DNA from: Nitrosococcus halophilus Nc 4
GTDB lineage: Bacteria; Pseudomonadota; Gammaproteobacteria; Nitrosococcales; Nitrosococcaceae
Assembly (NCBI RefSeq): GCF_000024725.1
Contig: NC_013960.1
Location: 2,714,001-2,778,000, forward strand
Length of the DNA stretch: 64,000 nt
Direction: 5' to 3'
Positions 1 through 64,000 of this stretch are shown here, piece by piece. Position numbers and translations under genes: made by a program. Numbering within the stretch: the first letter of the stretch is position 1; each line of letters starts with the position of its first letter. Below the pieces are notes generated by a model, which saw only the letters and a list, made by a program, of their open reading frames with translations, had not been told where the DNA came from and did not search any database.

Positions 1-896
1 GCCATGATACGGCGCAGCCGTTTGAGGGCTTCAAGCTGGATCTGGCGAACTCGCTCTCGAGTCACGCCAATGGCTTGACCCACCTGTTCTAAGGTTTGTG
101 ACTCGTAACCTTGGAGACCGAAGCGCCGAATAACGACTTCTCGCTGCTTGTTATTAAGTTGGCTCAACCATAATTCAAGCCGGGACTGCATATCGTCGTT
201 TTGCAGTAGGGTAGTTGGATCAGGTGTCCCCTCATCGGGTAGAGTGTCGAGCAAGGTCTTTTCCTGGTCACTTCGGTAGCCTGTATCCATCGAAGCAATA
301 TTGTCTTTAAGGCTCCACATGCGCTTAATTTCTTCGACGGACTTATCTAATTGCTGAGCTAGCTCTTCGAAGGTTGGATCGTGCTCTAATTCTTGTGCAA
401 GTTTACTGGCTACCCGCTGATAACTTTTGATTTCTTTTACCACATGCACAGGTAGACGCACGGTACGGGTTTGGTTCATGAGGGCCCGTTCAATAGTTTG
501 CCGTATCCACCACGTGGCATAAGTAGAGAAGCGAAAGCCCATCTCGGGATCGAATTTCTCTACGGCATGGATCAAACCTAAGTTGCCTTCCTCGATTAAA
601 TCAAGGAGTGCCAACCCTCGGTTCATATAGCGCCTGGCAATCTTAACGACAAGCCGCAGATTGCTCTCAATCATGCGTTTGCGCCCGGCGGGATCTCCTC
701 TTTGGGCAAGGCGTGCGTGATAGACTTCTTCTTCTGCTGTCAACAGAGGTGCGAAGCCAATTTCACTTAGATAGAGGCGTGTGGCGTCAAGCTCTTGCTC
801 ATTGTAGGGTGGGTTTTCCTGCACTTCCTCAGGGTCAATGGGTAACTGCTGGGGTGCAGGTTCCAGCAGTATTGTCTCGGATTTGCTTGTAGACAA
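1..896 (-). CDS. rpoS: RNA polymerase sigma factor RpoS (partial, 3' end outside window)
   Basis: Stationary-phase/general stress sigma factor. About 298 codons are visible. In order: a short acidic N-terminus, region 1.2 ([17 protein letters not shown]), region 2 with [16 protein letters not shown] and the promoter-melting [16 protein letters not shown], region 3, and region 4 with [18 protein letters not shown] and the helix-turn-helix TRERVRQIQ. Roughly the last 20 residues fall beyond base 1. I chose the TTG at 894-896 because GGGGGA sits six bases upstream. An in-frame ATG at 939-941 would add 15 residues but has no good ribosome site. fdxA lies upstream on the same strand. The family assignment is secure; the start is not. 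Confidence 0.95.
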
Positions 897-1040
897 GGCG
901 TTTCCCCCTATTTCACTGCGGACGTGCCCGATGCCCACCATTTTTTGAAGGTTAGTACCCGGTGTAGGCAGCGAGCCCGTCCCTAACTGAGAAAAACTAC
1001 AGAAGCCGTTACCTAAACATCCTCGGCTGTCACTCCTGCT

Positions 1041-1063
1041 GCTGTTAGTCGTTATCTAACAGC
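1041..1063 (-). repeat. 8-bp dyad in the rpoS upstream region
   Basis: GCTGTTAG and CTAACAGC are separated by 7 bases in the 289-bp gap between the fdxA stop and the rpoS start. It could be a leader hairpin or an operator. No U-run follows, so it is not a normal terminator. I see no gene in 942-1185. Confidence 0.4.
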
Positions 1064-1185
1064 TTGATATTGAATTGACAGCATCACCTTCATCGGATGC
1101 ATAGAAACGGTTTATGATTTCTTCGTATGGTAACCTCAGTGTTCAATGGATGACATAGGGAGAATCCCTTAATGGAAGATCAGCG

Positions 1186-1524
1186 CTATTTCTCTAAGTG
1201 CTGCAATTTGTCTTCAATCTCGCTGTTCTTGATACGATCCCATTGGTCCGCATCTGACGGGGGTTCCTTGCTTTCGGTAATGACTGGCCAATTCCTTGCT
1301 AATTCGGCATTGAGTTTTAGATAATTTCGATGTTCTTCAGGCAAATCGTCCTCGGAAAAGATGGCCTCGGCCGGACATTCCGGTTCGCATAAGGTGCAAT
1401 CAATACATTCATCCGGATCAATGACCAAAAAGTTAGGGCCTTCATGGAAGCAATCGACCGGGCAGACTTCAACGCAGTCGGTATATTTGCATTTGATGCA
1501 GTTTTCAGTTACCACAAATGTCAT
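1186..1524 (-). CDS. fdxA: 7Fe ferredoxin FdxA
   Basis: Small cytoplasmic electron carrier with one [3Fe-4S] and one [4Fe-4S] cluster, 112 residues, close in layout to Azotobacter ferredoxin I. By homology to that protein, Cys9, Cys17 and Cys50 should hold the 3Fe cluster and Cys21, Cys40, Cys43 and Cys46 the 4Fe cluster; all are present. The C-terminal half carries the typical FdxA tail ending in KLQHLEK. GAGAG lies just upstream of the ATG at 1522-1524. The gene precedes rpoS on the same strand and is divergent from lapA. In many gammaproteobacteria fdxA sits near rpoS and mutS; mutS is not seen here. Confidence 0.97.
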
Positions 1525-1737
1525 AAGGACTCTCTCCTCTCAGCACAACATTCCGTGCCTGTGTTCTGAGATTCACAAAAGATTAGTAAAAAATTTAATA
1601 GTGTTGTCTGTACTCAGTGATAGCTTCAATATTTTAATCTCAATTTCCGACCCTGACGAGACCAAAACATTGCGCAGTTTATTAAAGAATTCAGGTATGA
1701 TGTATGACTTGGGCCATAGTGTCTACGTGGAGGAGGC

Positions 1738-2031
1738 ATGCGAAGACTTTTTTATTTCTTGATTTTTGTTGTGGTTTTTGTCCTAGGACTTACCTTTGCA
1801 GGGCGTCATGCCGAGCCGGTTATGATCGATTACCATTTTGGCCAACTACATGTTCCATTATCTTTGCTTCTAGCACTTATCCTAATGGTAGGAGCGATGA
1901 TCGGCATGTTCGCGAGCCTAGGGACCATCATGAAGCTAAAACGTGAGAATGGGAGGTTGCGTAAATCAATTAAGTGGGTTGAGAAAGAGAATGCCAACCT
2001 GAGGGCAATTTCTGTTAAGCATGAGCAATAA
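1738..2031 (+). CDS. lapA: Lipopolysaccharide assembly protein A (LapA)
   Basis: Small inner-membrane protein (97 residues) that works with LapB in controlling LPS synthesis through LpxC turnover. Two hydrophobic segments (about residues 4-21 and 38-60) are followed by a short cytoplasmic coiled coil rich in Lys and Glu, the DUF1049 layout. A strong ribosome site (GAGGAGG) ends directly before the ATG. lapB starts two bases after the stop, so the pair is an operon. In Escherichia coli rpsA-ihfB precede this pair in many relatives; they are absent here and the upstream gene is divergent. Confidence 0.93.
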   Translation: MRRLFYFLIFVVVFVLGLTFAGRHAEPVMIDYHFGQLHVPLSLLLALILMVGAMIGMFASLGTIMKLKRENGRLRKSIKWVEKENANLRAISVKHEQ

Positions 2032-2033
2032 AC

Positions 2034-3197
2034 GTGGTCGAGTGGTTGTTGCTCCTATTGCCCGTGGCAGCAGCCTCGGGATGGTTAGCGGGTAGGCGCA
2101 GCGCAGAATCAGCACATGGAAGCAGTCATTCCCAACTAAATTCTGCCTATTTTGCTGGTTTGAACTACCTGCTAAATGAGCAACCTGACAAAGCGATTGA
2201 TACTTTGCTGGATGTTTTGGAGGTGGATAGCGATACGGTGGAGCCCCACTTAGCTTTGGGCAACCTGTTCCGTCGTCGGGGGGAGGTTGGCCGGGCGATT
2301 CGGGTTCACCAGAATCTTATCGAGAAACCTTGCTTGAGCAGCTTGCAAAGAGAACAAGCCCTTTTGGAGCTGGGTCTGGATTATATGCGTGCGGGAATGT
2401 TGGATCGAGCTGAAAGCTTGTTTCTCGAGGCCCTTAAGCGAAAAAGTCATGTGGGCACTGCCTTACGCCAGTTGCTTGATATTTATCAGCAGGAAAAGAA
2501 CTGGTCCCAGGCGATTGCCATAGCTCAACAGCTCCATGAGGAAAGTGGTGAGGCGACAGGGCCCATGATCGCTCATTTTTATTGTGAGCTTGCTGAGCAA
2601 CGATGGGCCCGGAAACAAATAATGGAAGCGGCTCAGTTTATCAAGCAAGCCTTGGCTTCAGATTGGCGTTGTGTTCGTGCTACCCTGCTACAGGCCCATT
2701 TGGCAATGGAGCAAAGCGATTATAAGATGGCTATTCGCTGCTTGCGGCGGGTCGAGGGGCAAGATCCAGACTATTTGCCAGAAATATTGAAACCTCTTTC
2801 GGAGTGCTACCAAGGCCTTGACCGCCAAGATGAATTTTTTTCTTGGTTAGCAGAGGCATTAGAGCGTCATCCAGGGTGTACGCCATTAATTTTGGCCCAG
2901 GCGGCATCCCTTCGACGGCAGGGGGAGCCCGAAAAGTCCCGCCGTTTCTTGCTTGAGCAGCTTAGGCAGTACCCTTCTGTTGAAGGCCTCCAGCAGCTGT
3001 TGGCCTTGGGGGTGCCAAAAGATATTGAGGCTGCTTCAGAGCCCTGGTCTTTGATAGAAGAAGTAACCCGCCATTTGTTAAAAGCCAAATCAAGCTATGC
3101 TTGTTGTTTTTGCGGGTTTAGTGGCAAATATTGCTATTGGCAGTGCCCAGGCTGCAAGCGTTGGGGGACCGTCAAACCTTTTGCTGGAAACACTTAA
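2034..3197 (+). CDS. lapB: Lipopolysaccharide assembly protein B (LapB/YciM)
   Basis: Membrane-anchored TPR protein that recruits FtsH to LpxC and so balances LPS and phospholipid synthesis. Of 387 residues, the first ~20 form the N-terminal anchor, residues ~35-340 are TPR-like helical repeats, and the C-terminus is a rubredoxin-type metal site: Cys357-x2-Cys360 and Cys371-x2-Cys374, spaced as in E. coli LapB. The GTG start follows the lapA stop by two bases. pyrF, the frequent next gene, is missing. Confidence 0.95.
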   Translation: MVEWLLLLLPVAAASGWLAGRRSAESAHGSSHSQLNSAYFAGLNYLLNEQPDKAIDTLLDVLEVDSDTVEPHLALGNLFRRRGEVGRAIRVHQNLIEKPCLSSLQREQALLELGLDYMRAGMLDRAESLFLEALKRKSHVGTALRQLLDIYQQEKNWSQAIAIAQQLHEESGEATGPMIAHFYCELAEQRWARKQIMEAAQFIKQALASDWRCVRATLLQAHLAMEQSDYKMAIRCLRRVEGQDPDYLPEILKPLSECYQGLDRQDEFFSWLAEALERHPGCTPLILAQAASLRRQGEPEKSRRFLLEQLRQYPSVEGLQQLLALGVPKDIEAASEPWSLIEEVTRHLLKAKSSYACCFCGFSGKYCYWQCPGCKRWGTVKPFAGNT

Positions 3198-3238
3198 TCT
3201 GAGCAAAGTAGCCATTATTGGTGACGATGGCCGCTCTA

Positions 3239-3268
3239 GGGTTAACTAAAATATTTGCGGTTTAACCC
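3239..3268 (+). repeat. Inverted repeat after lapB
   Basis: GGGTTAA and TTAACCC are separated by 16 bases, about 40 bases after the lapB stop. It could weaken read-through, but there is no T-run, so I do not call it a terminator with confidence. Confidence 0.3.
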
Positions 3269-3321
3269 AGAGCCATGACCGAGTTTAGCTTACAATTAAT
3301 TAGAAAGTAGGGAGAATGATG

Positions 3322-4282
<961 letters not shown>

Positions 4283-4330
4283 TGAAGGGGTGACCGTGTA
4301 TTTTAGCCTGGGTGTAGGCGATGTCAAAAT

Positions 4331-5179
4331 GTGCTCTGTGCTTTACTGCTAACTAGTCAAGGAAATCTTTTGCAGACGGATATTATCCCTCTTAAACCGA
4401 AACTCATCTGGGCAGCCATGGAGGAGGATAGCCTAAAATGGTTGTCCCGGTTAGAGATTCATACAGAATTGGATTCGACTAATCGTTATCTGCTAGCTCG
4501 AGCGAAAGCGGGCACTCATAGGGGGGTGATCTGTTTGGCCGAGACCCAATCAGCGGGCAAAGGACGACATGAACGTCCCTGGATATCGCCTCTAAGTGGT
4601 AATATTTATCTTTCGTTGCTATGGCACTTTTTTAAAGGCCCGCGGTTTTTATCCGGTTTGAGTGTGGCTGCGGGTGTGGCTGTGTTGCGTGCTTTGCAAA
4701 ATCAAGGCGTCACTAATGCTGGCCTTAAATGGCCTAATGATGTGGTCTGGGATGATCGGAAATTGGGTGGTATTCTGGTGGAGTTGTTGCCCAAGGGGGA
4801 GATCACAGGTGCAGTGATAGGGGTAGGTATCAATGTGGACATGCCTGTTTCCTATCGAGAGCGGTTAGATCAACCTTGTGCAGATTTACGGGAAGCCACT
4901 CGAGACCAACCTATAGATCGTAACCAACTGGCCGGGCGCCTGATCCATCATCTCTTGTTAGTGATGCATAATTTCGAGAGCCAGGGGCTAGGTGATTGTC
5001 TCGATGACTGGCGTAAATGGGACGCGTGTTATCAACGTGAGGTCTATTTATACATGGACAATAGGGTGATCAGCGGTACCGCATGGGGTATTGATGAGAA
5101 GGGGGCGTTACTATTGCAGGGAGAAGAGGGGATGTCATGCTACCTCTGTGGTGAAGTGAGCTTGAGGCCAGTCAAGTGA
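4331..5179 (+). CDS. birA: Biotin--[acetyl-CoA-carboxylase] ligase lacking the N-terminal repressor domain
   Basis: Activates biotin with ATP and attaches it to the biotin carrier protein AccB. The catalytic core is intact: DSTNRYL, the biotinyl-AMP loop AGKGRHERPW, KWPNDVVWDDRKLGG and the C-terminal SH3-like domain with GIDEKGALLL. The winged helix-turn-helix of bifunctional BirA is missing. Only about 30 residues precede the core, and a TAG at 4304-4306 in the same frame blocks extension; wrbA ends at 4282. Start is GTG 4331 or ATG 4418; neither has a clear ribosome site. It should work as a ligase but not as a DNA-binding repressor of bio genes. It overlaps coaX by 4 bp. Confidence 0.9.
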   Translation: MLCALLLTSQGNLLQTDIIPLKPKLIWAAMEEDSLKWLSRLEIHTELDSTNRYLLARAKAGTHRGVICLAETQSAGKGRHERPWISPLSGNIYLSLLWHFFKGPRFLSGLSVAAGVAVLRALQNQGVTNAGLKWPNDVVWDDRKLGGILVELLPKGEITGAVIGVGINVDMPVSYRERLDQPCADLREATRDQPIDRNQLAGRLIHHLLLVMHNFESQGLGDCLDDWRKWDACYQREVYLYMDNRVISGTAWGIDEKGALLLQGEEGMSCYLCGEVSLRPVK

Positions 5180-5976
5180 TTTTATTGGTGGATATTGGTA
5201 ATAGCCGAATTAAGTGGGCTCGGCTAGATGGCGGTAAGCCTGCTGATGTTAAGGCTATGGTGCGGGGTAAAACCGGTATCAAGCGGGTTCTTACCAAAGC
5301 TTGGAAAGATCTGGAGGGTGTCAGTCGGGTTGTTGTCGCCAATGCTGGAGGACCAAAAGTTGCGGAACAACTGCAAGAATGGTCGCAAAAGCACTGGCAA
5401 ATAGTGCCTGAATTTTTGACCTCCCGTAGCAATGGTTATGGGATACGCAATGCCTATTCAAAGCCTGAGACCTTGGGAATAGACCGTTGGTTAGAGCTAG
5501 TGGCTGTGCGTCAGCGTTATCGGGGCAGCGCTCATAAGGGAGCCATATATATTGTTGATTGTGGCACCGCAATTACTATTGATGTGCTTGCTACTGATGG
5601 TAAGCATCTAGGCGGGTTGATTGTCCCCGGTCTGACCATGATGCCTAAATTGCTGGCAGATAATACCGCAGGGATCGATGAAACTGCCGAAACATGGGAG
5701 TACTCGCTCCTTGCCAGTACGACCAGTGCTGCGGTGAATGGAGGCGCCTTGTATGCGGCTATTGCCTTTATCGACCGAGTGAGCGCCGATGTGGCAGCCG
5801 AAGTGAGAGGGGATCTCAAGCGGGTTATCACCGGCGGGGATGCTCCTCGGATGTTGCCATTATTGCGGGATAAGTATGAGCACCTTCCAGATCTTGTGTT
5901 ATGGGGCCTTGCGCGAGTGGCTAGGGATACCTCGAAAGTAAGGCGGGAAGCAGATGTTGATTGCGCAGCTCAGTAA
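5176..5976 (+). CDS. coaX: Type III pantothenate kinase
   Basis: First step of coenzyme A synthesis, phosphorylating pantothenate; the CoaX type needs a monovalent cation and is not inhibited by CoA. 266 residues with the ASKHA-fold signatures: LLVDIGNSRIKWA at the N-terminus (phosphate 1 motif, Asp6), ETLGIDRW, VDCGTAITID and GGLIVPGLTMM, then TGGDA near the C-terminus. The GTG start overlaps the birA stop, which suggests translational coupling; birA-coaX is a common pair. Confidence 0.96.
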   Translation: MILLVDIGNSRIKWARLDGGKPADVKAMVRGKTGIKRVLTKAWKDLEGVSRVVVANAGGPKVAEQLQEWSQKHWQIVPEFLTSRSNGYGIRNAYSKPETLGIDRWLELVAVRQRYRGSAHKGAIYIVDCGTAITIDVLATDGKHLGGLIVPGLTMMPKLLADNTAGIDETAETWEYSLLASTTSAAVNGGALYAAIAFIDRVSADVAAEVRGDLKRVITGGDAPRMLPLLRDKYEHLPDLVLWGLARVARDTSKVRREADVDCAAQ

Positions 5977-6042
5977 GTTTTTTTAAAATGGTACCCTATT
6001 TTACCTTCCTTTGAACTAACCAACGCCTCTTTAGTAATCATA

Positions 6043-6114
6043 GCCGGGTTAGCACAGTGGTAGTGCAGCGGTTTTGTAAACCGAAGGTCGGGGGTTCAAA
6101 TCCCTCACCCGGCA
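6043..6114 (+). tRNA. tRNA-Thr (anticodon UGU)
   Basis: A 72-nt cloverleaf: acceptor GCCGGGT/ACCCGGC, D stem GCAC/GTGC, anticodon loop TTTGTAA with TGT at the anticodon, and T arm GGGGG-TTCAAAT-CCCTC. The top pair of the anticodon stem is a G/A mismatch. Discriminator A is 6114. The next bases are CCG instead of CCA, so the mature CCA end would need repair by nucleotidyltransferase. In E. coli the same tRNA (thrU) also follows the birA/pantothenate kinase region. Confidence 0.95.
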
Positions 6115-6161
6115 CCGGTACTGCCCTATTCTTGATCTTTATATAATTTTTTATTTTTGAT

Positions 6162-7274
6162 ATGCGCCTTGTTCGTGACTGGTTTCAGCGTCACTTTGCC
6201 GATCCTCAAGTAGCGGGTCTGGCTATTTTGCTTGTTGTCGGTTTTGTCACTGTGGTCCTGATGGGACGCATGCTGGCGCCGGTGCTTGCTAGCCTGGTGA
6301 TCGCCTACCTGCTGGAGGGGATTGTGGGGTATATGGAGCGGTGGCGCTGTCCTCGCTGGTTGGCGGTGACCCTGGTATTTGTTACCTTCATGGCCGCTTT
6401 GTTTTCCGTAATATTCGGTTTGCTCCCCTTGCTTTCACAGCAGCTAACCCAGTTTTTCCAACAGCTACCGACGATGATAGCCCGGGGGCAGGAGCTTTTG
6501 CTAAGTTTGCCGGAACATTATCCAAATCTGTTTTCCGAAGAACAGGTTTATGATCTGATGAGCGCCATTCGCTCCGAACTCGCCCAATTAGGCCAAAAAG
6601 TCCTTTCTTTGTCCTTAGCTTCAGTGATGGGCATAATGACTCTTGGCGTGTATCTCGTCATTATGCCACTACTGGTCTTTTTCTTCCTCAAGGACAAGGT
6701 TCGACTTATCGGTTGGTTCAAGCAATATCTCCCACGGGAGCGGAAACTAGCGGCCCAAGTTTGGCATGACGTGGATTTTCAGATCGGAAATTATGTTCGT
6801 GGTAAATTTCTTGAGATCCTGATTGTCTGGATGGTGAGTTTCATTACCTTCTCCCTCATGGGTTTGCAGTTTTCTATGCTGTTGAGTGTATTGGTGGGGT
6901 TGTCAGTGATTATTCCTTATATCGGCGCAGTAACCGCCACCATGCCAATAGCTTTCGTCGCTTATTTCCAGTGGGGGTTTAGCGCTGAGTTTGCTTACCT
7001 GCTCGGTGCCTATGCAATTATTCAAGCCTTAGATGGCAATGTCTTAGTGCCCTTGCTGTTTGCTGAGGTGGTGGATTTGCATCCGGTGGCAATTATTGTG
7101 GCTATCTTGGTTTTTGGAGGATTTTGGGGTTTCTGGGGAATTTTCTTTGCGATTCCGCTGGCTACTCTTGTCCAGGCAGTGCTCAAGGCCTGGCCCGACC
7201 TTCCACCTTCAGAGGAACCCGCTCCCCTAGCAGTTGATTGTCCAGGGAAGTCTTCTTCCGAGAAGATGATCTAG
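6162..7274 (+). CDS. AI-2E family transporter (PerM-like membrane protein)
   Basis: 370-residue integral membrane protein of the AI-2 exporter-like/PerM family. There is an N-terminal hydrophobic cluster (residues ~20-95), a soluble amphipathic stretch (~95-150), and C-terminal membrane segments with the family signature IPYIGAV and later DGNVLVPLLFAEVVDLHP. Substrates of this family are poorly defined: some members export autoinducer-2, others have been tied to Na+/H+ antiport. The start follows the tRNA by about 45 bases with no obvious ribosome site. Confidence 0.88.
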   Translation: MRLVRDWFQRHFADPQVAGLAILLVVGFVTVVLMGRMLAPVLASLVIAYLLEGIVGYMERWRCPRWLAVTLVFVTFMAALFSVIFGLLPLLSQQLTQFFQQLPTMIARGQELLLSLPEHYPNLFSEEQVYDLMSAIRSELAQLGQKVLSLSLASVMGIMTLGVYLVIMPLLVFFFLKDKVRLIGWFKQYLPRERKLAAQVWHDVDFQIGNYVRGKFLEILIVWMVSFITFSLMGLQFSMLLSVLVGLSVIIPYIGAVTATMPIAFVAYFQWGFSAEFAYLLGAYAIIQALDGNVLVPLLFAEVVDLHPVAIIVAILVFGGFWGFWGIFFAIPLATLVQAVLKAWPDLPPSEEPAPLAVDCPGKSSSEKMI

Positions 7275-7342
7275 GTTCTTCCTCGCTTTGAAGAGTAATC
7301 TCCTAGAGGTTTCTTCCCCTGATATTGGGGAGATAGAGTGGG

Positions 7343-7369
7343 TTGGGTATCCAGAAAGGGCTCTATAAT
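7343..7369 (+). promoter_or_regulatory. Candidate sigma-70 promoter before the sulfurtransferase gene
   Basis: TTGGGT at 7343-7348 and a consensus TATAAT at 7364-7369, spaced 15 bp (short). It lies 38 bp upstream of the start codon and directly before a 16-bp palindrome. Confidence 0.5.
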
Positions 7370-7372
7370 GGG

Positions 7373-7388
7373 ATTCAATCGATTGAAT
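7373..7388. promoter_or_regulatory. Perfect 16-bp palindrome, likely operator
   Basis: ATTCAATCGATTGAAT reads the same on both strands and starts 3 bases after the TATAAT box, covering the expected transcription start. This is the usual place for a repressor site. The regulator is unknown. Confidence 0.5.
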
Positions 7389-7406
7389 AGGTTCCTGGAG
7401 GTATAG

Positions 7407-8219
7407 ATGGCAATGTTCCCCCTGCTTTTGCAGCCTGATGAGTTAGAAGGGCGGTTAGATGACCGAAACTTGCTGATAATTGACCTTTGCAGTGAAGAGT
7501 CTTATCTCTCGCGCCACGTCCCTGGTGCGGTGCATCTGGATTATGCCCATATTGTAACAGCCCGTCCTCCAGTAATGGGGCTTTTGCCTGATGAGCACCG
7601 TTTAAGTCGAGTGCTCTCCCACCTGGGGTTTACTCCAGAGAGCCATGTCATCGCTTATGATGGGGAGGGAAATGGCCGTGCTTCTCGTTTACTTTGGACC
7701 CTAGAGGAGTTGGGGCATGAGCGATTTTCTCTGCTTGATGGAGGTTTAAAGGCATGGCTAATCGAAGGACACCCGTTCAAGGAGGGGCGGGAAAGTCGGC
7801 CGTCCAGCCATTTTCATGGGCATTACCAAGGTAATAGGGTAGCGGACAAGGAATACCTTTTGGCCCATTTATTGGATCCTGATGTGGTGATCCTGGATGC
7901 CCGTTCTCCGGCGGAATACCATGGTGAATATATCCGTGCCCAGCGTGGTGGTCATATTCCAGGAGCGGTGAATTTTGAATGGACGCGGGCCATTGCTCAG
8001 GAGCGTAATTTGCGTTTTAAGCCGATAAATGAATTGCGGTCGAGTTTGGAAGCCCTAGGCGTTACCCCTGATAAGGAAGTTATTTGCCACTGCCAGACTC
8101 ATCATCGCTCGGCCCACACCTGCATGGTGTTGAAATATCTCGGGTACCCCCGAGTCAAAGGTTACCCGGGTTCCTGGTCAGAGTGGGGTAATGATCCGGA
8201 TACTCCCATCGAGGTGTAG
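7407..8219 (+). CDS. Sulfurtransferase with two rhodanese domains
   Basis: Transfers sulfane sulfur from thiosulfate or 3-mercaptopyruvate to an acceptor. 270 residues: an inactive N-terminal rhodanese domain (~1-125) and a C-terminal catalytic one (~145-265). The active-site loop is CQTHHRSA with nucleophile Cys229; this loop fits neither the classic rhodanese (CRxGxR/K) nor the mercaptopyruvate (CGSGVTA) form, so the substrate is open. GGAGG ends five bases before the ATG. cpdA follows after 8 bases, so they are probably one transcript. Confidence 0.92.
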   Translation: MAMFPLLLQPDELEGRLDDRNLLIIDLCSEESYLSRHVPGAVHLDYAHIVTARPPVMGLLPDEHRLSRVLSHLGFTPESHVIAYDGEGNGRASRLLWTLEELGHERFSLLDGGLKAWLIEGHPFKEGRESRPSSHFHGHYQGNRVADKEYLLAHLLDPDVVILDARSPAEYHGEYIRAQRGGHIPGAVNFEWTRAIAQERNLRFKPINELRSSLEALGVTPDKEVICHCQTHHRSAHTCMVLKYLGYPRVKGYPGSWSEWGNDPDTPIEV

Positions 8220-8227
8220 AGCAAGCA

Positions 8228-9040
8228 ATGGTCGCTCCAAGGGATCGGGAGGTCACGGATAACCCTAGCGAGTTTGTCAGGGTGGTGCAGCTCACGGATT
8301 CCCATTTGCTGGCTGATCCGGGTGCACTATTATGGAACAATTTAAATACCCGCAGCTCGATGGTTGCTGTTTTTGAGCATATTCAACAACAGCGTCATCC
8401 AGGGGATCTGGTGGTGATTAGCGGCGATATTGCGGAAAAGGCCGAACCAGAAGCTTATCAATGGCTGTTGGAATATTGCCAAGACTTAGGGTTGCCCGTG
8501 TATTGCCTTCCTGGGAATCATGACGATCCGATGCTTATGGGAGAAATCCTAAATTATGCTAACGTTAGCACTAAGCCCTTAATCACGCTCAAAAATTGGC
8601 AACTTATTCTCCTCAATTCTATAGTGCCTCGTCAGCCTAATGGGCACTTGGACAGGGGGCAATTGGATTTTCTTAACCGCAGCCTAGCGAGTCGTCCGGA
8701 TTTGAATACGCTGGTTTTCCTTCACCATCCCCCGGTAGCTATAGGCAGTTCCTGGATGGATGCCATGGGATTGGATAATGCGGTGGATTTTTTTGCCTTG
8801 TTGGACCAGTATCCCCAGGTGCAGGGTATCGTTTGGGGCCATATCCATCAGGAGTTTCATACTGAGCGCCGGGGGGTCCAATTATTAGGCAGCCCGTCTA
8901 CCTGTGTCCAATTCGTCCCTGGTAGTGAGCATTTTCAGCTGGCCCAGCTGGGGCCAGGCTATCGCCAGCTAGTTTTGTCCCCTAACGGCCAAATTGAGAC
9001 TCAGGCTTATTATGTGGATGTGGAGCACTTTATTGGATAA
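8228..9040 (+). CDS. cpdA: 3',5'-cyclic-AMP phosphodiesterase CpdA
   Basis: Class III cyclic nucleotide phosphodiesterase that lowers cAMP. 270 residues with the calcineurin-like metal ligands in order: LTDSHLL, SGDIAE, GNHDDP, HHPP and GHIHQE. The layout matches E. coli CpdA; no membrane segment is seen. It lies between the sulfurtransferase and Nudix genes, an arrangement that suggests a small housekeeping operon. In most gammaproteobacteria cpdA sits next to nudF and parE, and the Nudix gene downstream echoes that. Confidence 0.92.
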   Translation: MVAPRDREVTDNPSEFVRVVQLTDSHLLADPGALLWNNLNTRSSMVAVFEHIQQQRHPGDLVVISGDIAEKAEPEAYQWLLEYCQDLGLPVYCLPGNHDDPMLMGEILNYANVSTKPLITLKNWQLILLNSIVPRQPNGHLDRGQLDFLNRSLASRPDLNTLVFLHHPPVAIGSSWMDAMGLDNAVDFFALLDQYPQVQGIVWGHIHQEFHTERRGVQLLGSPSTCVQFVPGSEHFQLAQLGPGYRQLVLSPNGQIETQAYYVDVEHFIG

Positions 9041-9146
9041 GCCAAGTCGCTACCGTTGCGATTGGATCCCGGATTTTTCTTAATCGAGCGCAGACAGTAA
9101 ACTTGGATATTGACTCAAAGCAAGTGGAGAGAGGTCCTGCGGAGGG

Positions 9147-9560
9147 ATGTCTGAGACCACATATTTCGTAGTGGCAGTGGCCGTGTTCCTGTTCCGAGGT
9201 AACCGTTTTCTAGCGCTGCGTCGTAGTACTTCCAAAGCCGTAGCCCCTGGGGAGTGGGAAGCAATTTCTGGCAAAGTGGAGGGGGGTGAGCTACCCCAGG
9301 AAGCTGCCCAGCGGGAAACCTATGAGGAATCAGGAATGACGGTGGCTTTGGATAATCGGCCCGTTACTGCCTATCAGGCTGATTATGGAGGGGACCCGAT
9401 GATAGTATTGGTCTATCGTGGAAAAGGGTTGGATGGGGAACTCCGTCTTTCTAGTGAGCATCAAGCTAAGGCTTGGGTAACCGAGGATGAATTTGCTCAG
9501 TTATGCTCCTATGGGGAGCTTGTGGATGCAGCCCGGCAGGCAGTTAAGCTGCCTTGGTAA
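9147..9560 (+). CDS. NUDIX hydrolase
   Basis: 137-residue hydrolase of nucleoside diphosphates linked to another group. The Nudix box is complete: GKVEGGE, seven residues, RETYEESG, fitting GX5EX7REUXEEXGU. No extra domain hints at the substrate. The ATG at 9147 is close behind GGAGG, leaving a very short spacer. It lies 106 bp after cpdA and 52 bp before the DUF1244 gene, all on one strand. Confidence 0.9.
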   Translation: MSETTYFVVAVAVFLFRGNRFLALRRSTSKAVAPGEWEAISGKVEGGELPQEAAQRETYEESGMTVALDNRPVTAYQADYGGDPMIVLVYRGKGLDGELRLSSEHQAKAWVTEDEFAQLCSYGELVDAARQAVKLPW

Positions 9561-9612
9561 GATCTGAAGTTGGGTGCATGGGCGGTATGGAAATGCTTGA
9601 GGAGAGAACAGG

Positions 9613-9858
9613 ATGGATGAAAATAGCCGGTTAGAAGTTGAGGCGGCTGTATTTCGCCGCTTAGTGAAGCATTTTCAAGAACATACCGAGGTTCAGAATA
9701 TCGATGTGATGAATTTGGCTGGTTTTTGCCGAAATTGCCTTGCAAAGTGGTATCAAGCGGCTGTCGAGGAGCAGGGTGGGCAGCTATCTTATGATGAAGC
9801 GAGGGAAATTATCTACGGCATGCCTTACGAGGAATGGAAGGCGAAGTATCAAAAATAG
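9613..9858 (+). CDS. DUF1244 domain protein
   Basis: 81-residue soluble helical protein of the DUF1244 family, whose function is not established. Typical family segments are NIDVMNLAGFCRNCLAKWY and the C-terminal GMPYEEWKAKYQ. The two cysteines in FCRNCL are conserved in the family and could bind metal, but that is inference. GGAGAG lies six bases upstream of the ATG. Confidence 0.9.
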   Translation: MDENSRLEVEAAVFRRLVKHFQEHTEVQNIDVMNLAGFCRNCLAKWYQAAVEEQGGQLSYDEAREIIYGMPYEEWKAKYQK

Positions 9859-9870
9859 CTCATTCTGGCC

Positions 9871-10062
9871 ATGATCCGGCTGTTCAGGCCCCAGATCGAG
9901 CAACTATTGCGCCATCGCGATGAGATAATTAACAAGGCTCACATCGAAAGGCCCGATGACGATGTGCTTGAAGATCGTGACCTGGAGATCACCGGTTATT
10001 TACCGATCAATGTGGATTGCTGGCTCGAAACGTTACGTGCTCAGTTGGCGAGACTAATATGA
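9871..10062 (+). CDS. Hypothetical 63-residue protein
   Basis: Begins 12 bases after the DUF1244 stop on the same strand. The product is acidic and soluble (LLRHRDEIINKAHIERPDDD, later DVLEDRDLEITGYLPINVDC) and lacks membrane segments or motifs I recognise. The ribosome site is weak. It could be a real small gene at the end of the operon or a chance reading frame. Confidence 0.4.
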   Translation: MIRLFRPQIEQLLRHRDEIINKAHIERPDDDVLEDRDLEITGYLPINVDCWLETLRAQLARLI

Positions 10063-10122
10063 TAAGTCTTTTTCACTCTGGCTGAGTATTTTAGTCGGTT
10101 CAGGGGGCTACCTAAGTCTATT

Positions 10123-10866
10123 TTATCTGATTTCTATCGCTATCAGGGTAATATCGTCATGTGCCATAGACCCGCCCGTATGCCGACGGACGGCGGTGAG
10201 AACGGCTTGTTTCAGTTGGGGTAAATTCTCATCGCCAACCTGTCCTAATATGGCCTGCAGTCGCTCCTCACCAAAGGGTTGGCCGTCCGTGCCCGGGGCT
10301 TCAATGAGGCCATCAGTATACAGAAGCAGGCGATCACCTGAGGCAAGTAGGAGCTGCTCCTGGTCATAGGGTATGCCGTCCATCACGCCCAAGGGTAAGT
10401 TGGCTGGTTCCGGACGTGGCTTTAGTCTTACGGGTCGCCACGTCTTATCTTCTCGCCGTCGAAGCAATAGCGGTGGATGTCCAGCATAGGAAATATAGAG
10501 GTTGGTGTCGGCGAGATAGAAGCTGGCAATCGCCGCTGTCGTCATCGCCTTAAGCCCACATTCGGTGACCACCCGCTGATTCAGCTCGACAAGGAGACTG
10601 TTACTATCGAGACTATCCATCCGCTTTGCCAGCCCCTCGTAAAGCCACCGGCTTATGCGACTGACGGCTTCGCCATGTCCAACCACATCGGCTACAACGA
10701 TACGGGTAAGGATATCGGCTCCACAGACGCTGAAGTAATAGATGTCGCCGCCCTGGTCTCCATCAGCTGCGCTTGAGTAGAGACTGGCGGTCAGCGCATT
10801 GGTGCATAAATCCTGGTCCGCAGCTTGGATTCCGCCCCAGATCTCCGCACAATGAATGCGATGCAT
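10123..10866 (-). CDS. SpoIIE/PP2C-type serine phosphatase
   Basis: Stand-alone PPM-type phosphatase of 247 residues from the ATG at 10864-10866, chosen because AAGGAGAT lies five bases upstream; a longer frame starting at 10938 lacks this. Metal-binding and fold motifs: VVADVVGHGEAVSR, YAGHPPLLL, LLLYTDGLIEA and HDDITLIAI. Such proteins act in partner-switching cascades on anti-sigma-factor antagonists or in two-component outputs. No antagonist, anti-sigma kinase or receiver gene is adjacent, so its target is unknown. It is divergent from the HvfA-like peptide gene. Confidence 0.9.
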   Translation of the reverse strand: MHRIHCAEIWGGIQAADQDLCTNALTASLYSSAADGDQGGDIYYFSVCGADILTRIVVADVVGHGEAVSRISRWLYEGLAKRMDSLDSNSLLVELNQRVVTECGLKAMTTAAIASFYLADTNLYISYAGHPPLLLRRREDKTWRPVRLKPRPEPANLPLGVMDGIPYDQEQLLLASGDRLLLYTDGLIEAPGTDGQPFGEERLQAILGQVGDENLPQLKQAVLTAVRRHTGGSMAHDDITLIAIEIR

Positions 10867-10952
10867 ATTTATCTCCTTGCTAGCTAGGTCCTGATTGAGG
10901 CCTAGCTTATTTAAAATGAGCCTTGCCTCTACTGCCAAATTATTTTTTGTCT

Positions 10953-10970
10953 ACGTGCCATGGGGCACGT
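10953..10970. promoter_or_regulatory. Inverted repeat in the divergent intergenic region
   Basis: ACGTGCC and GGCACGT are separated by ATGG, in the 249-bp gap between the phosphatase gene and the small peptide gene. A dimeric regulator serving both genes could bind here; no regulator is identified. Confidence 0.4.
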
Positions 10971-11051
10971 TACAGTGGCATAGCCTGTGATCAGCGGACT
11001 CTGTTATACCCCAGAGTGATGAAACCTTATGTCATTGGATACTTAATGGAT

Positions 11052-11057
11052 TATAAT
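11052..11057 (+). promoter_or_regulatory. Candidate -10 box for the small peptide gene
   Basis: A consensus TATAAT 58 bases before the start codon. No good -35 box is visible at 16-18 bp spacing, so activation by another factor is possible. Confidence 0.35.
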
Positions 11058-11115
11058 GACTGTCCCGGGGGCACTCACATTCACTAATATAAGAAGCTGA
11101 TAATTGAGGAGAATA

Positions 11116-11454
11116 ATGATGCCTAAGAAACATAAACTTTCTTCCTTGTCTGTAGCAGTGGGGACTGTATTTACGGCTGGGATGCTGACGAGTGGGGCTG
11201 CCAGCGCTGAAAGCAACCCTTTTGGTTACGCTGACTTATCAAGTGGTTATATGGTTGCCGCTGGAGAGGGCGCAAAAGGCGAGGGTGAAGGGAGTTGCGG
11301 CGGCAAGAGGAAGGCTGAAGGTGAAGGAAACTGCGGCGGTAAAAAGAAGGCTGAAGGCGAAGGAAGTTGTGGCGGCAAGAAAGAACAGGGCCAAGGGCGC
11401 AAGCAGGGACAAGAAGGCAAATGCGGCGAAGGCAAATGTGGGGGGAATATGTAA
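11116..11454 (+). CDS. Secreted Cys/Gly/Lys-rich low-complexity peptide, HvfA-like RiPP precursor
   Basis: 112 residues. Residues 1-31 form a Sec-type signal peptide ending GAASA. After a short spacer come three 12-residue units (56-67, 68-79, 80-91) of the form EGEGSCGGKxKA, then a Gln/Gly/Lys linker and the tail EGKCGEGKCGG. Cysteines are at 61, 73, 85, 103 and 108. The EGKCG tail is the hallmark of the HvfA/bufferin-like precursors that DUF692 (MNIO) enzymes modify to copper-binding thiooxazole peptides. No DUF692 or DUF2063 partner is in this window, so it is an orphan here. GAGGAG lies upstream; ATG 11119 is an alternative start. A strong terminator follows. Confidence 0.75.
   Translation: MMPKKHKLSSLSVAVGTVFTAGMLTSGAASAESNPFGYADLSSGYMVAAGEGAKGEGEGSCGGKRKAEGEGNCGGKKKAEGEGSCGGKKEQGQGRKQGQEGKCGEGKCGGNM
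11281..11388 (+). repeat. Three 36-bp tandem units inside the peptide gene
   Basis: In-frame imperfect repeats coding for the 12-residue unit with one cysteine each. Copy number could change by slippage between strains. Confidence 0.8.
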
Positions 11455-11507
11455 AGTAGCTCAGGTAGTGGTTGTGCTACCTATCCGGCGAGTCAATGCG
11501 GTAACTA

Positions 11508-11535
11508 AAAACGGGCCCCTTGGAGGGCCCGTTTT
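11508..11535 (+). terminator. Rho-independent terminator
   Basis: A perfect 11-bp stem, AAAACGGGCCC against GGGCCCGTTTT, with a 6-nt loop, 53 bases after the peptide gene stop. The A/T ends make it potentially bidirectional. Confidence 0.93.
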
Positions 11536-11619
11536 CATATTCGCCTTCTAGCTCCATCCAGGGGACGGTTCCAACCGCTTATTTTATTCCCAGGAAATCT
11601 TAATTGACTGAGACAGAAT

Positions 11620-11646
11620 TAAAATTTTCCCAATCTTGACCGATAG
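11620..11646 (+). promoter_or_regulatory. Sigma-28 (FliA) type promoter before the stator genes
   Basis: TAAAATTT, 11 bases, then ACCGATAG, against the consensus TAAAGTTT-N11-GCCGATAA (13 of 16 match). It ends 64 bp before the motA-type start. This is the class used for late flagellar genes, including motor stators. Confidence 0.75.
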
Positions 11647-11710
11647 ACCTCGTGAGTCGTGGGGCATTTTCTCACTGCGCTAGCTTAAATGATGATGGAG
11701 GTATATCGGC

Positions 11711-12475
11711 GTGGATTTGGCCACCCTGATTGGCTTAATTAGTAGCTTTGGGGTTGTGGCTGGGGCCATTTTATTAGGCTCTAGCGTGCTCGTTTTTTTC
11801 AATCCACCTTCTATTTTAATCGTCTTAGGGGGAACCATAGCCGTAGTGCTCATGAAGTTCTCCCTTAGCCAGTTTTTAGGTTCCTTCAAGGTGGCCATGA
11901 AGGCTTTTGTGTATAAGGCCGAGAAGCCGGAAGAAATTATTAAACAGGCCTTAGAGATGGCGAATACAGCCCGAAAGGATGGGTTGTTAGCGTTAGAAAG
12001 TTGGGACATCAAGAATGAATTCATGAAAAAAGGGGTAACCTTGCTAGTGGACGGTCACGAACCCGAAATGGTGCGCCGGGTGTTGATGACTGAGCTGCGG
12101 CAGACCCTAGAACGCCATGATCTGGGGCAAAAAATCTTTAGGGCCATCGGCGATGTGGCACCCGCTATGGGGATGATTGGCACTTTGATTGGTCTCGTAC
12201 AGATGCTTTCTTCTATGGATGACCCGAAAAAAATTGGCCCGGCTATGGCCGTTGCCCTGCTGACCACGCTCTATGGTGCCATGATTGCCAATATGGTGGC
12301 ACTGCCGTTTGCCGACAAACTCGCCCTGCGCAGTAATGAAGAACGGCTTAACCGCTTCATAATCATCGAAAGCATCCTGTCGATTCAACAGGGCCACAAC
12401 CCGCGGGTATTGGAAGAGCTGTTGCTAACCTTTATGCCAGGTTCTAAGCGCCATAATAATAATGGAGAAAAGTAA
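11711..12475 (+). CDS. motA: Flagellar motor stator protein MotA/PomA
   Basis: Stator subunit that conducts H+ or Na+ with MotB/PomB and turns the flagellar rotor. 254 residues: membrane segments near 4-25 and 33-52, a cytoplasmic loop with the charged residues that meet FliG (MVRRVLMTELRQTLERHD), then two segments (GDVAPAMGMIGTLIGLVQML and the stretch MAVALLTTLYGAMIANMVAL). The lack of an extra N-terminal stretch and the LATLIGL start resemble PomA, the sodium type, but the ion cannot be decided from this. GTG start after GGAGG. motB follows after 16 bp. Confidence 0.93.
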   Translation: MDLATLIGLISSFGVVAGAILLGSSVLVFFNPPSILIVLGGTIAVVLMKFSLSQFLGSFKVAMKAFVYKAEKPEEIIKQALEMANTARKDGLLALESWDIKNEFMKKGVTLLVDGHEPEMVRRVLMTELRQTLERHDLGQKIFRAIGDVAPAMGMIGTLIGLVQMLSSMDDPKKIGPAMAVALLTTLYGAMIANMVALPFADKLALRSNEERLNRFIIIESILSIQQGHNPRVLEELLLTFMPGSKRHNNNGEK

Positions 12476-12491
12476 GGGGTGAGCAGCGAAG

Positions 12492-13340
12492 ATGGAACAG
12501 GACTTGTTTGCGGCCGAGAACGAACCGCAGGAGGAAAAATCAGGTGCTCCAGCATGGGTCATTACGTTGGCCGATCTCATGTCCCTGTTAATGAGTTTTT
12601 TTGTGCTGCTTTTGTCCTTCTCAGAGTTGGATTTGCAAAAATACAAACAAGTCGCTGGCTCCATGAAGTTTGCCTTTGGGGTGCAGCGGGAGATTAAAGT
12701 TAAGGAACCCCCCAAGGGTACGAGTATTATTGCCCAGGAATTCAGCCCAGGCCGTCCTCGTCCCACCCCCTGGGATGAGATTCGCCAGGATACTATTGAT
12801 GAGACTAAACAAACCCTGGATTTTTCTGAGGCACGTATCCGGGATACGGAAGCAAAAGTGGCCGAGCTTCAAAACATGCTCCAGAATGAAATCGACCAGG
12901 GGTTGATTGTCTTAGAGAGAATAGGTGAGCAAATTATTATTCGTATTCAGGAGAAAGGCTCTTTTCCCTCGGGCAGTGCCTCCTTTAACCAGGACTTTAA
13001 GCCTGTTTTAGATAAACTCCGCACTGTCCTAAACAGAATTGAGGGTAAGATTGTGGTCGCGGGGCATACGGATGATTTGCCTATTCATACTTCTCGCTTT
13101 CGCTCTAATTGGGAATTATCTACAGCCCGAGCAGTTTCGGTGATTCACCATCTCTTTGCTACCGATGAAATTGCCCCCCAGCGTTTCGTCATTGAAGGCC
13201 ATGCCGATACCCAGCCGCTAGCGCCCAATGATACTGCAGAGAACCGGGTCCACAATCGGCGCATAGAAATTACTATCATGCCAAGCACAAGCTCGGATAG
13301 TGGGCAGTTCTCGGTGAAGGAACTGATGGATAAGCCATGA
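12492..13340 (+). CDS. motB: Flagellar motor stator protein MotB/PomB
   Basis: Partner of MotA that anchors the stator to peptidoglycan. 282 residues: a single membrane helix (~23-45) with the ion-binding Asp28 in ITLADLMSLLMSFFVLL, a plug/linker with coiled-coil character (~95-140), and a C-terminal OmpA-like domain with GHTDDLPI, WELSTARA and GHADTQP...NRRIEI. The gene pair stands alone, away from any flagellar cluster in this window, as is common for stator genes. Confidence 0.94.
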   Translation: MEQDLFAAENEPQEEKSGAPAWVITLADLMSLLMSFFVLLLSFSELDLQKYKQVAGSMKFAFGVQREIKVKEPPKGTSIIAQEFSPGRPRPTPWDEIRQDTIDETKQTLDFSEARIRDTEAKVAELQNMLQNEIDQGLIVLERIGEQIIIRIQEKGSFPSGSASFNQDFKPVLDKLRTVLNRIEGKIVVAGHTDDLPIHTSRFRSNWELSTARAVSVIHHLFATDEIAPQRFVIEGHADTQPLAPNDTAENRVHNRRIEITIMPSTSSDSGQFSVKELMDKP

Positions 13341-13341
13341 T

Positions 13342-14112
13342 TTAGTGCCGGCGGATCACCCCTATTAAGGGGTTAGGCAGGTTCATACAGGCCAGTACCA
13401 CCCGGTCGAAGCGATCAGTAAGGGATAATGCTAGCTCTGCCACGGCTATTGCCTGATTTTCCCAGGCTGGCCCATCTATCATATTGATGAGAGGGACTAT
13501 CTTAGCTCTGCCTACCCCTTTTAATCCCCCTTGGGGGCTCGCTAATAACCTGGCTAAATGGATTGGCTTCAGGATTTCGCCGGCTTTAATTCCGATGATG
13601 GCTTCAATATTTTCTACGCGGTGGGCAATTTTCTCCGATAAAGGTTGGCCGATAGCAAGTGCGGAAATCACTGGGATCACATGAGTCGCCTTTTCGGGGA
13701 TCACCGGTTCCTGTGCTCCTGGTGCCTTGAGCCAACGACTACGGGCCCCATCGGCCTTGACTAGACTGACATCAAAGCCAGCTTGTCGGTGGATCATTTC
13801 GACTAAAGAAGGGGAGATACCGGCTAGACGACCTTTTTTTATGGAAGGTTGAGCGTAGGCAATCAGGCGGTGGGTTTGGGCTGCTGCGCTGACCAGGGTA
13901 AGGAGCAGCTTTTCGTCGGTAATGATTTGATAGGCAGAGACTTTATTAGGAAAAGGCGGAATATGGGCGGTTGAGGTAATTCCTATCCGACCGGGGTGGA
14001 GCATTGCTAAGCGATAAAGGGTGGTTTTTTTACCTCCCGCGCCCACCAAACAGACGATACCACGCCAGGCTTCCAAGGCATCTAACAATGAGTTGGGTTT
14101 GCTAATTATCAT
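13342..14112 (-). CDS. yqeC: YqeC-family P-loop protein (selenium cofactor biosynthesis type)
   Basis: 256 residues with a Walker A-like GAGGKKTTL near residue 25 and SLVKADGARSRWLKAPG, the YqeC signature. In E. coli, yqeC belongs to a set of genes linked to selenium-dependent molybdenum hydroxylases; its exact reaction is unproven. The ATG at 14110-14112 overlaps the stop of the upstream BNR gene (ATGA), which fixes the start against a longer frame to 14175. The gene is convergent with motB, one base apart. Confidence 0.85.
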   Translation of the reverse strand: MIISKPNSLLDALEAWRGIVCLVGAGGKKTTLYRLAMLHPGRIGITSTAHIPPFPNKVSAYQIITDEKLLLTLVSAAAQTHRLIAYAQPSIKKGRLAGISPSLVEMIHRQAGFDVSLVKADGARSRWLKAPGAQEPVIPEKATHVIPVISALAIGQPLSEKIAHRVENIEAIIGIKAGEILKPIHLARLLASPQGGLKGVGRAKIVPLINMIDGPAWENQAIAVAELALSLTDRFDRVVLACMNLPNPLIGVIRRH

Positions 14113-15227
14113 GTTTCCACTACTGCGGTTTTCACCGACAGTATACGGGGTAAGAAGCCTGCAATCAGTTCCCAATGCTCGCCGTTATCATGGCTCCCAA
14201 ACAGGTGGCCGCTAGAGGTCCCGAAGTAAACCCCATTGGGGGAGAGACCGTCACAATCCATAGCCTCACGCAATACAGTGACATAGGCATGTTCTTGGGG
14301 AAGGCCATGGGTCAAGGGTTCCCAGTCGGCACCGCCATTACTGCTGCGGTAAACGCGGAGCTTGCCATCGACCGTGGTGCGTAAGTGGCTACTCTGTTCG
14401 GGGATGACATACACCATATCAGGATCTTGAGGATTCACCACGATAACATAGCCGAAATCACTAGGAAGTCCCTGGCTTATCTCAATCCAATGGTTTCCCC
14501 GATCATCGCTGCGGTAGGTTCCGTTGTAGCACTGTCGATAAAGGCGATCGGGTTGTTTGGGATGTAATACCATTCGATGCACATTATGGCCTACATCGGG
14601 ATAGCGTTGAGGGAGGTTTTCGGCACGAACACCCCGATTAATGGGGATCCAGCTGGTACCGGCATCTTCGGAGCGAAAGACTCCGCCTGCTGAGACGGCA
14701 CAATAGAGGCGGTGAGGGGTGCGGGGATCAATATAGATAGAGTGAACTGCAAATCCCCCCCGGGCGGGTTCCCAACGATCTCGGCTAGGATGTTCATTGA
14801 GACCCGGCAAGGGTGTCCAGTGGTGACCGTCGTCCTGGCTTATAAATAGTCCCGGGGGATCGATGCCGGCATAAAGCACCTTCTCCTGTGTGGGATGACC
14901 TGGAGCCAAGTACCAGATGGCTTTCAGACTTTGGGCATAAAGCCCTTGGCGATGGTGGGGAACGTGGGGGAGCACCTCCCAGCTATGGCCAGCATCGTGA
15001 CTTCGATAAATATGGCAGCCCCAAATGGGGTGGTTAGCGGTTGCATAGGCATGCTGAGGCATTCTTGGATCCATCCAGGCATGTAGGATCTCATAGCCTG
15101 CAATAAGGGGTCCCTCAAGGTTCCAAGCATTGCGGTTTAGCTCCGTGCTAATACGAAAAAGGCCTTTTTGGGTGCCCACCAGAAGCACTAGCTGGTTAGG
15201 GCTGCTCATTGAACTAGTCTTATTCAT
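14109..15227 (-). CDS. BNR/Asp-box repeat beta-propeller protein
   Basis: 372-residue predicted beta-propeller. Asp-box motifs of the S-x-D-x-G-x-x-W type recur: SHDAGHSW, SQDDGHHW, SEDAGTSW, SDDRGNHW, SSNGGADW and SHDNGEHW, about 45-60 residues apart. No signal peptide is visible, so it should be cytoplasmic. Relatives are often annotated as glycosyl hydrolase or WD40/YVTN/BNR-like, but there are no sialidase catalytic residues that I can point to. It is coupled to yqeC. An internal ATG at 15209 is another possible start. Confidence 0.82.
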   Translation of the reverse strand: MNKTSSMSSPNQLVLLVGTQKGLFRISTELNRNAWNLEGPLIAGYEILHAWMDPRMPQHAYATANHPIWGCHIYRSHDAGHSWEVLPHVPHHRQGLYAQSLKAIWYLAPGHPTQEKVLYAGIDPPGLFISQDDGHHWTPLPGLNEHPSRDRWEPARGGFAVHSIYIDPRTPHRLYCAVSAGGVFRSEDAGTSWIPINRGVRAENLPQRYPDVGHNVHRMVLHPKQPDRLYRQCYNGTYRSDDRGNHWIEISQGLPSDFGYVIVVNPQDPDMVYVIPEQSSHLRTTVDGKLRVYRSSNGGADWEPLTHGLPQEHAYVTVLREAMDCDGLSPNGVYFGTSSGHLFGSHDNGEHWELIAGFLPRILSVKTAVVET

Positions 15228-15319
15228 GATGACTATGGATCTATCATCCTGAGTCCTTTACACTGGAGTGGATACCAAGATTCTCAATCTCATATTGCCG
15301 GAGCAACAGGAGAATTTCC

Positions 15320-15556
15320 ATGGCAGAGCCTTTTATCGTCCAGAAAAAACCATTTGTTGTGACCCTTGATGCCGGTGATTATTGGTGGTGCGCCTGTGGG
15401 CAATCTAAAAACCAGCCTTTTTGTGATGGCTCTCATAAAGGGACTGGATTTACGCCGGTAAAGTTTAGTTTATCCGAACAGAAAAAGGTTGCTTTGTGCG
15501 GTTGTAAGCATACCGGCAACAAGCCCTATTGCGATGGTACCCACTCAAAGCTTTAA
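15320..15556 (+). CDS. CDGSH iron-sulfur domain protein
   Basis: 78-residue protein with two mitoNEET-like [2Fe-2S] motifs: WWCACGQSKNQPFCDGSHK (C-x-C, then C, then His) and LCGCKHTGNKPYCDGTHS. Each cluster is held by three Cys and one His. Role in bacteria is likely redox sensing or cluster transfer; this is known only in outline. AGGAGA lies six bases upstream of the ATG. Confidence 0.94.
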   Translation: MAEPFIVQKKPFVVTLDAGDYWWCACGQSKNQPFCDGSHKGTGFTPVKFSLSEQKKVALCGCKHTGNKPYCDGTHSKL

Positions 15557-15601
15557 AGAAGTTAAGTTTTGAATTGTAGGAAATGGGGAGAATAAATCTA
15601 G

Positions 15602-15793
15602 ATGGAAGCGGCGAGTACCTGGGAAGTGCTTTTGCTTGGCCTGGTAGCGATCTTGGTTATCCTGTGGTTTCGGCCCGGGATTAGGGGTGCGTTCCAGCAT
15701 GGGGAGCAGGTAAAAGAGAAGGATTGGAAAGGGTTCCTGATCCCCATTGCGCTAGTCGCCCTATTTGTGATACTCCTGCTTGCTATTGCTTAG
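15602..15793 (+). CDS. Small membrane protein, unknown function
   Basis: 63 residues with two predicted membrane helices (~6-22 and ~45-62) joined by a charged loop EQVKEKDWKG. GGGGAGA lies 9 bases upstream of the ATG. It starts 45 bp after the CDGSH gene and may be co-transcribed with it. I do not recognise the family. Confidence 0.6.
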   Translation: MEAASTWEVLLLGLVAILVILWFRPGIRGAFQHGEQVKEKDWKGFLIPIALVALFVILLLAIA

Positions 15794-15883
15794 CTGGTAC
15801 CTGGTAGGGTGGATGTGACTCCGCGGGTAGGCTTGCAAACCATTGCCGGCGCAACGATAAGCCTAAACTGCCCTCTAAAAATC

Positions 15884-16675
15884 TTACCAATATCTTTCTA
15901 CGGAAATCTGCCCAGGGTCCCGCCGGCGGTTTTCCTTAAGACCCCGTTCCTTAAGGAGGGCCGTGGTGTCGCGGACCATATCTGGATTTCCGCAGAGCAT
16001 CACCTGGGATGATTCCGCGTCGATGGTAAGTCCCGTGTATTGGGCCATAAGGCCATCGGCAATGGCGGTAGTAATGCGCCCGCGAATAGCCCCCTCATGA
16101 TCTTCCCGGCTGACTAAGGGGACCATAGTAAATTGCTGGGGGTGCCGTTGGCGAAGGGTCTCAATGAGATCCTGATAGGCGAGTTCCTCCGCAGTGCGTA
16201 CTGAATGGGCTAAGACAATACGAGAAAAGCGTTGCCAGGGTTCTTCGGTTTGGAGGATAGAGAGGAATGGCCCAATGGCCGTTCCCGTGGATAGCATCCA
16301 GAGGTTGTCGGTGGTTTGAATTTGCGAAAGGGTAAGAAAACCCGCGGCCTTACGGGAGACCCAAACAGCATCATTGGGTTCTAATTTAACAAGGCGATTC
16401 GAGAGTGGACCATCCGGAACCGTAATGGAGTAAAATTCCAGGTAGCTTTCCTGGGGGGAGTTCACAAAAGAATAGGAACGAGCTACAAATTCGTCATTGA
16501 TAATCAAACCCAGGCGGCCGAATTGTCCTGCCTCGAAGGGCTCCACTGGAGCTTCCACTCGGAGTGAATAGAGCTGCTCAGTCCAGTGGTGATTAGCAAT
16601 CACGCGCCCTTCAACCCACCTCCGGGGATCTATCGAGGCCTTTGTTTTTGGAGTTTCCGTCGTTGATGTAGCCAT
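15884..16675 (-). CDS. fpr: Ferredoxin--NADP+ reductase
   Basis: FAD enzyme moving electrons between NADPH and ferredoxin or flavodoxin. 263 residues from the ATG at 16673-16675. FAD-binding ARSYSFVNSP, NADP-binding STGTAIGPFLSIL, and the C-terminal VERYW, where the terminal aromatic residue stacks on the flavin as in the bacterial Fpr subclass. A longer TTG-started frame (to 16711) adds 12 hydrophobic residues and has no ribosome site, so I reject it. Confidence 0.94.
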   Translation of the reverse strand: MATSTTETPKTKASIDPRRWVEGRVIANHHWTEQLYSLRVEAPVEPFEAGQFGRLGLIINDEFVARSYSFVNSPQESYLEFYSITVPDGPLSNRLVKLEPNDAVWVSRKAAGFLTLSQIQTTDNLWMLSTGTAIGPFLSILQTEEPWQRFSRIVLAHSVRTAEELAYQDLIETLRQRHPQQFTMVPLVSREDHEGAIRGRITTAIADGLMAQYTGLTIDAESSQVMLCGNPDMVRDTTALLKERGLKENRRRDPGQISVERYW

Positions 16676-16824
16676 AATTTCTATTATTACCCGAAATGTT
16701 ATCAAGTTCAATCTCTTGGCGCTTACTACCCCAAATTAGGAGTTTTAGGGGCCGCTTTCCAAGAGTGCCCTTTATCCGCCGCAACAAGGTTTGGGGCAGG
16801 GAACTACTGATTAACGTCTTTTGA

Positions 16825-17106
16825 TTACTCGGTGATTTTTACGCCGCGCCAGAAAGCAACGTAATTTTTGATGGGGGCTGCTTTTTGCTTCGGTGCCGGA
16901 TAATACCAGGCCGCATCGGCATGAGTTTGATCACCGACCACAATGTGGTAGTAGCTGGCTTCTCCCTTCCAGGGGCAAGTGGTGTGCATATCGCTGCTCC
17001 GAAAATACTCCTTGTGGATGGAATCGGGTGGAAAATAATGGTTACCCTCTACCACCTTAGTTTTATCGCTTTCGGCTAACACGGCGCCGTTCCAGATAGC
17101 TTTCAT
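16825..17106 (-). CDS. DUF427 domain protein
   Basis: 93-residue single-domain protein of the DUF427 family, function unknown. Typical features are MKAIWNGAVLAES, the VEGNHYFPPDSI segment, TCPWKGEASYY and ADAAWYYPAP. It is 32 bp downstream of nothing on its own strand except the btu genes, which end at 17139, so it may be the last gene of that transcript. Confidence 0.92.
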   Translation of the reverse strand: MKAIWNGAVLAESDKTKVVEGNHYFPPDSIHKEYFRSSDMHTTCPWKGEASYYHIVVGDQTHADAAWYYPAPKQKAAPIKNYVAFWRGVKITE

Positions 17107-17138
17107 AGGGTGCCCTCACGATATATTCCTATGGGTTC

Positions 17139-18134
17139 TTAGACTAGCCTCTTTTCCGAGGCTCGCCTTAGTAGCAACCAGATAAAGAAAGGTCCGCCTA
17201 GGAGGGCGGTGATAACTCCCACGGGGATTTCTGCCGGGGCTATTAGGTTACGTGCTAGAGTATCGCATAAAGTGAGGAAACTTCCCCCAAAAAGCAAAGT
17301 GGCTGGGGTTAGAAAACGGTGATCAGCGCCTACAAGGAGGCGGCAGATATGGGGGACCATCATCCCCACAAACCCAATGGGGCCACAGGTGGCGACGATG
17401 CCTCCCACGGTCAGGGAAGTCACGAAAAACAGCAAGCTGCGTATTCTTCTGAGATTTAAGCCCCGGCTAACAGCGAGCAGTTCTCCGGTGGCTAAAAGAT
17501 TTAATTCCTGGCTAAGCAATAAAATAACGAGAGCGCCGCCGGCGACAAAAGGTAGAATTTCAAACACGGTCTCCATGCCAGTAACCCCCAGATTTCCCAT
17601 TAACCAGTGGAGGATATGGAAAGACTGGGCAAAATCACTCATGTACTGGATAAACAAAATAAGGCTGGAGAAAAAGAAGCTAATGGCCACGCCCGCAAGG
17701 AGCATGCTGGCCACAGAGAAACCCTGCCTTATCTGAGTTAAACCATAGACGAGCAGGATTGATCCTAGCGCACCGACGAATGCAGAGAGTGACAGGCCGG
17801 AGATACTCAGGAGGGCAAAGCTTAGGCCCGAGCGCACATAGAGGGCGGCGCCCAAGGCGGCTCCGCTGGCGACTCCTAGGGTAAAGGGGGTGGCCAGGGG
17901 ATTGCGGAATAGGGCTTGAAAGGCCATCCCGCTGATAGCCAGGCCCGCTCCCGCGAGAAAGGCCGCCATCACTCGAGGCACCCGCAGATTCCAAAAAATT
18001 TCCGCTTCTATATTTCCCTCTAGGGGGGCAAAAATAGCTTCCATGGGGATGGGGTACATCCCTAAAAAAGGGGCGCCGCTGAGCACCCCCACAGCTAATA
18101 AAGACATCAGACCTAGGGTGATGGCAGGTCTCAT
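17139..18134 (-). CDS. btuC: ABC transporter permease, BtuC/FecCD family
   Basis: Inner-membrane permease (331 residues, about 10 helices) for vitamin B12 or a ferric siderophore. Family motifs: LRVPRVMAAFLAGAGLAISG, QALFRNPLATPFTLGVASGA, CGPIGFVGMMVPHICR and the coupling helix GADHRFLTPATLL. I favour cobalamin because the binding protein of the same operon is BtuF-like. It starts 3 bases after the ATPase gene stop. Confidence 0.88.
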   Translation of the reverse strand: MRPAITLGLMSLLAVGVLSGAPFLGMYPIPMEAIFAPLEGNIEAEIFWNLRVPRVMAAFLAGAGLAISGMAFQALFRNPLATPFTLGVASGAALGAALYVRSGLSFALLSISGLSLSAFVGALGSILLVYGLTQIRQGFSVASMLLAGVAISFFFSSLILFIQYMSDFAQSFHILHWLMGNLGVTGMETVFEILPFVAGGALVILLLSQELNLLATGELLAVSRGLNLRRIRSLLFFVTSLTVGGIVATCGPIGFVGMMVPHICRLLVGADHRFLTPATLLFGGSFLTLCDTLARNLIAPAEIPVGVITALLGGPFFIWLLLRRASEKRLV

Positions 18135-18137
18135 CTC

Positions 18138-18917
18138 TCAGACCTCGGCCAGGGCAATAGGATGTCCTGTCCGGGGGTGACGGGTAAACAGGAAGCGCTG
18201 CCGGTAGATAGCTTCCAGGACCCGGTTATCCGCAAAAGCCTCGGGAGTGCCGGTAAAGGCCAGGGTCCCTTGCTTAAGGGCAATGATCTGGGTGCTGTAG
18301 GCGATAGCGGCATTGAGATCATGGGTAACGGTCAGGAGCGTGATTCCATGTTCCCGGTTGAGCCGCTCTAGCAGGCGCTGAATTTCTACTTGATGTTGGG
18401 GATCAAGGAATGCCATGGGTTCATCGAGGAGTAGGATGCTGGCTCCTTGAACGAGGCTGGCCGCAATGAGGACTTTTTGCCGTTCACCGGCGCTTAGGGT
18501 ATCTAGGGGGCGATTGATAAAAGCGTGAGTCCCAGTGAGCACCAGCGCTTGGTCGGCAATTCGGTGGTCTTCAGGGCCCAAAAATGAAAAGGGGCTGAGG
18601 TGAGGGTAGCGGCCCATCAGCACAAACTCCTTCACCGTAAAAGGGAGACTTTGGCCATCGAGTTGCGGGACATAAGCCAGGGTTCGGGCCAATTCTTTTT
18701 GACTGTAGTCTCCGATCTTTCGAGCCAGAAGCTTGATGGTTCCCCTGCCGTGGAGGAGGCGGACCAGGCACTTGAGCAGGGTGGTTTTGCCTGCGCCATT
18801 GGGACCGACAATAGCCAGGCGTGCTCCTTGGGGCACGGTCAGTGAGATATCATGGAGAATGGTTTGCCCCTCCAGGAGCAGGGAGAGATTTTCGATTTCG
18901 ATCACGGCCCTGGTCAT
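18138..18917 (-). CDS. btuD: ABC transporter ATP-binding protein, BtuD/FecE family
   Basis: ATPase subunit of the B12-type importer, 259 residues. Walker A GPNGAGKTTLL, Q-loop YVPQLDGQ, signature LSAGERQKVLIA, Walker B ILLLDEPMAFLD and switch VTHDLNAA are all intact. Its start overlaps the stop of the binding-protein gene by 4 bp (ATGA), and the permease follows directly, so binding protein, ATPase and permease are co-translated. Confidence 0.9.
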   Translation of the reverse strand: MTRAVIEIENLSLLLEGQTILHDISLTVPQGARLAIVGPNGAGKTTLLKCLVRLLHGRGTIKLLARKIGDYSQKELARTLAYVPQLDGQSLPFTVKEFVLMGRYPHLSPFSFLGPEDHRIADQALVLTGTHAFINRPLDTLSAGERQKVLIAASLVQGASILLLDEPMAFLDPQHQVEIQRLLERLNREHGITLLTVTHDLNAAIAYSTQIIALKQGTLAFTGTPEAFADNRVLEAIYRQRFLFTRHPRTGHPIALAEV

Positions 18918-19834
18918 GGCATCGTCCAGTTGACCTCGGGGTGAATGACCTGGGCCATTTTTTCTAGGGTCAGGATAAAGCGGGGTCCGGGGACCGTATC
19001 AAAGTCATCGGCAAAGAGATGGATGCGACCCGTTTTTACAGCGCTAACCATGGGGAGCCCAGCCCAGTCCTGGAGGAGGGTAGTGTCGTTCCAGCCCTTT
19101 TTTTGTACTTCTTGGTTGGATACCAGTTCAATAATCACTTCAGGGTTAAGGTGCATAATGCCCTCGGCGGAGAGGGGAGGAACCCGAATGAAATCTCCTT
19201 GATAGGCGTTTGTTCCCCCGGCGATGCGAATCATCTCGTCATAGGGATCTCCGGTCCCGGCGACAAAGATTTTCTTTAATGGACTCCCAATAGGGCGACC
19301 CATGACCACCAGGACCCGGGGGCGGGACAAACCGGCCATTTTGGCTTTTATCTCTTCCATCCGCGATCTAAGACTGGAAAGCAAGGCCTTTGCTTCCGCC
19401 TCTTTATCCGTTGCTGTCCCAATAATGCGGATGGAATCTAGGATATCCGTTAGCTTTTGGTGTTGGACTTGCAGGGTCGCCACCCCCAGTTGTTCCAACC
19501 TTGGTGTGAGTGTTTGATGGCCGGGAAAAGTAATCACCAAGTCCGGCCTGAGGGCCACCATGGCCTCCATATTAGGGTCTAGATAGCCGCCGACTTTCGG
19601 TTTTGCCAGGGCCTTTGGTGGATAGTCACAGTAACGGGTCACCCCCACTATTTGCGCTTCGAGCCCCAAAGCAAATAGGGTTTCCGTAATGCTAGGAGCA
19701 AGGGAGATGATGCGCTGATACTCCTGGGGTTGTTCCAGGGCGGGCTGGGCTTCTTTCCCTTCTCTCAGGTTAAAGCCGTAGTAGCCCGCAGTAAACACCA
19801 GAGTGAATAATACGAATAAGCCTATCTTCTTCAT
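18914..19834 (-). CDS. btuF: Cobalamin-binding periplasmic protein, BtuF-like
   Basis: Class III substrate-binding protein, 306 residues. An N-terminal hydrophobic segment (~4-21) without a lipobox cysteine should act as signal or anchor. Then RIISLAPSITETLFALG, VTRYCDYPPKA, KVGGYLDPNMEAMVALRPDLVI, which are typical of BtuF. It is 15 bp downstream of glcF. I see no cobalamin riboswitch before it or before glcF. A corrinoid adenosyltransferase lies at 44467-45018. Confidence 0.86.
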   Translation of the reverse strand: MKKIGLFVLFTLVFTAGYYGFNLREGKEAQPALEQPQEYQRIISLAPSITETLFALGLEAQIVGVTRYCDYPPKALAKPKVGGYLDPNMEAMVALRPDLVITFPGHQTLTPRLEQLGVATLQVQHQKLTDILDSIRIIGTATDKEAEAKALLSSLRSRMEEIKAKMAGLSRPRVLVVMGRPIGSPLKKIFVAGTGDPYDEMIRIAGGTNAYQGDFIRVPPLSAEGIMHLNPEVIIELVSNQEVQKKGWNDTTLLQDWAGLPMVSAVKTGRIHLFADDFDTVPGPRFILTLEKMAQVIHPEVNWTMP

Positions 19835-19849
19835 TTTAAAGAGGACAGC

Positions 19850-21067
19850 TCAGTGGGTAGGGTCAAAGAGGGTGATCCAGTGTTTGACGGGCAAGGAGGA
19901 TTGAGTCTGAAGATGAGTTAGGCAACCGATGTTGGCGGTGGCAATGAGTTGTGGATGGCCATGTTCTAGTGCAGCAAGTTTATTTGCCAGTAAGCGCTGG
20001 GAAAGATCCCTTTGCAAAAGAGAATAAGTCCCCGCCGAGCCGCAGCAGAGGTGGGCATCAGGCACTTCAGTGAGTTCAAAGCCCGCCTCTCGCAGCAACC
20101 TTTCCACTAGACCATCCAACTGTTGGCCGTGTTGCAGGGTACAAGGCGATTGGAAGGCAATGCGACGGGGGACATGGGGGGAAGGGGTGAGTGCGGAGCG
20201 GTCTTCCTGGGCGAGAATTTCACCAATATCCCGGGTGATCTCAGCGATCCGGGCTGCTTTAGCGGCATAGGCCGGATCTTCGGCTAATAAGATTCCATAT
20301 TCTTTGATCATGGCGCCGCAGCCGCTGGCAGTCACCACAATGGCCTCAGCACCCGCCTCTACCTGAGGCCACCAGGCATCAATATTTTGACGCATAAAAT
20401 CTAAAGCCGATTGGGGCGCCGAGAGGTGGTGGGAAATAGCACCACAGCAACCCCCCTGGGGCGCCCGCACTAAGCTGATACCTAGCCGATCCAACACCCA
20501 GGCAGTACTGGCGTTGATTTCAGGTGCCAGTGCCGGTTGGACACATCCTTCCAAAATCAACATCTTGCGGGAATGACTTGCCGTTGGCCAGGATCTTGTT
20601 TTGGCCTGGGGGGGGATGCTGCGCTTTAGGGAGGAAGGCAAAAAAGGAGAAAATATTTGGCCCAATCGTAACAAAGGGGTAAAGCGTCGAGGGTAGGGTA
20701 ATAGCATTCGTAATGCTGCTCGGGTTAGCTGCTCCCAAAGTGACCTGGAGACCTTGGTTTCCACGACCTCACGGCCAATATCCACCAAGCGCCCGTAACG
20801 GACTCCGGAAGGGCAAGTGGTCTCACAGGCGCGGCAGGTCAGGCAACGGTCCAAATGTTGCTGTGTTTTCCTACTGACTGCCTGTCCTTCAAGTGCTTGC
20901 TTTATCAGGTAGATGCGGCCCCTAGGACTATCCAACTCGTCCCCCAATAGTTGGTAGGTAGGACAGGTGGCAGTGCAGAAACCGCAATGCACGCAAGAGC
21001 GCAAAATAGCGTCGGCTTCCCGCCCTTGGGGCGTGTTTTTAATAAAATCTGCTAGGTGAGTTTGCAC
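19850..21067 (-). CDS. glcF: Glycolate oxidase iron-sulfur subunit GlcF
   Basis: Fe-S subunit of glycolate dehydrogenase (GlcDEF), which oxidises glycolate to glyoxylate and passes electrons to the quinone pool. 405 residues: two [4Fe-4S] motifs near the N-terminus (CVHCGFCTATCPTYQ and CLTCRACETTCPSG) and two CCG domains (GGCCGA and HLCCGSAGTYS). For an autotroph, glycolate arises from RuBisCO oxygenation. glcE is at 23440-24510, separated by two unrelated genes; glcD is not in the window. Confidence 0.95.
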   Translation of the reverse strand: MQTHLADFIKNTPQGREADAILRSCVHCGFCTATCPTYQLLGDELDSPRGRIYLIKQALEGQAVSRKTQQHLDRCLTCRACETTCPSGVRYGRLVDIGREVVETKVSRSLWEQLTRAALRMLLPYPRRFTPLLRLGQIFSPFLPSSLKRSIPPQAKTRSWPTASHSRKMLILEGCVQPALAPEINASTAWVLDRLGISLVRAPQGGCCGAISHHLSAPQSALDFMRQNIDAWWPQVEAGAEAIVVTASGCGAMIKEYGILLAEDPAYAAKAARIAEITRDIGEILAQEDRSALTPSPHVPRRIAFQSPCTLQHGQQLDGLVERLLREAGFELTEVPDAHLCCGSAGTYSLLQRDLSQRLLANKLAALEHGHPQLIATANIGCLTHLQTQSSLPVKHWITLFDPTH

Positions 21068-21182
21068 GTTATCAGTATCTTAACTGCTTTCCTGGTCTAA
21101 GTTTATAACTATTATCCCTGGGATAGGTGATGATTGAAAAGGGTGAGATTAGCGTGGAATACGGTCCGAGGAGAATGCGTTG

Positions 21183-22379
21183 ATGAAAAAGAACCAAGTA
21201 CCGGGTTTTAGCACCCGAGCTGTTCATGGCCTCGATGAAAAAATAGACCCGGCTTATGGCTCGATTGTTCCGCCTTTATACCTGAACACTGCCTTTCTTT
21301 TTGAGGATGCGGCTCAAGGAGCGAGGCGTTTTGCAGGAGAGGAGGGAGGATATATTTACACCCGGATGGGGAACCCTTCTGTGGATATGCTCGAAAAACG
21401 GCTTGCGCTCCTTGAAAATGGTGAGGCGGCAGCGGCTTTTGCTTCCGGTATGGGGGCTATTTCAAGTCTGTTGCTCCATTTGGTGCAGCCAGGTGAACAT
21501 ATTCTTTCAGTGCGTGAGGTCTATGGGGGCACCTATGGGCTTTTTGAAGATCATCTGAAGCCCAGGGGATACGACATTACCTATTTTGATCCTACTGCGC
21601 CGGATTTGGAAGCTGAACTAGATGCCAAGTGTACTCCCTATAGTCGGGTTGTCTATTTGGAAACACCTTCTAATCCTTCCCTGGTGTTGGTGGATTTGGA
21701 AGCTTGTAGTCGTTGGGCGCGCAAGCGGGGATTGGTCACCGTGGTTGATAACACCTTTTGTACTCCCTACTTGCAACGGCCACTGGATTTTGGAATTGAT
21801 TGGGTCGTGTACAGCACTACCAAATACCTCAATGGTCACGGGGATTGTGTCGGGGGGGCTGTTGTGGGTGCCGAGCCCGCTATTCAGGCTCTACGCCAAG
21901 AGATGCAATGGCATTTTGGTAATATTCTTTCCCCCTTTAACGCCTGGTTGACCCTGCGCGGGTTGCAGACCCTTTCGCTGCGGATGGCCCGGCATTCGGA
22001 AACAGCGCTAGCAGTGGCCCGCTTTCTGGAAGAACATCCCAAGGTACAGCAAGTGCATTATCCTGGGCTTCCTTCCCACCCCCAGCATGCGCTCGCACAG
22101 AAACAGATGGCAGGCTTTAGCGGGATGGTCGCTTTTACTCTCCCTAGTCGAGAAGCAGGCCCCCGCTTGTTGAATCACTTAAGGTGGTGCTTATTGGCGG
22201 TCAGCTTGGGGCATGTGGCCACCCTGATTGAACACCCTGCATCCATGACCCATGCCAGTTACTCGGAGGAAGAATGCCGCGCGGCGGGATTGGATACGGC
22301 TCTGGTTCGTATCAGCGTGGGGTTAGAAGAAGCTCCAGACCTGATTGCAGATCTGGAGCAGGGATTGGAGAAGGTCTAG
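21183..22379 (+). CDS. Trans-sulfuration PLP enzyme (cystathionine synthase/lyase or methionine gamma-lyase family)
   Basis: 398-residue PLP enzyme of the Cys/Met metabolism family. It shows YIYTRMGNPSVDMLEKRLALLE, GMGAISSLL, the Asp of VVDNTFCTPYLQRP, and the PLP lysine in YSTTKYLNGHGD. ATG 21183 follows AGGAGA by 8 bases. The family spans MetB, MetC, MetY, MetZ and MGL; the SLGHVATLIEHPASMTH segment leans to the gamma-lyase/MetB side, but motifs alone do not settle the reaction. Confidence 0.88.
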   Translation: MKKNQVPGFSTRAVHGLDEKIDPAYGSIVPPLYLNTAFLFEDAAQGARRFAGEEGGYIYTRMGNPSVDMLEKRLALLENGEAAAAFASGMGAISSLLLHLVQPGEHILSVREVYGGTYGLFEDHLKPRGYDITYFDPTAPDLEAELDAKCTPYSRVVYLETPSNPSLVLVDLEACSRWARKRGLVTVVDNTFCTPYLQRPLDFGIDWVVYSTTKYLNGHGDCVGGAVVGAEPAIQALRQEMQWHFGNILSPFNAWLTLRGLQTLSLRMARHSETALAVARFLEEHPKVQQVHYPGLPSHPQHALAQKQMAGFSGMVAFTLPSREAGPRLLNHLRWCLLAVSLGHVATLIEHPASMTHASYSEEECRAAGLDTALVRISVGLEEAPDLIADLEQGLEKV

Positions 22380-22416
22380 GGCAAGCCCCCATGATGAAGT
22401 CTTGATTTAAATCATG

Positions 22417-23394
22417 CTAGAAAAGACCCAGGGCCTTGTCACTTGCCGCTTGAACCCGTGATAAGAATCTTTCGGCGAAGGTCTTTTTGACGGCATAGCT
22501 GACTTCATAGAGGTCGGCAGTTTTACTGGCCTCCAGCAGGTAGTCATCGCTGGTTTCGAGATCGTCTATAAGGTTGAGTTCCTGGGCTTGAATGGCATGC
22601 CAATGCTGGCCCGTCGCGGTTTGGGAGAGATCCACCTGGGGGCGGTAGTGGGTAATGAATTCTTTGAATAACTGGTGGATGTCTTCTACCTGTTTTTTAG
22701 CCAGTTCACGATCCCGGTCGGTGTTAATGCCAAACAGTGTCACTGTTCGCTTCAATTCACCTGCTTTGATTTGCTCAAAGTCTATTCCATGTTTATCCAG
22801 TAGACGATGGAAATTGGGTAATTGCATCAAAGCGCCAATGGAGCCGATGACAGCAAATGGTGCGGCAATAATGCGATTGCCCACGCAGGCCATCATATAG
22901 CCGCCACTGGCGGCCATTTTATCCACAGCGATGGTCAAGGGAATCTGTTTTTTTCTAATTCTCTCCAATTGGGAGGCTGCCAGTCCATGCTCATGAACGA
23001 GCCCTCCCCCATTTTCCAACCGGAGTAAGACCTCATCCTCAGGCGTTGCTACACTAAGTACTGCGGTAATTTCTTCTCGTAACGAGGCTACTGCTGTGGC
23101 TCTAATATCGCCATGAAAATCAAGCACAAAAATGCGCCTGGCGTGTTTTTTTTGCTTTTTGTGAGCTTTTTCCGCCTTGAGCTTTTTGATGAACTCTTTT
23201 TTGGGCATGATGTGCATGGTGAGCATGTGAGTCATGCGTTCATAATGGCTATTAAGATGTTTGATTTCCAACTTCTCAGTGGCATGCATCCGGCTTTTCG
23301 AGGAGGCCGATAACCTCATTAGCAGCGCTATCAAAATCACTAAGGTGAGTGTTTTTGCTAGGAATAGCCCGTATTCAGAGAGAAATTCGCCCAT
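22417..23394 (-). CDS. sohB: Inner-membrane protease SohB
   Basis: Signal-peptide-peptidase-A-like serine protease, 325 residues. N-terminal membrane helix (~10-28), a basic coiled stretch (KAEKAHKKQKKHARR), then the protease domain with nucleophile Ser163 in MAASGGYMM and the general-base lysine in GELKRTVTLFG. This is the short SohB form, not full SppA. It is convergent with the PLP enzyme gene and lies between glcE and glcF. Confidence 0.93.
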   Translation of the reverse strand: MGEFLSEYGLFLAKTLTLVILIALLMRLSASSKSRMHATEKLEIKHLNSHYERMTHMLTMHIMPKKEFIKKLKAEKAHKKQKKHARRIFVLDFHGDIRATAVASLREEITAVLSVATPEDEVLLRLENGGGLVHEHGLAASQLERIRKKQIPLTIAVDKMAASGGYMMACVGNRIIAAPFAVIGSIGALMQLPNFHRLLDKHGIDFEQIKAGELKRTVTLFGINTDRDRELAKKQVEDIHQLFKEFITHYRPQVDLSQTATGQHWHAIQAQELNLIDDLETSDDYLLEASKTADLYEVSYAVKKTFAERFLSRVQAASDKALGLF

Positions 23395-23439
23395 ATTTTT
23401 TGGTTTCCGTGCTGGGGATAAGGAAAAACATTGGGTTAG

Positions 23440-24510
23440 CTAGAGTTCCCGGTACATCCGTCCTGGATTCAAAATGCGGTGGGGATCGAAGGCTTGTTTG
23501 AGGCGGTGATGCAATGCCATGAGGGCTGAGGGCAAAGGATGAAAGACCTCACCTGTATGATCCCCGCCGCGAAATAAGGTCGCATAGCCGCCGACGTTCT
23601 CAGCAGCGGCACGGATGGCTTCCGCGGTTAATTCGGAGCGAAACCAACGCTGGGCGCCGCCCCAGCCAATCTTCCATTCCCCAGGCAGATCGATGGGAGC
23701 AGTGGTGGCGGGCACTGACCACCGCCAAAGGGGTTGGGTGCTGCGCTGGAAGAAGATATGGGTGTGTTCTCGAACTCTTTCCCAGAAGTGGGTGTCGTTC
23801 CTGAGGGGGTCGCCACCTATCTTGTTGCGTGCGGCTCGAAGGGTTTCTTCAGAACCGGATAGACGGACGTAGAGCCGTTCTCCATCAAAGGCGCAGGCTG
23901 AAAGGGGGAGGGGTTGGTTTGCCCAGACATTGAATAGACGAATGGCGTTATGGGCATCCCGCTCTTGGGAGAGCGTAATTTCCCCTGTTGGGCGGGGTGA
24001 GACTTTGAGTGAAATCTCCAATAACACCCCTAAGGTGCCTAGGCTTCCTACCATGAGGCGGGGGATATCATAGCCTGCCACATTTTTCATCACCTGCCCC
24101 CCGAAGCGTAGTATTTGACCCTTACCATTGATAATTTGCACCCCTAGCACCATATCCCGGACTGCTCCCCCATAGGGGCGGCGTGGGCCGGAAAGACCAC
24201 AGGCGACGACGCCCCCCAAGGTGGCCTGGGGACCAAAATAAGGGGGCTCAAAAGCAAACATTTGGCCTTGTTCAGCGAGTAGGGCTTCAATTTCTGCCAG
24301 GGGCGTTCCGGCACGGGCAGTGATGACAAGTTCCGTGGGTTCATAGCTGGTAATTCCTCGGTGCTTACCCACCTCTAAGGGTTCACCGTGCGGTTGGCGG
24401 CCATAAAAGGCTTTGGTGTTACCTCCTTTGATGCATAAGGGGGTTTGCGCCGCTGCTGCAGCACGAATCGCTTCTTGAATCGCCTCACTGTCATCATGAG
24501 TCCATGCCAT
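23440..24510 (-). CDS. glcE: Glycolate oxidase FAD-binding subunit GlcE
   Basis: FAD-linked subunit of glycolate dehydrogenase. 356 residues: PCMH-type FAD domain with LCIKGGNTKAFYG, PYFGPQATLGGVVACGLSGP and GGQVMKNVAGYDIPRL, and a C-terminal end FDPHRILNPGRMY. ATG at 24508-24510 is preferred since AGGTGG lies ahead of it; a GTG at 24519 is nine bases upstream. sohB follows after 45 bp. No glcD is adjacent on either side. Confidence 0.94.
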   Translation of the reverse strand: MAWTHDDSEAIQEAIRAAAAAQTPLCIKGGNTKAFYGRQPHGEPLEVGKHRGITSYEPTELVITARAGTPLAEIEALLAEQGQMFAFEPPYFGPQATLGGVVACGLSGPRRPYGGAVRDMVLGVQIINGKGQILRFGGQVMKNVAGYDIPRLMVGSLGTLGVLLEISLKVSPRPTGEITLSQERDAHNAIRLFNVWANQPLPLSACAFDGERLYVRLSGSEETLRAARNKIGGDPLRNDTHFWERVREHTHIFFQRSTQPLWRWSVPATTAPIDLPGEWKIGWGGAQRWFRSELTAEAIRAAAENVGGYATLFRGGDHTGEVFHPLPSALMALHHRLKQAFDPHRILNPGRMYREL

Positions 24511-24531
24511 CAACGCCACCTGTCTTATCCA

Positions 24532-24735
24532 TCAACGAGAATGAAAATAGTATCTTGCTCCCGTGTCAGGTTCAAACCGGTGTAGTTTATCAAGGGCAGT
24601 GATGATCACTGACTCGTTGGTTTTAAGTATCTCGGCAGAAGTTTTGGGAGCAATATGGTCGTTTTCACGCTGTTTAACCGTTCCTACACGCCGACAAGCG
24701 CACCAAGAGGAGGGATGAGAGTCCAGAAAAACCAT
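24532..24735 (-). CDS. Questionable 67-residue reading frame
   Basis: Lies 22 bp upstream of glcE on the same strand. The product has no motif I recognise and no good ribosome site (GAAGG abuts the ATG). Inside it, 24597-24611 is a near-palindrome CAGTGAT-G-ATCACTG. Listed because the stretch 24511-24941 otherwise holds no gene. Confidence 0.2.
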   Translation of the reverse strand: MVFLDSHPSSWCACRRVGTVKQRENDHIAPKTSAEILKTNESVIITALDKLHRFEPDTGARYYFHSR

Positions 24736-24941
24736 CCTTCAAAATTTTCGTTGGGGCACTTATTAATGAGTTATGCCTTGCTAAGGGGGGGGGAAGCTGC
24801 TTAAATTGCGCCACCGAGACGGCTGTGTGTCATCGTAAAGGATAGAAGGCCTGACAAGTTCGGGTGGGCGCCGAAATCAATTTATCAGGATTGGTTATAT
24901 GCTTTCATTATCATAGATTTATAGCTACGAGTTAAATACCC

Positions 24942-25463
24942 ATGAAAGATTTGGTTTATTGTTCTATGTCGCGGTTGCGGATGGCGACTGTAGTCTTCGC
25001 GTTACTTGTTTTGAGTACGGCTTGCAGTGAAGCTGAGAAACCGGCGAGCAAGCCTGCTGTTCCAGTGTCAATATCGGGTTCCATGACTGGGGAAGACGGG
25101 CCAGTAAAAGAGGCCAAGCTAACGGCTACGGATCGTAACGGTGAAGTTATCGCCACTGTAGAGGTCAACAGCGGCCCACGCTACAGAATAGAGTTGCCTG
25201 CGGGGGTGGCTTACCCGGTTATTATTTCGGCGCTCTATCCCCGTTCCACAAAGGTGGTTGAGTCGGGTCAAGGAGAGATAAAGGCTGCTATTATGAAAGC
25301 CAGCAGCTCAACGGTCGAACTTAGCCCGAAATCAACCTCCATTGTTGATATTGCCATGGCTCGTGGCGGCCTTACTCCTGAGAATTTTAAGTCCGCATCG
25401 TTGGCTATCCTCAATCAAGGCAGCGGTGGCTCAGGAGGTATGCCCTATCAGGGGGGGCATTGA
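24942..25463 (+). CDS. Putative lipoprotein with carboxypeptidase-regulatory-like fold
   Basis: 173 residues. A signal peptide ends in the lipobox LSTAC (Cys28, or Cys20 if the ATG at 24966 is used). The body (SISGSMTGEDGPVKEAKLTATDRNG, then VEVNSGPRYRIELPAG) looks like a transthyretin-like/CarboxypepD-reg beta domain, and the tail is Gly/Ser rich (GSGGSGGMPYQGG). Exported and lipid-anchored by inference. Function unknown. It stands alone, followed by a strong inverted repeat. Confidence 0.7.
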   Translation: MKDLVYCSMSRLRMATVVFALLVLSTACSEAEKPASKPAVPVSISGSMTGEDGPVKEAKLTATDRNGEVIATVEVNSGPRYRIELPAGVAYPVIISALYPRSTKVVESGQGEIKAAIMKASSSTVELSPKSTSIVDIAMARGGLTPENFKSASLAILNQGSGGSGGMPYQGGH

Positions 25464-25606
25464 GGATCGCAAAATAGGAAGCAGTTTCCACTGATGAAAG
25501 AGTACCGATTTCATAAATAGATGCATTATATTCTGTAGCCAGTTTATTATTTTAGAATGCGAAATCCTATGAAATTGGTATGGAACTGATATCTTTGGAA
25601 TGAGAT

Positions 25607-25640
25607 GGGGTGAGCCTCTGTTCTTTACCCGGCTCACCCC
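25607..25640 (+). terminator. Strong inverted repeat, possible terminator
   Basis: GGGGTGAGCC and GGCTCACCCC form a perfect 10-bp stem with a 14-nt loop, about 145 bp after the lipoprotein gene. The following GTCAAG has no T-run, so it may be a pause, an operator or a Rho-assisted end. The remaining gap up to dnaE (25641-25845) shows no gene. Confidence 0.5.
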
Positions 25641-25845
25641 GTCAAGTTATTAAGCTTTGTAAGCTAGAAGACCATTCAGGTGCCTCCCCTTTCTAATACC
25701 TCGCCCACCGTTGCAAAGCTAGAGTTTTGTTCTGTGCTGTTAAATATTCGGCAGTAACCCACTAGAGATGTCTACAATTTAGCTAGAGTGGTGGTTACTT
25801 ATGGTAGGCTAAAAGGCGCTACCCCATCATCTCATTGAACTATTT

Positions 25846-28800
25846 ATGGACCTATCCTTCGTTCATCTGCATCTGCATACCGAATACTCAATGGTGGATG
25901 GCCTGGTGCGTATCCGGCCCCTGGTTCGAGCCGCCCGGGAAGCGGGGATGCCAGCGGTAGCGGTGACTGACCAGAATAATATATTTGCCATGGTCAAGTT
26001 CTATCGTGCTGCCCAGGCAGAGGGAGTGAAGCCCATTATTGGGGCTGACGTTTTTTTAGTGGATTCAACCGAAAGTAGCCGAGCCAGCCGGGTTACTTTG
26101 CTTTGCCAGAATGAAGGAGGTTATTGCAATCTATCCCGTCTGTTATCGCGCGCTTATAGCGAAGGCCAATATCATGGCGTTCCCCGCTTGCAATGGAATT
26201 GGTTGCAGAGTCAAAGCGATGGTCTGATTGTCCTTTCTGGAGGTCGAGAGGGTGATGTGGGTCAGGCTCTGTTGGCGGGCAACAATATTCAAGCCAAGAA
26301 GCTACTGGAGCGGTGGCAAGCCCTTTTCCCGGGCCGCTATTATTTGGAGCTGCATCGCACTGGCAGAGAGGGTGAGGAAGATTATCTCCATGGGGCCGTA
26401 GCACTTGCTTTAGCATGTGATACCCCGGTAGTGGCAACCAATGATGTTCGCTTCCTTAGAACCCAGGATTTCGAAGCTCACGAGGCCCGGGTCTGTATTC
26501 ATGAAGGGCGGACTTTAGATGATCCTCGCCGACCCCGTCACTATAGTGAGCAGCAATATTTGCGAACCTCGTCGGAAATGGCGGAATTATTTGCGGACTT
26601 GCCCGAAGCCCTGGAGAACACGGTAGAGATCGCCCGGCGTTGTAACCTCGAACTTACCCTAGGGAGCCACTATCTTCCAAATTTTCCGGTGCCAGAGGGG
26701 CTAAGCATCGAAGCATTTCTTGAGGTCGAGGCCCGTCGAGGGTTGGAGCAGCGGTTAGCAAAACTTTATCCTTCTGAAACAGACCGGGAAATCAAGCAGC
26801 CCACTTACGAAACGCGCCTCGCAGAGGAATTGGCGGTGATTAACCAAATGGGGTTTCCAGGGTATTTCCTCATTGTCGCCGATTTTATCCGCTGGGCTAA
26901 AAAAAACGGAATTCCGGTAGGGCCAGGGCGGGGCTCAGGGGCAGGATCCCTGGTTGCCTATGCCCTGCAAATAACCGACCTGGATCCATTAGCCTTTGAT
27001 CTTCTTTTTGAACGTTTTTTGAACCCCGAGCGTGTATCCCTGCCCGATTTCGATATCGATTTCTGTATGGAACGCCGCGACCGGGTGATCGAGTATGTGA
27101 GCCACTACTACGGCCGGGATCATGTTTCCCAGATTATTACCTACGGTAGCATGGCCGCCAAAGCGGTCGTGCGGGACGTGGGTCGGGTATTAGGGCATCC
27201 TTACGGTTTCGTGGACCAAATTGCCAAGCTTATCCCTTTTGATCTCAAGATGACTCTGGACAAGGCCCTAGAGGAGTCCGAAGGGTTAAGGGCCCGTTAC
27301 GAAGAAGAAGAGGAAGTTCGATTTCTCATTGATTTGGCTAGGAAGCTTGAGGGGCTAACACGAAACGCCGGTAAGCATGCTGGTGGTGTGGTGATCGCGC
27401 CGAAGAAATTGACCGAATATGTCCCTTACTACTGTGAGCAAGGGGCGAGTGGAGTCGTGACCCAATTTGACAAGGATGATATCGAGGCCATTGGCCTGGT
27501 CAAATTCGATTTCTTGGGTCTGCGTACCTTAACCATTATCGACTGGGCCTTGCAGGCCATCAACCAACAACGGGCCCAGCAGGGTACGGCCCCGCTTGAT
27601 TTGGCTCTTTTGCCAATGAATGATCCGGAAAGCTACGCGCTCCTTAAACGCTGTGCGACTACCGCTGTGTTTCAATTGGAATCCCGGGGCATGAAAGACC
27701 TCATAAAGCGGCTCCAGCCGGATTGCTTTGAGGATATTATCGCCTTGGTGGCCTTGTTCCGGCCTGGGCCTCTTCAGTCGGGAATGGTGGATGATTATAT
27801 CAATCGGAAACACGGTCGTGCCAAGGTGGATTATCCCCATCCCGCCCTTGAGCCCATTCTCAAACCGACCTACGGTGTCATTGTTTATCAGGAACAGGTA
27901 ATGCAAATCGCCCAAGTTCTGGCGGGATATACCTTGGGGGGGGCTGATCTGCTGCGCCGGGCCATGGGCAAGAAAAAGCCCGAAGAAATGGCCAAGCAGC
28001 GCGCTATCTTTACGGAGGGGGCGAAAGCACGAGGGGTTGAGGAAGAGCGGGCAACGGCCATTTTCGACCTCATGGAGAAATTTGCCGAGTACGGGTTTAA
28101 CAAATCCCATTCCGCAGCCTATGCCTTGATCGCTTATCAGACCGCTTATCTCAAGGCCCATTATCCTGCCCCCTATATGGCGGCAGTGCTTTCTTCCGAC
28201 ATGGACAATACGGAGAAAGTAGCGGCTTTTATTCAGGAATGTCAGGTCATGAATTTGGAGGTGCTTCCCCCTGATGTGAATGTCAGCGATTATCGTTTTT
28301 CAGCCCAGGGCAAGAACGCTATTCGTTACGGTTTGGGAGCGATTAAAGGCGTTGGTGCAGCAGCCTTGGAGGGGATCATCAAGGAGCGAGAACAGCACGG
28401 ACCTTATCAAGATCTTTTTGAATTTTGTCGTCGTATCGATTTGCGCAAGATTAACCGGCGCGTGCTAGAAGCCTTAAACCGCTCAGGGGCTTTAGATCCT
28501 TTGGGGGCTAATCGAGCGACTCTAGAAGCTTCTTTGGAAACCGCTTTGGCTTTGGCGGAACAACATTCCCGTAACACCTCTCTAGGGCAGAATGATTTAT
28601 TCGGCCTTGACTGTGTGTTGGAGGGTAGTCAAGCAGGAAATTATACCGAAACCCAGGAATGGGATGAGGAACAGCGGTTGGCATTGGAAAAGGAGACCTT
28701 GGGGTTGTATCTTAGTGGGCATCCCATCGACCGTTATGAGCAGGAGCTGAGGCAGATAGCTCCCCGCCGGTTAGCCGAACTCGTTAGCCAAGCGAGTAAC

Positions 28801-29322
28801 CGCCTAAATTATAACCAGCGGGTTATTATCGCCGGTTTGATAGGCTCCGTGCGCACTAGTAAAGCTCGTCAGGGGGGACGTAATGCCTTTGTGACTTTGG
28901 ATGATCGTAGTGCCCGCCTGGAGGTGAAGACCTTTGCCGAAGTTTTTGACAAATACCGGGAGCTGTTGCAGCCGGATCATATCGTGGTGATTGACGGAAC
29001 TTTAGGGTGGGATTCGTACGCAGATACCGCCACCGTTACGGCGGAAAAAGTCTACAGTATTGCGGAGGCCCGAGGGGCGTTCGCGAAAATCTTAGAAATC
29101 GGATTTGACGGTACTTGTGTCGGGCAAGAAGCCGTTGCTGAATTAGCGAAGATTTTGGCGCCTTTCCGGCAAGGCCGTTGCCACGTCGCCATTTGCTACC
29201 GCAATGGAGTTGCCAGCGCCCGGTTGATGCTGGGTGAGGAATGGCAAATTCAACCCAATGAGGCACTACTTGCCCGCTTGCGGTTACTGCCGGGGGCGGA
29301 GCATGTGCAGATAATGTATTGA
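25846..29322 (+). CDS. dnaE: DNA polymerase III subunit alpha
   Basis: Replicative polymerase subunit, 1158 residues (E. coli 1160). The N-terminal PHP domain begins FVHLHLHTEYSMVDG. The palm carries the catalytic pair Asp401 and Asp403 in PDFDIDF, at the same positions as in E. coli, with GPGRGSGAGSLV just before. Helix-hairpin-helix and an OB-fold (VIIAGLIGSVRTSKARQGG) follow, then the C-terminal tau-binding region. It heads the essential block that continues to truD. Confidence 0.98.
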   Translation: MDLSFVHLHLHTEYSMVDGLVRIRPLVRAAREAGMPAVAVTDQNNIFAMVKFYRAAQAEGVKPIIGADVFLVDSTESSRASRVTLLCQNEGGYCNLSRLLSRAYSEGQYHGVPRLQWNWLQSQSDGLIVLSGGREGDVGQALLAGNNIQAKKLLERWQALFPGRYYLELHRTGREGEEDYLHGAVALALACDTPVVATNDVRFLRTQDFEAHEARVCIHEGRTLDDPRRPRHYSEQQYLRTSSEMAELFADLPEALENTVEIARRCNLELTLGSHYLPNFPVPEGLSIEAFLEVEARRGLEQRLAKLYPSETDREIKQPTYETRLAEELAVINQMGFPGYFLIVADFIRWAKKNGIPVGPGRGSGAGSLVAYALQITDLDPLAFDLLFERFLNPERVSLPDFDIDFCMERRDRVIEYVSHYYGRDHVSQIITYGSMAAKAVVRDVGRVLGHPYGFVDQIAKLIPFDLKMTLDKALEESEGLRARYEEEEEVRFLIDLARKLEGLTRNAGKHAGGVVIAPKKLTEYVPYYCEQGASGVVTQFDKDDIEAIGLVKFDFLGLRTLTIIDWALQAINQQRAQQGTAPLDLALLPMNDPESYALLKRCATTAVFQLESRGMKDLIKRLQPDCFEDIIALVALFRPGPLQSGMVDDYINRKHGRAKVDYPHPALEPILKPTYGVIVYQEQVMQIAQVLAGYTLGGADLLRRAMGKKKPEEMAKQRAIFTEGAKARGVEEERATAIFDLMEKFAEYGFNKSHSAAYALIAYQTAYLKAHYPAPYMAAVLSSDMDNTEKVAAFIQECQVMNLEVLPPDVNVSDYRFSAQGKNAIRYGLGAIKGVGAAALEGIIKEREQHGPYQDLFEFCRRIDLRKINRRVLEALNRSGALDPLGANRATLEASLETALALAEQHSRNTSLGQNDLFGLDCVLEGSQAGNYTETQEWDEEQRLALEKETLGLYLSGHPIDRYEQELRQIAPRRLAELVSQASNRLNYNQRVIIAGLIGSVRTSKARQGGRNAFVTLDDRSARLEVKTFAEVFDKYRELLQPDHIVVIDGTLGWDSYADTATVTAEKVYSIAEARGAFAKILEIGFDGTCVGQEAVAELAKILAPFRQGRCHVAICYRNGVASARLMLGEEWQIQPNEALLARLRLLPGAEHVQIMY

Positions 29323-29426
29323 TGCATCCCTTTTGAAACAAAGTTCAAAGCCTTCCTCGTGCCCGAAGGTAGAATAAATGGCGTCTTCTGGGAACAGTGC
29401 TCCATGAACATGGAAAATTGTCGAAT

Positions 29427-30410
29427 ATGCCTATACTGGTGGTTGATGATGACAAAGATCTTGCCCGGTTGCTGGCGCTCCGCCTTCAGGGGGTAGGGGG
29501 GTATGAAGTATGCCTGGCCCATTCTGCTCAGGAGGCTTTTGAACGGCTTGGCCTGCTGGCTACGGAGACCTCAGCAAACATCGATCTTGTGCTAATGGAT
29601 GTGAAGCTGCCGGGAATCGATGGCATCGAAGCCTGCCGTCAGTTAAAGAGTCATCCCCTTGGACAAGACATCCCTGTTATTATTATTACCGGCCACGATG
29701 ACCAAGAGAATCTGGAGGCAGCGTTTGATGCGGGTGCCATGGATTACGTCACTAAGCCCTTTGATAACGTAAGTCTCATGGCGAGGGTCCGCTCTGCCTT
29801 ACGTTTAAAGCGGGAGATCGATACCCGTAGGCAGAGGGAACAAGAACTGCTGGAGTTGACTCACCAACTGGAAGCGGCTAATGAGCAACTACGCCAGTTG
29901 TCTTCCCTTGATGAGTTGACGGGAGTGGCTAACCGGCGGCAATTCGAGATGACTATTCGTCAAGAATTTCGGCGCGCGATGCGTAATAAGAGCTCGCTCT
30001 CAGTGATTATGATCGATATTGATAACTTTAAGGCTTATAACGATATTTACGGCCATCAGGCTGGAGATGATTGCCTACGTCAGGTAGCAAAGGCCCTTAG
30101 CTCGGTGCTAAAAAGACCCAATGACTTGCTTGCTCGTTATGGGGGAGAGGAATTTGTCGTTATTCTTCCCGAGACTGGAAGTAAAGGTGCGAGAAGTTTG
30201 GCGGAGAGCTTGCGCCGGGCCGTGGAAATCCTGAAAATTCCTCATCGTTATGCTTCCCAGAGTGGTTTGCAGGTCACCATCAGTCTAGGCGTGTCTACGC
30301 TTGTACCTCAGCGTGATGAGGATCCGACAAAGCTTATCGCTGCAGCCGATCAAGCGTTGTATCAATCTAAGCGCGCCGGACGTAACCGGGTGACTGGGGC
30401 CGGTATCTGA
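29427..30410 (+). CDS. Response regulator with GGDEF (diguanylate cyclase) output
   Basis: 327 residues: receiver domain (1-120) with the acidic triad at DDD and phospho-acceptor Asp58 in LVLMDVKLPG, a coiled coil (~128-160), and a GGDEF domain with active site ARYGGEEF. An RxxD inhibitory site (RPND) lies five residues before it, so feedback by c-di-GMP is likely. The predicted role is phosphorylation-controlled c-di-GMP synthesis, as in PleD or WspR. No cognate kinase is nearby. A GTG at 29397 is another possible start. It interrupts the usual dnaE-accA junction. Confidence 0.93.
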   Translation: MPILVVDDDKDLARLLALRLQGVGGYEVCLAHSAQEAFERLGLLATETSANIDLVLMDVKLPGIDGIEACRQLKSHPLGQDIPVIIITGHDDQENLEAAFDAGAMDYVTKPFDNVSLMARVRSALRLKREIDTRRQREQELLELTHQLEAANEQLRQLSSLDELTGVANRRQFEMTIRQEFRRAMRNKSSLSVIMIDIDNFKAYNDIYGHQAGDDCLRQVAKALSSVLKRPNDLLARYGGEEFVVILPETGSKGARSLAESLRRAVEILKIPHRYASQSGLQVTISLGVSTLVPQRDEDPTKLIAAADQALYQSKRAGRNRVTGAGI

Positions 30411-30494
30411 AAAGATAACTAAATCAATAGCTCAAATTATTAATGTAAAGCAGATAATGTGGCTGCTTTTTCAATTTTTAGGTGCCTCAGTACC

Positions 30495-31451
30495 ATGAAA
30501 ATGAATTTTCTAGACTTTGAACAGCCTATCGCAGAACTTGAGGCCAAAATCGAGGAGTTACGCTTTGTTGGCGATGATGCCAAGTTAAATATTTCCGAGG
30601 AAATTCAGCGCCTCAAGGCTAAAAGCAAGACGCTGACCGAATCCATCTTCGGTTCTCTCACCGATTGGCAGATCGTGCAATTGGCTCGACATCCGCAACG
30701 TCCCTACACTTTGGATTATGTCAATCGGATTTTTAGCGGCTTTGAAGAACTCCATGGTGATCGAGCTTTTGCGGATGACAAGGCCATCGTCGGTGGTGTT
30801 GCTCGCTTGGAAGGAAGGCCGGTTGTCGTTATTGGGCATCAGAAAGGACGTGATACCAAGGAAAAAGTGGCCCGTAATTTTGGGATGCCGCGTCCCGAGG
30901 GCTACCGTAAGGCGTTGCGGCTAATGCGATTGGCAGAGCGATTTAAATTGCCAGTACTGACTTTCATCGATACGCCGGGTGCCTACCCTGGTATTGATGC
31001 GGAGGAGCGTGGCCAAAGTGAGGCCATTGCCCGCAATCTGTACGTGATGGCCGGGTTGAAAACCCCCATTATCGCGACGGTGATTGGTGAGGGGGGCTCC
31101 GGCGGAGCGTTGGCTATTGGTGTGGGGGATCGAATGTTCATGCTCGAATACAGCATCTATTCCGTGATTTCCCCCGAAGGGTGTGCCTCCATTCTATGGA
31201 AAAGTGCCGATAAAGCTTCTGATGCGGCGGAGACCTTAGGAGTCACTTCCAAGCGATTGAAAGAACTAGGACTTGTTGATCGTGTCGTCAGCGAGCCCTT
31301 AGGGGGGGCCCACCGGAATGTGGAGGCCATGGCGGAGAAGCTCAAGGGGGTGTTAAGTGAGCAACTCGATTATTTAATCGAATTGCCCCTGGACAAGTTA
31401 CTAGAGCACCGCCAACAGCGGCTTAGAAGTTATGGCCAATTCCAAGAATAA
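30495..31451 (+). CDS. accA: Acetyl-CoA carboxylase carboxyltransferase subunit alpha
   Basis: Alpha subunit of the carboxyltransferase that makes malonyl-CoA for fatty acid synthesis. 318 residues, collinear with E. coli Acc[71 protein letters not shown] and [19 protein letters not shown] at 30495 (or 30501) is chosen by this alignment; AGGTG lies upstream. tilS starts 9 bp after the stop. Confidence 0.97.
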
Positions 31452-31460
31452 ACCCTGGGT

Positions 31461-32789
31461 ATGGGCTTTTCAGCCGACCGCCTGCTTGAGTTTTTGCGGC
31501 AACTTCATTTTTGTCACGGCTACCGAGTAGCTTACAGCGGCGGATTGGATTCCCAGGTGCTCCTTTATAGCTTGGTGCAACTTCGTCCTCAATTACCGGG
31601 TATCGCATTGAGTGCCTTTCATGTGGACCATGGGTTGAGTTCTCGATCTGGGCAATGGTCACAGCATTGCCGAGAAACCTGCTCCGAACTTGGGGTTGGC
31701 TGCGAGGTGATCAAGGTGAATGCCCGTCCAGCTAAGGGAGAAAGCCCCGAAGCGGCTGCCCGTGAGGCTCGTTATGCCGCTCTTCGGACCCGGGTGGAAA
31801 AAGGAGAATGTCTGCTGACTGGGCAACATCAAGACGATCAGGCGGAAACAGTATTGCTGCAACTTTTGCGGGGAGCGGGACCCCATGGTTTAGCCGCGAT
31901 GGCGAGAGTCATGCCCTTTGGCGAGGGTTTGTTGCTACGGCCCTTGCTCCCTTTTTCCCGAGCTGAGTTGAAGGCCTATGCGGAGCAGGAAGGCCTGGTT
32001 TGGATTGAAGATCCCAGTAATTTTGACGTTGGGTTTGACCGCAATTACCTGCGCCATCACGTTTTGCCCTTACTGCGGCAGCGCTGGCCAGGCCTAGGCC
32101 GGACTTTATCTCGGGCCGCAGGCCATCAAGCAGATGCCGCCTGGATACTCGACCACCAGGCCCAGCAGGAATTGATTACCGTGAGCGACGGTGAACCGGG
32201 GCTTTCGGTGCAGGGGCTACAAGGGTTAGCCCCCCCTCAGCGTCGCAATCTTTTGCGCCATTGGTTTAAGCGGGAGGGATTGCCTCTCCCTGATAGCGCT
32301 CACTTACAGCGTATCTTGGAGGAAGTGCTGCCTGCCTCAGAGGATGCCCAACCTCTAGTTGCTTGGCCGGGAGCGGAGGTCCGGCGTTACCGTAACCGAC
32401 TGTATACCCAAAAGCCCCTTTCTCCCCATGAGGCGACGATGGTGCTTGCCTGGGAGGGTGTTGAACCCTTGATATTGCCCCCCCAGGTGGGGGGAGTATT
32501 GGTTCCAAAAATGACTCAGGGGTTTGGCTTGGATGCAGAGCAATGGCGGCGGAGCCCGATAACGGTTCGCTTTCGCCAGGGTGGAGAGCGTATTCACTTA
32601 GCGGATCGGAGTTCTAGTTGTACCCTAAAAAAACTCTTCCAAGAGCGGGGTATTCCCCCTTGGCAACGGACGCGTATTCCAATGATCTATGTGGGGGAGA
32701 AACTTGCCTGGGTGGCGGAAATAGGCATTGCTCGAGACTTTGCCGCCGAACCGGGGAGGGAGGGAGTGATGATCGAATGGGTTTTCTAA
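31461..32789 (+). CDS. tilS: tRNA(Ile)-lysidine synthase
   Basis: Converts C34 of the CAU-anticodon tRNA-Ile to lysidine so it reads AUA. 442 residues: the PP-loop ATPase motif VAYSGGLDSQVLL near residue 23, FHVDHGL, GQHQDDQAETVLLQLLRG, DPSNFDVGFDRNYLR, then the TilS substrate-binding and C-terminal domains (LKKLFQERGIPPWQR). The accA-tilS order is classical for gammaproteobacteria. The 91-bp gap to pyrG shows no gene. Confidence 0.97.
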   Translation: MGFSADRLLEFLRQLHFCHGYRVAYSGGLDSQVLLYSLVQLRPQLPGIALSAFHVDHGLSSRSGQWSQHCRETCSELGVGCEVIKVNARPAKGESPEAAAREARYAALRTRVEKGECLLTGQHQDDQAETVLLQLLRGAGPHGLAAMARVMPFGEGLLLRPLLPFSRAELKAYAEQEGLVWIEDPSNFDVGFDRNYLRHHVLPLLRQRWPGLGRTLSRAAGHQADAAWILDHQAQQELITVSDGEPGLSVQGLQGLAPPQRRNLLRHWFKREGLPLPDSAHLQRILEEVLPASEDAQPLVAWPGAEVRRYRNRLYTQKPLSPHEATMVLAWEGVEPLILPPQVGGVLVPKMTQGFGLDAEQWRRSPITVRFRQGGERIHLADRSSSCTLKKLFQERGIPPWQRTRIPMIYVGEKLAWVAEIGIARDFAAEPGREGVMIEWVF

Positions 32790-32835
32790 GAGGCTTGGCA
32801 TTGAGGAAAGACACCGATTCTGTTAGCTTATGTAA

Positions 32836-34527
<1,692 letters not shown>

Positions 34528-34532
34528 AGTTC

Positions 34533-36678
<2,146 letters not shown>

Positions 36679-36698
36679 CGAAGAAGCCCCTCGGTGTG

Positions 36699-36974
36699 AT
36701 GAGGTTCGTTGTCGGGTTGCTGTTAGTATTATTTTTAGCGCTTCAATACCAGCTGTGGGTCAGTGAAGATGGTTTGGGTGAGTTGCGGCGCCTGAGCCGG
36801 AGTATCCAACAGCAGAGGCAGGAGAATGCTGCATTGGTCGAGCGTAATCAGGTTCTAGATGCGGAAGTTCGAGATCTAAAAAGTGGTCTTGATGCTTTGG
36901 AGGAGCGAGCTCGAAGCGAGTTGGGCATGGTTAAGCAAGGCGAGACCTTTTTTCAAATTATCGAAGAGCCATGA
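36699..36974 (+). CDS. ftsB: Cell division protein FtsB
   Basis: Small bitopic membrane protein of the FtsQLB complex that signals septal wall synthesis. 91 residues: an N-terminal membrane helix (~3-18) followed by a leucine-zipper coiled coil ([20 protein letters not shown]) and the conserved [21 protein letters not shown] 36699 is preferred; GTG 36696 directly precedes it. It overlaps ispD by 4 bp. Confidence 0.95.
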
Positions 36975-37675
36975 GTCCCAACTATTGGGCCGTAGTGCCG
37001 GCCGCCGGAGTGGGGAAACGCATGGGGACCAATATCCCCAAGCAGTATCTTCCCCTCGCCGGCAAGACGGTCATTGAACATACTTTGGATAGTCTTCTAC
37101 AGCATCCCCGGATTCAGGCGATTGTGGTGGCCGTCTCTTCCGAAGACAGGTGGTGGCCCGAGTGCCTCCCCCAGGATAAGGAACGAATTATCCGAGCGCC
37201 AGGGGGGGCAGAGCGTTGCCATTCCGTCAGCAATGGCTTGGAGTGTCTGCTGAGTTTAGCCGCGCCCGAAGATTGGGTTCTGGTGCACGATGCGGCTCGA
37301 CCTTGCCTGCGGAGAGAAGATATTGACCGGCTGATGGAGACCCTCCATGGCCATCCCATAGGGGGCTTGCTGGCTTTACCTATTAGCGATACCGTCAAGC
37401 GCGCCAATGCCGAGGGCGTGGTATTGGAAACGGTTAACCGGGAAGGCCTGTGGCGGGCCATGACGCCCCAGATGTTTCGGCTTGAGAAGCTCTATCGGGC
37501 CTTGAGAGAAGCAATTGCTGCAGGAGTGCAGGTGACCGATGAGGCCAGCGCGATGGAATGGGCCGGGTTTTCACCCCACTTGGTGGAAGGATATCCTGAC
37601 AATATCAAGATCACCCATCCCCAGGATCTGATGCAAGCGGAGGATTTTTTGAAACGACAGGGGCGGGAAGGATGA
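36971..37675 (+). CDS. ispD: 2-C-methyl-D-erythritol 4-phosphate cytidylyltransferase
   Basis: Third enzyme of the MEP isoprenoid pathway, adding CMP to methylerythritol phosphate. 234 residues with the nucleotide-binding [40 protein letters not shown] and TDEASAME. It overlaps ftsB upstream and ispF downstream by 4 bp each, so these three are translationally coupled. Confidence 0.97.
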
Positions 37676-38145
37676 GAATTGGCCATGGTTTTGATGTTCA
37701 CCGCTTTGGCTCGACGGGAAAGTTAATCCTTGGAGGGGTGGACGTTCCCCATGAACAGGGCTTAATTGCCCATTCTGATGGCGATGTGGTGATTCACGCC
37801 CTCTGTGATGCTTTACTTGGGGCTGCCGCCTTAGGTGACATTGGCCGCCATTTCCCCGATACCAGTGCCGAATTTAAAGATGCTGATAGCCGAAAGCTTC
37901 TTCGCCAGGTGATGGTTTTGCTGAACGAGCATCGGCTGAAGGTACACAATGGCGACCTGACCATTGTGGCCCAGGTCCCTAAGTTGGCCCCTTATATTCC
38001 TTCCATGCGTGAAGTTTTGGCCCAGGAACTCAAATTGCCCTATCAGCGCTTGAATATTAAGGCGACCACCACGGAAGGCATGGGCTATATTGGCCGAGGC
38101 GAAGGCATCGCGGCCCATGCTGTGGTATTGCTGGAAGAGGAATAA
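37672..38145 (+). CDS. ispF: 2-C-methyl-D-erythritol 2,4-cyclodiphosphate synthase
   Basis: Fifth MEP-pathway enzyme, forming the cyclodiphosphate. 157 residues, trimeric. The zinc ligands Asp8 and His10 are in [13 protein letters not shown] and the third in [26 protein letters not shown] and the C-terminal [20 protein letters not shown] are typical. truD starts 9 bp later. Confidence 0.97.
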
Positions 38146-38154
38146 GCAGGGTCG

Positions 38155-39207
38155 GTGAGTGAAGAACCCCCTTTTGCCTACGGGGCAGAAGCGCCTCCCG
38201 CAACGGCCCTGATTCGATGTTGCCCCGAGGACTTCCAGGTGGTTGAGGAACTTCCATTTTCCCTCTCAGGGGAGGGCGAGCATGTTTGGCTTTTGCTCTG
38301 TAAGCGTAATACCAACACCGTGTGGTTGGCGCGTCGGCTTGCCCGTATTGCCGGTGTGCGGTCGGTAGATGTGGGCTATGCGGGTTTAAAGGACCGCCAT
38401 GCTCTAACCACCCAATGGTTCAGTGTTCATTTGGGCCGGAAAAAAGAGCCTAACTGGGCCGCAGAGTTAGAAACTGAAGCGGTTCAAGTGGTTAAGATTA
38501 TTCGTCACCCCCGAAAATTACGGCGGGGCGCGCTTAAAGAAAATCGTTTCCGGTTGACTTTACGGCGGCTCCAAGGGGATCGGGAGGTGGTTCTTAGGCG
38601 CCTTGTGCAAATTAAGGCCGAGGGTGTTCCTAACTATTTCGGACCCCAGAGATTTGGTCGGGAGGGCCAAAATCTGGAACAAGCCGACCAATGGTTTGCG
38701 GGGGGCAGGCCACCGAAGGATCGCTATCTGCGGGGACTGTTACTTTCAGCGGCCCGCGCTTTTTTGTTTAATCAGGTCTTAGCTGAGCGAGTACGGGCGG
38801 CCCATTGGAATCAACCGCTTCCTGGAGAAGCGCTTATTCTCGATGGGAGTCGCGGGTTCTTTTTAGCGGAGACTATAGATGAAACCTTGCAAGCCCGGGT
38901 GCGGTGCTTCGACTGCCATCCTAGTGGCCCTTTATGGGGACGGGGAAGCCTCCCCACCTTGGGGATAACCCGTGCTTTTGAGGAGAAGGTGTTGGCGGAC
39001 TTTGGATTATGGCGGAAGGGTCTAGAGGAGGGGGGCTTAAAGCAAGAGCGCCGGAGTTTAAGGCTGATGGCTGCTGATTTGGAATGGTCCTTTCCTGCTG
39101 ACGATAGCCTGAGACTTTGTTTTCGTTTACCTGCAGGGGCCTATGCGACCACCATGCTGCGTGAAGTGGTGGGGGCCCAGGAGGCCATAGGGTTATCCTC
39201 CCCCTAA
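38155..39207 (+). CDS. truD: tRNA pseudouridine(13) synthase TruD
   Basis: Makes pseudouridine 13 in tRNA-Glu. 350 residues, GTG start. The catalytic Asp80 is in YAGLKDRHALTTQWFSV, the same number as in E. coli; also KENRFRLTLR, GVPNYFGPQRFG and RGLLLSAARAFLFN. The usual next genes surE, pcm, nlpD and rpoS do not follow: the block is cut here and a minus-strand GGDEF-EAL gene comes instead, while rpoS is at the left end of the window. Confidence 0.96.
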   Translation: MSEEPPFAYGAEAPPATALIRCCPEDFQVVEELPFSLSGEGEHVWLLLCKRNTNTVWLARRLARIAGVRSVDVGYAGLKDRHALTTQWFSVHLGRKKEPNWAAELETEAVQVVKIIRHPRKLRRGALKENRFRLTLRRLQGDREVVLRRLVQIKAEGVPNYFGPQRFGREGQNLEQADQWFAGGRPPKDRYLRGLLLSAARAFLFNQVLAERVRAAHWNQPLPGEALILDGSRGFFLAETIDETLQARVRCFDCHPSGPLWGRGSLPTLGITRAFEEKVLADFGLWRKGLEEGGLKQERRSLRLMAADLEWSFPADDSLRLCFRLPAGAYATTMLREVVGAQEAIGLSSP

Positions 39208-39217
39208 AGCGCGTATT

Positions 39218-40939
39218 TCAGCCTTTTTCTTGCCACCACTTTTGCGCTCTAGGCGCGTTTAAGGGTTTGCTGATGAAATAACCCTGGACCCTATCGCAGC
39301 CGTACTCTTGGAGATAAAGAAATTGCTCCTGGGTTTCTACGCCTTCTGCCACCACTTCGAGATTGAGGCTATGGCCCAGGGCAATAATGGCTTTAGTAAT
39401 TGCCCGGCTTTCAATTTCTTCGGGGATGTCGTGGATGAAAGAGCGGTCAATTTTGATGCTGTCCAGGGGAAGGTGTTTAAGGTAGGTTAAGGAGGAATGC
39501 CCTGTACCAAAGTCGTCTACGGAAATACGCACGCCCAGGGTGCTTAGAGACTGTAGGGTCTTGAGGGCTGAATCCATATCTTCGATAAGGAGCCCTTCGG
39601 TAATTTCCACCTCTAGGGAGGGCGGCGAGAGGCCTGTACGCTCCAGGATAGCTGCGATACCGCCCGCTAAATCCGGCTGACGAAATTGACGCGGAGAGAG
39701 ATTGACCGCCACTTGTAAAGGCCCTGAGTGAAATTGCTGCCAGCTAAAACAGGTTTGGCAGGCAATTTCTAAAACCCAAGCGCCAATAGGGATGATGAGA
39801 CCAGTTTCTTCCGCCAGACGAATAAAAGTTTGACGGGCAAGCATCCCATGTTGGGGATGGCGCCAGCGAAGTAGGGCCTCAAAACTGACCGTTCTGCCGC
39901 TGGTGAGATCCAACTGTGGCTGGAATTGCAAGTGGAGGTCCCCGCTTTCAAGGGCGCTTTGCAGGTCTTTGGCCAGTGCTACCCGGGAATGGGCCCGAGC
40001 ATTGATGTCGGGCATATATAATTGGTAGTTATTACGACCCTCATGTTTAGCATGGTACAGGGCGATGTCGGCGTTCTTGAGCAGCTGTTTGGCGGTAGGA
40101 GCATCGCTAGGAAAGAGGGTAATCCCAATACTGACATTGTTATGTATCTTATGCCCCTGAAGCCTATGGGGTTCGGCAATGGCGCCAAGAATCCGTTGGG
40201 CCAGGAGGGCAGCTTCATCGGCATCCAGAATATGGGTTTGAATAATTGCAAATTCGTCACCGCCAATTCGCAGCACCGTATCTGTGGGCCCTACGCAGCC
40301 ATGGAGTACCCCGGCGACTCGGATTAATTCCGCATCACCGATCTCATGGCCAAAACTGTCATTGATGTCCTTAAAGCGGTCAAGGTCCAAGAATAAAAGT
40401 GCCAATTGTTGCCTACTGTGGAGGGTTTCCGCCATAGATTGCGCTAAGCGGTCTTGAAGTAGGATTCGATTGGGCAGTCCGGTGAGAGCATCGTACTGAG
40501 CGAGGTGGCGGGACCGAGTCTCCTTAGCTTGGGTCTTTTTTAACTGGGTTTGGAGTAGTCGCTGGGAACGGTAAAAACCAAAGGCAATGAGAGCAAGTCC
40601 CAGAATCTCTAGTATTCTCTCCACCAGAGTACTCCATTGCCTGGATTCTTGGGTGAACTCCCCTAGCAAGCCTAACAAGAGACTGCCCAGGAGTAGGCCC
40701 CAACCCCCAGTCAAAAGAGTGATGCCTAGTCGCAAGATAAAAGCGTGAGCGACTAAGGCGACGACCAGCACCACGGTTTCAAGGATGATGTTGTTGAGAT
40801 CGAAACCCTGCTTTAGGGGAAAGGTGAGAAACCAAAATAAAATGATAAACAATGCCAGCAGCGCCAGTCCTCCCGCACTGGGCCATGGGGGCAAGGGGCT
40901 CAGGTGAGCATGCCGTAGTTTATGGAGCATGGATAGCAT
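39218..40939 (-). CDS. Membrane-bound GGDEF-EAL protein
   Basis: 573-residue c-di-GMP turnover protein. An N-terminal membrane domain of 3-4 helices (~22-130) is followed by a GGDEF domain with intact RIGGDEFAII (~146-305) and an EAL domain with FEALLRWRHP, VNLSPRQF, EITEGLL and SVDDFGTGHSSLTYL (~320-565). Both active sites look complete, so it could be bifunctional; the sensory input is presumably the membrane part. It is convergent with truD. Confidence 0.94.
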   Translation of the reverse strand: MLSMLHKLRHAHLSPLPPWPSAGGLALLALFIILFWFLTFPLKQGFDLNNIILETVVLVVALVAHAFILRLGITLLTGGWGLLLGSLLLGLLGEFTQESRQWSTLVERILEILGLALIAFGFYRSQRLLQTQLKKTQAKETRSRHLAQYDALTGLPNRILLQDRLAQSMAETLHSRQQLALLFLDLDRFKDINDSFGHEIGDAELIRVAGVLHGCVGPTDTVLRIGGDEFAIIQTHILDADEAALLAQRILGAIAEPHRLQGHKIHNNVSIGITLFPSDAPTAKQLLKNADIALYHAKHEGRNNYQLYMPDINARAHSRVALAKDLQSALESGDLHLQFQPQLDLTSGRTVSFEALLRWRHPQHGMLARQTFIRLAEETGLIIPIGAWVLEIACQTCFSWQQFHSGPLQVAVNLSPRQFRQPDLAGGIAAILERTGLSPPSLEVEITEGLLIEDMDSALKTLQSLSTLGVRISVDDFGTGHSSLTYLKHLPLDSIKIDRSFIHDIPEEIESRAITKAIIALGHSLNLEVVAEGVETQEQFLYLQEYGCDRVQGYFISKPLNAPRAQKWWQEKG

Positions 40940-41038
40940 TGCTGGAGGTAGTCTATACCATTGCGGGATGCCAAAACCATATAAAATATTTGATTGATAG
41001 CCACAAACTCATTACAGACAACCCTATACCATATAAAG

Positions 41039-42424
41039 ATGCAATATCTTCCAATATTTTTAAATGTACGCGGGCAGCGGTGTTTGGTGGTGGGTGGGGG
41101 CGCTGTGGCGACCCGAAAAGTGGCCTTGCTCCGCCGGGTGGGTGCGGTCGTTAAAGTGGTGGCCTTGGAAGCGCATGAGCAGCTTCAGGAGTGGGCTAAA
41201 AAGGGGGAAATTGGGTTACAGCAAGCCCCTTTCAGCGAAGCTGAAATGAAGGATTGTCGTTTGGTGATTGCGGCAACGGATGATCACTCCCTCAACGAGC
41301 AAGTCTACCATCTCGCCAAGGCTCAGGGGATACTCGTTAATGTGGCTGATTGCCCTCGTCTTTGTGATTTTATTCTGCCCTCCATTGTGGATAGATCGCC
41401 GGTAGTGGTCGCGGTCTCAAGCGGGGGGAGCTCTCCGGTATTAGCGCGTTTGCTCCGCGCCCGTCTGGAGACCCTTATTCCTTACGCTTATGCCCGCCTG
41501 GGCCAATTTGCGGCTCGCTATCGCAGCCAGGTTAAGCAGCGTATTGCCGGCGCAAGGGCGCGGCGTATCTTCTGGGAAAAGGTCTTACAAGGCAGTATCG
41601 CCGAAAAGATTTTCGCGGGTCAGGAAGGTGAAGCTGAGCGGGCTCTGGAAGCTGCTTTGGAGGAGAGTGCAGCCCCTAGCCAGGGGGAGGTTTATTTGGT
41701 TGGCGCGGGACCGGGAGATCCTGATCTTTTGACCTTTCGCGCTTTGCGCCTTATGCAGCAAGCGGATGTGGTCTTCTATGATCGTTTGGTCAGTCCGGAA
41801 ATTCTAGATTTAGTTCGGCGCGAGGCGGAACGAATCTATGTGGGTAAAAAGCGCGCCTGGCATACGGTACGGCAAGAGGAAATCAATGGGATGCTGGTCC
41901 AATTTGCCCGGGAAGGTCAGCGGGTATTGCGCCTTAAGGGAGGCGATCCTTTTATCTTTGGTCGGGGAGGGGAAGAGATTGCCACATTGGCGGCGGAAGG
42001 CATTCCTTTCCAAGTCGTGCCTGGGATTACCGCCGCTTCAGGCTGTGCTTGCTATGCGGGCATCCCGCTCACCCACCGTGACCATGCCCATGCCTGTATC
42101 TTTGTCACCGGGCAACTCAAAGAAGGGCGTTTGAGCTTGAATTGGCAGTCCTTGGTCCAGCCTAAGCAAACCATTGTCGTTTATATGGGGTTGGTAGGGC
42201 TTGAGATTCTTTGCCAGGAATTGATTGCCCATGGTATGCCTTCTACCATGCCAGCAGCCTTGGTCCAGCAAGGGACAACTTCCCAGCAACGGGTATTGAC
42301 GGGCACTCTGGCAACATTGCCAGGTATTGTCAAAGGGGAAGAAATCCATGCGCCCACTTTGATCATCATCGGTGAGGTGGTCTCTCTTTATCCACAGCTG
42401 GTCTGGTTTAATGCCCCTGATTAA
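41039..42424 (+). CDS. cysG: Siroheme synthase CysG (trifunctional)
   Basis: Makes siroheme from uroporphyrinogen III for sulfite and nitrite reductases. 461 residues: N-terminal dehydrogenase/chelatase ([21 protein letters not shown], with [14 protein letters not shown]) and C-terminal SAM uroporphyrinogen methyltransferase ([41 protein letters not shown]). ATG 41039 fits the family N-terminus; an upstream in-frame start at 40994 is not conserved. The 3' end overlaps nadC by 17 bp tail to tail. Confidence 0.96.
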
Positions 42425-43241
42425 AGCGTATCGACATATCCACGGCATGGACATCCTTGGTCAAAGTCCCTACTGAGATATAATCGACTCCCGTTTCGGC
42501 CACCTGGCGGACGTTCTCCAGGGTAATGCCGCCCGAGGCTTCCAGCTTGACCCGCTGTTGGTTAAGGCGGACGGCTTCGGAGAGAGCAGGGAGATCGAAA
42601 TTATCAAGCAGGAGAATGTCGGCCCCCGCAGTGAGCGCTTGTTGCAATTCGTCCAGGTTTTCCACTTCTATTTCTATAGGGAGGTTGGGACTATAGGTGC
42701 GGGCACGTTCAACCGCTACGGTAATTGAGCCGGCTGCCAGAATATGGTTTTCTTTAATGAGCACGCCATCGTAGAGGCCATGGCGATGATTGTGGCAGCC
42801 GCCGCAGCGAACGGCATATTTCTGCGCTTGGCGCAAGCCTGGCAGGGTCTTGCGGGTATCTAATATTTTAACTGGCAACCCAGCCACGGCTGAAGCATAA
42901 TGGTGGGCTATGGTGGCGGTCCCGGATAGAGTCTGGAGGAAATTCAAGGCGGTGCGTTCGCCGCTCAAAAGAGGGCGCGAGGGGCCGTGCAAAGTGCAAA
43001 TCCTCTCATTAGCCGAGAGAGGGTCCCCATCTGCCCGGGCCCAATTGATGACGATTTCCGCATCCAATTGTTGAAATACCCTATTAAACCAGTCAGTTCC
43101 GCAGAGTACGGCCGTTTCGCGACAAACTACAGTAGCAGTTGTTCTCGAAGCTGCTGGAATTAACGCTGCGGTGACATCACCGCTCCCGATATCTTCAGCA
43201 AGTGCTCGGCGAACTTCTTCTTCAATTGGGGCAGTGGGCAT
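42408..43241 (-). CDS. nadC: Nicotinate-nucleotide pyrophosphorylase (quinolinate phosphoribosyltransferase)
   Basis: Converts quinolinate and PRPP to nicotinate mononucleotide in NAD synthesis. 277 residues with [52 protein letters not shown] and [12 protein letters not shown]. It is divergent from ampD; this nadC/ampD pairing is frequent in gammaproteobacteria. Confidence 0.97.
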
Positions 43242-43337
43242 GCAATATCCTGTTGCTAACCGCTTAGGTTTAATTCTCCATTATAGCAATGACTCTTCGG
43301 ATGCTTCGATGTTTTCCAGGTCAAGTAGTGATAAACC

Positions 43338-43910
43338 ATGACGGTCCTTGTTCCTTGGGGCCTCTGGGTGAACAGGGATAGCGGCTGGCTGACCCATGCC
43401 CGTCAGGTTATCTCGCCCAATCAGGATGAACGACCACCAGGGATGGTGCCAGAATGGTTAGTGGTGCACGGTATCAGCCTACCGCCGGGAGAGTACGGAG
43501 GGCCATGGATTGATGCCCTATTTACCAACTGCCTTGATCCTACAGCACACCCTTATTTCCATGAAATCCACTGCCTCCGTGTTTCCGCCCATGTTTTTAT
43601 CGCCCGGGATGGTTCTTTAACCCAGTACGTGCCTTTTCACAGGCGTGCTTGGCATGCAGGGAGGTCGAACCTTAATGGGCGTACTCAATGTAATGACTTT
43701 ACTATTGGGATAGAACTTGAGGGTACTGATGTTGCCCCCTATGAAGAGATACAATATCAAACCTTAGCGAGTCTTATCAGTGCCTTGATCGTTGCCTATC
43801 CTACCCTGTCTAAGGAGCAGATTGTGGGTCATAGCGATATCGCACCAGGCCGTAAGACAGATCCTGGTCCCGCCTTTAATTGGGAGCGCCTCAAATCTTT
43901 ATTGGTTTAG
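43338..43910 (+). CDS. ampD: 1,6-anhydro-N-acetylmuramyl-L-alanine amidase AmpD
   Basis: Cytoplasmic zinc amidase of peptidoglycan recycling. 190 residues: WLVVHGISLPPGEYGG (first zinc His), HFFI-type segment SAHVFIARDG, RRAWHAGRSN (second His), and GHSDIAPGRKTDPGPAFNW with the third zinc ligand Asp. The last residues are slightly shorter than in E. coli, ending directly where a transposase relic begins, so the 3' end may have been trimmed; the active site is intact. Confidence 0.95.
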   Translation: MTVLVPWGLWVNRDSGWLTHARQVISPNQDERPPGMVPEWLVVHGISLPPGEYGGPWIDALFTNCLDPTAHPYFHEIHCLRVSAHVFIARDGSLTQYVPFHRRAWHAGRSNLNGRTQCNDFTIGIELEGTDVAPYEEIQYQTLASLISALIVAYPTLSKEQIVGHSDIAPGRKTDPGPAFNWERLKSLLV

Positions 43911-44299
43911 CTGCATTCAAGATAGTCAACGAGAACCCAGTGATTTGTCTGGAGGATTTGAATATCACAGGGATGTTGAGAAACCGCCGCTTGAGCAAAG
44001 CTGTTGCGGATTGCGGGCTGTATGAGCTCAAGCGGCAAATGGAGTACAAAGCAGCAATGTATGGCCGGGAAGTGTTTATCGTGGACCGCTGGGCGCCCAC
44101 CAGCAAGACGTGCTCTGAGTGCGGGACTATTCAAGAGTCCATGCCGCTCAAAGTTCGCGAGTGGGAATGCCCGGACTGTGGAACGGAGCACGACCGGGAT
44201 ATTAACGCGGCCAAGAATGTTTTGATGTTGGGTACGGCGGGGAGCGCCGGAACCGATAAAGCCCGCGGAGCGGTGAAGACCCCAAGGGCCGTGGCCTAG
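43911..44299 (+). pseudogene. tnpB (IS200/IS605 OrfB) C-terminal remnant
   Basis: About 125 codons of an IS605 OrfB/TnpB nuclease. Present: RuvC-II with its catalytic Glu (ICLEDLNITGM), YELKRQMEYKAAMYG, the zinc ribbon CSECG...CPDCG, and RuvC-III Asp in DRDINAAKN. The N-terminal ~250 residues, including RuvC-I, are gone, and homology begins within ~10 bases of the ampD stop, so a deletion or decayed insertion joined the two. The frame has no proper start and should be inactive as a nuclease. It is followed by the transposon right end. Confidence 0.85.
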
Positions 44300-44346
44300 C
44301 CACCGCCCGAGGACTGCTGAGAAACGCGAATTCTCCAGGCTGACAA
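44265..44346 (+). mobile_element. IS200/IS605-type right end with omegaRNA-like conserved blocks
   Basis: The 3' end of tnpB and its flank share two blocks with a second site on the minus strand (50596-50703): block 1 at 44265-44281 (15 of 17 identical) and block 2 at 44308-44332 (25 of 25 identical), with similar spacing (26 and 24 bases), then GGCTGA. In this superfamily the tnpB 3' end and right end encode the guide (omega/re) RNA scaffold. Expression here is not shown. Confidence 0.65.
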
Positions 44347-44466
44347 GGGGAGGAGGGACCGAACCGCAGTCAGTCATGGCGAAACTCCAATTTCCGTGAT
44401 CATTGAATAGTAGGCGCCGCTGGGTGTTATAGTGTTATCTAGAAAAGCTACTGGGGGATTGGAATT

Positions 44467-45018
44467 TTATCCTCGTTTGGTTTTTTCCCAAAATATTTCA
44501 GGGGCCCCCTCTGTGCGGTTAAGTTCCCGTGCCATGACAAACAAGAGGTCTGAGAGGCGATTGAGGTATTTCAAACTCTCTGGATTGGTGGCCTCTTCCT
44601 TGGCAAGAGTTACGAGCCGTCGCTCTGCCCGCCGGCAGGTCGTGCGAGCGAGGTGGCAAAGACTGGCGGCGATGGTGCCCCCCGGTAAGATAAATTCCTT
44701 AAGTGGCGGCAATTTTTCATTTAGGCTATCGAGTTGCCGTTCTAGGGCCTGAACTTGACCAGCTTCGATAATATGGGCAGGGGGAATACTCAGTTCCCCT
44801 CCCAGGTCAAAGAGTTGGTGCTGGACAGGCGTTAAGGCCTGGTGGAGGGGATCTGGGAGGGGGTGAGCAAGAAGCAGGCCCAGGAGGGCATTGAGTTCAT
44901 CGATAGCGCCGATGGCTTCAACCCGGGGGTGGTCTTTTGGCACCCGCTGTTGGTTACCTAGCCCAGTCGTTCCTTGATCACCTGTGCGGGTGTAGATCTT
45001 GGATAAGCGATGTCCCAT
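44467..45018 (-). CDS. Cob(I)yrinic acid a,c-diamide adenosyltransferase, PduO type
   Basis: Transfers the adenosyl group from ATP to cob(I)alamin, making coenzyme B12. 183 residues: the PduO/MMAB N-terminal motif KIYTRTGDQGTTGLG, then VEAIGAIDELNALLG, and C-terminal LARTTCRRAERRLVTL and LNRLSDLLFVMAR. This family is unrelated to CobA/CobO. It fits with the B12-type importer at 17-20 kb, but the two loci are not linked in an operon. Confidence 0.94.
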   Translation of the reverse strand: MGHRLSKIYTRTGDQGTTGLGNQQRVPKDHPRVEAIGAIDELNALLGLLLAHPLPDPLHQALTPVQHQLFDLGGELSIPPAHIIEAGQVQALERQLDSLNEKLPPLKEFILPGGTIAASLCHLARTTCRRAERRLVTLAKEEATNPESLKYLNRLSDLLFVMARELNRTEGAPEIFWEKTKRG

Positions 45019-45081
45019 GGTGAATGATTAACCTAAATTGTCGTCGCTTTATGCGAGCATAAACTAAAGTGGAGAAACCCT

Positions 45082-45399
45082 ATGCAACAATCAAGAGCTA
45101 AATTTGGGATTGGACAGTTGGTGCGTCATAAGCTGTTTCATTATCGGGGGGTAGTGGTGGATGCAGATCCGGTCTTTCAGGGTAGTCCCGAGTGGTATGA
45201 GCAGATGGCTCAGTCCCAACCGCCAAAAGATCGGCCTTGGTATCATGTTTTGGTTGACAATGCGGATTACCAGACCTATGTGGCGGAGCGAAACCTGGAT
45301 CTGGATACTTCCAGGGAGCCTATTAATCATCCTGCAATCGAATTATTTTTTGATGATCTCCAGGAAGGCGTGTATCGTCGCCAGGGTAGCATCAATTAA
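45082..45399 (+). CDS. hspQ: Heat shock protein HspQ
   Basis: Small YccV-like/HspQ protein (105 residues) that binds hemimethylated DNA in some species and acts as a specificity factor for Lon. Features: KFGIGQLVRHKLFHYRGVVVD, PWYHVLVDNADYQTYVAERNL and IELFFDDLQEG. Its 3' end overlaps the convergent DUF3135 gene by 8 bp. Confidence 0.94.
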   Translation: MQQSRAKFGIGQLVRHKLFHYRGVVVDADPVFQGSPEWYEQMAQSQPPKDRPWYHVLVDNADYQTYVAERNLDLDTSREPINHPAIELFFDDLQEGVYRRQGSIN

Positions 45400-45724
45400 A
45401 TTTTTCCCTAAAGGTTTGACCGGTACGCCTCATCTCCGCCAAGGCGTATCCGAGCTTATGGGGTGCATCGAGTAACCCATACTCAGCATAGATCCGTTCC
45501 CACATCATGGCGTAGAGCCTGGCGGCGGAGACCAAAGGATTTCGGCATTGTTGTCGTTCCATATCGATACGCCATTGTAGACGTTTCAGTCGTGTCTGTA
45601 GGTGTTCCGGCGCCTGGGTCAAAGTCTGTTCTATAATGGCTCTACGCTGGTGTTCGAATTCTTCAGGATCCTCTTTTGCCAGGAGCATCCAGTAGTCGAA
45701 GTCGAAATTGGATTCGGGTGTCAT
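45392..45724 (-). CDS. DUF3135 domain protein
   Basis: 110-residue soluble helical protein, DUF3135 family, unknown function. Typical segments: FDFDYWMLLAKEDPEEFE, RLKRLQWRIDMERQQC and the C-terminal region around LAEMRRTGQTF. It lies just downstream of a mazG tail relic on the same strand. Confidence 0.88.
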   Translation of the reverse strand: MTPESNFDFDYWMLLAKEDPEEFEHQRRAIIEQTLTQAPEHLQTRLKRLQWRIDMERQQCRNPLVSAARLYAMMWERIYAEYGLLDAPHKLGYALAEMRRTGQTFREKFN

Positions 45725-45751
45725 GCTTTAAGTACTTTGGGTCGCCATCTC

Positions 45752-45847
45752 TCATTCTTTCGATTTTGCTTCTTCCCAGAGCGCGTCCATTTCCTCAAGG
45801 CTTGCCTCTGCTGGGGAAGAATCACGCTCGGAGAGAATGTCTTCAAT
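45752..45847 (-). pseudogene. mazG 3'-end remnant
   Basis: The minus strand reads IEDILSERDSSP, then AEASLEEMDALWEEAKSKE and a stop. The second part resembles the C-terminal end of MazG nucleotide pyrophosphohydrolase (…ASLEEMDALWxEAK…). No start codon or catalytic EExxE region is present; the frame runs back into the hslR 3' end. I infer that a mazG gene was deleted, leaving its last ~30 codons. Confidence 0.5.
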
Positions 45848-45863
45848 TGTAGAGGAAAACTCG

Positions 45864-46259
45864 TCAGCTTTTTCGGGTAAAGCGGATGATCTGGCGGCGG
45901 TCCCGTTTAGAGGGACGACCCCGGGTGGTGGGTCGCTGTTCCCGTTCCTCCCTTAATTGCATAGCTAGGGTTTGCCGCTTTGCCTTGCTTTTCTCACTCT
46001 CTTGGTAAAGTAACGACGCTTCTGGGGCTGGGCGGCGTTGTTGAGACAGCCCCTCAATGGTAATTTCGTACTCGAACTGGCCCCGGCGAATGGTTAAATG
46101 ATCGCCGATAGCGACCCTCTGGCTAGGTTTAACTCGCCGGCCATTGAGGTGGACTTTGCCTCCATTGACTGCTTCCACCGCAAGGCTACGTGTCTTGAAA
46201 AAACGGGCAGCCCACAGCCATTTATCAAGGCGAATCTTTTCAGTTTCGGAGGCTGTCAT
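45864..46259 (-). CDS. hslR: Ribosome-associated heat shock protein Hsp15
   Basis: S4-domain RNA-binding protein that rescues stalled 50S-nascent chain complexes. 131 residues: IRLDKWLWAARFFKTRSLA, NGGKVHLNGRRVKPSQ and IGDHLTIRRG form the S4 domain; the C-terminus is basic (RGRPSKRDRRQIIRF). Length matches E. coli HslR (133). It precedes the mazG relic. Confidence 0.94.
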   Translation of the reverse strand: MTASETEKIRLDKWLWAARFFKTRSLAVEAVNGGKVHLNGRRVKPSQRVAIGDHLTIRRGQFEYEITIEGLSQQRRPAPEASLLYQESEKSKAKRQTLAMQLREEREQRPTTRGRPSKRDRRQIIRFTRKS

Positions 46260-46346
46260 GGTTCATTTCTCACCGCAGGTTTGTCCTGGAAAGGCTAAGG
46301 ATATCGAACCCGTTAAACACTTCAAGGCATGGAATAAACTGATTAC

Positions 46347-47345
46347 TTAGCTGCTGGCTAGAGCAATTTCCCCTGAAATTTCCGATTCTAAATAGAGACT
46401 GAGGAATTCTGGAACCCTTTCCTCTAACCAATACTGGGGTTGCCAGGGCCATTGACCGCCAATGAACCCCACATGCCCTCCCTCCGCGCTGAGTTCTAAC
46501 TGGACTGTGGGGGAGAGATCAGAAGCCGAGGGAATAGCATCTTGAGGTAAAAAGGGGTCATCCGTGCTATGTAGAATCAGCGTTGGGACATGGATGTTGC
46601 GCAAAAATGGCCGACAGTTGGAGCGCTGCCAATAGTCATTGGCATCTATGAATCCATGTAGGGGGGCGGTGATGAGGTCATCAAATTCCTTAAATGTCCG
46701 GACGTTTTCCAAGGCTTGGAGATCAAAGGGGCAATCGCGATAGCGAAATTTATACCGGACAGAGCGTTTCAGAGCCTTAACTAGAGACCATTGGTAGGCT
46801 TGGGATAGGGCTTGCTCTAATTGCCATGCGGCCCGGCCAAGCTCAAAGGGAACGGAAACCCCAATGGCGGCAATGAGGTCTGCTTGCTGACCGTTCTCTC
46901 CAAGCCATTTGAGGAGGACATTACCGCCTAGCGAATAGCCTACTGCTGCGAGGGGGGTATCGGGTTCCCTCTGGCGCAGGGTTGAAAGCAGTGCATGGAG
47001 ATCGCCCGTGTCACCGGAATGGTAGCTGCGGGCTAGCCGGTTAGGTTCACCGCTACAACCTCGGAAATGCAACAACACCCCGCGCCAGCCCCGTTGCGCA
47101 ATGGCCCTGAGGAGCCCAGCAGCATAGCGGGAACGATAGGACCCTTCAAGGCCATGAAGGACTACTACAATAGGCCCCTTGCCTTGACCGCTCCAAGCAA
47201 GATCCACAAAATCTCCATCTGGCAATTCTAACCGCTCCCATAGGAGTTCTATCCGGAAGGGGGGGCGAAAGCGCGATCCCCATACCGTTTGGGCATGGGG
47301 GCCCGGTAGCCACCAAGCGGGTCGGAAATGACTAGTAACAATCAT
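46347..47345 (-). CDS. yheT: YheT-family alpha/beta hydrolase
   Basis: 332-residue hydrolase of the YheT/ABHD family, substrate unknown. N-terminal FRPAWWLPGPHAQTVW, oxyanion region VVVLHGLEGSYRSRY, nucleophile Ser in GYSLGGNVLLKWLG, Asp in HSTDDPFLP and His in EGGHVGFIG. The ATG at 47343-47345 begins at the conserved N-terminus and has AAAGAG upstream; a longer frame to 47390 lies inside acs. It starts 7 bp after the acs stop. Confidence 0.92.
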   Translation of the reverse strand: MIVTSHFRPAWWLPGPHAQTVWGSRFRPPFRIELLWERLELPDGDFVDLAWSGQGKGPIVVVLHGLEGSYRSRYAAGLLRAIAQRGWRGVLLHFRGCSGEPNRLARSYHSGDTGDLHALLSTLRQREPDTPLAAVGYSLGGNVLLKWLGENGQQADLIAAIGVSVPFELGRAAWQLEQALSQAYQWSLVKALKRSVRYKFRYRDCPFDLQALENVRTFKEFDDLITAPLHGFIDANDYWQRSNCRPFLRNIHVPTLILHSTDDPFLPQDAIPSASDLSPTVQLELSAEGGHVGFIGGQWPWQPQYWLEERVPEFLSLYLESEISGEIALASS

Positions 47346-47352
47346 GGTCGAA

Positions 47353-49320
47353 TTACTCTTTGCCCTGAAGTTGGGAGAGGATAGCTTCACTCTCTAGGGT
47401 AGAGGTGTCTTGAGTGATGGGTTCACCCCGGGCGATGGTCCGAAGTAAGCGGCGCATGATTTTCCCGGAGCGGGTTTTGGGGAGGCTGTCCACAAAACGA
47501 ATCTCATCCGGTTTGGCGATAGGCCCAATTTGATCGGCGACCCAGGCTCGAAGTTCCTCGGTCAAAGTTTTACCAACCCCTCCTGTTGGGCGGCTTCCTT
47601 TTAGGATGACATAGGCGAGGATGGCCTCACCCTTGATGTCGTCAGGACGGCCCACCACGGCTGCTTCTGCTACCTTCGGATAAGCCACTAAGGCGGATTC
47701 GATCTCCATGGTGCCGAGCCGATGACCGGACACATTCAATACATCATCAGTGCGCCCCATGATCCAAAAATAGCCATCCTTATCGCGGCGGGCACTGTCA
47801 CCCGTAAGATAATATTGGCTGCCGAATTTGCTCCAATAGGTATCATAGTAACGCTGATCATCGCCCCAAATGGTGCGGAGCATGGAGGGCCAGGGTTTGG
47901 TAATGACTAAATAACCGCCCCGATCAGGGGTGGTAATAGGGTGCCCCTTTTCATCAACCACTGCAGCGCTAATGCCAGGCAGAGGGAGGGTGCAGGAGCC
48001 GGGTTTGGTGGGAACAGCGCCAGGAATTGGGGCAATCATATGAACTCCCGTCTCCGTTTGCCACCAAGTATCGACAATAGGGCAGCGCTCGCCTCCGATA
48101 ATGCAGTGATACCACATCCAAGCCTCGGGGTTGATGGGTTCGCCCACCGTTCCCAGCAGCCTTAATTGAGATAAATTATAGCCGGCGGGAAGATCATCCC
48201 CGTACTTCATTAGAGCCCGGATAGCAGTGGGGGCCGTGTAAAAAATGGTGACTCCATGATCCTGGCAGATTTTCCAAAAACGGCCCGGATCAGGAAAAGT
48301 GGGAGTTCCCTCATACATGACAATAGTGGCTCCTGCTGCCAGCGGTCCGTAGGCGATATAACTATGGCCTGTGACCCAGCCCACATCGGCCGTGCACCAA
48401 AAGATGTCCTCATCACGAATATCAAAGACCCATTTCATGGTAGTGAGGGCACCGAGCAGGTAGCCGCCACTGGCATGCTGGATGCCCTTGGGTTTGCCAG
48501 TGGAACCAGAGGTGTAAAGCAGGAATAAAGGATGCTCAGCGTTTAGCCATACCGGCTCACAGTTTCCATCGATTCTGGTTTCTGCTTCATGCCACCATAG
48601 GTCGCGCCCCTCGGTCATGTCGATATCATGACCCGTACGTTGCAGGACAATGACATGCTGGATACTGTTGCATCCTTCTTTTAATGCCCGGTTAGCCGCT
48701 GCTTTGAGTTCGACGATGCGTCCGCCCCGGTGACCCCCATCGGCAGTGATAAGAAGTTTGGCTTCTGCATCCTCAATCCGATCTTTAAGGGATTCGGCGG
48801 AGAAACCTCCAAATACGACCGAATGGATGGCCCCGATGCGGGCGCAGGCCAACATTGCAATGACGGCTTCGGGGACCATGGGTAGGTAGATGACAACCCG
48901 ATCGCCTTCGGTAACACCTTGAGCTTTAAGAACATTAGCAAAGCGGCAAACTCGCTGGTGTAATTGATGATAAGTGAAGGTGGTAATATCCCCCGGCTCT
49001 CCTTCAAAAATAATGGCTATTTTGTCGGCTTTGTCCTGCAGGTGGCGGTCTAGGCAGTTGTAAGAGACATTCAGTTCGCCGTCGGTAAACCACTGATAGT
49101 GTGGGGGATTAGTGCTGTCTAGAACTGTTTTGAAGGGTTTATGCCAGGTAATTTCTGCACGTGCCTGCGCGGCCCAAAAACCTTCGAAGTCTTCGTTGGC
49201 GGCTTGGACTAAGGAATCCAAGGTGGCACGGTCGGGGATGCGGGCTTTGGCCGAAAATTCAGCTGGTGGGGGGAAAAGGCGTTCTTCATGTAAAGTGGAT
49301 TCGATACTTTCTTCATTCAT
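47353..49320 (-). CDS. acs: Acetyl-CoA synthetase
   Basis: AMP-forming ligase that activates acetate to acetyl-CoA. 655 residues (E. coli 652). ATP-binding [44 protein letters not shown], the [16 protein letters not shown] hinge and, near the C-terminus, the acetylatable lysine in [11 protein letters not shown]. Regulation by lysine acetylation is known for the family. Upstream 49321-49622 shows no gene. Confidence 0.97.
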
Positions 49321-49622
49321 GATTTCTTCCTTCCTTTTTCACCCCGCAGGGAGTTGACTTATTGGGGGCTTTTAAACATCAGGTAACCGACAGACGGCTT
49401 GCGTATTGCTCGATTAATGCGCTTACTATTTAGACACTCTAAGCCAACTCGTCGGCCTAGTAAATATGCCTGATTGCTCAGGCCTAGGGGAGGTTAGAAG
49501 CGGAAGAATGGGGGGATAGCGCTGCCGGGGTATTCGCTCAATATGCCAGGAAGTATAGCCCAATGGCAGGCCTCGTTCACTCTGCCTTGGTATTGGTATA
49601 ACCGCTATACTTCGATGATGGG

Positions 49623-49811
49623 TTGGGCAGTATCGTCGATGACGATTGTAAAGGGGCCATCTGGCCGCTTGACTACGAAATTACCCTAGCTATTGGTGAA
49701 CTCGTTCTGGCCGTTTATCGTCAAAGAGAAGGGCGCTATCGTCTTGATTTCCAAGTTTCTAGCAGGAAACCCAACAAAGTCTATGATTATTATCTATTGA
49801 TTTTAAGATAG
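49623..49811 (+). CDS. Hypothetical 62-residue frame, possibly a gene remnant
   Basis: TTG-started frame (GSIVDDDCKGAIWPLDYEI, then ELVLAVYRQREGRYRLDFQV) without a ribosome site. The residue pattern looks like real protein, but I cannot name the family; it may be the end of a lost gene. It lies between acs (divergent) and the peroxiredoxin gene in a 563-bp gap. Confidence 0.3.
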   Translation: MGSIVDDDCKGAIWPLDYEITLAIGELVLAVYRQREGRYRLDFQVSSRKPNKVYDYYLLILR

Positions 49812-49883
49812 AAATTGCTAAAGTCCCATACATTCTGCTTTGCTAAATTCTGCGTTCACAACCTATCAAAAGGAGAATATCCT

Positions 49884-50483
49884 GTGAGTGTACTGGTTAC
49901 GCAAGTTGCCCCTGATTTTACTGCTCCGACTGTAATGCCGGACGGTACCATTCAGGAAAATTTCCGCCTTTCTGATTTGCGCGGTAAATATGTCGTACTG
50001 TTTTTCTATCCTCTGGATTTTACTTTTGTTTGTCCCTCGGAGATTCTGGCCCATAACAATCGCCTCAAGGAGTTCAAAGAGCATAATGTGGAAATCGTGG
50101 GTGTTTCCATTGACTCCCAGTATAGTCACTATGCCTGGCGTAATACTCCCGTAGCAAATGGCGGGATTGGCGCCATCGGTTTTCCGCTGGTAGCCGATTT
50201 AAACCATGATATTACCCGGGCTTATGGGGTCGAACATCCTGATGGGGTCGCCCTCCGTGCTTCCTTTTTGATTGACAAAAATGGCGTGGTTCAGCATCAG
50301 GTAGTCAATAATCTTCCCCTCGGTCGGGCCGTAGAGGAAATGTTACGGATGGTGGATGCTTTGCAATTTACGGAAGAACATGGTGAGGTCTGCCCGGCGG
50401 GGTGGCGCAAGGGTGAAGAGGCTATTCGCCCCGATGCAGAGGGGGTAGCCCAATATTTAGCCAAGCATGCCACTACTTTGTAA
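49884..50483 (+). CDS. 2-Cys peroxiredoxin (AhpC/Prx1 type)
   Basis: Reduces peroxides through a peroxidatic cysteine. 199 residues from the GTG at 49884, with AGGAG eight bases upstream. Peroxidatic Cys in FYPLDFTFVCPSEI, the arginine in the later loop of RAYGVEHPDGVALRASFLID, and the resolving Cys in EVCPAGWRKGEEA near the C-terminus. The extended C-terminal arm is of the typical 2-Cys class. It stands alone with its own terminator. Confidence 0.95.
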   Translation: MSVLVTQVAPDFTAPTVMPDGTIQENFRLSDLRGKYVVLFFYPLDFTFVCPSEILAHNNRLKEFKEHNVEIVGVSIDSQYSHYAWRNTPVANGGIGAIGFPLVADLNHDITRAYGVEHPDGVALRASFLIDKNGVVQHQVVNNLPLGRAVEEMLRMVDALQFTEEHGEVCPAGWRKGEEAIRPDAEGVAQYLAKHATTL

Positions 50484-50510
50484 TTCAGGATAATTGAGGC
50501 CCCTATCAAT

Positions 50511-50540
50511 AAACGCCCCCGTTTTATGCGGGGGCGTTTT
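50511..50540 (+). terminator. Rho-independent terminator of the peroxiredoxin gene
   Basis: Stem AAACGCCCCC against GGGGGCGTTT with a short loop and following T-rich bases (TTTGTTT), 28 bp after the stop. Confidence 0.95.
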
Positions 50541-50595
50541 GTTTCATTTGGAGTTTCATCGTGACTGATTTCAATTTTGTTCCTACAAAATCTCA

Positions 50596-50703
50596 TCAGC
50601 CCGAAAAATTCGCGTTTCTCAGCAGTCCTCGGCGAAGGGTTCCCCTTGGCCTTGAGGTCTTTACCGCTCCACGCGCTTTGACTTCGGGTCCTCCCGACCC
50701 TAG
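50596..50703 (-). mobile_element. Second IS200/IS605-type right-end relic
   Basis: On the minus strand this codes a degenerate TnpB tail (ARGAVKT as in the ampD-linked relic) and contains block 1 (50656-50672) and the identical 25-nt block 2 (50607-50631). No TnpB core remains. The flank 50704-50835 is not coding and may hold the left part of the element or host DNA. It sits between the peroxiredoxin terminator and dksA. Confidence 0.65.
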
Positions 50704-50910
50704 GCTCCGTGAGCGAGGAAATCATAGCGCGAATTTAACGCTGAAACAACACCTTATCGCCCCTCGCGTGTGGGGCGCCGTTTCACTTCGCGATTTTGCT
50801 GGGGGGGCGTCGTGCGTCCTGCACTCATTCAATGCCTCCCATTAAAACCTTTGGTCCTCTCCAGGCGTTTTTTTGCAAATTATCTTGGCCCTTTGAGTTA
50901 TAATATCCGG

Positions 50911-51348
50911 TTAAGCCCGTTGTCTCTCTCTGATTTCCTCTAAAGTCTTGCAATCGATGCATAGGGTAGCGGTGGGACGGGCCTCTAGGCGCCGGACGCC
51001 AATTTCGGCTCCACAGGCCTCACAGTAGCCATAGTCCCCTTTATCAAGGCTCCGCAGGCGTTCAGAGATTTTCCTGATAAGTTTACGTTCTCGATCTCTG
51101 GTGCGTAGCTCCAAGGTAAATTCTTCTTCCTGTGATGCACGGTCGCTGGGATCTGGGAAGTTTGCAGCCTCATCCTGCATATGGTGAACGGTCCGATCGA
51201 CTTCTTCCATGAGGCGTTGCCTCCAACCCAGCAGGATCCTTCGAAAATGTTCAACCTGTGGCTCACTCATGTATTCTTCCCCCTCTTTTTGCTGATAGGG
51301 GGTAAATTCTTGGGGAGATTGCACCAGATCCTTGTCATTAACGGCCAT
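50911..51348 (-). CDS. dksA: DksA/TraR-type zinc finger transcription factor
   Basis: Binds the RNA polymerase secondary channel and, with ppGpp, adjusts stringent-response promoters. 145 residues from the ATG at 51346-51348 (AGGAG eight bases upstream; a frame to 51363 is longer). A coiled coil (HFRRILLGWRQRLMEEVDRT) with the acidic tip residues in FPDPSDRASQEEEF, then the zinc finger YCEACG...LCIDC. Length and motifs match DksA itself. Confidence 0.94.
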   Translation of the reverse strand: MAVNDKDLVQSPQEFTPYQQKEGEEYMSEPQVEHFRRILLGWRQRLMEEVDRTVHHMQDEAANFPDPSDRASQEEEFTLELRTRDRERKLIRKISERLRSLDKGDYGYCEACGAEIGVRRLEARPTATLCIDCKTLEEIRERQRA

Positions 51349-51504
51349 GTCTTGGCTCCTCAAGTACTAAAAAACAGTCGCGGATATATACCAGAACCTT
51401 TTAAGAAGCGCAATAATTATAACTCCTTATTGACAACAGCCTAAAATATTTCGGAACAAAAAAATCATCAATAATTGGGGTGCTCGCGCCCTTTAACCCT
51501 ATCT

Positions 51505-51546
51505 CTATAGAAACAAGCTAACATACTATAGAAACAAGCTAACATA
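51505..51546. repeat. Two perfect 21-bp tandem repeats
   Basis: The unit starts CTATAGAAACAAGC and occurs twice head to tail without a gap, two helical turns apart. It lies upstream of cbbY, in the 377-bp gap between dksA and cbbY. Could be paired binding sites or simple duplication. Confidence 0.85.
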
Positions 51547-51577
51547 AGTACCTATGAATAAAATATGAGGTGTTTTA

Positions 51578-51677
51578 GGAGCGAGCCGGAGGTGTTCCGC
51601 AAACCCGTTTTTCCTCCCTGAAAAAAGGGTTTGCGGGGACTTCCCTGCCCCCTGGCTCCACGCCACCGGCTCACTCC
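51578..51677. repeat. 100-bp nested inverted repeat (three-stem structure)
   Basis: Outer arm: GGAG, GAGCCGG and GGTG at 51578-51594 pair with 51661-51677, with two mismatches. Inside is a hairpin whose 10-bp base (CCGCAAACCC, 51597-51606, with 51627-51636) continues as T5/A5 and C/G pairs round a 6-nt loop, and then a small GGGG/CCCC hairpin (51635-51652). It ends 48 bp before cbbY. It may be a mobile repeat or a structured RNA. Confidence 0.75.
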
Positions 51678-51725
51678 AGGAATATTTCAAAACTTTTACT
51701 GAGATGCTTATTTATTGGGAATACA

Positions 51726-52496
51726 GTGGTGAAACTTAAAACATTGATTTTTGATCTAGACGGGACTCTTGCTGAGACGGAACGGGATGGGCATCGGGTG
51801 GCGTTTAATCGGGCTTTTGCCGAAGTTGGAGTCAATTGGCATTGGGATGTTGCCCTTTACGGCAAATTGTTAGCCATAACCGGTGGCAAAGAGCGTATCC
51901 GTTACTACTTAGATCTTTACCAACAGGATTTTCGCCCTCCAATAGCGTTGGATAAATTTATTGCTGAGCTGCATCAGACTAAAACTCGATATTACGTAGA
52001 ACTGTTGGAAGAGCAGGGAATACCACTCCGTCCGGGAGTATTGCGTCTTTTCAATTTAGCCCGCGAGCAGGGGTTGCAATTGGCTATTGCCACTACAACG
52101 ACGCCAGAAAATGTAATGGCTTTGCTGCGCACCAGCATTGGTAGTCATGCCCTAGATTGGTTTGATTGTATTGCTGCGGGGGACGTGGTTAGGGCTAAGA
52201 AACCAGCACCGGATATTTATGACTACTGTTTACAGAAGTTGCAAAGAGAACCTGCCCAATGCCTTGCTTTTGAAGACTCGGCTAATGGTGTTCGTGCAGC
52301 TGTAGATGCGGGGATTAAGGTGGTGGTGACGGTGAATGATTATACCCGTGAAGAGGATTTCACAGGGGCAGCGTTGGTGTTGGATCATCTCGGGGAGCCA
52401 GGACAACCCTGTAGGGTATTGAGTGGGGATTTAGATGATTTCGAGTATGTGGACATTGCGCTCTTGCAGCGGTTGCACGGGGAGAATACAGCGTGA
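51726..52496 (+). CDS. cbbY: CbbY-type HAD phosphatase
   Basis: HAD-family sugar phosphatase, 256 residues. Motif I FDLDGTLAETE, cap domain with ITGGKERIRYYL, motif II ATTTTPEN, Lys in AKKPAPDIYDYCL and motif IV FEDSANGVRAAVDAG. The LAETERDGHRVAFNRAF start is typical of CbbY, which removes the RuBisCO inhibitor xylulose-1,5-bisphosphate; RuBisCO itself is not in the window. GTG 51726 or 51729. Its stop overlaps the next start. Confidence 0.88.
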   Translation: MVKLKTLIFDLDGTLAETERDGHRVAFNRAFAEVGVNWHWDVALYGKLLAITGGKERIRYYLDLYQQDFRPPIALDKFIAELHQTKTRYYVELLEEQGIPLRPGVLRLFNLAREQGLQLAIATTTTPENVMALLRTSIGSHALDWFDCIAAGDVVRAKKPAPDIYDYCLQKLQREPAQCLAFEDSANGVRAAVDAGIKVVVTVNDYTREEDFTGAALVLDHLGEPGQPCRVLSGDLDDFEYVDIALLQRLHGENTA

Positions 52497-53653
52497 ATGA
52501 TCGAATAGCGCGACGTATGGAAGATATTAAGCCCTTTCAAGTGATGGAGTTATTGGCGCGAGCAAAGGAACTGGAAGCCCAGGGACAAACGATTGTCCAT
52601 ATGGAAATTGGTGAGCCCGATTTCGTTACGCCTCAGCCCATTGTGGAGGCTGGGATAGCGGCATTGCGTTCTGGACAGGTTCATTATACCCCGGCAGCAG
52701 GGTTACCGGCCCTGCGTGAGGCTATTGCAAACTGGTATAGCAGTAGTTCCGGGATCACCGTATCGCCTGAACGCATCATCGTGACGCCAGGTGCCTCTGG
52801 AGCTTTGTTGCTTGCTTTGGCACTTCTACTCAATCCGGGAGACACAGTGCTTATGGCGGATCCCGGTTATCCCTGCTATCGCTACTTCGTCCGGCTGTTA
52901 GAGGGAAAAGCCATCTGTATTCCAGTAACGGAGGAAAGTGCCTACCAGTTTACCTCAAGGCATATTGAGTCCCACTGGACTCCTGAGACTCGAGCGGTAT
53001 TGGTTGCCTCACCTGCTAATCCAACGGGTGTTCTCCTTTCCCAAAATACCCTTGCGGCATTGATGGACAGTGTTGAGTCCCGAGGAGGAACTCTTGTTGT
53101 CGATGAAATTTACCATGGCTTAGTGTATGGGGATAAAGCCACCACTGCTTTGGCGCTTTCAGACCAAACATTTGTTATCAATAGTTTCTCAAAATATTTT
53201 GGTATGACGGGGTGGCGATTAGGCTGGCTCGTTGTGCCCAAAAGTTTTATTCGAGCTGCTGATAGGTTAGCTCAAAATCTCTTCCTTGCTGCCTCCACGC
53301 CAGCTCAACATGCCGCTCTTGCGGCTTTTAAGCCTGAAGCTCTTCAGATTCTTGAAACTCGTCGAGTGGAATTTCAACGGCGACGAGATTTCCTTCTACC
53401 TGAGTTGAGGGATCTCGGTTTCCATATCCCGATCATCCCTCAAGGTGCATTTTACATCTATGCGGACTGCTCCCGATTCTCGGCGGATAGTTTCGCTTTT
53501 GCCCGAGATTTGCTGGAGAACATTGGTGTTGCGGTAACTCCAGGCATAGATTTTGGTTGTAATGCCCCTCAGCAGCACCTGCGCTTTGCTTATACCACTT
53601 CAATGGAGCAATTGCAGGAGGGGCTCGGACGCCTTCAGGCTTATCTGAATTAG
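52493..53653 (+). CDS. Class I/II PLP-dependent aminotransferase
   Basis: 386-residue fold-type I aminotransferase. EIGEPDFVTP, HYTPAAGLPALREAIA, the Asn/Asp pair (SPANPTG, VVDEIYHGL), PLP Lys234 in NSFSKYFGMTGWRLGW, and the C-terminal Arg in LRFAYTTS. Relatives include aspartate, alanine and LL-diaminopimelate aminotransferases; the substrate is not clear. The GTG start overlaps the cbbY stop by 4 bp. Confidence 0.92.
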   Translation: MNDRIARRMEDIKPFQVMELLARAKELEAQGQTIVHMEIGEPDFVTPQPIVEAGIAALRSGQVHYTPAAGLPALREAIANWYSSSSGITVSPERIIVTPGASGALLLALALLLNPGDTVLMADPGYPCYRYFVRLLEGKAICIPVTEESAYQFTSRHIESHWTPETRAVLVASPANPTGVLLSQNTLAALMDSVESRGGTLVVDEIYHGLVYGDKATTALALSDQTFVINSFSKYFGMTGWRLGWLVVPKSFIRAADRLAQNLFLAASTPAQHAALAAFKPEALQILETRRVEFQRRRDFLLPELRDLGFHIPIIPQGAFYIYADCSRFSADSFAFARDLLENIGVAVTPGIDFGCNAPQQHLRFAYTTSMEQLQEGLGRLQAYLN

Positions 53654-53713
53654 ATTCAGCCCCGTCTTTGAGATCTCAGGTTAAAGTTTCTTCCTAAAAA
53701 ATCTTAAAATCCC

Positions 53714-54457
53714 CTAAACTTTTTTCGCAGTAATGAAATCGAAGCGATCATTAAATTCTAAAATTTCTCGATCCGCGTAAGTGGATTCCATTTCTTGGAG
53801 TCCTGCTTTAAGTTCCTCCTCCTCAAATGAGGACAGCACAGACATGTAACAGCTTGCAACCATTTCAAAGTATTTTTCTTTGGGAAGAGAATGCCGGTAC
53901 ACCAAGGTATCCCGCTCCACCTGGAATGTTTCATCTTCAAGCAGGCTGACAAGCTCATCGGGATTGGCATGCCAATTCAGACAACGTTCAAGTGCTTTAC
54001 TGAATAAGGGATATTCCACGTTGGGGGGGACGTGCACCAACAATAAAATACCTTCTGGGGCCAGGCGCTGGTAAAAGTTTTTAAACAGGGCTTTCCTATC
54101 ATCAATATGATGAATAGTTTCCTTGATTAATATTTTGTTATAGGTTCCCGGACGGGCCGAGAAGTCCAAGGCATCCTCCGCAACTCGCTCAATGGGTGCT
54201 TCTTCGGGGATTTGAGCCAGCATTTCAGGAAATGGATCAACGCCGATGACGGGGTTTTTCAGAGGAACTTGTTCTAAGATATCCAAAGAATAGATTCCTG
54301 TTCCACAGCCTAGATCGACCAAAACATCATCTTGGTTGAGCGCTAATTTCTCAATCATTTTCGAGGTTAGCTGACGAACAAAATCTGGCGAATAGTAAAG
54401 AAAGTTATCGTAGCGTTCAGCTAGACGTTGATAATGGGTTTGAATAACATCGCTCAT
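53714..54457 (-). CDS. SAM-dependent methyltransferase at the end of the ectoine/ehu operon
   Basis: 247 residues, class I Rossmann methyltransferase. SAM motif I VLVDLGCGTGIYSLD, motif II acidic residue in VIGVDPFPEML, then EDALDFSA and a KETIHHIDDR segment; the C-terminal part is helical and acidic. AGGAG lies eight bases before the ATG at 54455-54457. The gene is 14 bp downstream of ehuA and probably shares its transcript. Substrate unknown; a role with the compatible solute or its precursor is only a guess. Confidence 0.82.
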   Translation of the reverse strand: MSDVIQTHYQRLAERYDNFLYYSPDFVRQLTSKMIEKLALNQDDVLVDLGCGTGIYSLDILEQVPLKNPVIGVDPFPEMLAQIPEEAPIERVAEDALDFSARPGTYNKILIKETIHHIDDRKALFKNFYQRLAPEGILLLVHVPPNVEYPLFSKALERCLNWHANPDELVSLLEDETFQVERDTLVYRHSLPKEKYFEMVASCYMSVLSSFEEEELKAGLQEMESTYADREILEFNDRFDFITAKKV

Positions 54458-54471
54458 AATCATTTCTCCTC

Positions 54472-55269
54472 TTAGAGAATGGTTCGTAAAAACTCTTGTG
54501 TTCTTTTCTGTGTTGGCCGGGAAAAGATAATCTCGGGGGTATTGTCTTCAATGATTTTTCCCTCTGCCATGAAAATAACCCGGTCTGCAATTTCTTGTGC
54601 GAAACTCATTTCATGGGTGACAATTAACATGGTCATTTCGCTTTCTATTGCAATTTGCCGGAGGACACTGAGTACTTCCCCCACTAACTCAGGGTCTAAA
54701 GCCGAGGTGACTTCATCAAAGAGCATGATTTGGGGTCGCAGGGCAAGGGCGCGGGCAATGGCTACTCGTTGCTTCTGGCCTCCAGAAAGTTGGGCCGGAT
54801 AGTTTTCAATTTTATCCTCTAAACCGACTAATTTTAAAAGATCAACGGCTCCCTTTTCTGCTTCTTCCTGAGGCAGGTGCAGTACATGCACCATCGCTTC
54901 GGTCACATTTCGTAATACGCTCATATGGGGAAATAAATTAAAGTGTTGAAAGACCATCCCCACCTTTCCCCGTATCTTGCGGATATGGTGCCGATCAGCA
55001 GGCACTTCTCGACTATCACGCTGCATCGTCCAAATCGATTCGCCGTCGATTTCAACCCGGCCTGAATCAATGCCTTCTAGGGTCATCAGAATGCGTAAAA
55101 TAGTGGATTTTCCTGAGCCACTAGGACCAATCAGGGCAATCTTCTGGGAAGGGGGAATATCTAAATCGATCCCCTTTAATACAGTAAGTCCATCAAAGGA
55201 CTTCCATACCTCCCGCATCCGGATAATGGAATGTGCTGGATCTTCTTTGTCAAGTCTAGGTTTGAGCAA
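54472..55269 (-). CDS. ehuA: Ectoine/hydroxyectoine ABC transporter ATP-binding protein EhuA
   Basis: ATPase of the polar amino-acid transporter family. 265 residues: Walker A GPSGSGKSTILR, Q-loop GMVFQHFNLFPHM, signature LSGGQKQRVAIA, Walker B IMLFDEVTSALDPELV, switch THEMSFA. It uses a TTG start and overlaps ehuD by 14 bp. The ectoine assignment comes from its place in the ect operon and the binding protein; by motifs alone it could serve any amino acid. Confidence 0.9.
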   Translation of the reverse strand: MLKPRLDKEDPAHSIIRMREVWKSFDGLTVLKGIDLDIPPSQKIALIGPSGSGKSTILRILMTLEGIDSGRVEIDGESIWTMQRDSREVPADRHHIRKIRGKVGMVFQHFNLFPHMSVLRNVTEAMVHVLHLPQEEAEKGAVDLLKLVGLEDKIENYPAQLSGGQKQRVAIARALALRPQIMLFDEVTSALDPELVGEVLSVLRQIAIESEMTMLIVTHEMSFAQEIADRVIFMAEGKIIEDNTPEIIFSRPTQKRTQEFLRTIL

Positions 55270-55909
55270 AACGAGCTTCCAATTTTCGTATGAGTCGGGA
55301 AGATAACAAACTAATGACTAAAAAAAGCAGGCCCACTAGGGTCAGTGGTTCCAAATAGCGAAATGTTTCAGCACCACTAAGCTTAGCAGTCTGGAGTAAT
55401 TCCATGACCGTGATAGCTGCCAATAAGGGCGTATCTTTAAACATGGCGATAAGATAATTCCCTAGCGCTGGAATGACCGGTGGAATTGCTTGGGGAAGAA
55501 TAATGGCTTTCCAGATGTGGAATCGGCTCATATTTAAAGCTATAGCAGCTTCCCATTGTCCTTCAGGTACACCTTCAATCCCTGCCCGGTAGACCTCTGA
55601 AGTGTACGTACTATAGTGCAAGCCAAGACCGACTACTCCAGTTAAAAACGGCGAAAGCGTGACACCAAATTCAGGCAGGACAAAAAAAAGAAAATAAAGT
55701 TGGACTAGAAGGGGGGTGCTGCGTATGAACTCCACTACCCAAGCAGTTATGGTGGCCATAATCCGAATGGCAGAACGTCGCAATATAGCCCAGGCCAGTC
55801 CAAGAATCAAGGCAGCTGTCATTCCCCAAAAAGTAGCTTGAATGGTTACCCAGAAACCCCTTAATAGATCGGGTAAAATATCCAATGCATACTGCCAGTC
55901 GAACACCAT
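55256..55909 (-). CDS. ehuD: Ectoine/hydroxyectoine ABC transporter permease EhuD
   Basis: Permease of the His/Glu/Gln/Arg family (HisM type), 217 residues and about five membrane helices. The conserved EFIRSTPLLVQLYFLFF near the second helix and the EAA coupling loop (EGQWEAAIALNMSRFHIWKAI) are present. It starts 3 bp after ehuC. Confidence 0.9.
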   Translation of the reverse strand: MVFDWQYALDILPDLLRGFWVTIQATFWGMTAALILGLAWAILRRSAIRIMATITAWVVEFIRSTPLLVQLYFLFFVLPEFGVTLSPFLTGVVGLGLHYSTYTSEVYRAGIEGVPEGQWEAAIALNMSRFHIWKAIILPQAIPPVIPALGNYLIAMFKDTPLLAAITVMELLQTAKLSGAETFRYLEPLTLVGLLFLVISLLSSRLIRKLEARFAQT

Positions 55910-55912
55910 TTT

Positions 55913-56557
55913 CTATCGTCCTACGGCAAACTTGCGCTCAAGGCGCCGGATAATAAAAGCGATAATTTGCGCGAGAAGGAAATATAAGACTAAAACGAGT
56001 GCAAAGATCTCCGCCGAGCGGAGAGTCGAAGCACGTAGCATTTGGCCTTGAAAGGTAAGCTCGCTAAGGGTGATCATGGATACCAGTGCTGTGCTTTTCA
56101 AAAGCTCGATTAATAGGTTTCCAAAAGGAGGAAGCATGGCAGGAATTGCCTGCGGAATAATGATACGCCAAAGGGTCTGCCGAGGGGTAAAATTAAGGGC
56201 GATAGCGGCCTCCCTTTGCTCTTGCGGTACGGCTTGGATTGCCCCTCGAACCACCTCGGCCCCATAAGCGCCAATATTTAAGCCCAGCACCCAAATGCCG
56301 GTCGCCATGGCACTGAGCTCAACGCCTAACATGGGGAGGGCAAAGTAGGCCCAAAATAGTTGTACCAGTGCTGAGGTGCCGCGGAAAAGATCAATGTATA
56401 CAATTGAGATAATCCGTAAATACCAGCGGCGAGAAAGCTGCGCTAAACCGGCTGTGAAAGCAGCGACTGCGGCAACTATTGTCCCGCCTACCGTAAGGCC
56501 TGCAGTCACTGCAAGCCCTGATAGTAGGGGAGGTAAGAGGTCCAAGGGAGGCGGCAC
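55913..56557 (-). CDS. ehuC: Ectoine/hydroxyectoine ABC transporter permease EhuC
   Basis: Second permease, 214 residues, same family as EhuD: FRGTSALVQLFWAYFALP and the EAA loop QEQREAAIALNFTPRQTLWRI. GTG start. EhuC and EhuD should form the heterodimeric channel. ehuB lies 38 bp upstream. Confidence 0.9.
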   Translation of the reverse strand: MPPPLDLLPPLLSGLAVTAGLTVGGTIVAAVAAFTAGLAQLSRRWYLRIISIVYIDLFRGTSALVQLFWAYFALPMLGVELSAMATGIWVLGLNIGAYGAEVVRGAIQAVPQEQREAAIALNFTPRQTLWRIIIPQAIPAMLPPFGNLLIELLKSTALVSMITLSELTFQGQMLRASTLRSAEIFALVLVLYFLLAQIIAFIIRRLERKFAVGR

Positions 56558-56595
56558 GGCAGGGCAGCTCTCTTCGTCAGAGAATGAAATAAGTT

Positions 56596-57510
56596 CTAAT
56601 CATTTGGCTGGCATAATTGAGCAACAGTGATCTCTCCTGGTAAGTCCGCTTCTGTAAATCCAAACGGTTCTATCAGGGAGAGATGTTGTGTAGTTCCAAT
56701 GAATTTTTCTAAGTGTTTATTGAACTCTGCTAGCAATTTCTTATCTTCTTTACGAAATCCAAATGCCCCATAGCCTACCACTGTTTTCCCGTTGATAACG
56801 GGATCGTGAAAAGGTCGAGCCCGCTCAATGCGGGTGTCGGTTTTTGCAAGCAAGTTATGGACGGTTAGGCTAGTGGCTGCAAAGGCATCTACTCGTTTTG
56901 CCTGAACAGCGGCTACGGCGCTAGGTGGATCGGGGAGAATAACAATCCGGTCATTAGGTATCCCCGTTGAGCGGGCATATTGAAGCTCCACTGCGCCGGC
57001 CGTAACCCCTATACGTGCTGAGGGATGGCTTGCCACATCCTCGTAGCTATGTAAATTGAGTGGATTACCTGCTTGGACAATAAAAGCTTCTCCAATCCCA
57101 TAGGTGGGTTTTGAAAATGCAATTTCCCGGCAGCGCTGAGGGGTAATGTACATGCCCGCAGCGATGATATCGAATCGCTTTGCCTTAAGGCCTGGAATTA
57201 ACGATCCAAATTCTGTGAGAACGCCTTCAATGTGCTTGATCCCCATTTGTTTGAGTATCTTTTTCGCAATTTCTGGGGACTCGCCGGTCAATTGGCCTGT
57301 TTCATTATCCATATAGGCATAGGGGGCTTCGTTAGCATAGCCGAGACGAACCACTTTCTCTTGGTGGATGCGTTCTAAAGTAGACCGGGGTTTATCTGCC
57401 CCGGAAGTATCTTGAGTGCCCTCACACCCCATGATAAGAATAATCCCGGCAAACATTGCTAGGGCGCTAAACAGCTGTACTAAAATACACTGAGGTTTAT
57501 TTTTTTTCAT
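56596..57510 (-). CDS. ehuB: Ectoine/hydroxyectoine-binding lipoprotein EhuB
   Basis: Class 3-type substrate-binding protein, 304 residues. Signal peptide ends at the lipobox LIMGC (Cys29), so it should be lipid-anchored; EhuB of Sinorhizobium is a periplasmic protein of the same fold. The segment VRLGYANEAPYAYMDNETG matches the family ligand site, where aromatic and acidic residues near this position hold ectoine. ectD ends 28 bp upstream. Confidence 0.9.
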   Translation of the reverse strand: MKKNKPQCILVQLFSALAMFAGIILIMGCEGTQDTSGADKPRSTLERIHQEKVVRLGYANEAPYAYMDNETGQLTGESPEIAKKILKQMGIKHIEGVLTEFGSLIPGLKAKRFDIIAAGMYITPQRCREIAFSKPTYGIGEAFIVQAGNPLNLHSYEDVASHPSARIGVTAGAVELQYARSTGIPNDRIVILPDPPSAVAAVQAKRVDAFAATSLTVHNLLAKTDTRIERARPFHDPVINGKTVVGYGAFGFRKEDKKLLAEFNKHLEKFIGTTQHLSLIEPFGFTEADLPGEITVAQLCQPND

Positions 57511-57538
57511 CGACCCTTTTTACACTAAAGTTCGTAAT

Positions 57539-58447
57539 TTAAATAGGTATGAACTCGCGATTTGCAATATATGTTGGACGCGGTGATAGTCCACAATAGG
57601 GCTGTACTAGGGTATTTTCTACGCTGTTATAGACAAAAAATATATTGCTCCGCGGCCAAGGTGAAATATTTGAGTTGGAACCGTGCATCAGGTTACATTC
57701 AAAAAATATGACTGAGCCTGCGGGGCCATGGGGGGCCACTATTCCACCCATTTCAACGAGTCTCTCAAGATTTTTATTATCAGGCACTCCATATTCTTGT
57801 TTTTTCAGCGAAGATTTATAGTGATCCTTGGGCGTCTTTCCTGCACAACAGAGGAAATACTTGTGTGATTTAGGGATCAGCATCAAAGGACCATTATAAA
57901 TGTTGTTCTCAGTCAAGGTTATAGAACAGCTGATCGCACGCATACGAGGCATTCCGTCTTCCTCGTGCCAAGTTTCGAAATCAGAGTGCCAGTAAAATTC
58001 TTTACCCTGGAAGCCGGGTTTGTAATTAATCCGGGATTGGTGAATGTAAACCCGACTATTCAGTAACTGAGTGATCATACTAACAATACGCTCATCCTGG
58101 GAGAGCTGTTTGAATAACTCATTGGTGCGATGAATATCGAATATCGATCGTACCTCCTGGCTTTCGGGTTCTAAGATGGTTTGCGGCGCCTCTTTGACAA
58201 GAGGCGCACTGGAAAGCGCATCCAACTCACGGCGGTAGCGCTGTACTTGTTCTTGAGAAAATAAGCTCTCAAAGAAGAGGTACCCATTTTCTTCATAAAA
58301 ATTTATTTGTTCTTGATTCAGAGGACCCGAATCTGAATGTTGTCCGTAGAATACAGGATCGCAGCGTTCAATGAGACGCGGCGTATCACTGACGCGGGAC
58401 GGATAAAGATCCTCATGGGAATCACTTAAAGCTTGATTGTGGCCCAC
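57539..58447 (-). CDS. ectD: Ectoine 5-hydroxylase EctD
   Basis: Fe(II)/2-oxoglutarate dioxygenase that converts ectoine to 5-hydroxyectoine. 302 residues. The iron ligands His154 and Asp156 lie in FYWHSDFETWHEEDGMPRMR and His255 in MHGSNSNI; NGPLMLIPKSH and PRSNIFFVYNS are also typical of EctD. The usual FDCN before the second His reads FECN. GTG start with a strong AGGAGG seven bases upstream. The enzyme looks fully active although the gene for making its substrate, ectC, is lost just upstream. Confidence 0.95.
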   Translation of the reverse strand: MGHNQALSDSHEDLYPSRVSDTPRLIERCDPVFYGQHSDSGPLNQEQINFYEENGYLFFESLFSQEQVQRYRRELDALSSAPLVKEAPQTILEPESQEVRSIFDIHRTNELFKQLSQDERIVSMITQLLNSRVYIHQSRINYKPGFQGKEFYWHSDFETWHEEDGMPRMRAISCSITLTENNIYNGPLMLIPKSHKYFLCCAGKTPKDHYKSSLKKQEYGVPDNKNLERLVEMGGIVAPHGPAGSVIFFECNLMHGSNSNISPWPRSNIFFVYNSVENTLVQPYCGLSPRPTYIANREFIPI

Positions 58448-58503
58448 GCAATAACCTCCTTATGCTTTATCAGTTCAACGCGTCTTAAAATTTTTAAACT
58501 CTG

Positions 58504-58582
58504 TAATAGGGGACATCCTTTGTCATCATGAATTTCTTCGCCTATTAGTTAGTCCAGAATTAAACTCCAGATGAAATTCATC
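58504..58582 (-). pseudogene. ectC: ectC (ectoine synthase) 3' remnant
   Basis: In the 162-bp gap between ectB and ectD, where ectC normally sits. One minus-strand frame gives DEFHLEFNSGLT, the next frame gives GEEIHDDKGCPLL. Joined, they follow the EctC C-terminus (HDEH-L-R…VF-P-LTG-EVH-EDG). CTAA occurs twice in tandem at the junction; removing one copy restores FNSGLIGEEIHDDKG in a single frame. About eight residues between the HL and FN segments and everything upstream (~95 codons) are gone. Family motif comparison from memory; the reading is direct. Confidence 0.7.
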
Positions 58583-58609
58583 TTGGCCTTGGTGAGAAGG
58601 GAGAGATGG

Positions 58610-59944
58610 TTATGCTGATTTAAAGCGAACCAAAGTTTCATTATCCTGTGCACCTCCCTGCGTACTTCCCTGGGTATCTCCAGTGCGCATCTCCCGCTTG
58701 TGAGCAAGAAGATCTCCTATTGATTTATCGATAATGGCTAGTCCTTGACGTAACATCTTTTCGTCAATAGTCAGCGAAGGCAAAAATTTCACTACTTGAT
58801 CTTCGGCGCCAGCAAGTTCAATGACTAGTCCGTTTTCAAAAGCTTTTTTTGAAACCTCACTGGAAAATCCATTACGAGGCAATTCTAAACCCCAGATCAT
58901 GCCTACACCGCGCACCTTCGCATTAAGTTCAGGGTATTTTTCAGCAATTGAGTTTAGCTCTGTTTCCATGATCTCGCCCTTATACTTTACTGCTTCGGCC
59001 AGATCATCGTTATCCCAATAAGCAAGAGATTCGGCGGCGGCAACAAACGCCAAATTATTACCACGGAAGGTTCCCGTATGTTCGCCTGGTTGCCATTGAT
59101 CCAGTTCTGGGCGCATTAATAACAATGCCAAGGGGAGTCCGCCACCGATGGATTTCGATAGGGTTACCATATCTGGGGTGATGCCAGCCCGTTCGAAACT
59201 AAAAAAGGTACCGGTGCGACCGTTCCCTACTTGAATGTCATCGATAATAAGAAGAATATCGAACTCGCGGCAAAGTTGTTCTAATTGCTGTAGCCACTCA
59301 TTGCTGGCAACGTTTATTCCTCCTTCTGCTTGAACAGTTTCCAGAATAACGGCTGCCGGAAGATCGACTCCGCTACTGGCATCTTCTAAAAAGCGACGGA
59401 AATATTCAATGGTGTCCACATCTGGCCCAAAGTAGCCATCGAAAGGCATAAAGGCCGAGTTATTCCGAATACCATAGGATTCATCACGATAGAAGGTGTT
59501 TCCAGTGACGGCAAGCGAACCCATGGTCAGACCATGATAGCCATTGGTGAAGGCAATCACATTCGAGCGCCGCTTGATCATACGGGCTAGTTTTAATGCC
59601 GTTTCTACGGCGTTAGTTCCCGTGGGTCCCGTGAACTGTACTTTATATTCGAGGTTGCGGGGAGATAGAATCGTATCATAGAATTTTTGTAAAAATGTTC
59701 TCTTGGCCACAGTAGCTTTATCTAGCCCATGCATAATTCCATCACGCTCTATATATTTTAGTAACGCTTTGGAAATAATGGGGTTATTGTGGCCATAATT
59801 GAGCGTACCCGCACCGGCAAAAAAATCGATATACTCATTCCCTTGCTCATCATAGAGAAGGGAGCCTTTTGCCGTGTCGAACATGACAGGAAAGGAACGT
59901 ACATATCCACGAACTTCCGATTCTAGTTGTTCAAAAATTCTCAT
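58610..59944 (-). CDS. ectB: Diaminobutyrate--2-oxoglutarate transaminase EctB
   Basis: Converts L-aspartate semialdehyde and glutamate to L-2,4-diaminobutyrate, the first ectoine-specific step. 444 residues, class III PLP aminotransferase: YIDFFAGAGTLNYGHNNP, GPTGTNAVETALKLAR, NGYHGLTMGSLAVTGN, IIDDIQVGNGRTGTFFSFE and the PLP Lys264 in LSKSIGGGLPLAL. The Ser/Thr/Gly-rich tail (GDTQGSTQGGAQDN) is longer than usual and may reflect change near the ectC deletion. It lies 91 bp after ectA. Confidence 0.96.
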   Translation of the reverse strand: MRIFEQLESEVRGYVRSFPVMFDTAKGSLLYDEQGNEYIDFFAGAGTLNYGHNNPIISKALLKYIERDGIMHGLDKATVAKRTFLQKFYDTILSPRNLEYKVQFTGPTGTNAVETALKLARMIKRRSNVIAFTNGYHGLTMGSLAVTGNTFYRDESYGIRNNSAFMPFDGYFGPDVDTIEYFRRFLEDASSGVDLPAAVILETVQAEGGINVASNEWLQQLEQLCREFDILLIIDDIQVGNGRTGTFFSFERAGITPDMVTLSKSIGGGLPLALLLMRPELDQWQPGEHTGTFRGNNLAFVAAAESLAYWDNDDLAEAVKYKGEIMETELNSIAEKYPELNAKVRGVGMIWGLELPRNGFSSEVSKKAFENGLVIELAGAEDQVVKFLPSLTIDEKMLRQGLAIIDKSIGDLLAHKREMRTGDTQGSTQGGAQDNETLVRFKSA

Positions 59945-60035
59945 AACGCTGTACCTTGCTGATAGTAAATCTTGGTTAATAGTGAATTAAATTAAGCTAA
60001 AAATATTGATGACTCATTAATGATTAAGGCAATAT

Positions 60036-60524
60036 TTACCTGAGATTTTTTACATCAAATGGGCCAAGGCGAATAAATGGTTCTGATTCATGATTTCCTG
60101 TCGGAAATAAGGACTCATCGAAGCCAGGCATTTCAACTAGTTCAGTGTTTAAGTCTCGGGCCAACGACATAAAAAGTGCGCGCGAGGCGGTGTTGGATGG
60201 GCTAACTGTTGTTTCTAAAAATGACACATTATGGTGTGCGTTGCGCCGCAAAAGCTCCTTGAGTGCAGATAATGCAAGTCCCCGCCCTCGGGCTTGTTCA
60301 GCGACTGCTATTTGCCATATAAATAGCGAATTTTGAGAGGCCGGTAGACGATATCCTGTTACGAAGGCAAGTAACTCATTGTTATCATCAGCAATTAAGC
60401 AGGTATCTGCAAAATGTTTACATAAAATGAGATAACAGTATGTTGAATTTAAGTCGAGTATGCCGGACTCTTTTACTAGCCTCCAAATCTTGGGTGCATC
60501 TTGAATGCTTGGATGACGAAACAA
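60036..60524 (-). CDS. ectA: L-2,4-diaminobutyrate N-acetyltransferase EctA
   Basis: GNAT enzyme that acetylates diaminobutyrate to N-gamma-acetyl-diaminobutyrate. 162 residues: LDLNSTYCYLILCKHFADTC near the start, the acetyl-CoA site IWQIAVAEQARGRGLALSAL, and ETTVSPSNTASRALF. TTG start with AGGAG eight bases upstream. It opens the operon; the leader upstream is structured. Confidence 0.95.
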   Translation of the reverse strand: MFRHPSIQDAPKIWRLVKESGILDLNSTYCYLILCKHFADTCLIADDNNELLAFVTGYRLPASQNSLFIWQIAVAEQARGRGLALSALKELLRRNAHHNVSFLETTVSPSNTASRALFMSLARDLNTELVEMPGFDESLFPTGNHESEPFIRLGPFDVKNLR

Positions 60525-60540
60525 AGGATAGCTCCTTTTC

Positions 60541-60594
60541 CTAACTCTAAGAGCACTTTCACAAGTGCTGAGATGCCAACGAATAGAGAGTTAG
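60541..60594 (-). promoter_or_regulatory. Structured leader of the ectA operon
   Basis: Outer arms CTAACTCT (60541-60548) and AGAGTTAG (60587-60594) enclose a 7-bp hairpin AGCACTT-N4-AAGTGCT (60552-60569). In the mRNA the outer stem ends next to the ectA ribosome site (AGGAGC, about 60532-60537), so folding could control access. A-T-rich DNA upstream (60600-60650, with TTTACA and TATCTA-like hexamers) may hold the promoter. Confidence 0.5.
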
Positions 60595-60795
60595 CATCGA
60601 TATTTAAGCTATATAGATATGTAAAGGTATATAGGTTGCGAATTTATGCTTGGGTTTATAACAGATTAATTTTGATTATCGACTTAATTTACAATGAGGT
60701 TTTCAATTCAAGACATTTGTTACTGTAGTCAGGCTGGGATTTCATACCAACCTCCTTCAGTTACCTGTGACTGATGAAGAAGTTTTTCAGTAGTA

Positions 60796-60927
60796 ATGTT
60801 CGGATCCCGTAAAACTATGGTTTTGAACAAACTACCTCGAAAGGAGATAGACAGCATTCATAACGTAAATGGCAACATCATAACGATCCCGATTGCTGAC
60901 ATTCTTGACGCTATGGCTAAATGGTGA
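60796..60927 (+). CDS. Doubtful 43-residue frame
   Basis: Reads MFGSRKTMVLNKLPRKEIDS and ends DILDAMAKW. The composition is protein-like, but there is no ribosome site and no family I recognise; it may be the tail of a lost gene. It is the only candidate in the 870-bp gap 60525-61394. Confidence 0.2.
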   Translation: MFGSRKTMVLNKLPRKEIDSIHNVNGNIITIPIADILDAMAKW

Positions 60928-60976
60928 GTGTTATAGTGTATAGGACAAAAGAAAATAGATCAAGTTTGGTTATTGA

Positions 60977-61018
60977 CTAAACTGCATTTAGCAAGTGCAG
61001 TCATGCACCTTAGTTTAG
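60977..61018. repeat. Nested inverted repeat in the gene-poor gap
   Basis: CTAAACT and AGTTTAG (7 bp) flank an inner GTGCA-GTCA-TGCAC hairpin. No T-run follows. The rest of the gap (61019-61394) shows nothing I can name. Confidence 0.45.
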
Positions 61019-61394
61019 CGTAGGACGGGCTGGTAGATGGCGAAAACTCAATTTATGTCCGTAAAATTAAGGTTTATGGGTACCTCCTTGTGCTCCTATG
61101 TTACTGCTTCTCGATAGGAATATGCAATTTTATGATCCAACTCAAGAACTTGGCGGTCAAAACAGCCCGCCCGCAGCAGGGCTGGGTCTAGGATAGGGTG
61201 CCGTCTTTCGAGCTTGTTCGAATAAGTCGCGGCCTCGGGTTGCCCCCACACCTACGTTTTAGATAAACCTTAATTAGTTAGTCTGATATCCAATTTTTAA
61301 TAAAAGCGAAAAGTGTGAGTAGTTTCCTATGAGAGGTGTAAATTGTGGTGTCTTAAAGCTAGCTAGTAGTCCCTCCATCAAAGCTTTCACTTAA

Positions 61395-62387
61395 ATGACT
61401 ACTGAATTTCTTACTATTATTGTAGGAATAGCCCTTATTCTTGGTTTAGCCGAGGTCATTACCCGAAATGCCATCGGCTTGTCAGAGCATTTCCAGGTAT
61501 CTGGCAGCTTTATAGGTCTTACGATTTTATCAGTGGGAACAAGCATTCCAGAGATCATGACTCATCTGGCAGGTAGCGCGAGAATCCTACAACAGCCAGA
61601 GACAATGGATAGGTTCTCTGGATTAGTAGTAGGCGCTAATACTGGTGCTACAATTTTTGAGCAAAACTTTTCTCTCCCTCTCATTAGCCTCGTTGGAACT
61701 ATCGTGATAATGCGGCAACTTCTGATTGCTAAGGTAGGGGTGCTTGTAGGCACCTCCGTATTGGTATGGTTCTTTTCTGTGGATGGTGAAATAGACCGAA
61801 TCGAGGGATTTATTCTGGTGACGGTTTATGGTGCTTACCTCCTTTATTTAGCACAACATCAACAGCTAACCCAGGAAATGGTATTTCAGGAGGCCGATAA
61901 GAGGCAACAACCCGTCCTCAAGCAAAGTCTCCTCATTGTCCTTTCTTTTGGGGTGATGGCGGTGGCCGCCGATCAGGTCGTTGACTCGGCGAACAGATTG
62001 GTAGATCTATTGTCTATCAGCGCTTCTTTGTTAGGTATTCTTCTGCTCGGTATCGCCGCAGCCCTTCCGGAACTTACTATTGCATTCCTTTCGATTTTCA
62101 AAGGGCATCAAGAAATTTCTGCAGGTGTCCTTATTGGTAGCAATATTACTAACTTTTTGCTGGGAATAGGCTTGGGGGCGTTAGTTTCCCGTTATACAGT
62201 GCCTGATCCAATCATTTACTATGATTTGCCTGTAAAAGTTGCTACGGCAATACTTTTATACTTCTTTTTATTGCATAATGAGGTCCTTAGTCGAAGAAAA
62301 GCAGCTATTCTCATTTTGCTCTTTATCGGTTATTTATTGGGCCGTAGTACCCACTTTCCAGAAGATTTTCCCCAATTAGTGGTTTAG
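61395..62387 (+). CDS. Calcium/sodium exchanger family (CaCA) membrane protein
   Basis: 330 residues, about 10 membrane helices in two inverted halves. Alpha-1 repeat: GLTILSVGTSIPEIMTHL, then GLVVGANTGATIFEQNF. Alpha-2 repeat: GILLLGIAAALPELTIAF and GVLIGSNITNFLLGIGLG. These two repeats hold the cation-binding acidic residues (PE in each). The second repeat has AAA where GTS is usual, so ion preference may differ. Stands alone; a link to salt stress is plausible from the neighbours only. Confidence 0.9.
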   Translation: MTTEFLTIIVGIALILGLAEVITRNAIGLSEHFQVSGSFIGLTILSVGTSIPEIMTHLAGSARILQQPETMDRFSGLVVGANTGATIFEQNFSLPLISLVGTIVIMRQLLIAKVGVLVGTSVLVWFFSVDGEIDRIEGFILVTVYGAYLLYLAQHQQLTQEMVFQEADKRQQPVLKQSLLIVLSFGVMAVAADQVVDSANRLVDLLSISASLLGILLLGIAAALPELTIAFLSIFKGHQEISAGVLIGSNITNFLLGIGLGALVSRYTVPDPIIYYDLPVKVATAILLYFFLLHNEVLSRRKAAILILLFIGYLLGRSTHFPEDFPQLVV

Positions 62388-62450
62388 GCATAATGGCAGG
62401 TAGCTTCTTCAGCGCGATTATGGAGTGAGAAATGAAATCTTCCGAATTCT

Positions 62451-63971
62451 CTATTTAATATATTTCTTGGAGCCAATGACTTGCACCGAAGGGGTAGCTG
62501 AACTTCCAACAATGGCCTTAAATTCCCTTTCAACTTCGGGTTCAGGGGCTGCGTTCAACAAGCTTATCCCGACAATGGCGAAAGCCGATGTAATAAAGCC
62601 GGGGACCAGTTCGTAGAGATCAAAAATCCCCCCTTCCAACTGTTTCCATAGCAACACGGTGACCCCGCCAGCGATAATTCCTGCCAGCGCCCCTTGTCGA
62701 GTCATTCGTTTCCAGTAAAGCGCCATCAGGAGGGTGGGTCCAAAGGCGGCACCAAAACCGGCCCAGGCATAGGCCACCAGTTCCAAAACCTGACTCTCTG
62801 GATCGAGGGCGAGCCATAATGCCAGGGAAGCGATGACAGCCACTGTGGCACGGCCCACATAAACCAATTCCCGGACGCTGGCATTGCGGCGTATGAGGGC
62901 TTTATAAAAATCATCGGTAAGTACCGCCGAGCAGACCAACAGTTGGGAATCAGCGGTGCTCATGATGGCCGCTAGGATCGCGGCCAGCAGTATTCCGGCA
63001 GGTAGGGGATGGAAGAGGGCGCTGACCATCTCAATGAATACTTTCTCGCTGTCTATTTCGGAGAGGGGTGGATTTAAGAAGGGAACCCCGGTAATTCCTA
63101 CCAATAGGGCCCCGCTTAAGGTTAGGGTCACCCAGCCAATAGCGATCCGCCGGGCCTGGGGCACGGCGTTGATGGAGTGAATGGCCATGAAACGGGCTTG
63201 AATGTGGGGTTGGCCAAAATACCCTAAACCCCATCCTAGCAGGGAGAGGATAGCAATAACCCCTAGGGGTTCCCCCGTGGCTGCTACGAAGAGGTGAAGC
63301 AGCTCAGGGTCAATGCTGGCCACGGTTGCATTCCAACCCCCCAAATGAATTACAGCGACGATAGGTACGATAAGAAGGGCAAACAGCATCAACAGGCCCT
63401 GCACCAGGTCGGTCCAGGACACGGCAAGAAACCCACCGACGAAGGTGTAGCTCATAATAGCCAGGGCACCGGCGGCCACGGCCCACGTGTAAGGCAAGCC
63501 GAAGACGGCGTTAAATAGCTTGCCCCCCGCCACCAAGCCCGCACTGGTATAAAGCAAGAAAAAAATCAGGATAAAAATCGCAGCGACGGTACGTAGCAGG
63601 TGATGGCGATCATGAAAGCGTTGGGCCAAAAACTCTGGCAAGGTCAAGGAATCCCCGGCGGCCAGGGAATAGGCCCGTAAACGGGAAGCAATCAAGCGCC
63701 AGTTACCATAGGTTCCAAGCCATAATCCCAGGGCAATCCACAGGGCTTCCAAGCCGTGAAGGTAAGCATAGCCAGGCAGTCCTAAAAGCAGCCAACCGCT
63801 CATGTCAGAGGCGCCTGCACTTAGGGCGGTGGTCCAACTTCCGAGTTTCCGGCCACCAAGGATATAGTCGGATAAATCCCGGGTCCGGACGTAGGCCAGC
63901 AGGCCAAGCAATAGCATAGCGAGCAGGTAAACCACAAAGGTTGCTGTGAGGGTATTTTGAGCAGAAGACAT
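62451..63971 (-). CDS. putP: Sodium/proline symporter PutP
   Basis: Sodium-solute symporter family (506 residues, 13 membrane helices expected). ILGGRKLGSWTTALSAGASDMSGWLLLGLPG near the N-terminus includes the Na+/proline residues; IMSYTFVGGFLAVSWTDL, GYFGQPHIQARFMAI and the AAIMSTADSQLLVCSA helix follow, which is the PutP pattern. Uptake of proline as osmolyte or nutrient fits the neighbouring ectoine locus, though the two are not in one operon. Confidence 0.94.
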   Translation of the reverse strand: MSSAQNTLTATFVVYLLAMLLLGLLAYVRTRDLSDYILGGRKLGSWTTALSAGASDMSGWLLLGLPGYAYLHGLEALWIALGLWLGTYGNWRLIASRLRAYSLAAGDSLTLPEFLAQRFHDRHHLLRTVAAIFILIFFLLYTSAGLVAGGKLFNAVFGLPYTWAVAAGALAIMSYTFVGGFLAVSWTDLVQGLLMLFALLIVPIVAVIHLGGWNATVASIDPELLHLFVAATGEPLGVIAILSLLGWGLGYFGQPHIQARFMAIHSINAVPQARRIAIGWVTLTLSGALLVGITGVPFLNPPLSEIDSEKVFIEMVSALFHPLPAGILLAAILAAIMSTADSQLLVCSAVLTDDFYKALIRRNASVRELVYVGRATVAVIASLALWLALDPESQVLELVAYAWAGFGAAFGPTLLMALYWKRMTRQGALAGIIAGGVTVLLWKQLEGGIFDLYELVPGFITSAFAIVGISLLNAAPEPEVEREFKAIVGSSATPSVQVIGSKKYIK

Positions 63972-64000
63972 ATGAATGAAAAACGATAAAGTTGGAGTTA

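Follow-up and report, generated by a model that had tools for sequence, protein, structure and literature searches.

The closest described relatives of the system examined here are exported copper peptides made with an MNIO (DUF692) enzyme and a DUF2063 partner. For FonABC, both 5-thiooxazole formation and copper binding have been demonstrated, and the same work ties Lys-Cys substrates to Arg15, Arg16, Asp249 and Phe250 of FonB, residues conserved in Lys-Cys MNIOs (PMC13097082). A further report defines the Buf_EGKCG class and describes stand-alone precursors, for which it suggests either modification by an MNIO encoded elsewhere or no modification at all, with 67 of 2583 Buf_EGKCG genomes lacking MNIO genes (PMC12452194). 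Stand-alone EGKCG precursors are already known, and the system that we describe, whose precursor gene lies in a stretch of 64,000 nucleotides from Nitrosococcus halophilus Nc 4 (the window), adds one member. We consider it probable that the window encodes an HvfA-type precursor on which an HvfBC pair encoded far away acts in trans, yielding a copper chelator with 5-thiooxazoles. Because ammonia oxidation depends on copper enzymes, copper handling in this host, which we take to be an ammonia oxidizer, is of physiological interest.

The precursor gene lies at positions 11116 to 11454 of the window on the forward strand, with an ATG at 11116, a stop codon at 11452 to 11454 and an open frame of 112 amino acids. 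Read by eye from the translation, the N terminus (KKHK, a hydrophobic stretch, and ASA before ESNPF) forms a Sec-type signal sequence, as the initial annotation of this DNA had claimed; it is followed by the leader block NPFGYADLSSGYMVAA, three 12-residue repeats (EGEGSCGG, EGEGNCGG and EGEGSCGG) and an EGKCGEGKCGG tail. Tandem-repeat analysis recovers the three repeats as 36-bp units at 11276 to 11381 (+), in agreement with the open reading frame and the three Cys repeats annotated initially. All five cysteines sit within EGxCG motifs, with x being S, N, S, K and K, compared with a maximum of two such motifs when the full-length protein was shuffled 200,000 times and of three when only the residues after position 31 were shuffled. 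Since this count is far above that of the shuffles and the leader is conserved, a low-complexity artefact was dismissed as the source of the motifs. A frame in another phase (11192 to 11551, +) was set aside, being devoid of HvfA-family features. Directly 5′ of the ATG is a GAGGAG stretch, and a pattern scan gives a σ70-like promoter match (10 of 12 positions) at 11029 to 11057 (+), although the four σ70-like sites seen near the precursor compare with 3.8 expected by chance in the region. The gene had also been credited with its own terminator: a strong hairpin at 11508 to 11535 (+; −20 kcal/mol, z −3.1) fits this claim, but its T run is paired inside the stem and a simple terminator scan has no listing for it, so that it is best described as a possible terminator.

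Family models alone place the protein at the border of the HvfA family. The NCBIfam model NF050137 scores 16.2 bits against the precursor by hmmscan, with a cut-off of 19.5 bits, and in a six-frame search it gives 20.0 bits for the precursor and 22.6 bits with in-frame neighbors, both flagged as over the cut-off; a Pfam search of the protein matched no family. The comparative evidence is stronger than the family-model score. Among 64 precursor open reading frames gathered from the order and the class, the window protein shares both the overall layout and the NPF...LSSGYM leader block, and precursor-like matches, by similarity to the window protein, occur in 32 of 38 relatives. The NPF...LSxGYM block after the signal sequence, which we take as a trait of HvfA, Buf_EGKCG and captophorin precursors, was noticed in the present analysis and does not come from a published description. 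Judged by sequence, then, the window protein belongs with the HvfA/Buf_EGKCG (captophorin) precursors, which upholds the earlier HvfA-like assignment on the strength of the EGxCG repeats and the shared leader.

The MNIO and DUF2063 enzymes were said to be absent from the window, and this is correct: the genome (two contigs, 4,145,260 bases) contains a single DUF692 match (362 bits) and a single DUF2063 match (99 bits), both outside it. For the same reason, the term orphan, given to the precursor in the initial annotation, fits the window but not the genome. The genome search which that annotation had proposed thus ends with one gene of each family, adjacent to each other, and not with a genome lacking both a DUF692 protein and an HvfA match, the outcome it had named as damaging. 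The two genes lie at C2:2786615-2788220 on the minus strand with open frames, about 61 kb from the precursor on the same chromosome and 8.6 kb past the window end. Their best solved relatives are 3BWW for the MNIO (E 3.7e-77) and 3DEE for the DUF2063 protein (E 2.8e-11). Beside the pair there is no recognizable precursor and no DoxX gene, and a six-frame search of the genome found no second EGxCG-type precursor. A Buf1 precursor was rejected as the real substrate of the MNIO, the best DUF2282 match in the genome reaching 11.5 bits against a cut-off of 22.4 bits; the argument against a Buf2-type precursor comes from the MNIO residues. A search by eye for a promoter motif common to the precursor and enzyme loci gave nothing above chance.

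The MNIO itself carries the residues expected for this class of substrate, with GLGLRR and LERDF corresponding to the RR...ERDF pattern typical of EGKCG-modifying MNIOs. The same two motifs are present in each of the 15 MNIOs of the order that were inspected and have no precursor beside them, and in 28 of 30 class MNIOs located beside HvfA-like genes, the exceptions being L203 (KR) and L202 (DL). Five loci of the order (L101, L102, L105, L114 and L115) hold a second MNIO adjoined by other Cys-rich precursors, and these enzymes have different signature residues, RT...ERDD in three and RS...EWD in two. In a tree of 52 MNIOs, an EGKCG-type clade of 46 (support 100/100) includes the enzyme of this genome, whose position within the clade is left ambiguous, and long branches among the other types are flagged; the residue and tree counts exclude L211 as well as the weak second match of G010, L120. 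Taken together with the lack of a recognizable precursor beside the lone MNIO, the EGKCG-type residues favor modification in trans, an option already raised in the initial annotation.

We infer the action of the HvfBC pair on the window peptide, its chemistry, its export and its role with copper from sequence comparison and from the published systems. The Sec signal sequence of the precursor probably also serves as its recognition leader; in the Oxazolin system, HvfA without its signal sequence is hardly modified (PMC13419390). The DUF2063 partner (HvfC) would bind the precursor, after which the single MNIO (HvfB), which shares with HvfC a two-gene operon on the opposite strand some 61 kb from the precursor, would oxidize the cysteines of the five EGxCG motifs. 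Each x-Cys pair would become a 5-thiooxazole with the loss of four hydrogens per cysteine, predicting a mass decrease of about 20 Da over five sites, and the exported peptide may chelate copper in the periplasm or outside the cell.

The separation of precursor and enzymes is not peculiar to this genome. Among 39 genomes of the order (our own and 38 relatives), precursor and MNIO occur together in the same 33 and are both missing from the other six. In 10 of the 33, both genes are on one contig, with the nearest MNIO 49 to 523 kb away; in the remaining 23 they are on different contigs. No MNIO is found in the precursor neighborhood of the window or in those of 19 relatives, compared to 32 of 40 sampled precursor loci of the class with an MNIO within a few kilobases (Fisher p 1.6e-9, relatedness ignored). 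The 40 class loci were hand-picked from the best of the matches listed, with several contig-end matches skipped and a lower match from G403 (L226) added, and the count of 32 includes one adjacent MNIO of another type (L209) and one truncated MNIO (L211). The split arrangement is thus common to the precursor-positive genomes of the order, whose main comparison family includes Methylophaga. The joint presence and absence reflects few independent events (this genus and the reduced genome G009) in counts dominated by one related family, so that the perfect concordance is suggestive and not a strong statistic.

Beyond the order, among 369 genomes of the class, a precursor match occurs in 107, an MNIO match in 222 and both in 103. 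One of the genomes without an MNIO match, G174, is nearly complete and has two HvfA-like precursor loci (L223 and L224). Seen from the enzyme side, the best 80 named MNIO relatives include 53 with an HvfA-like open reading frame within the fetched flanks and 27 with none, of which 11 show the SIMPL/eda context known from the order. A looser look at 19 of these 27 revealed no precursor-like open reading frame, though some of the loci are cut off by the end of a contig. Thus hvfBC pairs without a precursor also exist outside the order. One of these 19 loci comes from another ammonia oxidizer, Nitrosomonas ureae (L241), where an hvfBC-like pair with an MNIO 71% identical to ours has no recognizable EGxCG precursor nearby.

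The surroundings of the precursor bear on its origin. In the relatives of the main comparison family, DoxX (18 of 19), MsrP-like (19 of 19) and MsrQ-like (19 of 19) genes come after the precursor, and a divergent σ factor (18 of 19) accompanies it; gene labels such as SIMPL, eda, edd, rhodanese, MsrQ, σ and anti-σ were assigned by eye, and the Pfam check of DoxX and the molybdopterin domain covered a single locus. The precursor of L131 is present, though the motif filter had missed it. In the window, no doxX or msrPQ-like genes follow the precursor: the next gene is motA (11711 to 12475), and the divergent neighbor, occupying the place of the relatives' σ factor, is a SpoIIE-type PP2C phosphatase (10123 to 10866, −), in line with the motA gene and divergent phosphatase annotated initially. 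The phosphatase was rejected as a recurrent partner, since a scan of 88 loci matched nothing but its own open reading frame. What the window retains is DUF1244 and the precursor, the rest being lost or never present. The DUF1244 gene (PF06844; 9613 to 9858, +), whose small product contains a CRNC motif, is found upstream of the precursor in all 33 precursor-positive genomes of the order, always co-directional with it and at a distance of 439 to 2514 bp, whereas none of the 40 class precursor loci has it; genes farther upstream vary between genomes. A functional link between DUF1244 and the precursor is possible. Directly after DUF1244 lies an open reading frame (9871 to 10062, +) matching only the last 46 of the 201 DUF6969 positions in Pfam, probably a gene remnant at the border of an insertion or deletion.

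These observations also weigh on the idea that the precursor was acquired horizontally and resembles the relatives' locus in position by chance. Such an origin would suit the absence of the precursor, together with the MNIO, from all three congeners examined, and also the ambiguous placement of the MNIO within its clade and its closest named relatives, which include Nitrosomonas and unclassified Gammaproteobacteria at 68 to 71% identity. Yet an accidental likeness is hard to reconcile with the order-wide placement of DUF1244, a gene that is single-copy in 34 of the 39 genomes, and we regard this origin as improbable. In the closest congener, with 97% identity in MotA and 96% in a ketoacyl synthase, about 86 bp replace window positions 9869 to 11570 and DUF1244 stands directly before motA, while the alignment at the enzyme locus ends 6 bp before the end of hvfC; both parts are thus absent at once.

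Alternatively, and as the second option of the initial annotation had it, the peptide could work unmodified, as a secreted Cys-repeat protein binding metal through free thiols, with HvfBC serving something else or nothing. Lysine precedes cysteine at only two of its five sites, compared with 129 of 142 sites in the other precursors of the order and, for the precursors of the class, 339 of 352, and among the 64 precursors only that of L226 has a lower share (1 of 5). Moreover, the three repeat sites are spaced 12 residues apart, which speaks against modification given that FonBC modified a minimal substrate with two repeats and not one with a single repeat (PMC13097082). The enzymes are unlinked to the precursor, an arrangement for which the Buf_EGKCG report allows that the peptide might stay unmodified (PMC12452194), and 4 of the 107 precursor-positive class genomes have no MNIO match. 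However, FonBC accepted Ala, Arg and Thr in place of Lys in vitro (PMC13097082), and at L226, L251 and L298 precursors rich in EGSCG or EGNCG directly precede an MNIO gene, which together indicate that sites lacking Lys need not block modification. An unmodified peptide would also leave a lone MNIO with EGKCG-type residues in a genome offering it no other EGxCG-type precursor, and the joint presence or absence of precursor and MNIO in 39 of 39 genomes would have no ready place; we therefore hold this reading to be quite improbable. Very unlikely, finally, is a decaying remnant of a pathway being lost in the genus: although both parts are missing from the three congeners, some 86 bp replace the locus in the nearest one, a truncated DUF6969 frame adjoins and doxX/msrPQ-like genes are absent, the reading frame is intact in the precursor as in both enzyme genes, every Cys is still in an EGxCG motif and the MNIO keeps its signature residues.

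If the precursor is indeed modified in trans from the remote hvfBC locus, the order as a whole might hold a stable two-locus system, in which a general HvfBC pair is kept apart from its substrate gene and acts on it in trans, and the precursor is under separate control together with DUF1244, which would then be an as-yet-unrecognized component of EGKCG-peptide systems. We offer this extension tentatively and think it rather doubtful; were it true, one enzyme pair could serve more than one substrate.

Among known systems, this one resembles Oxazolin (HvfA/HvfB/HvfC/HvfX) of nontypeable Haemophilus influenzae, with which it shares the signal sequence, EGKCG-type Cys repeats, an MNIO and a DUF2063 partner. 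However, the Oxazolin genes share a single operon that includes a DoxX-like gene (PMC13419390), whereas here the precursor stands alone, neither locus has a DoxX gene beside it, and three of the five precursor sites are EG(S/N)CG. Fontiphorin and the captophorins likewise have an EGxCG core, an MNIO with RR and DF and a DUF2063 partner without doxX, but fonABC is one cluster with Lys-Cys sites, and the chemistry, established there (PMC13097082), is predicted here. The bufferins Buf1 and Buf2 (DUF2282; 6/12-Cys) are also Sec-exported copper peptides dependent on MNIO and DUF2063 proteins; they differ from the present system in precursor motifs and MNIO residues, and no DUF2282 match in this genome is over threshold. 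The Buf_EGKCG precursors without an adjoining MNIO share the stand-alone layout and show that adjacency to the MNIO, though usual in the family, does not define it, and modification from a separate MNIO locus has already been suggested for them in print; the text consulted includes no case from Nitrosococcus or Methylophaga and no order-wide conserved split (PMC12452194), and among the matches listed in our literature search no paper treats either genus together with these peptides or enzymes. With precursor locus, MNIO and DUF2063 gene each present once, matching residues and no competing DUF2282 precursor, this genome offers a clean test of the question, raised in PMC12452194, of whether stand-alone precursors are modified from another locus, and its peptide, three of whose five sites depart from the family's Lys, tests the tolerance of the sites as well.
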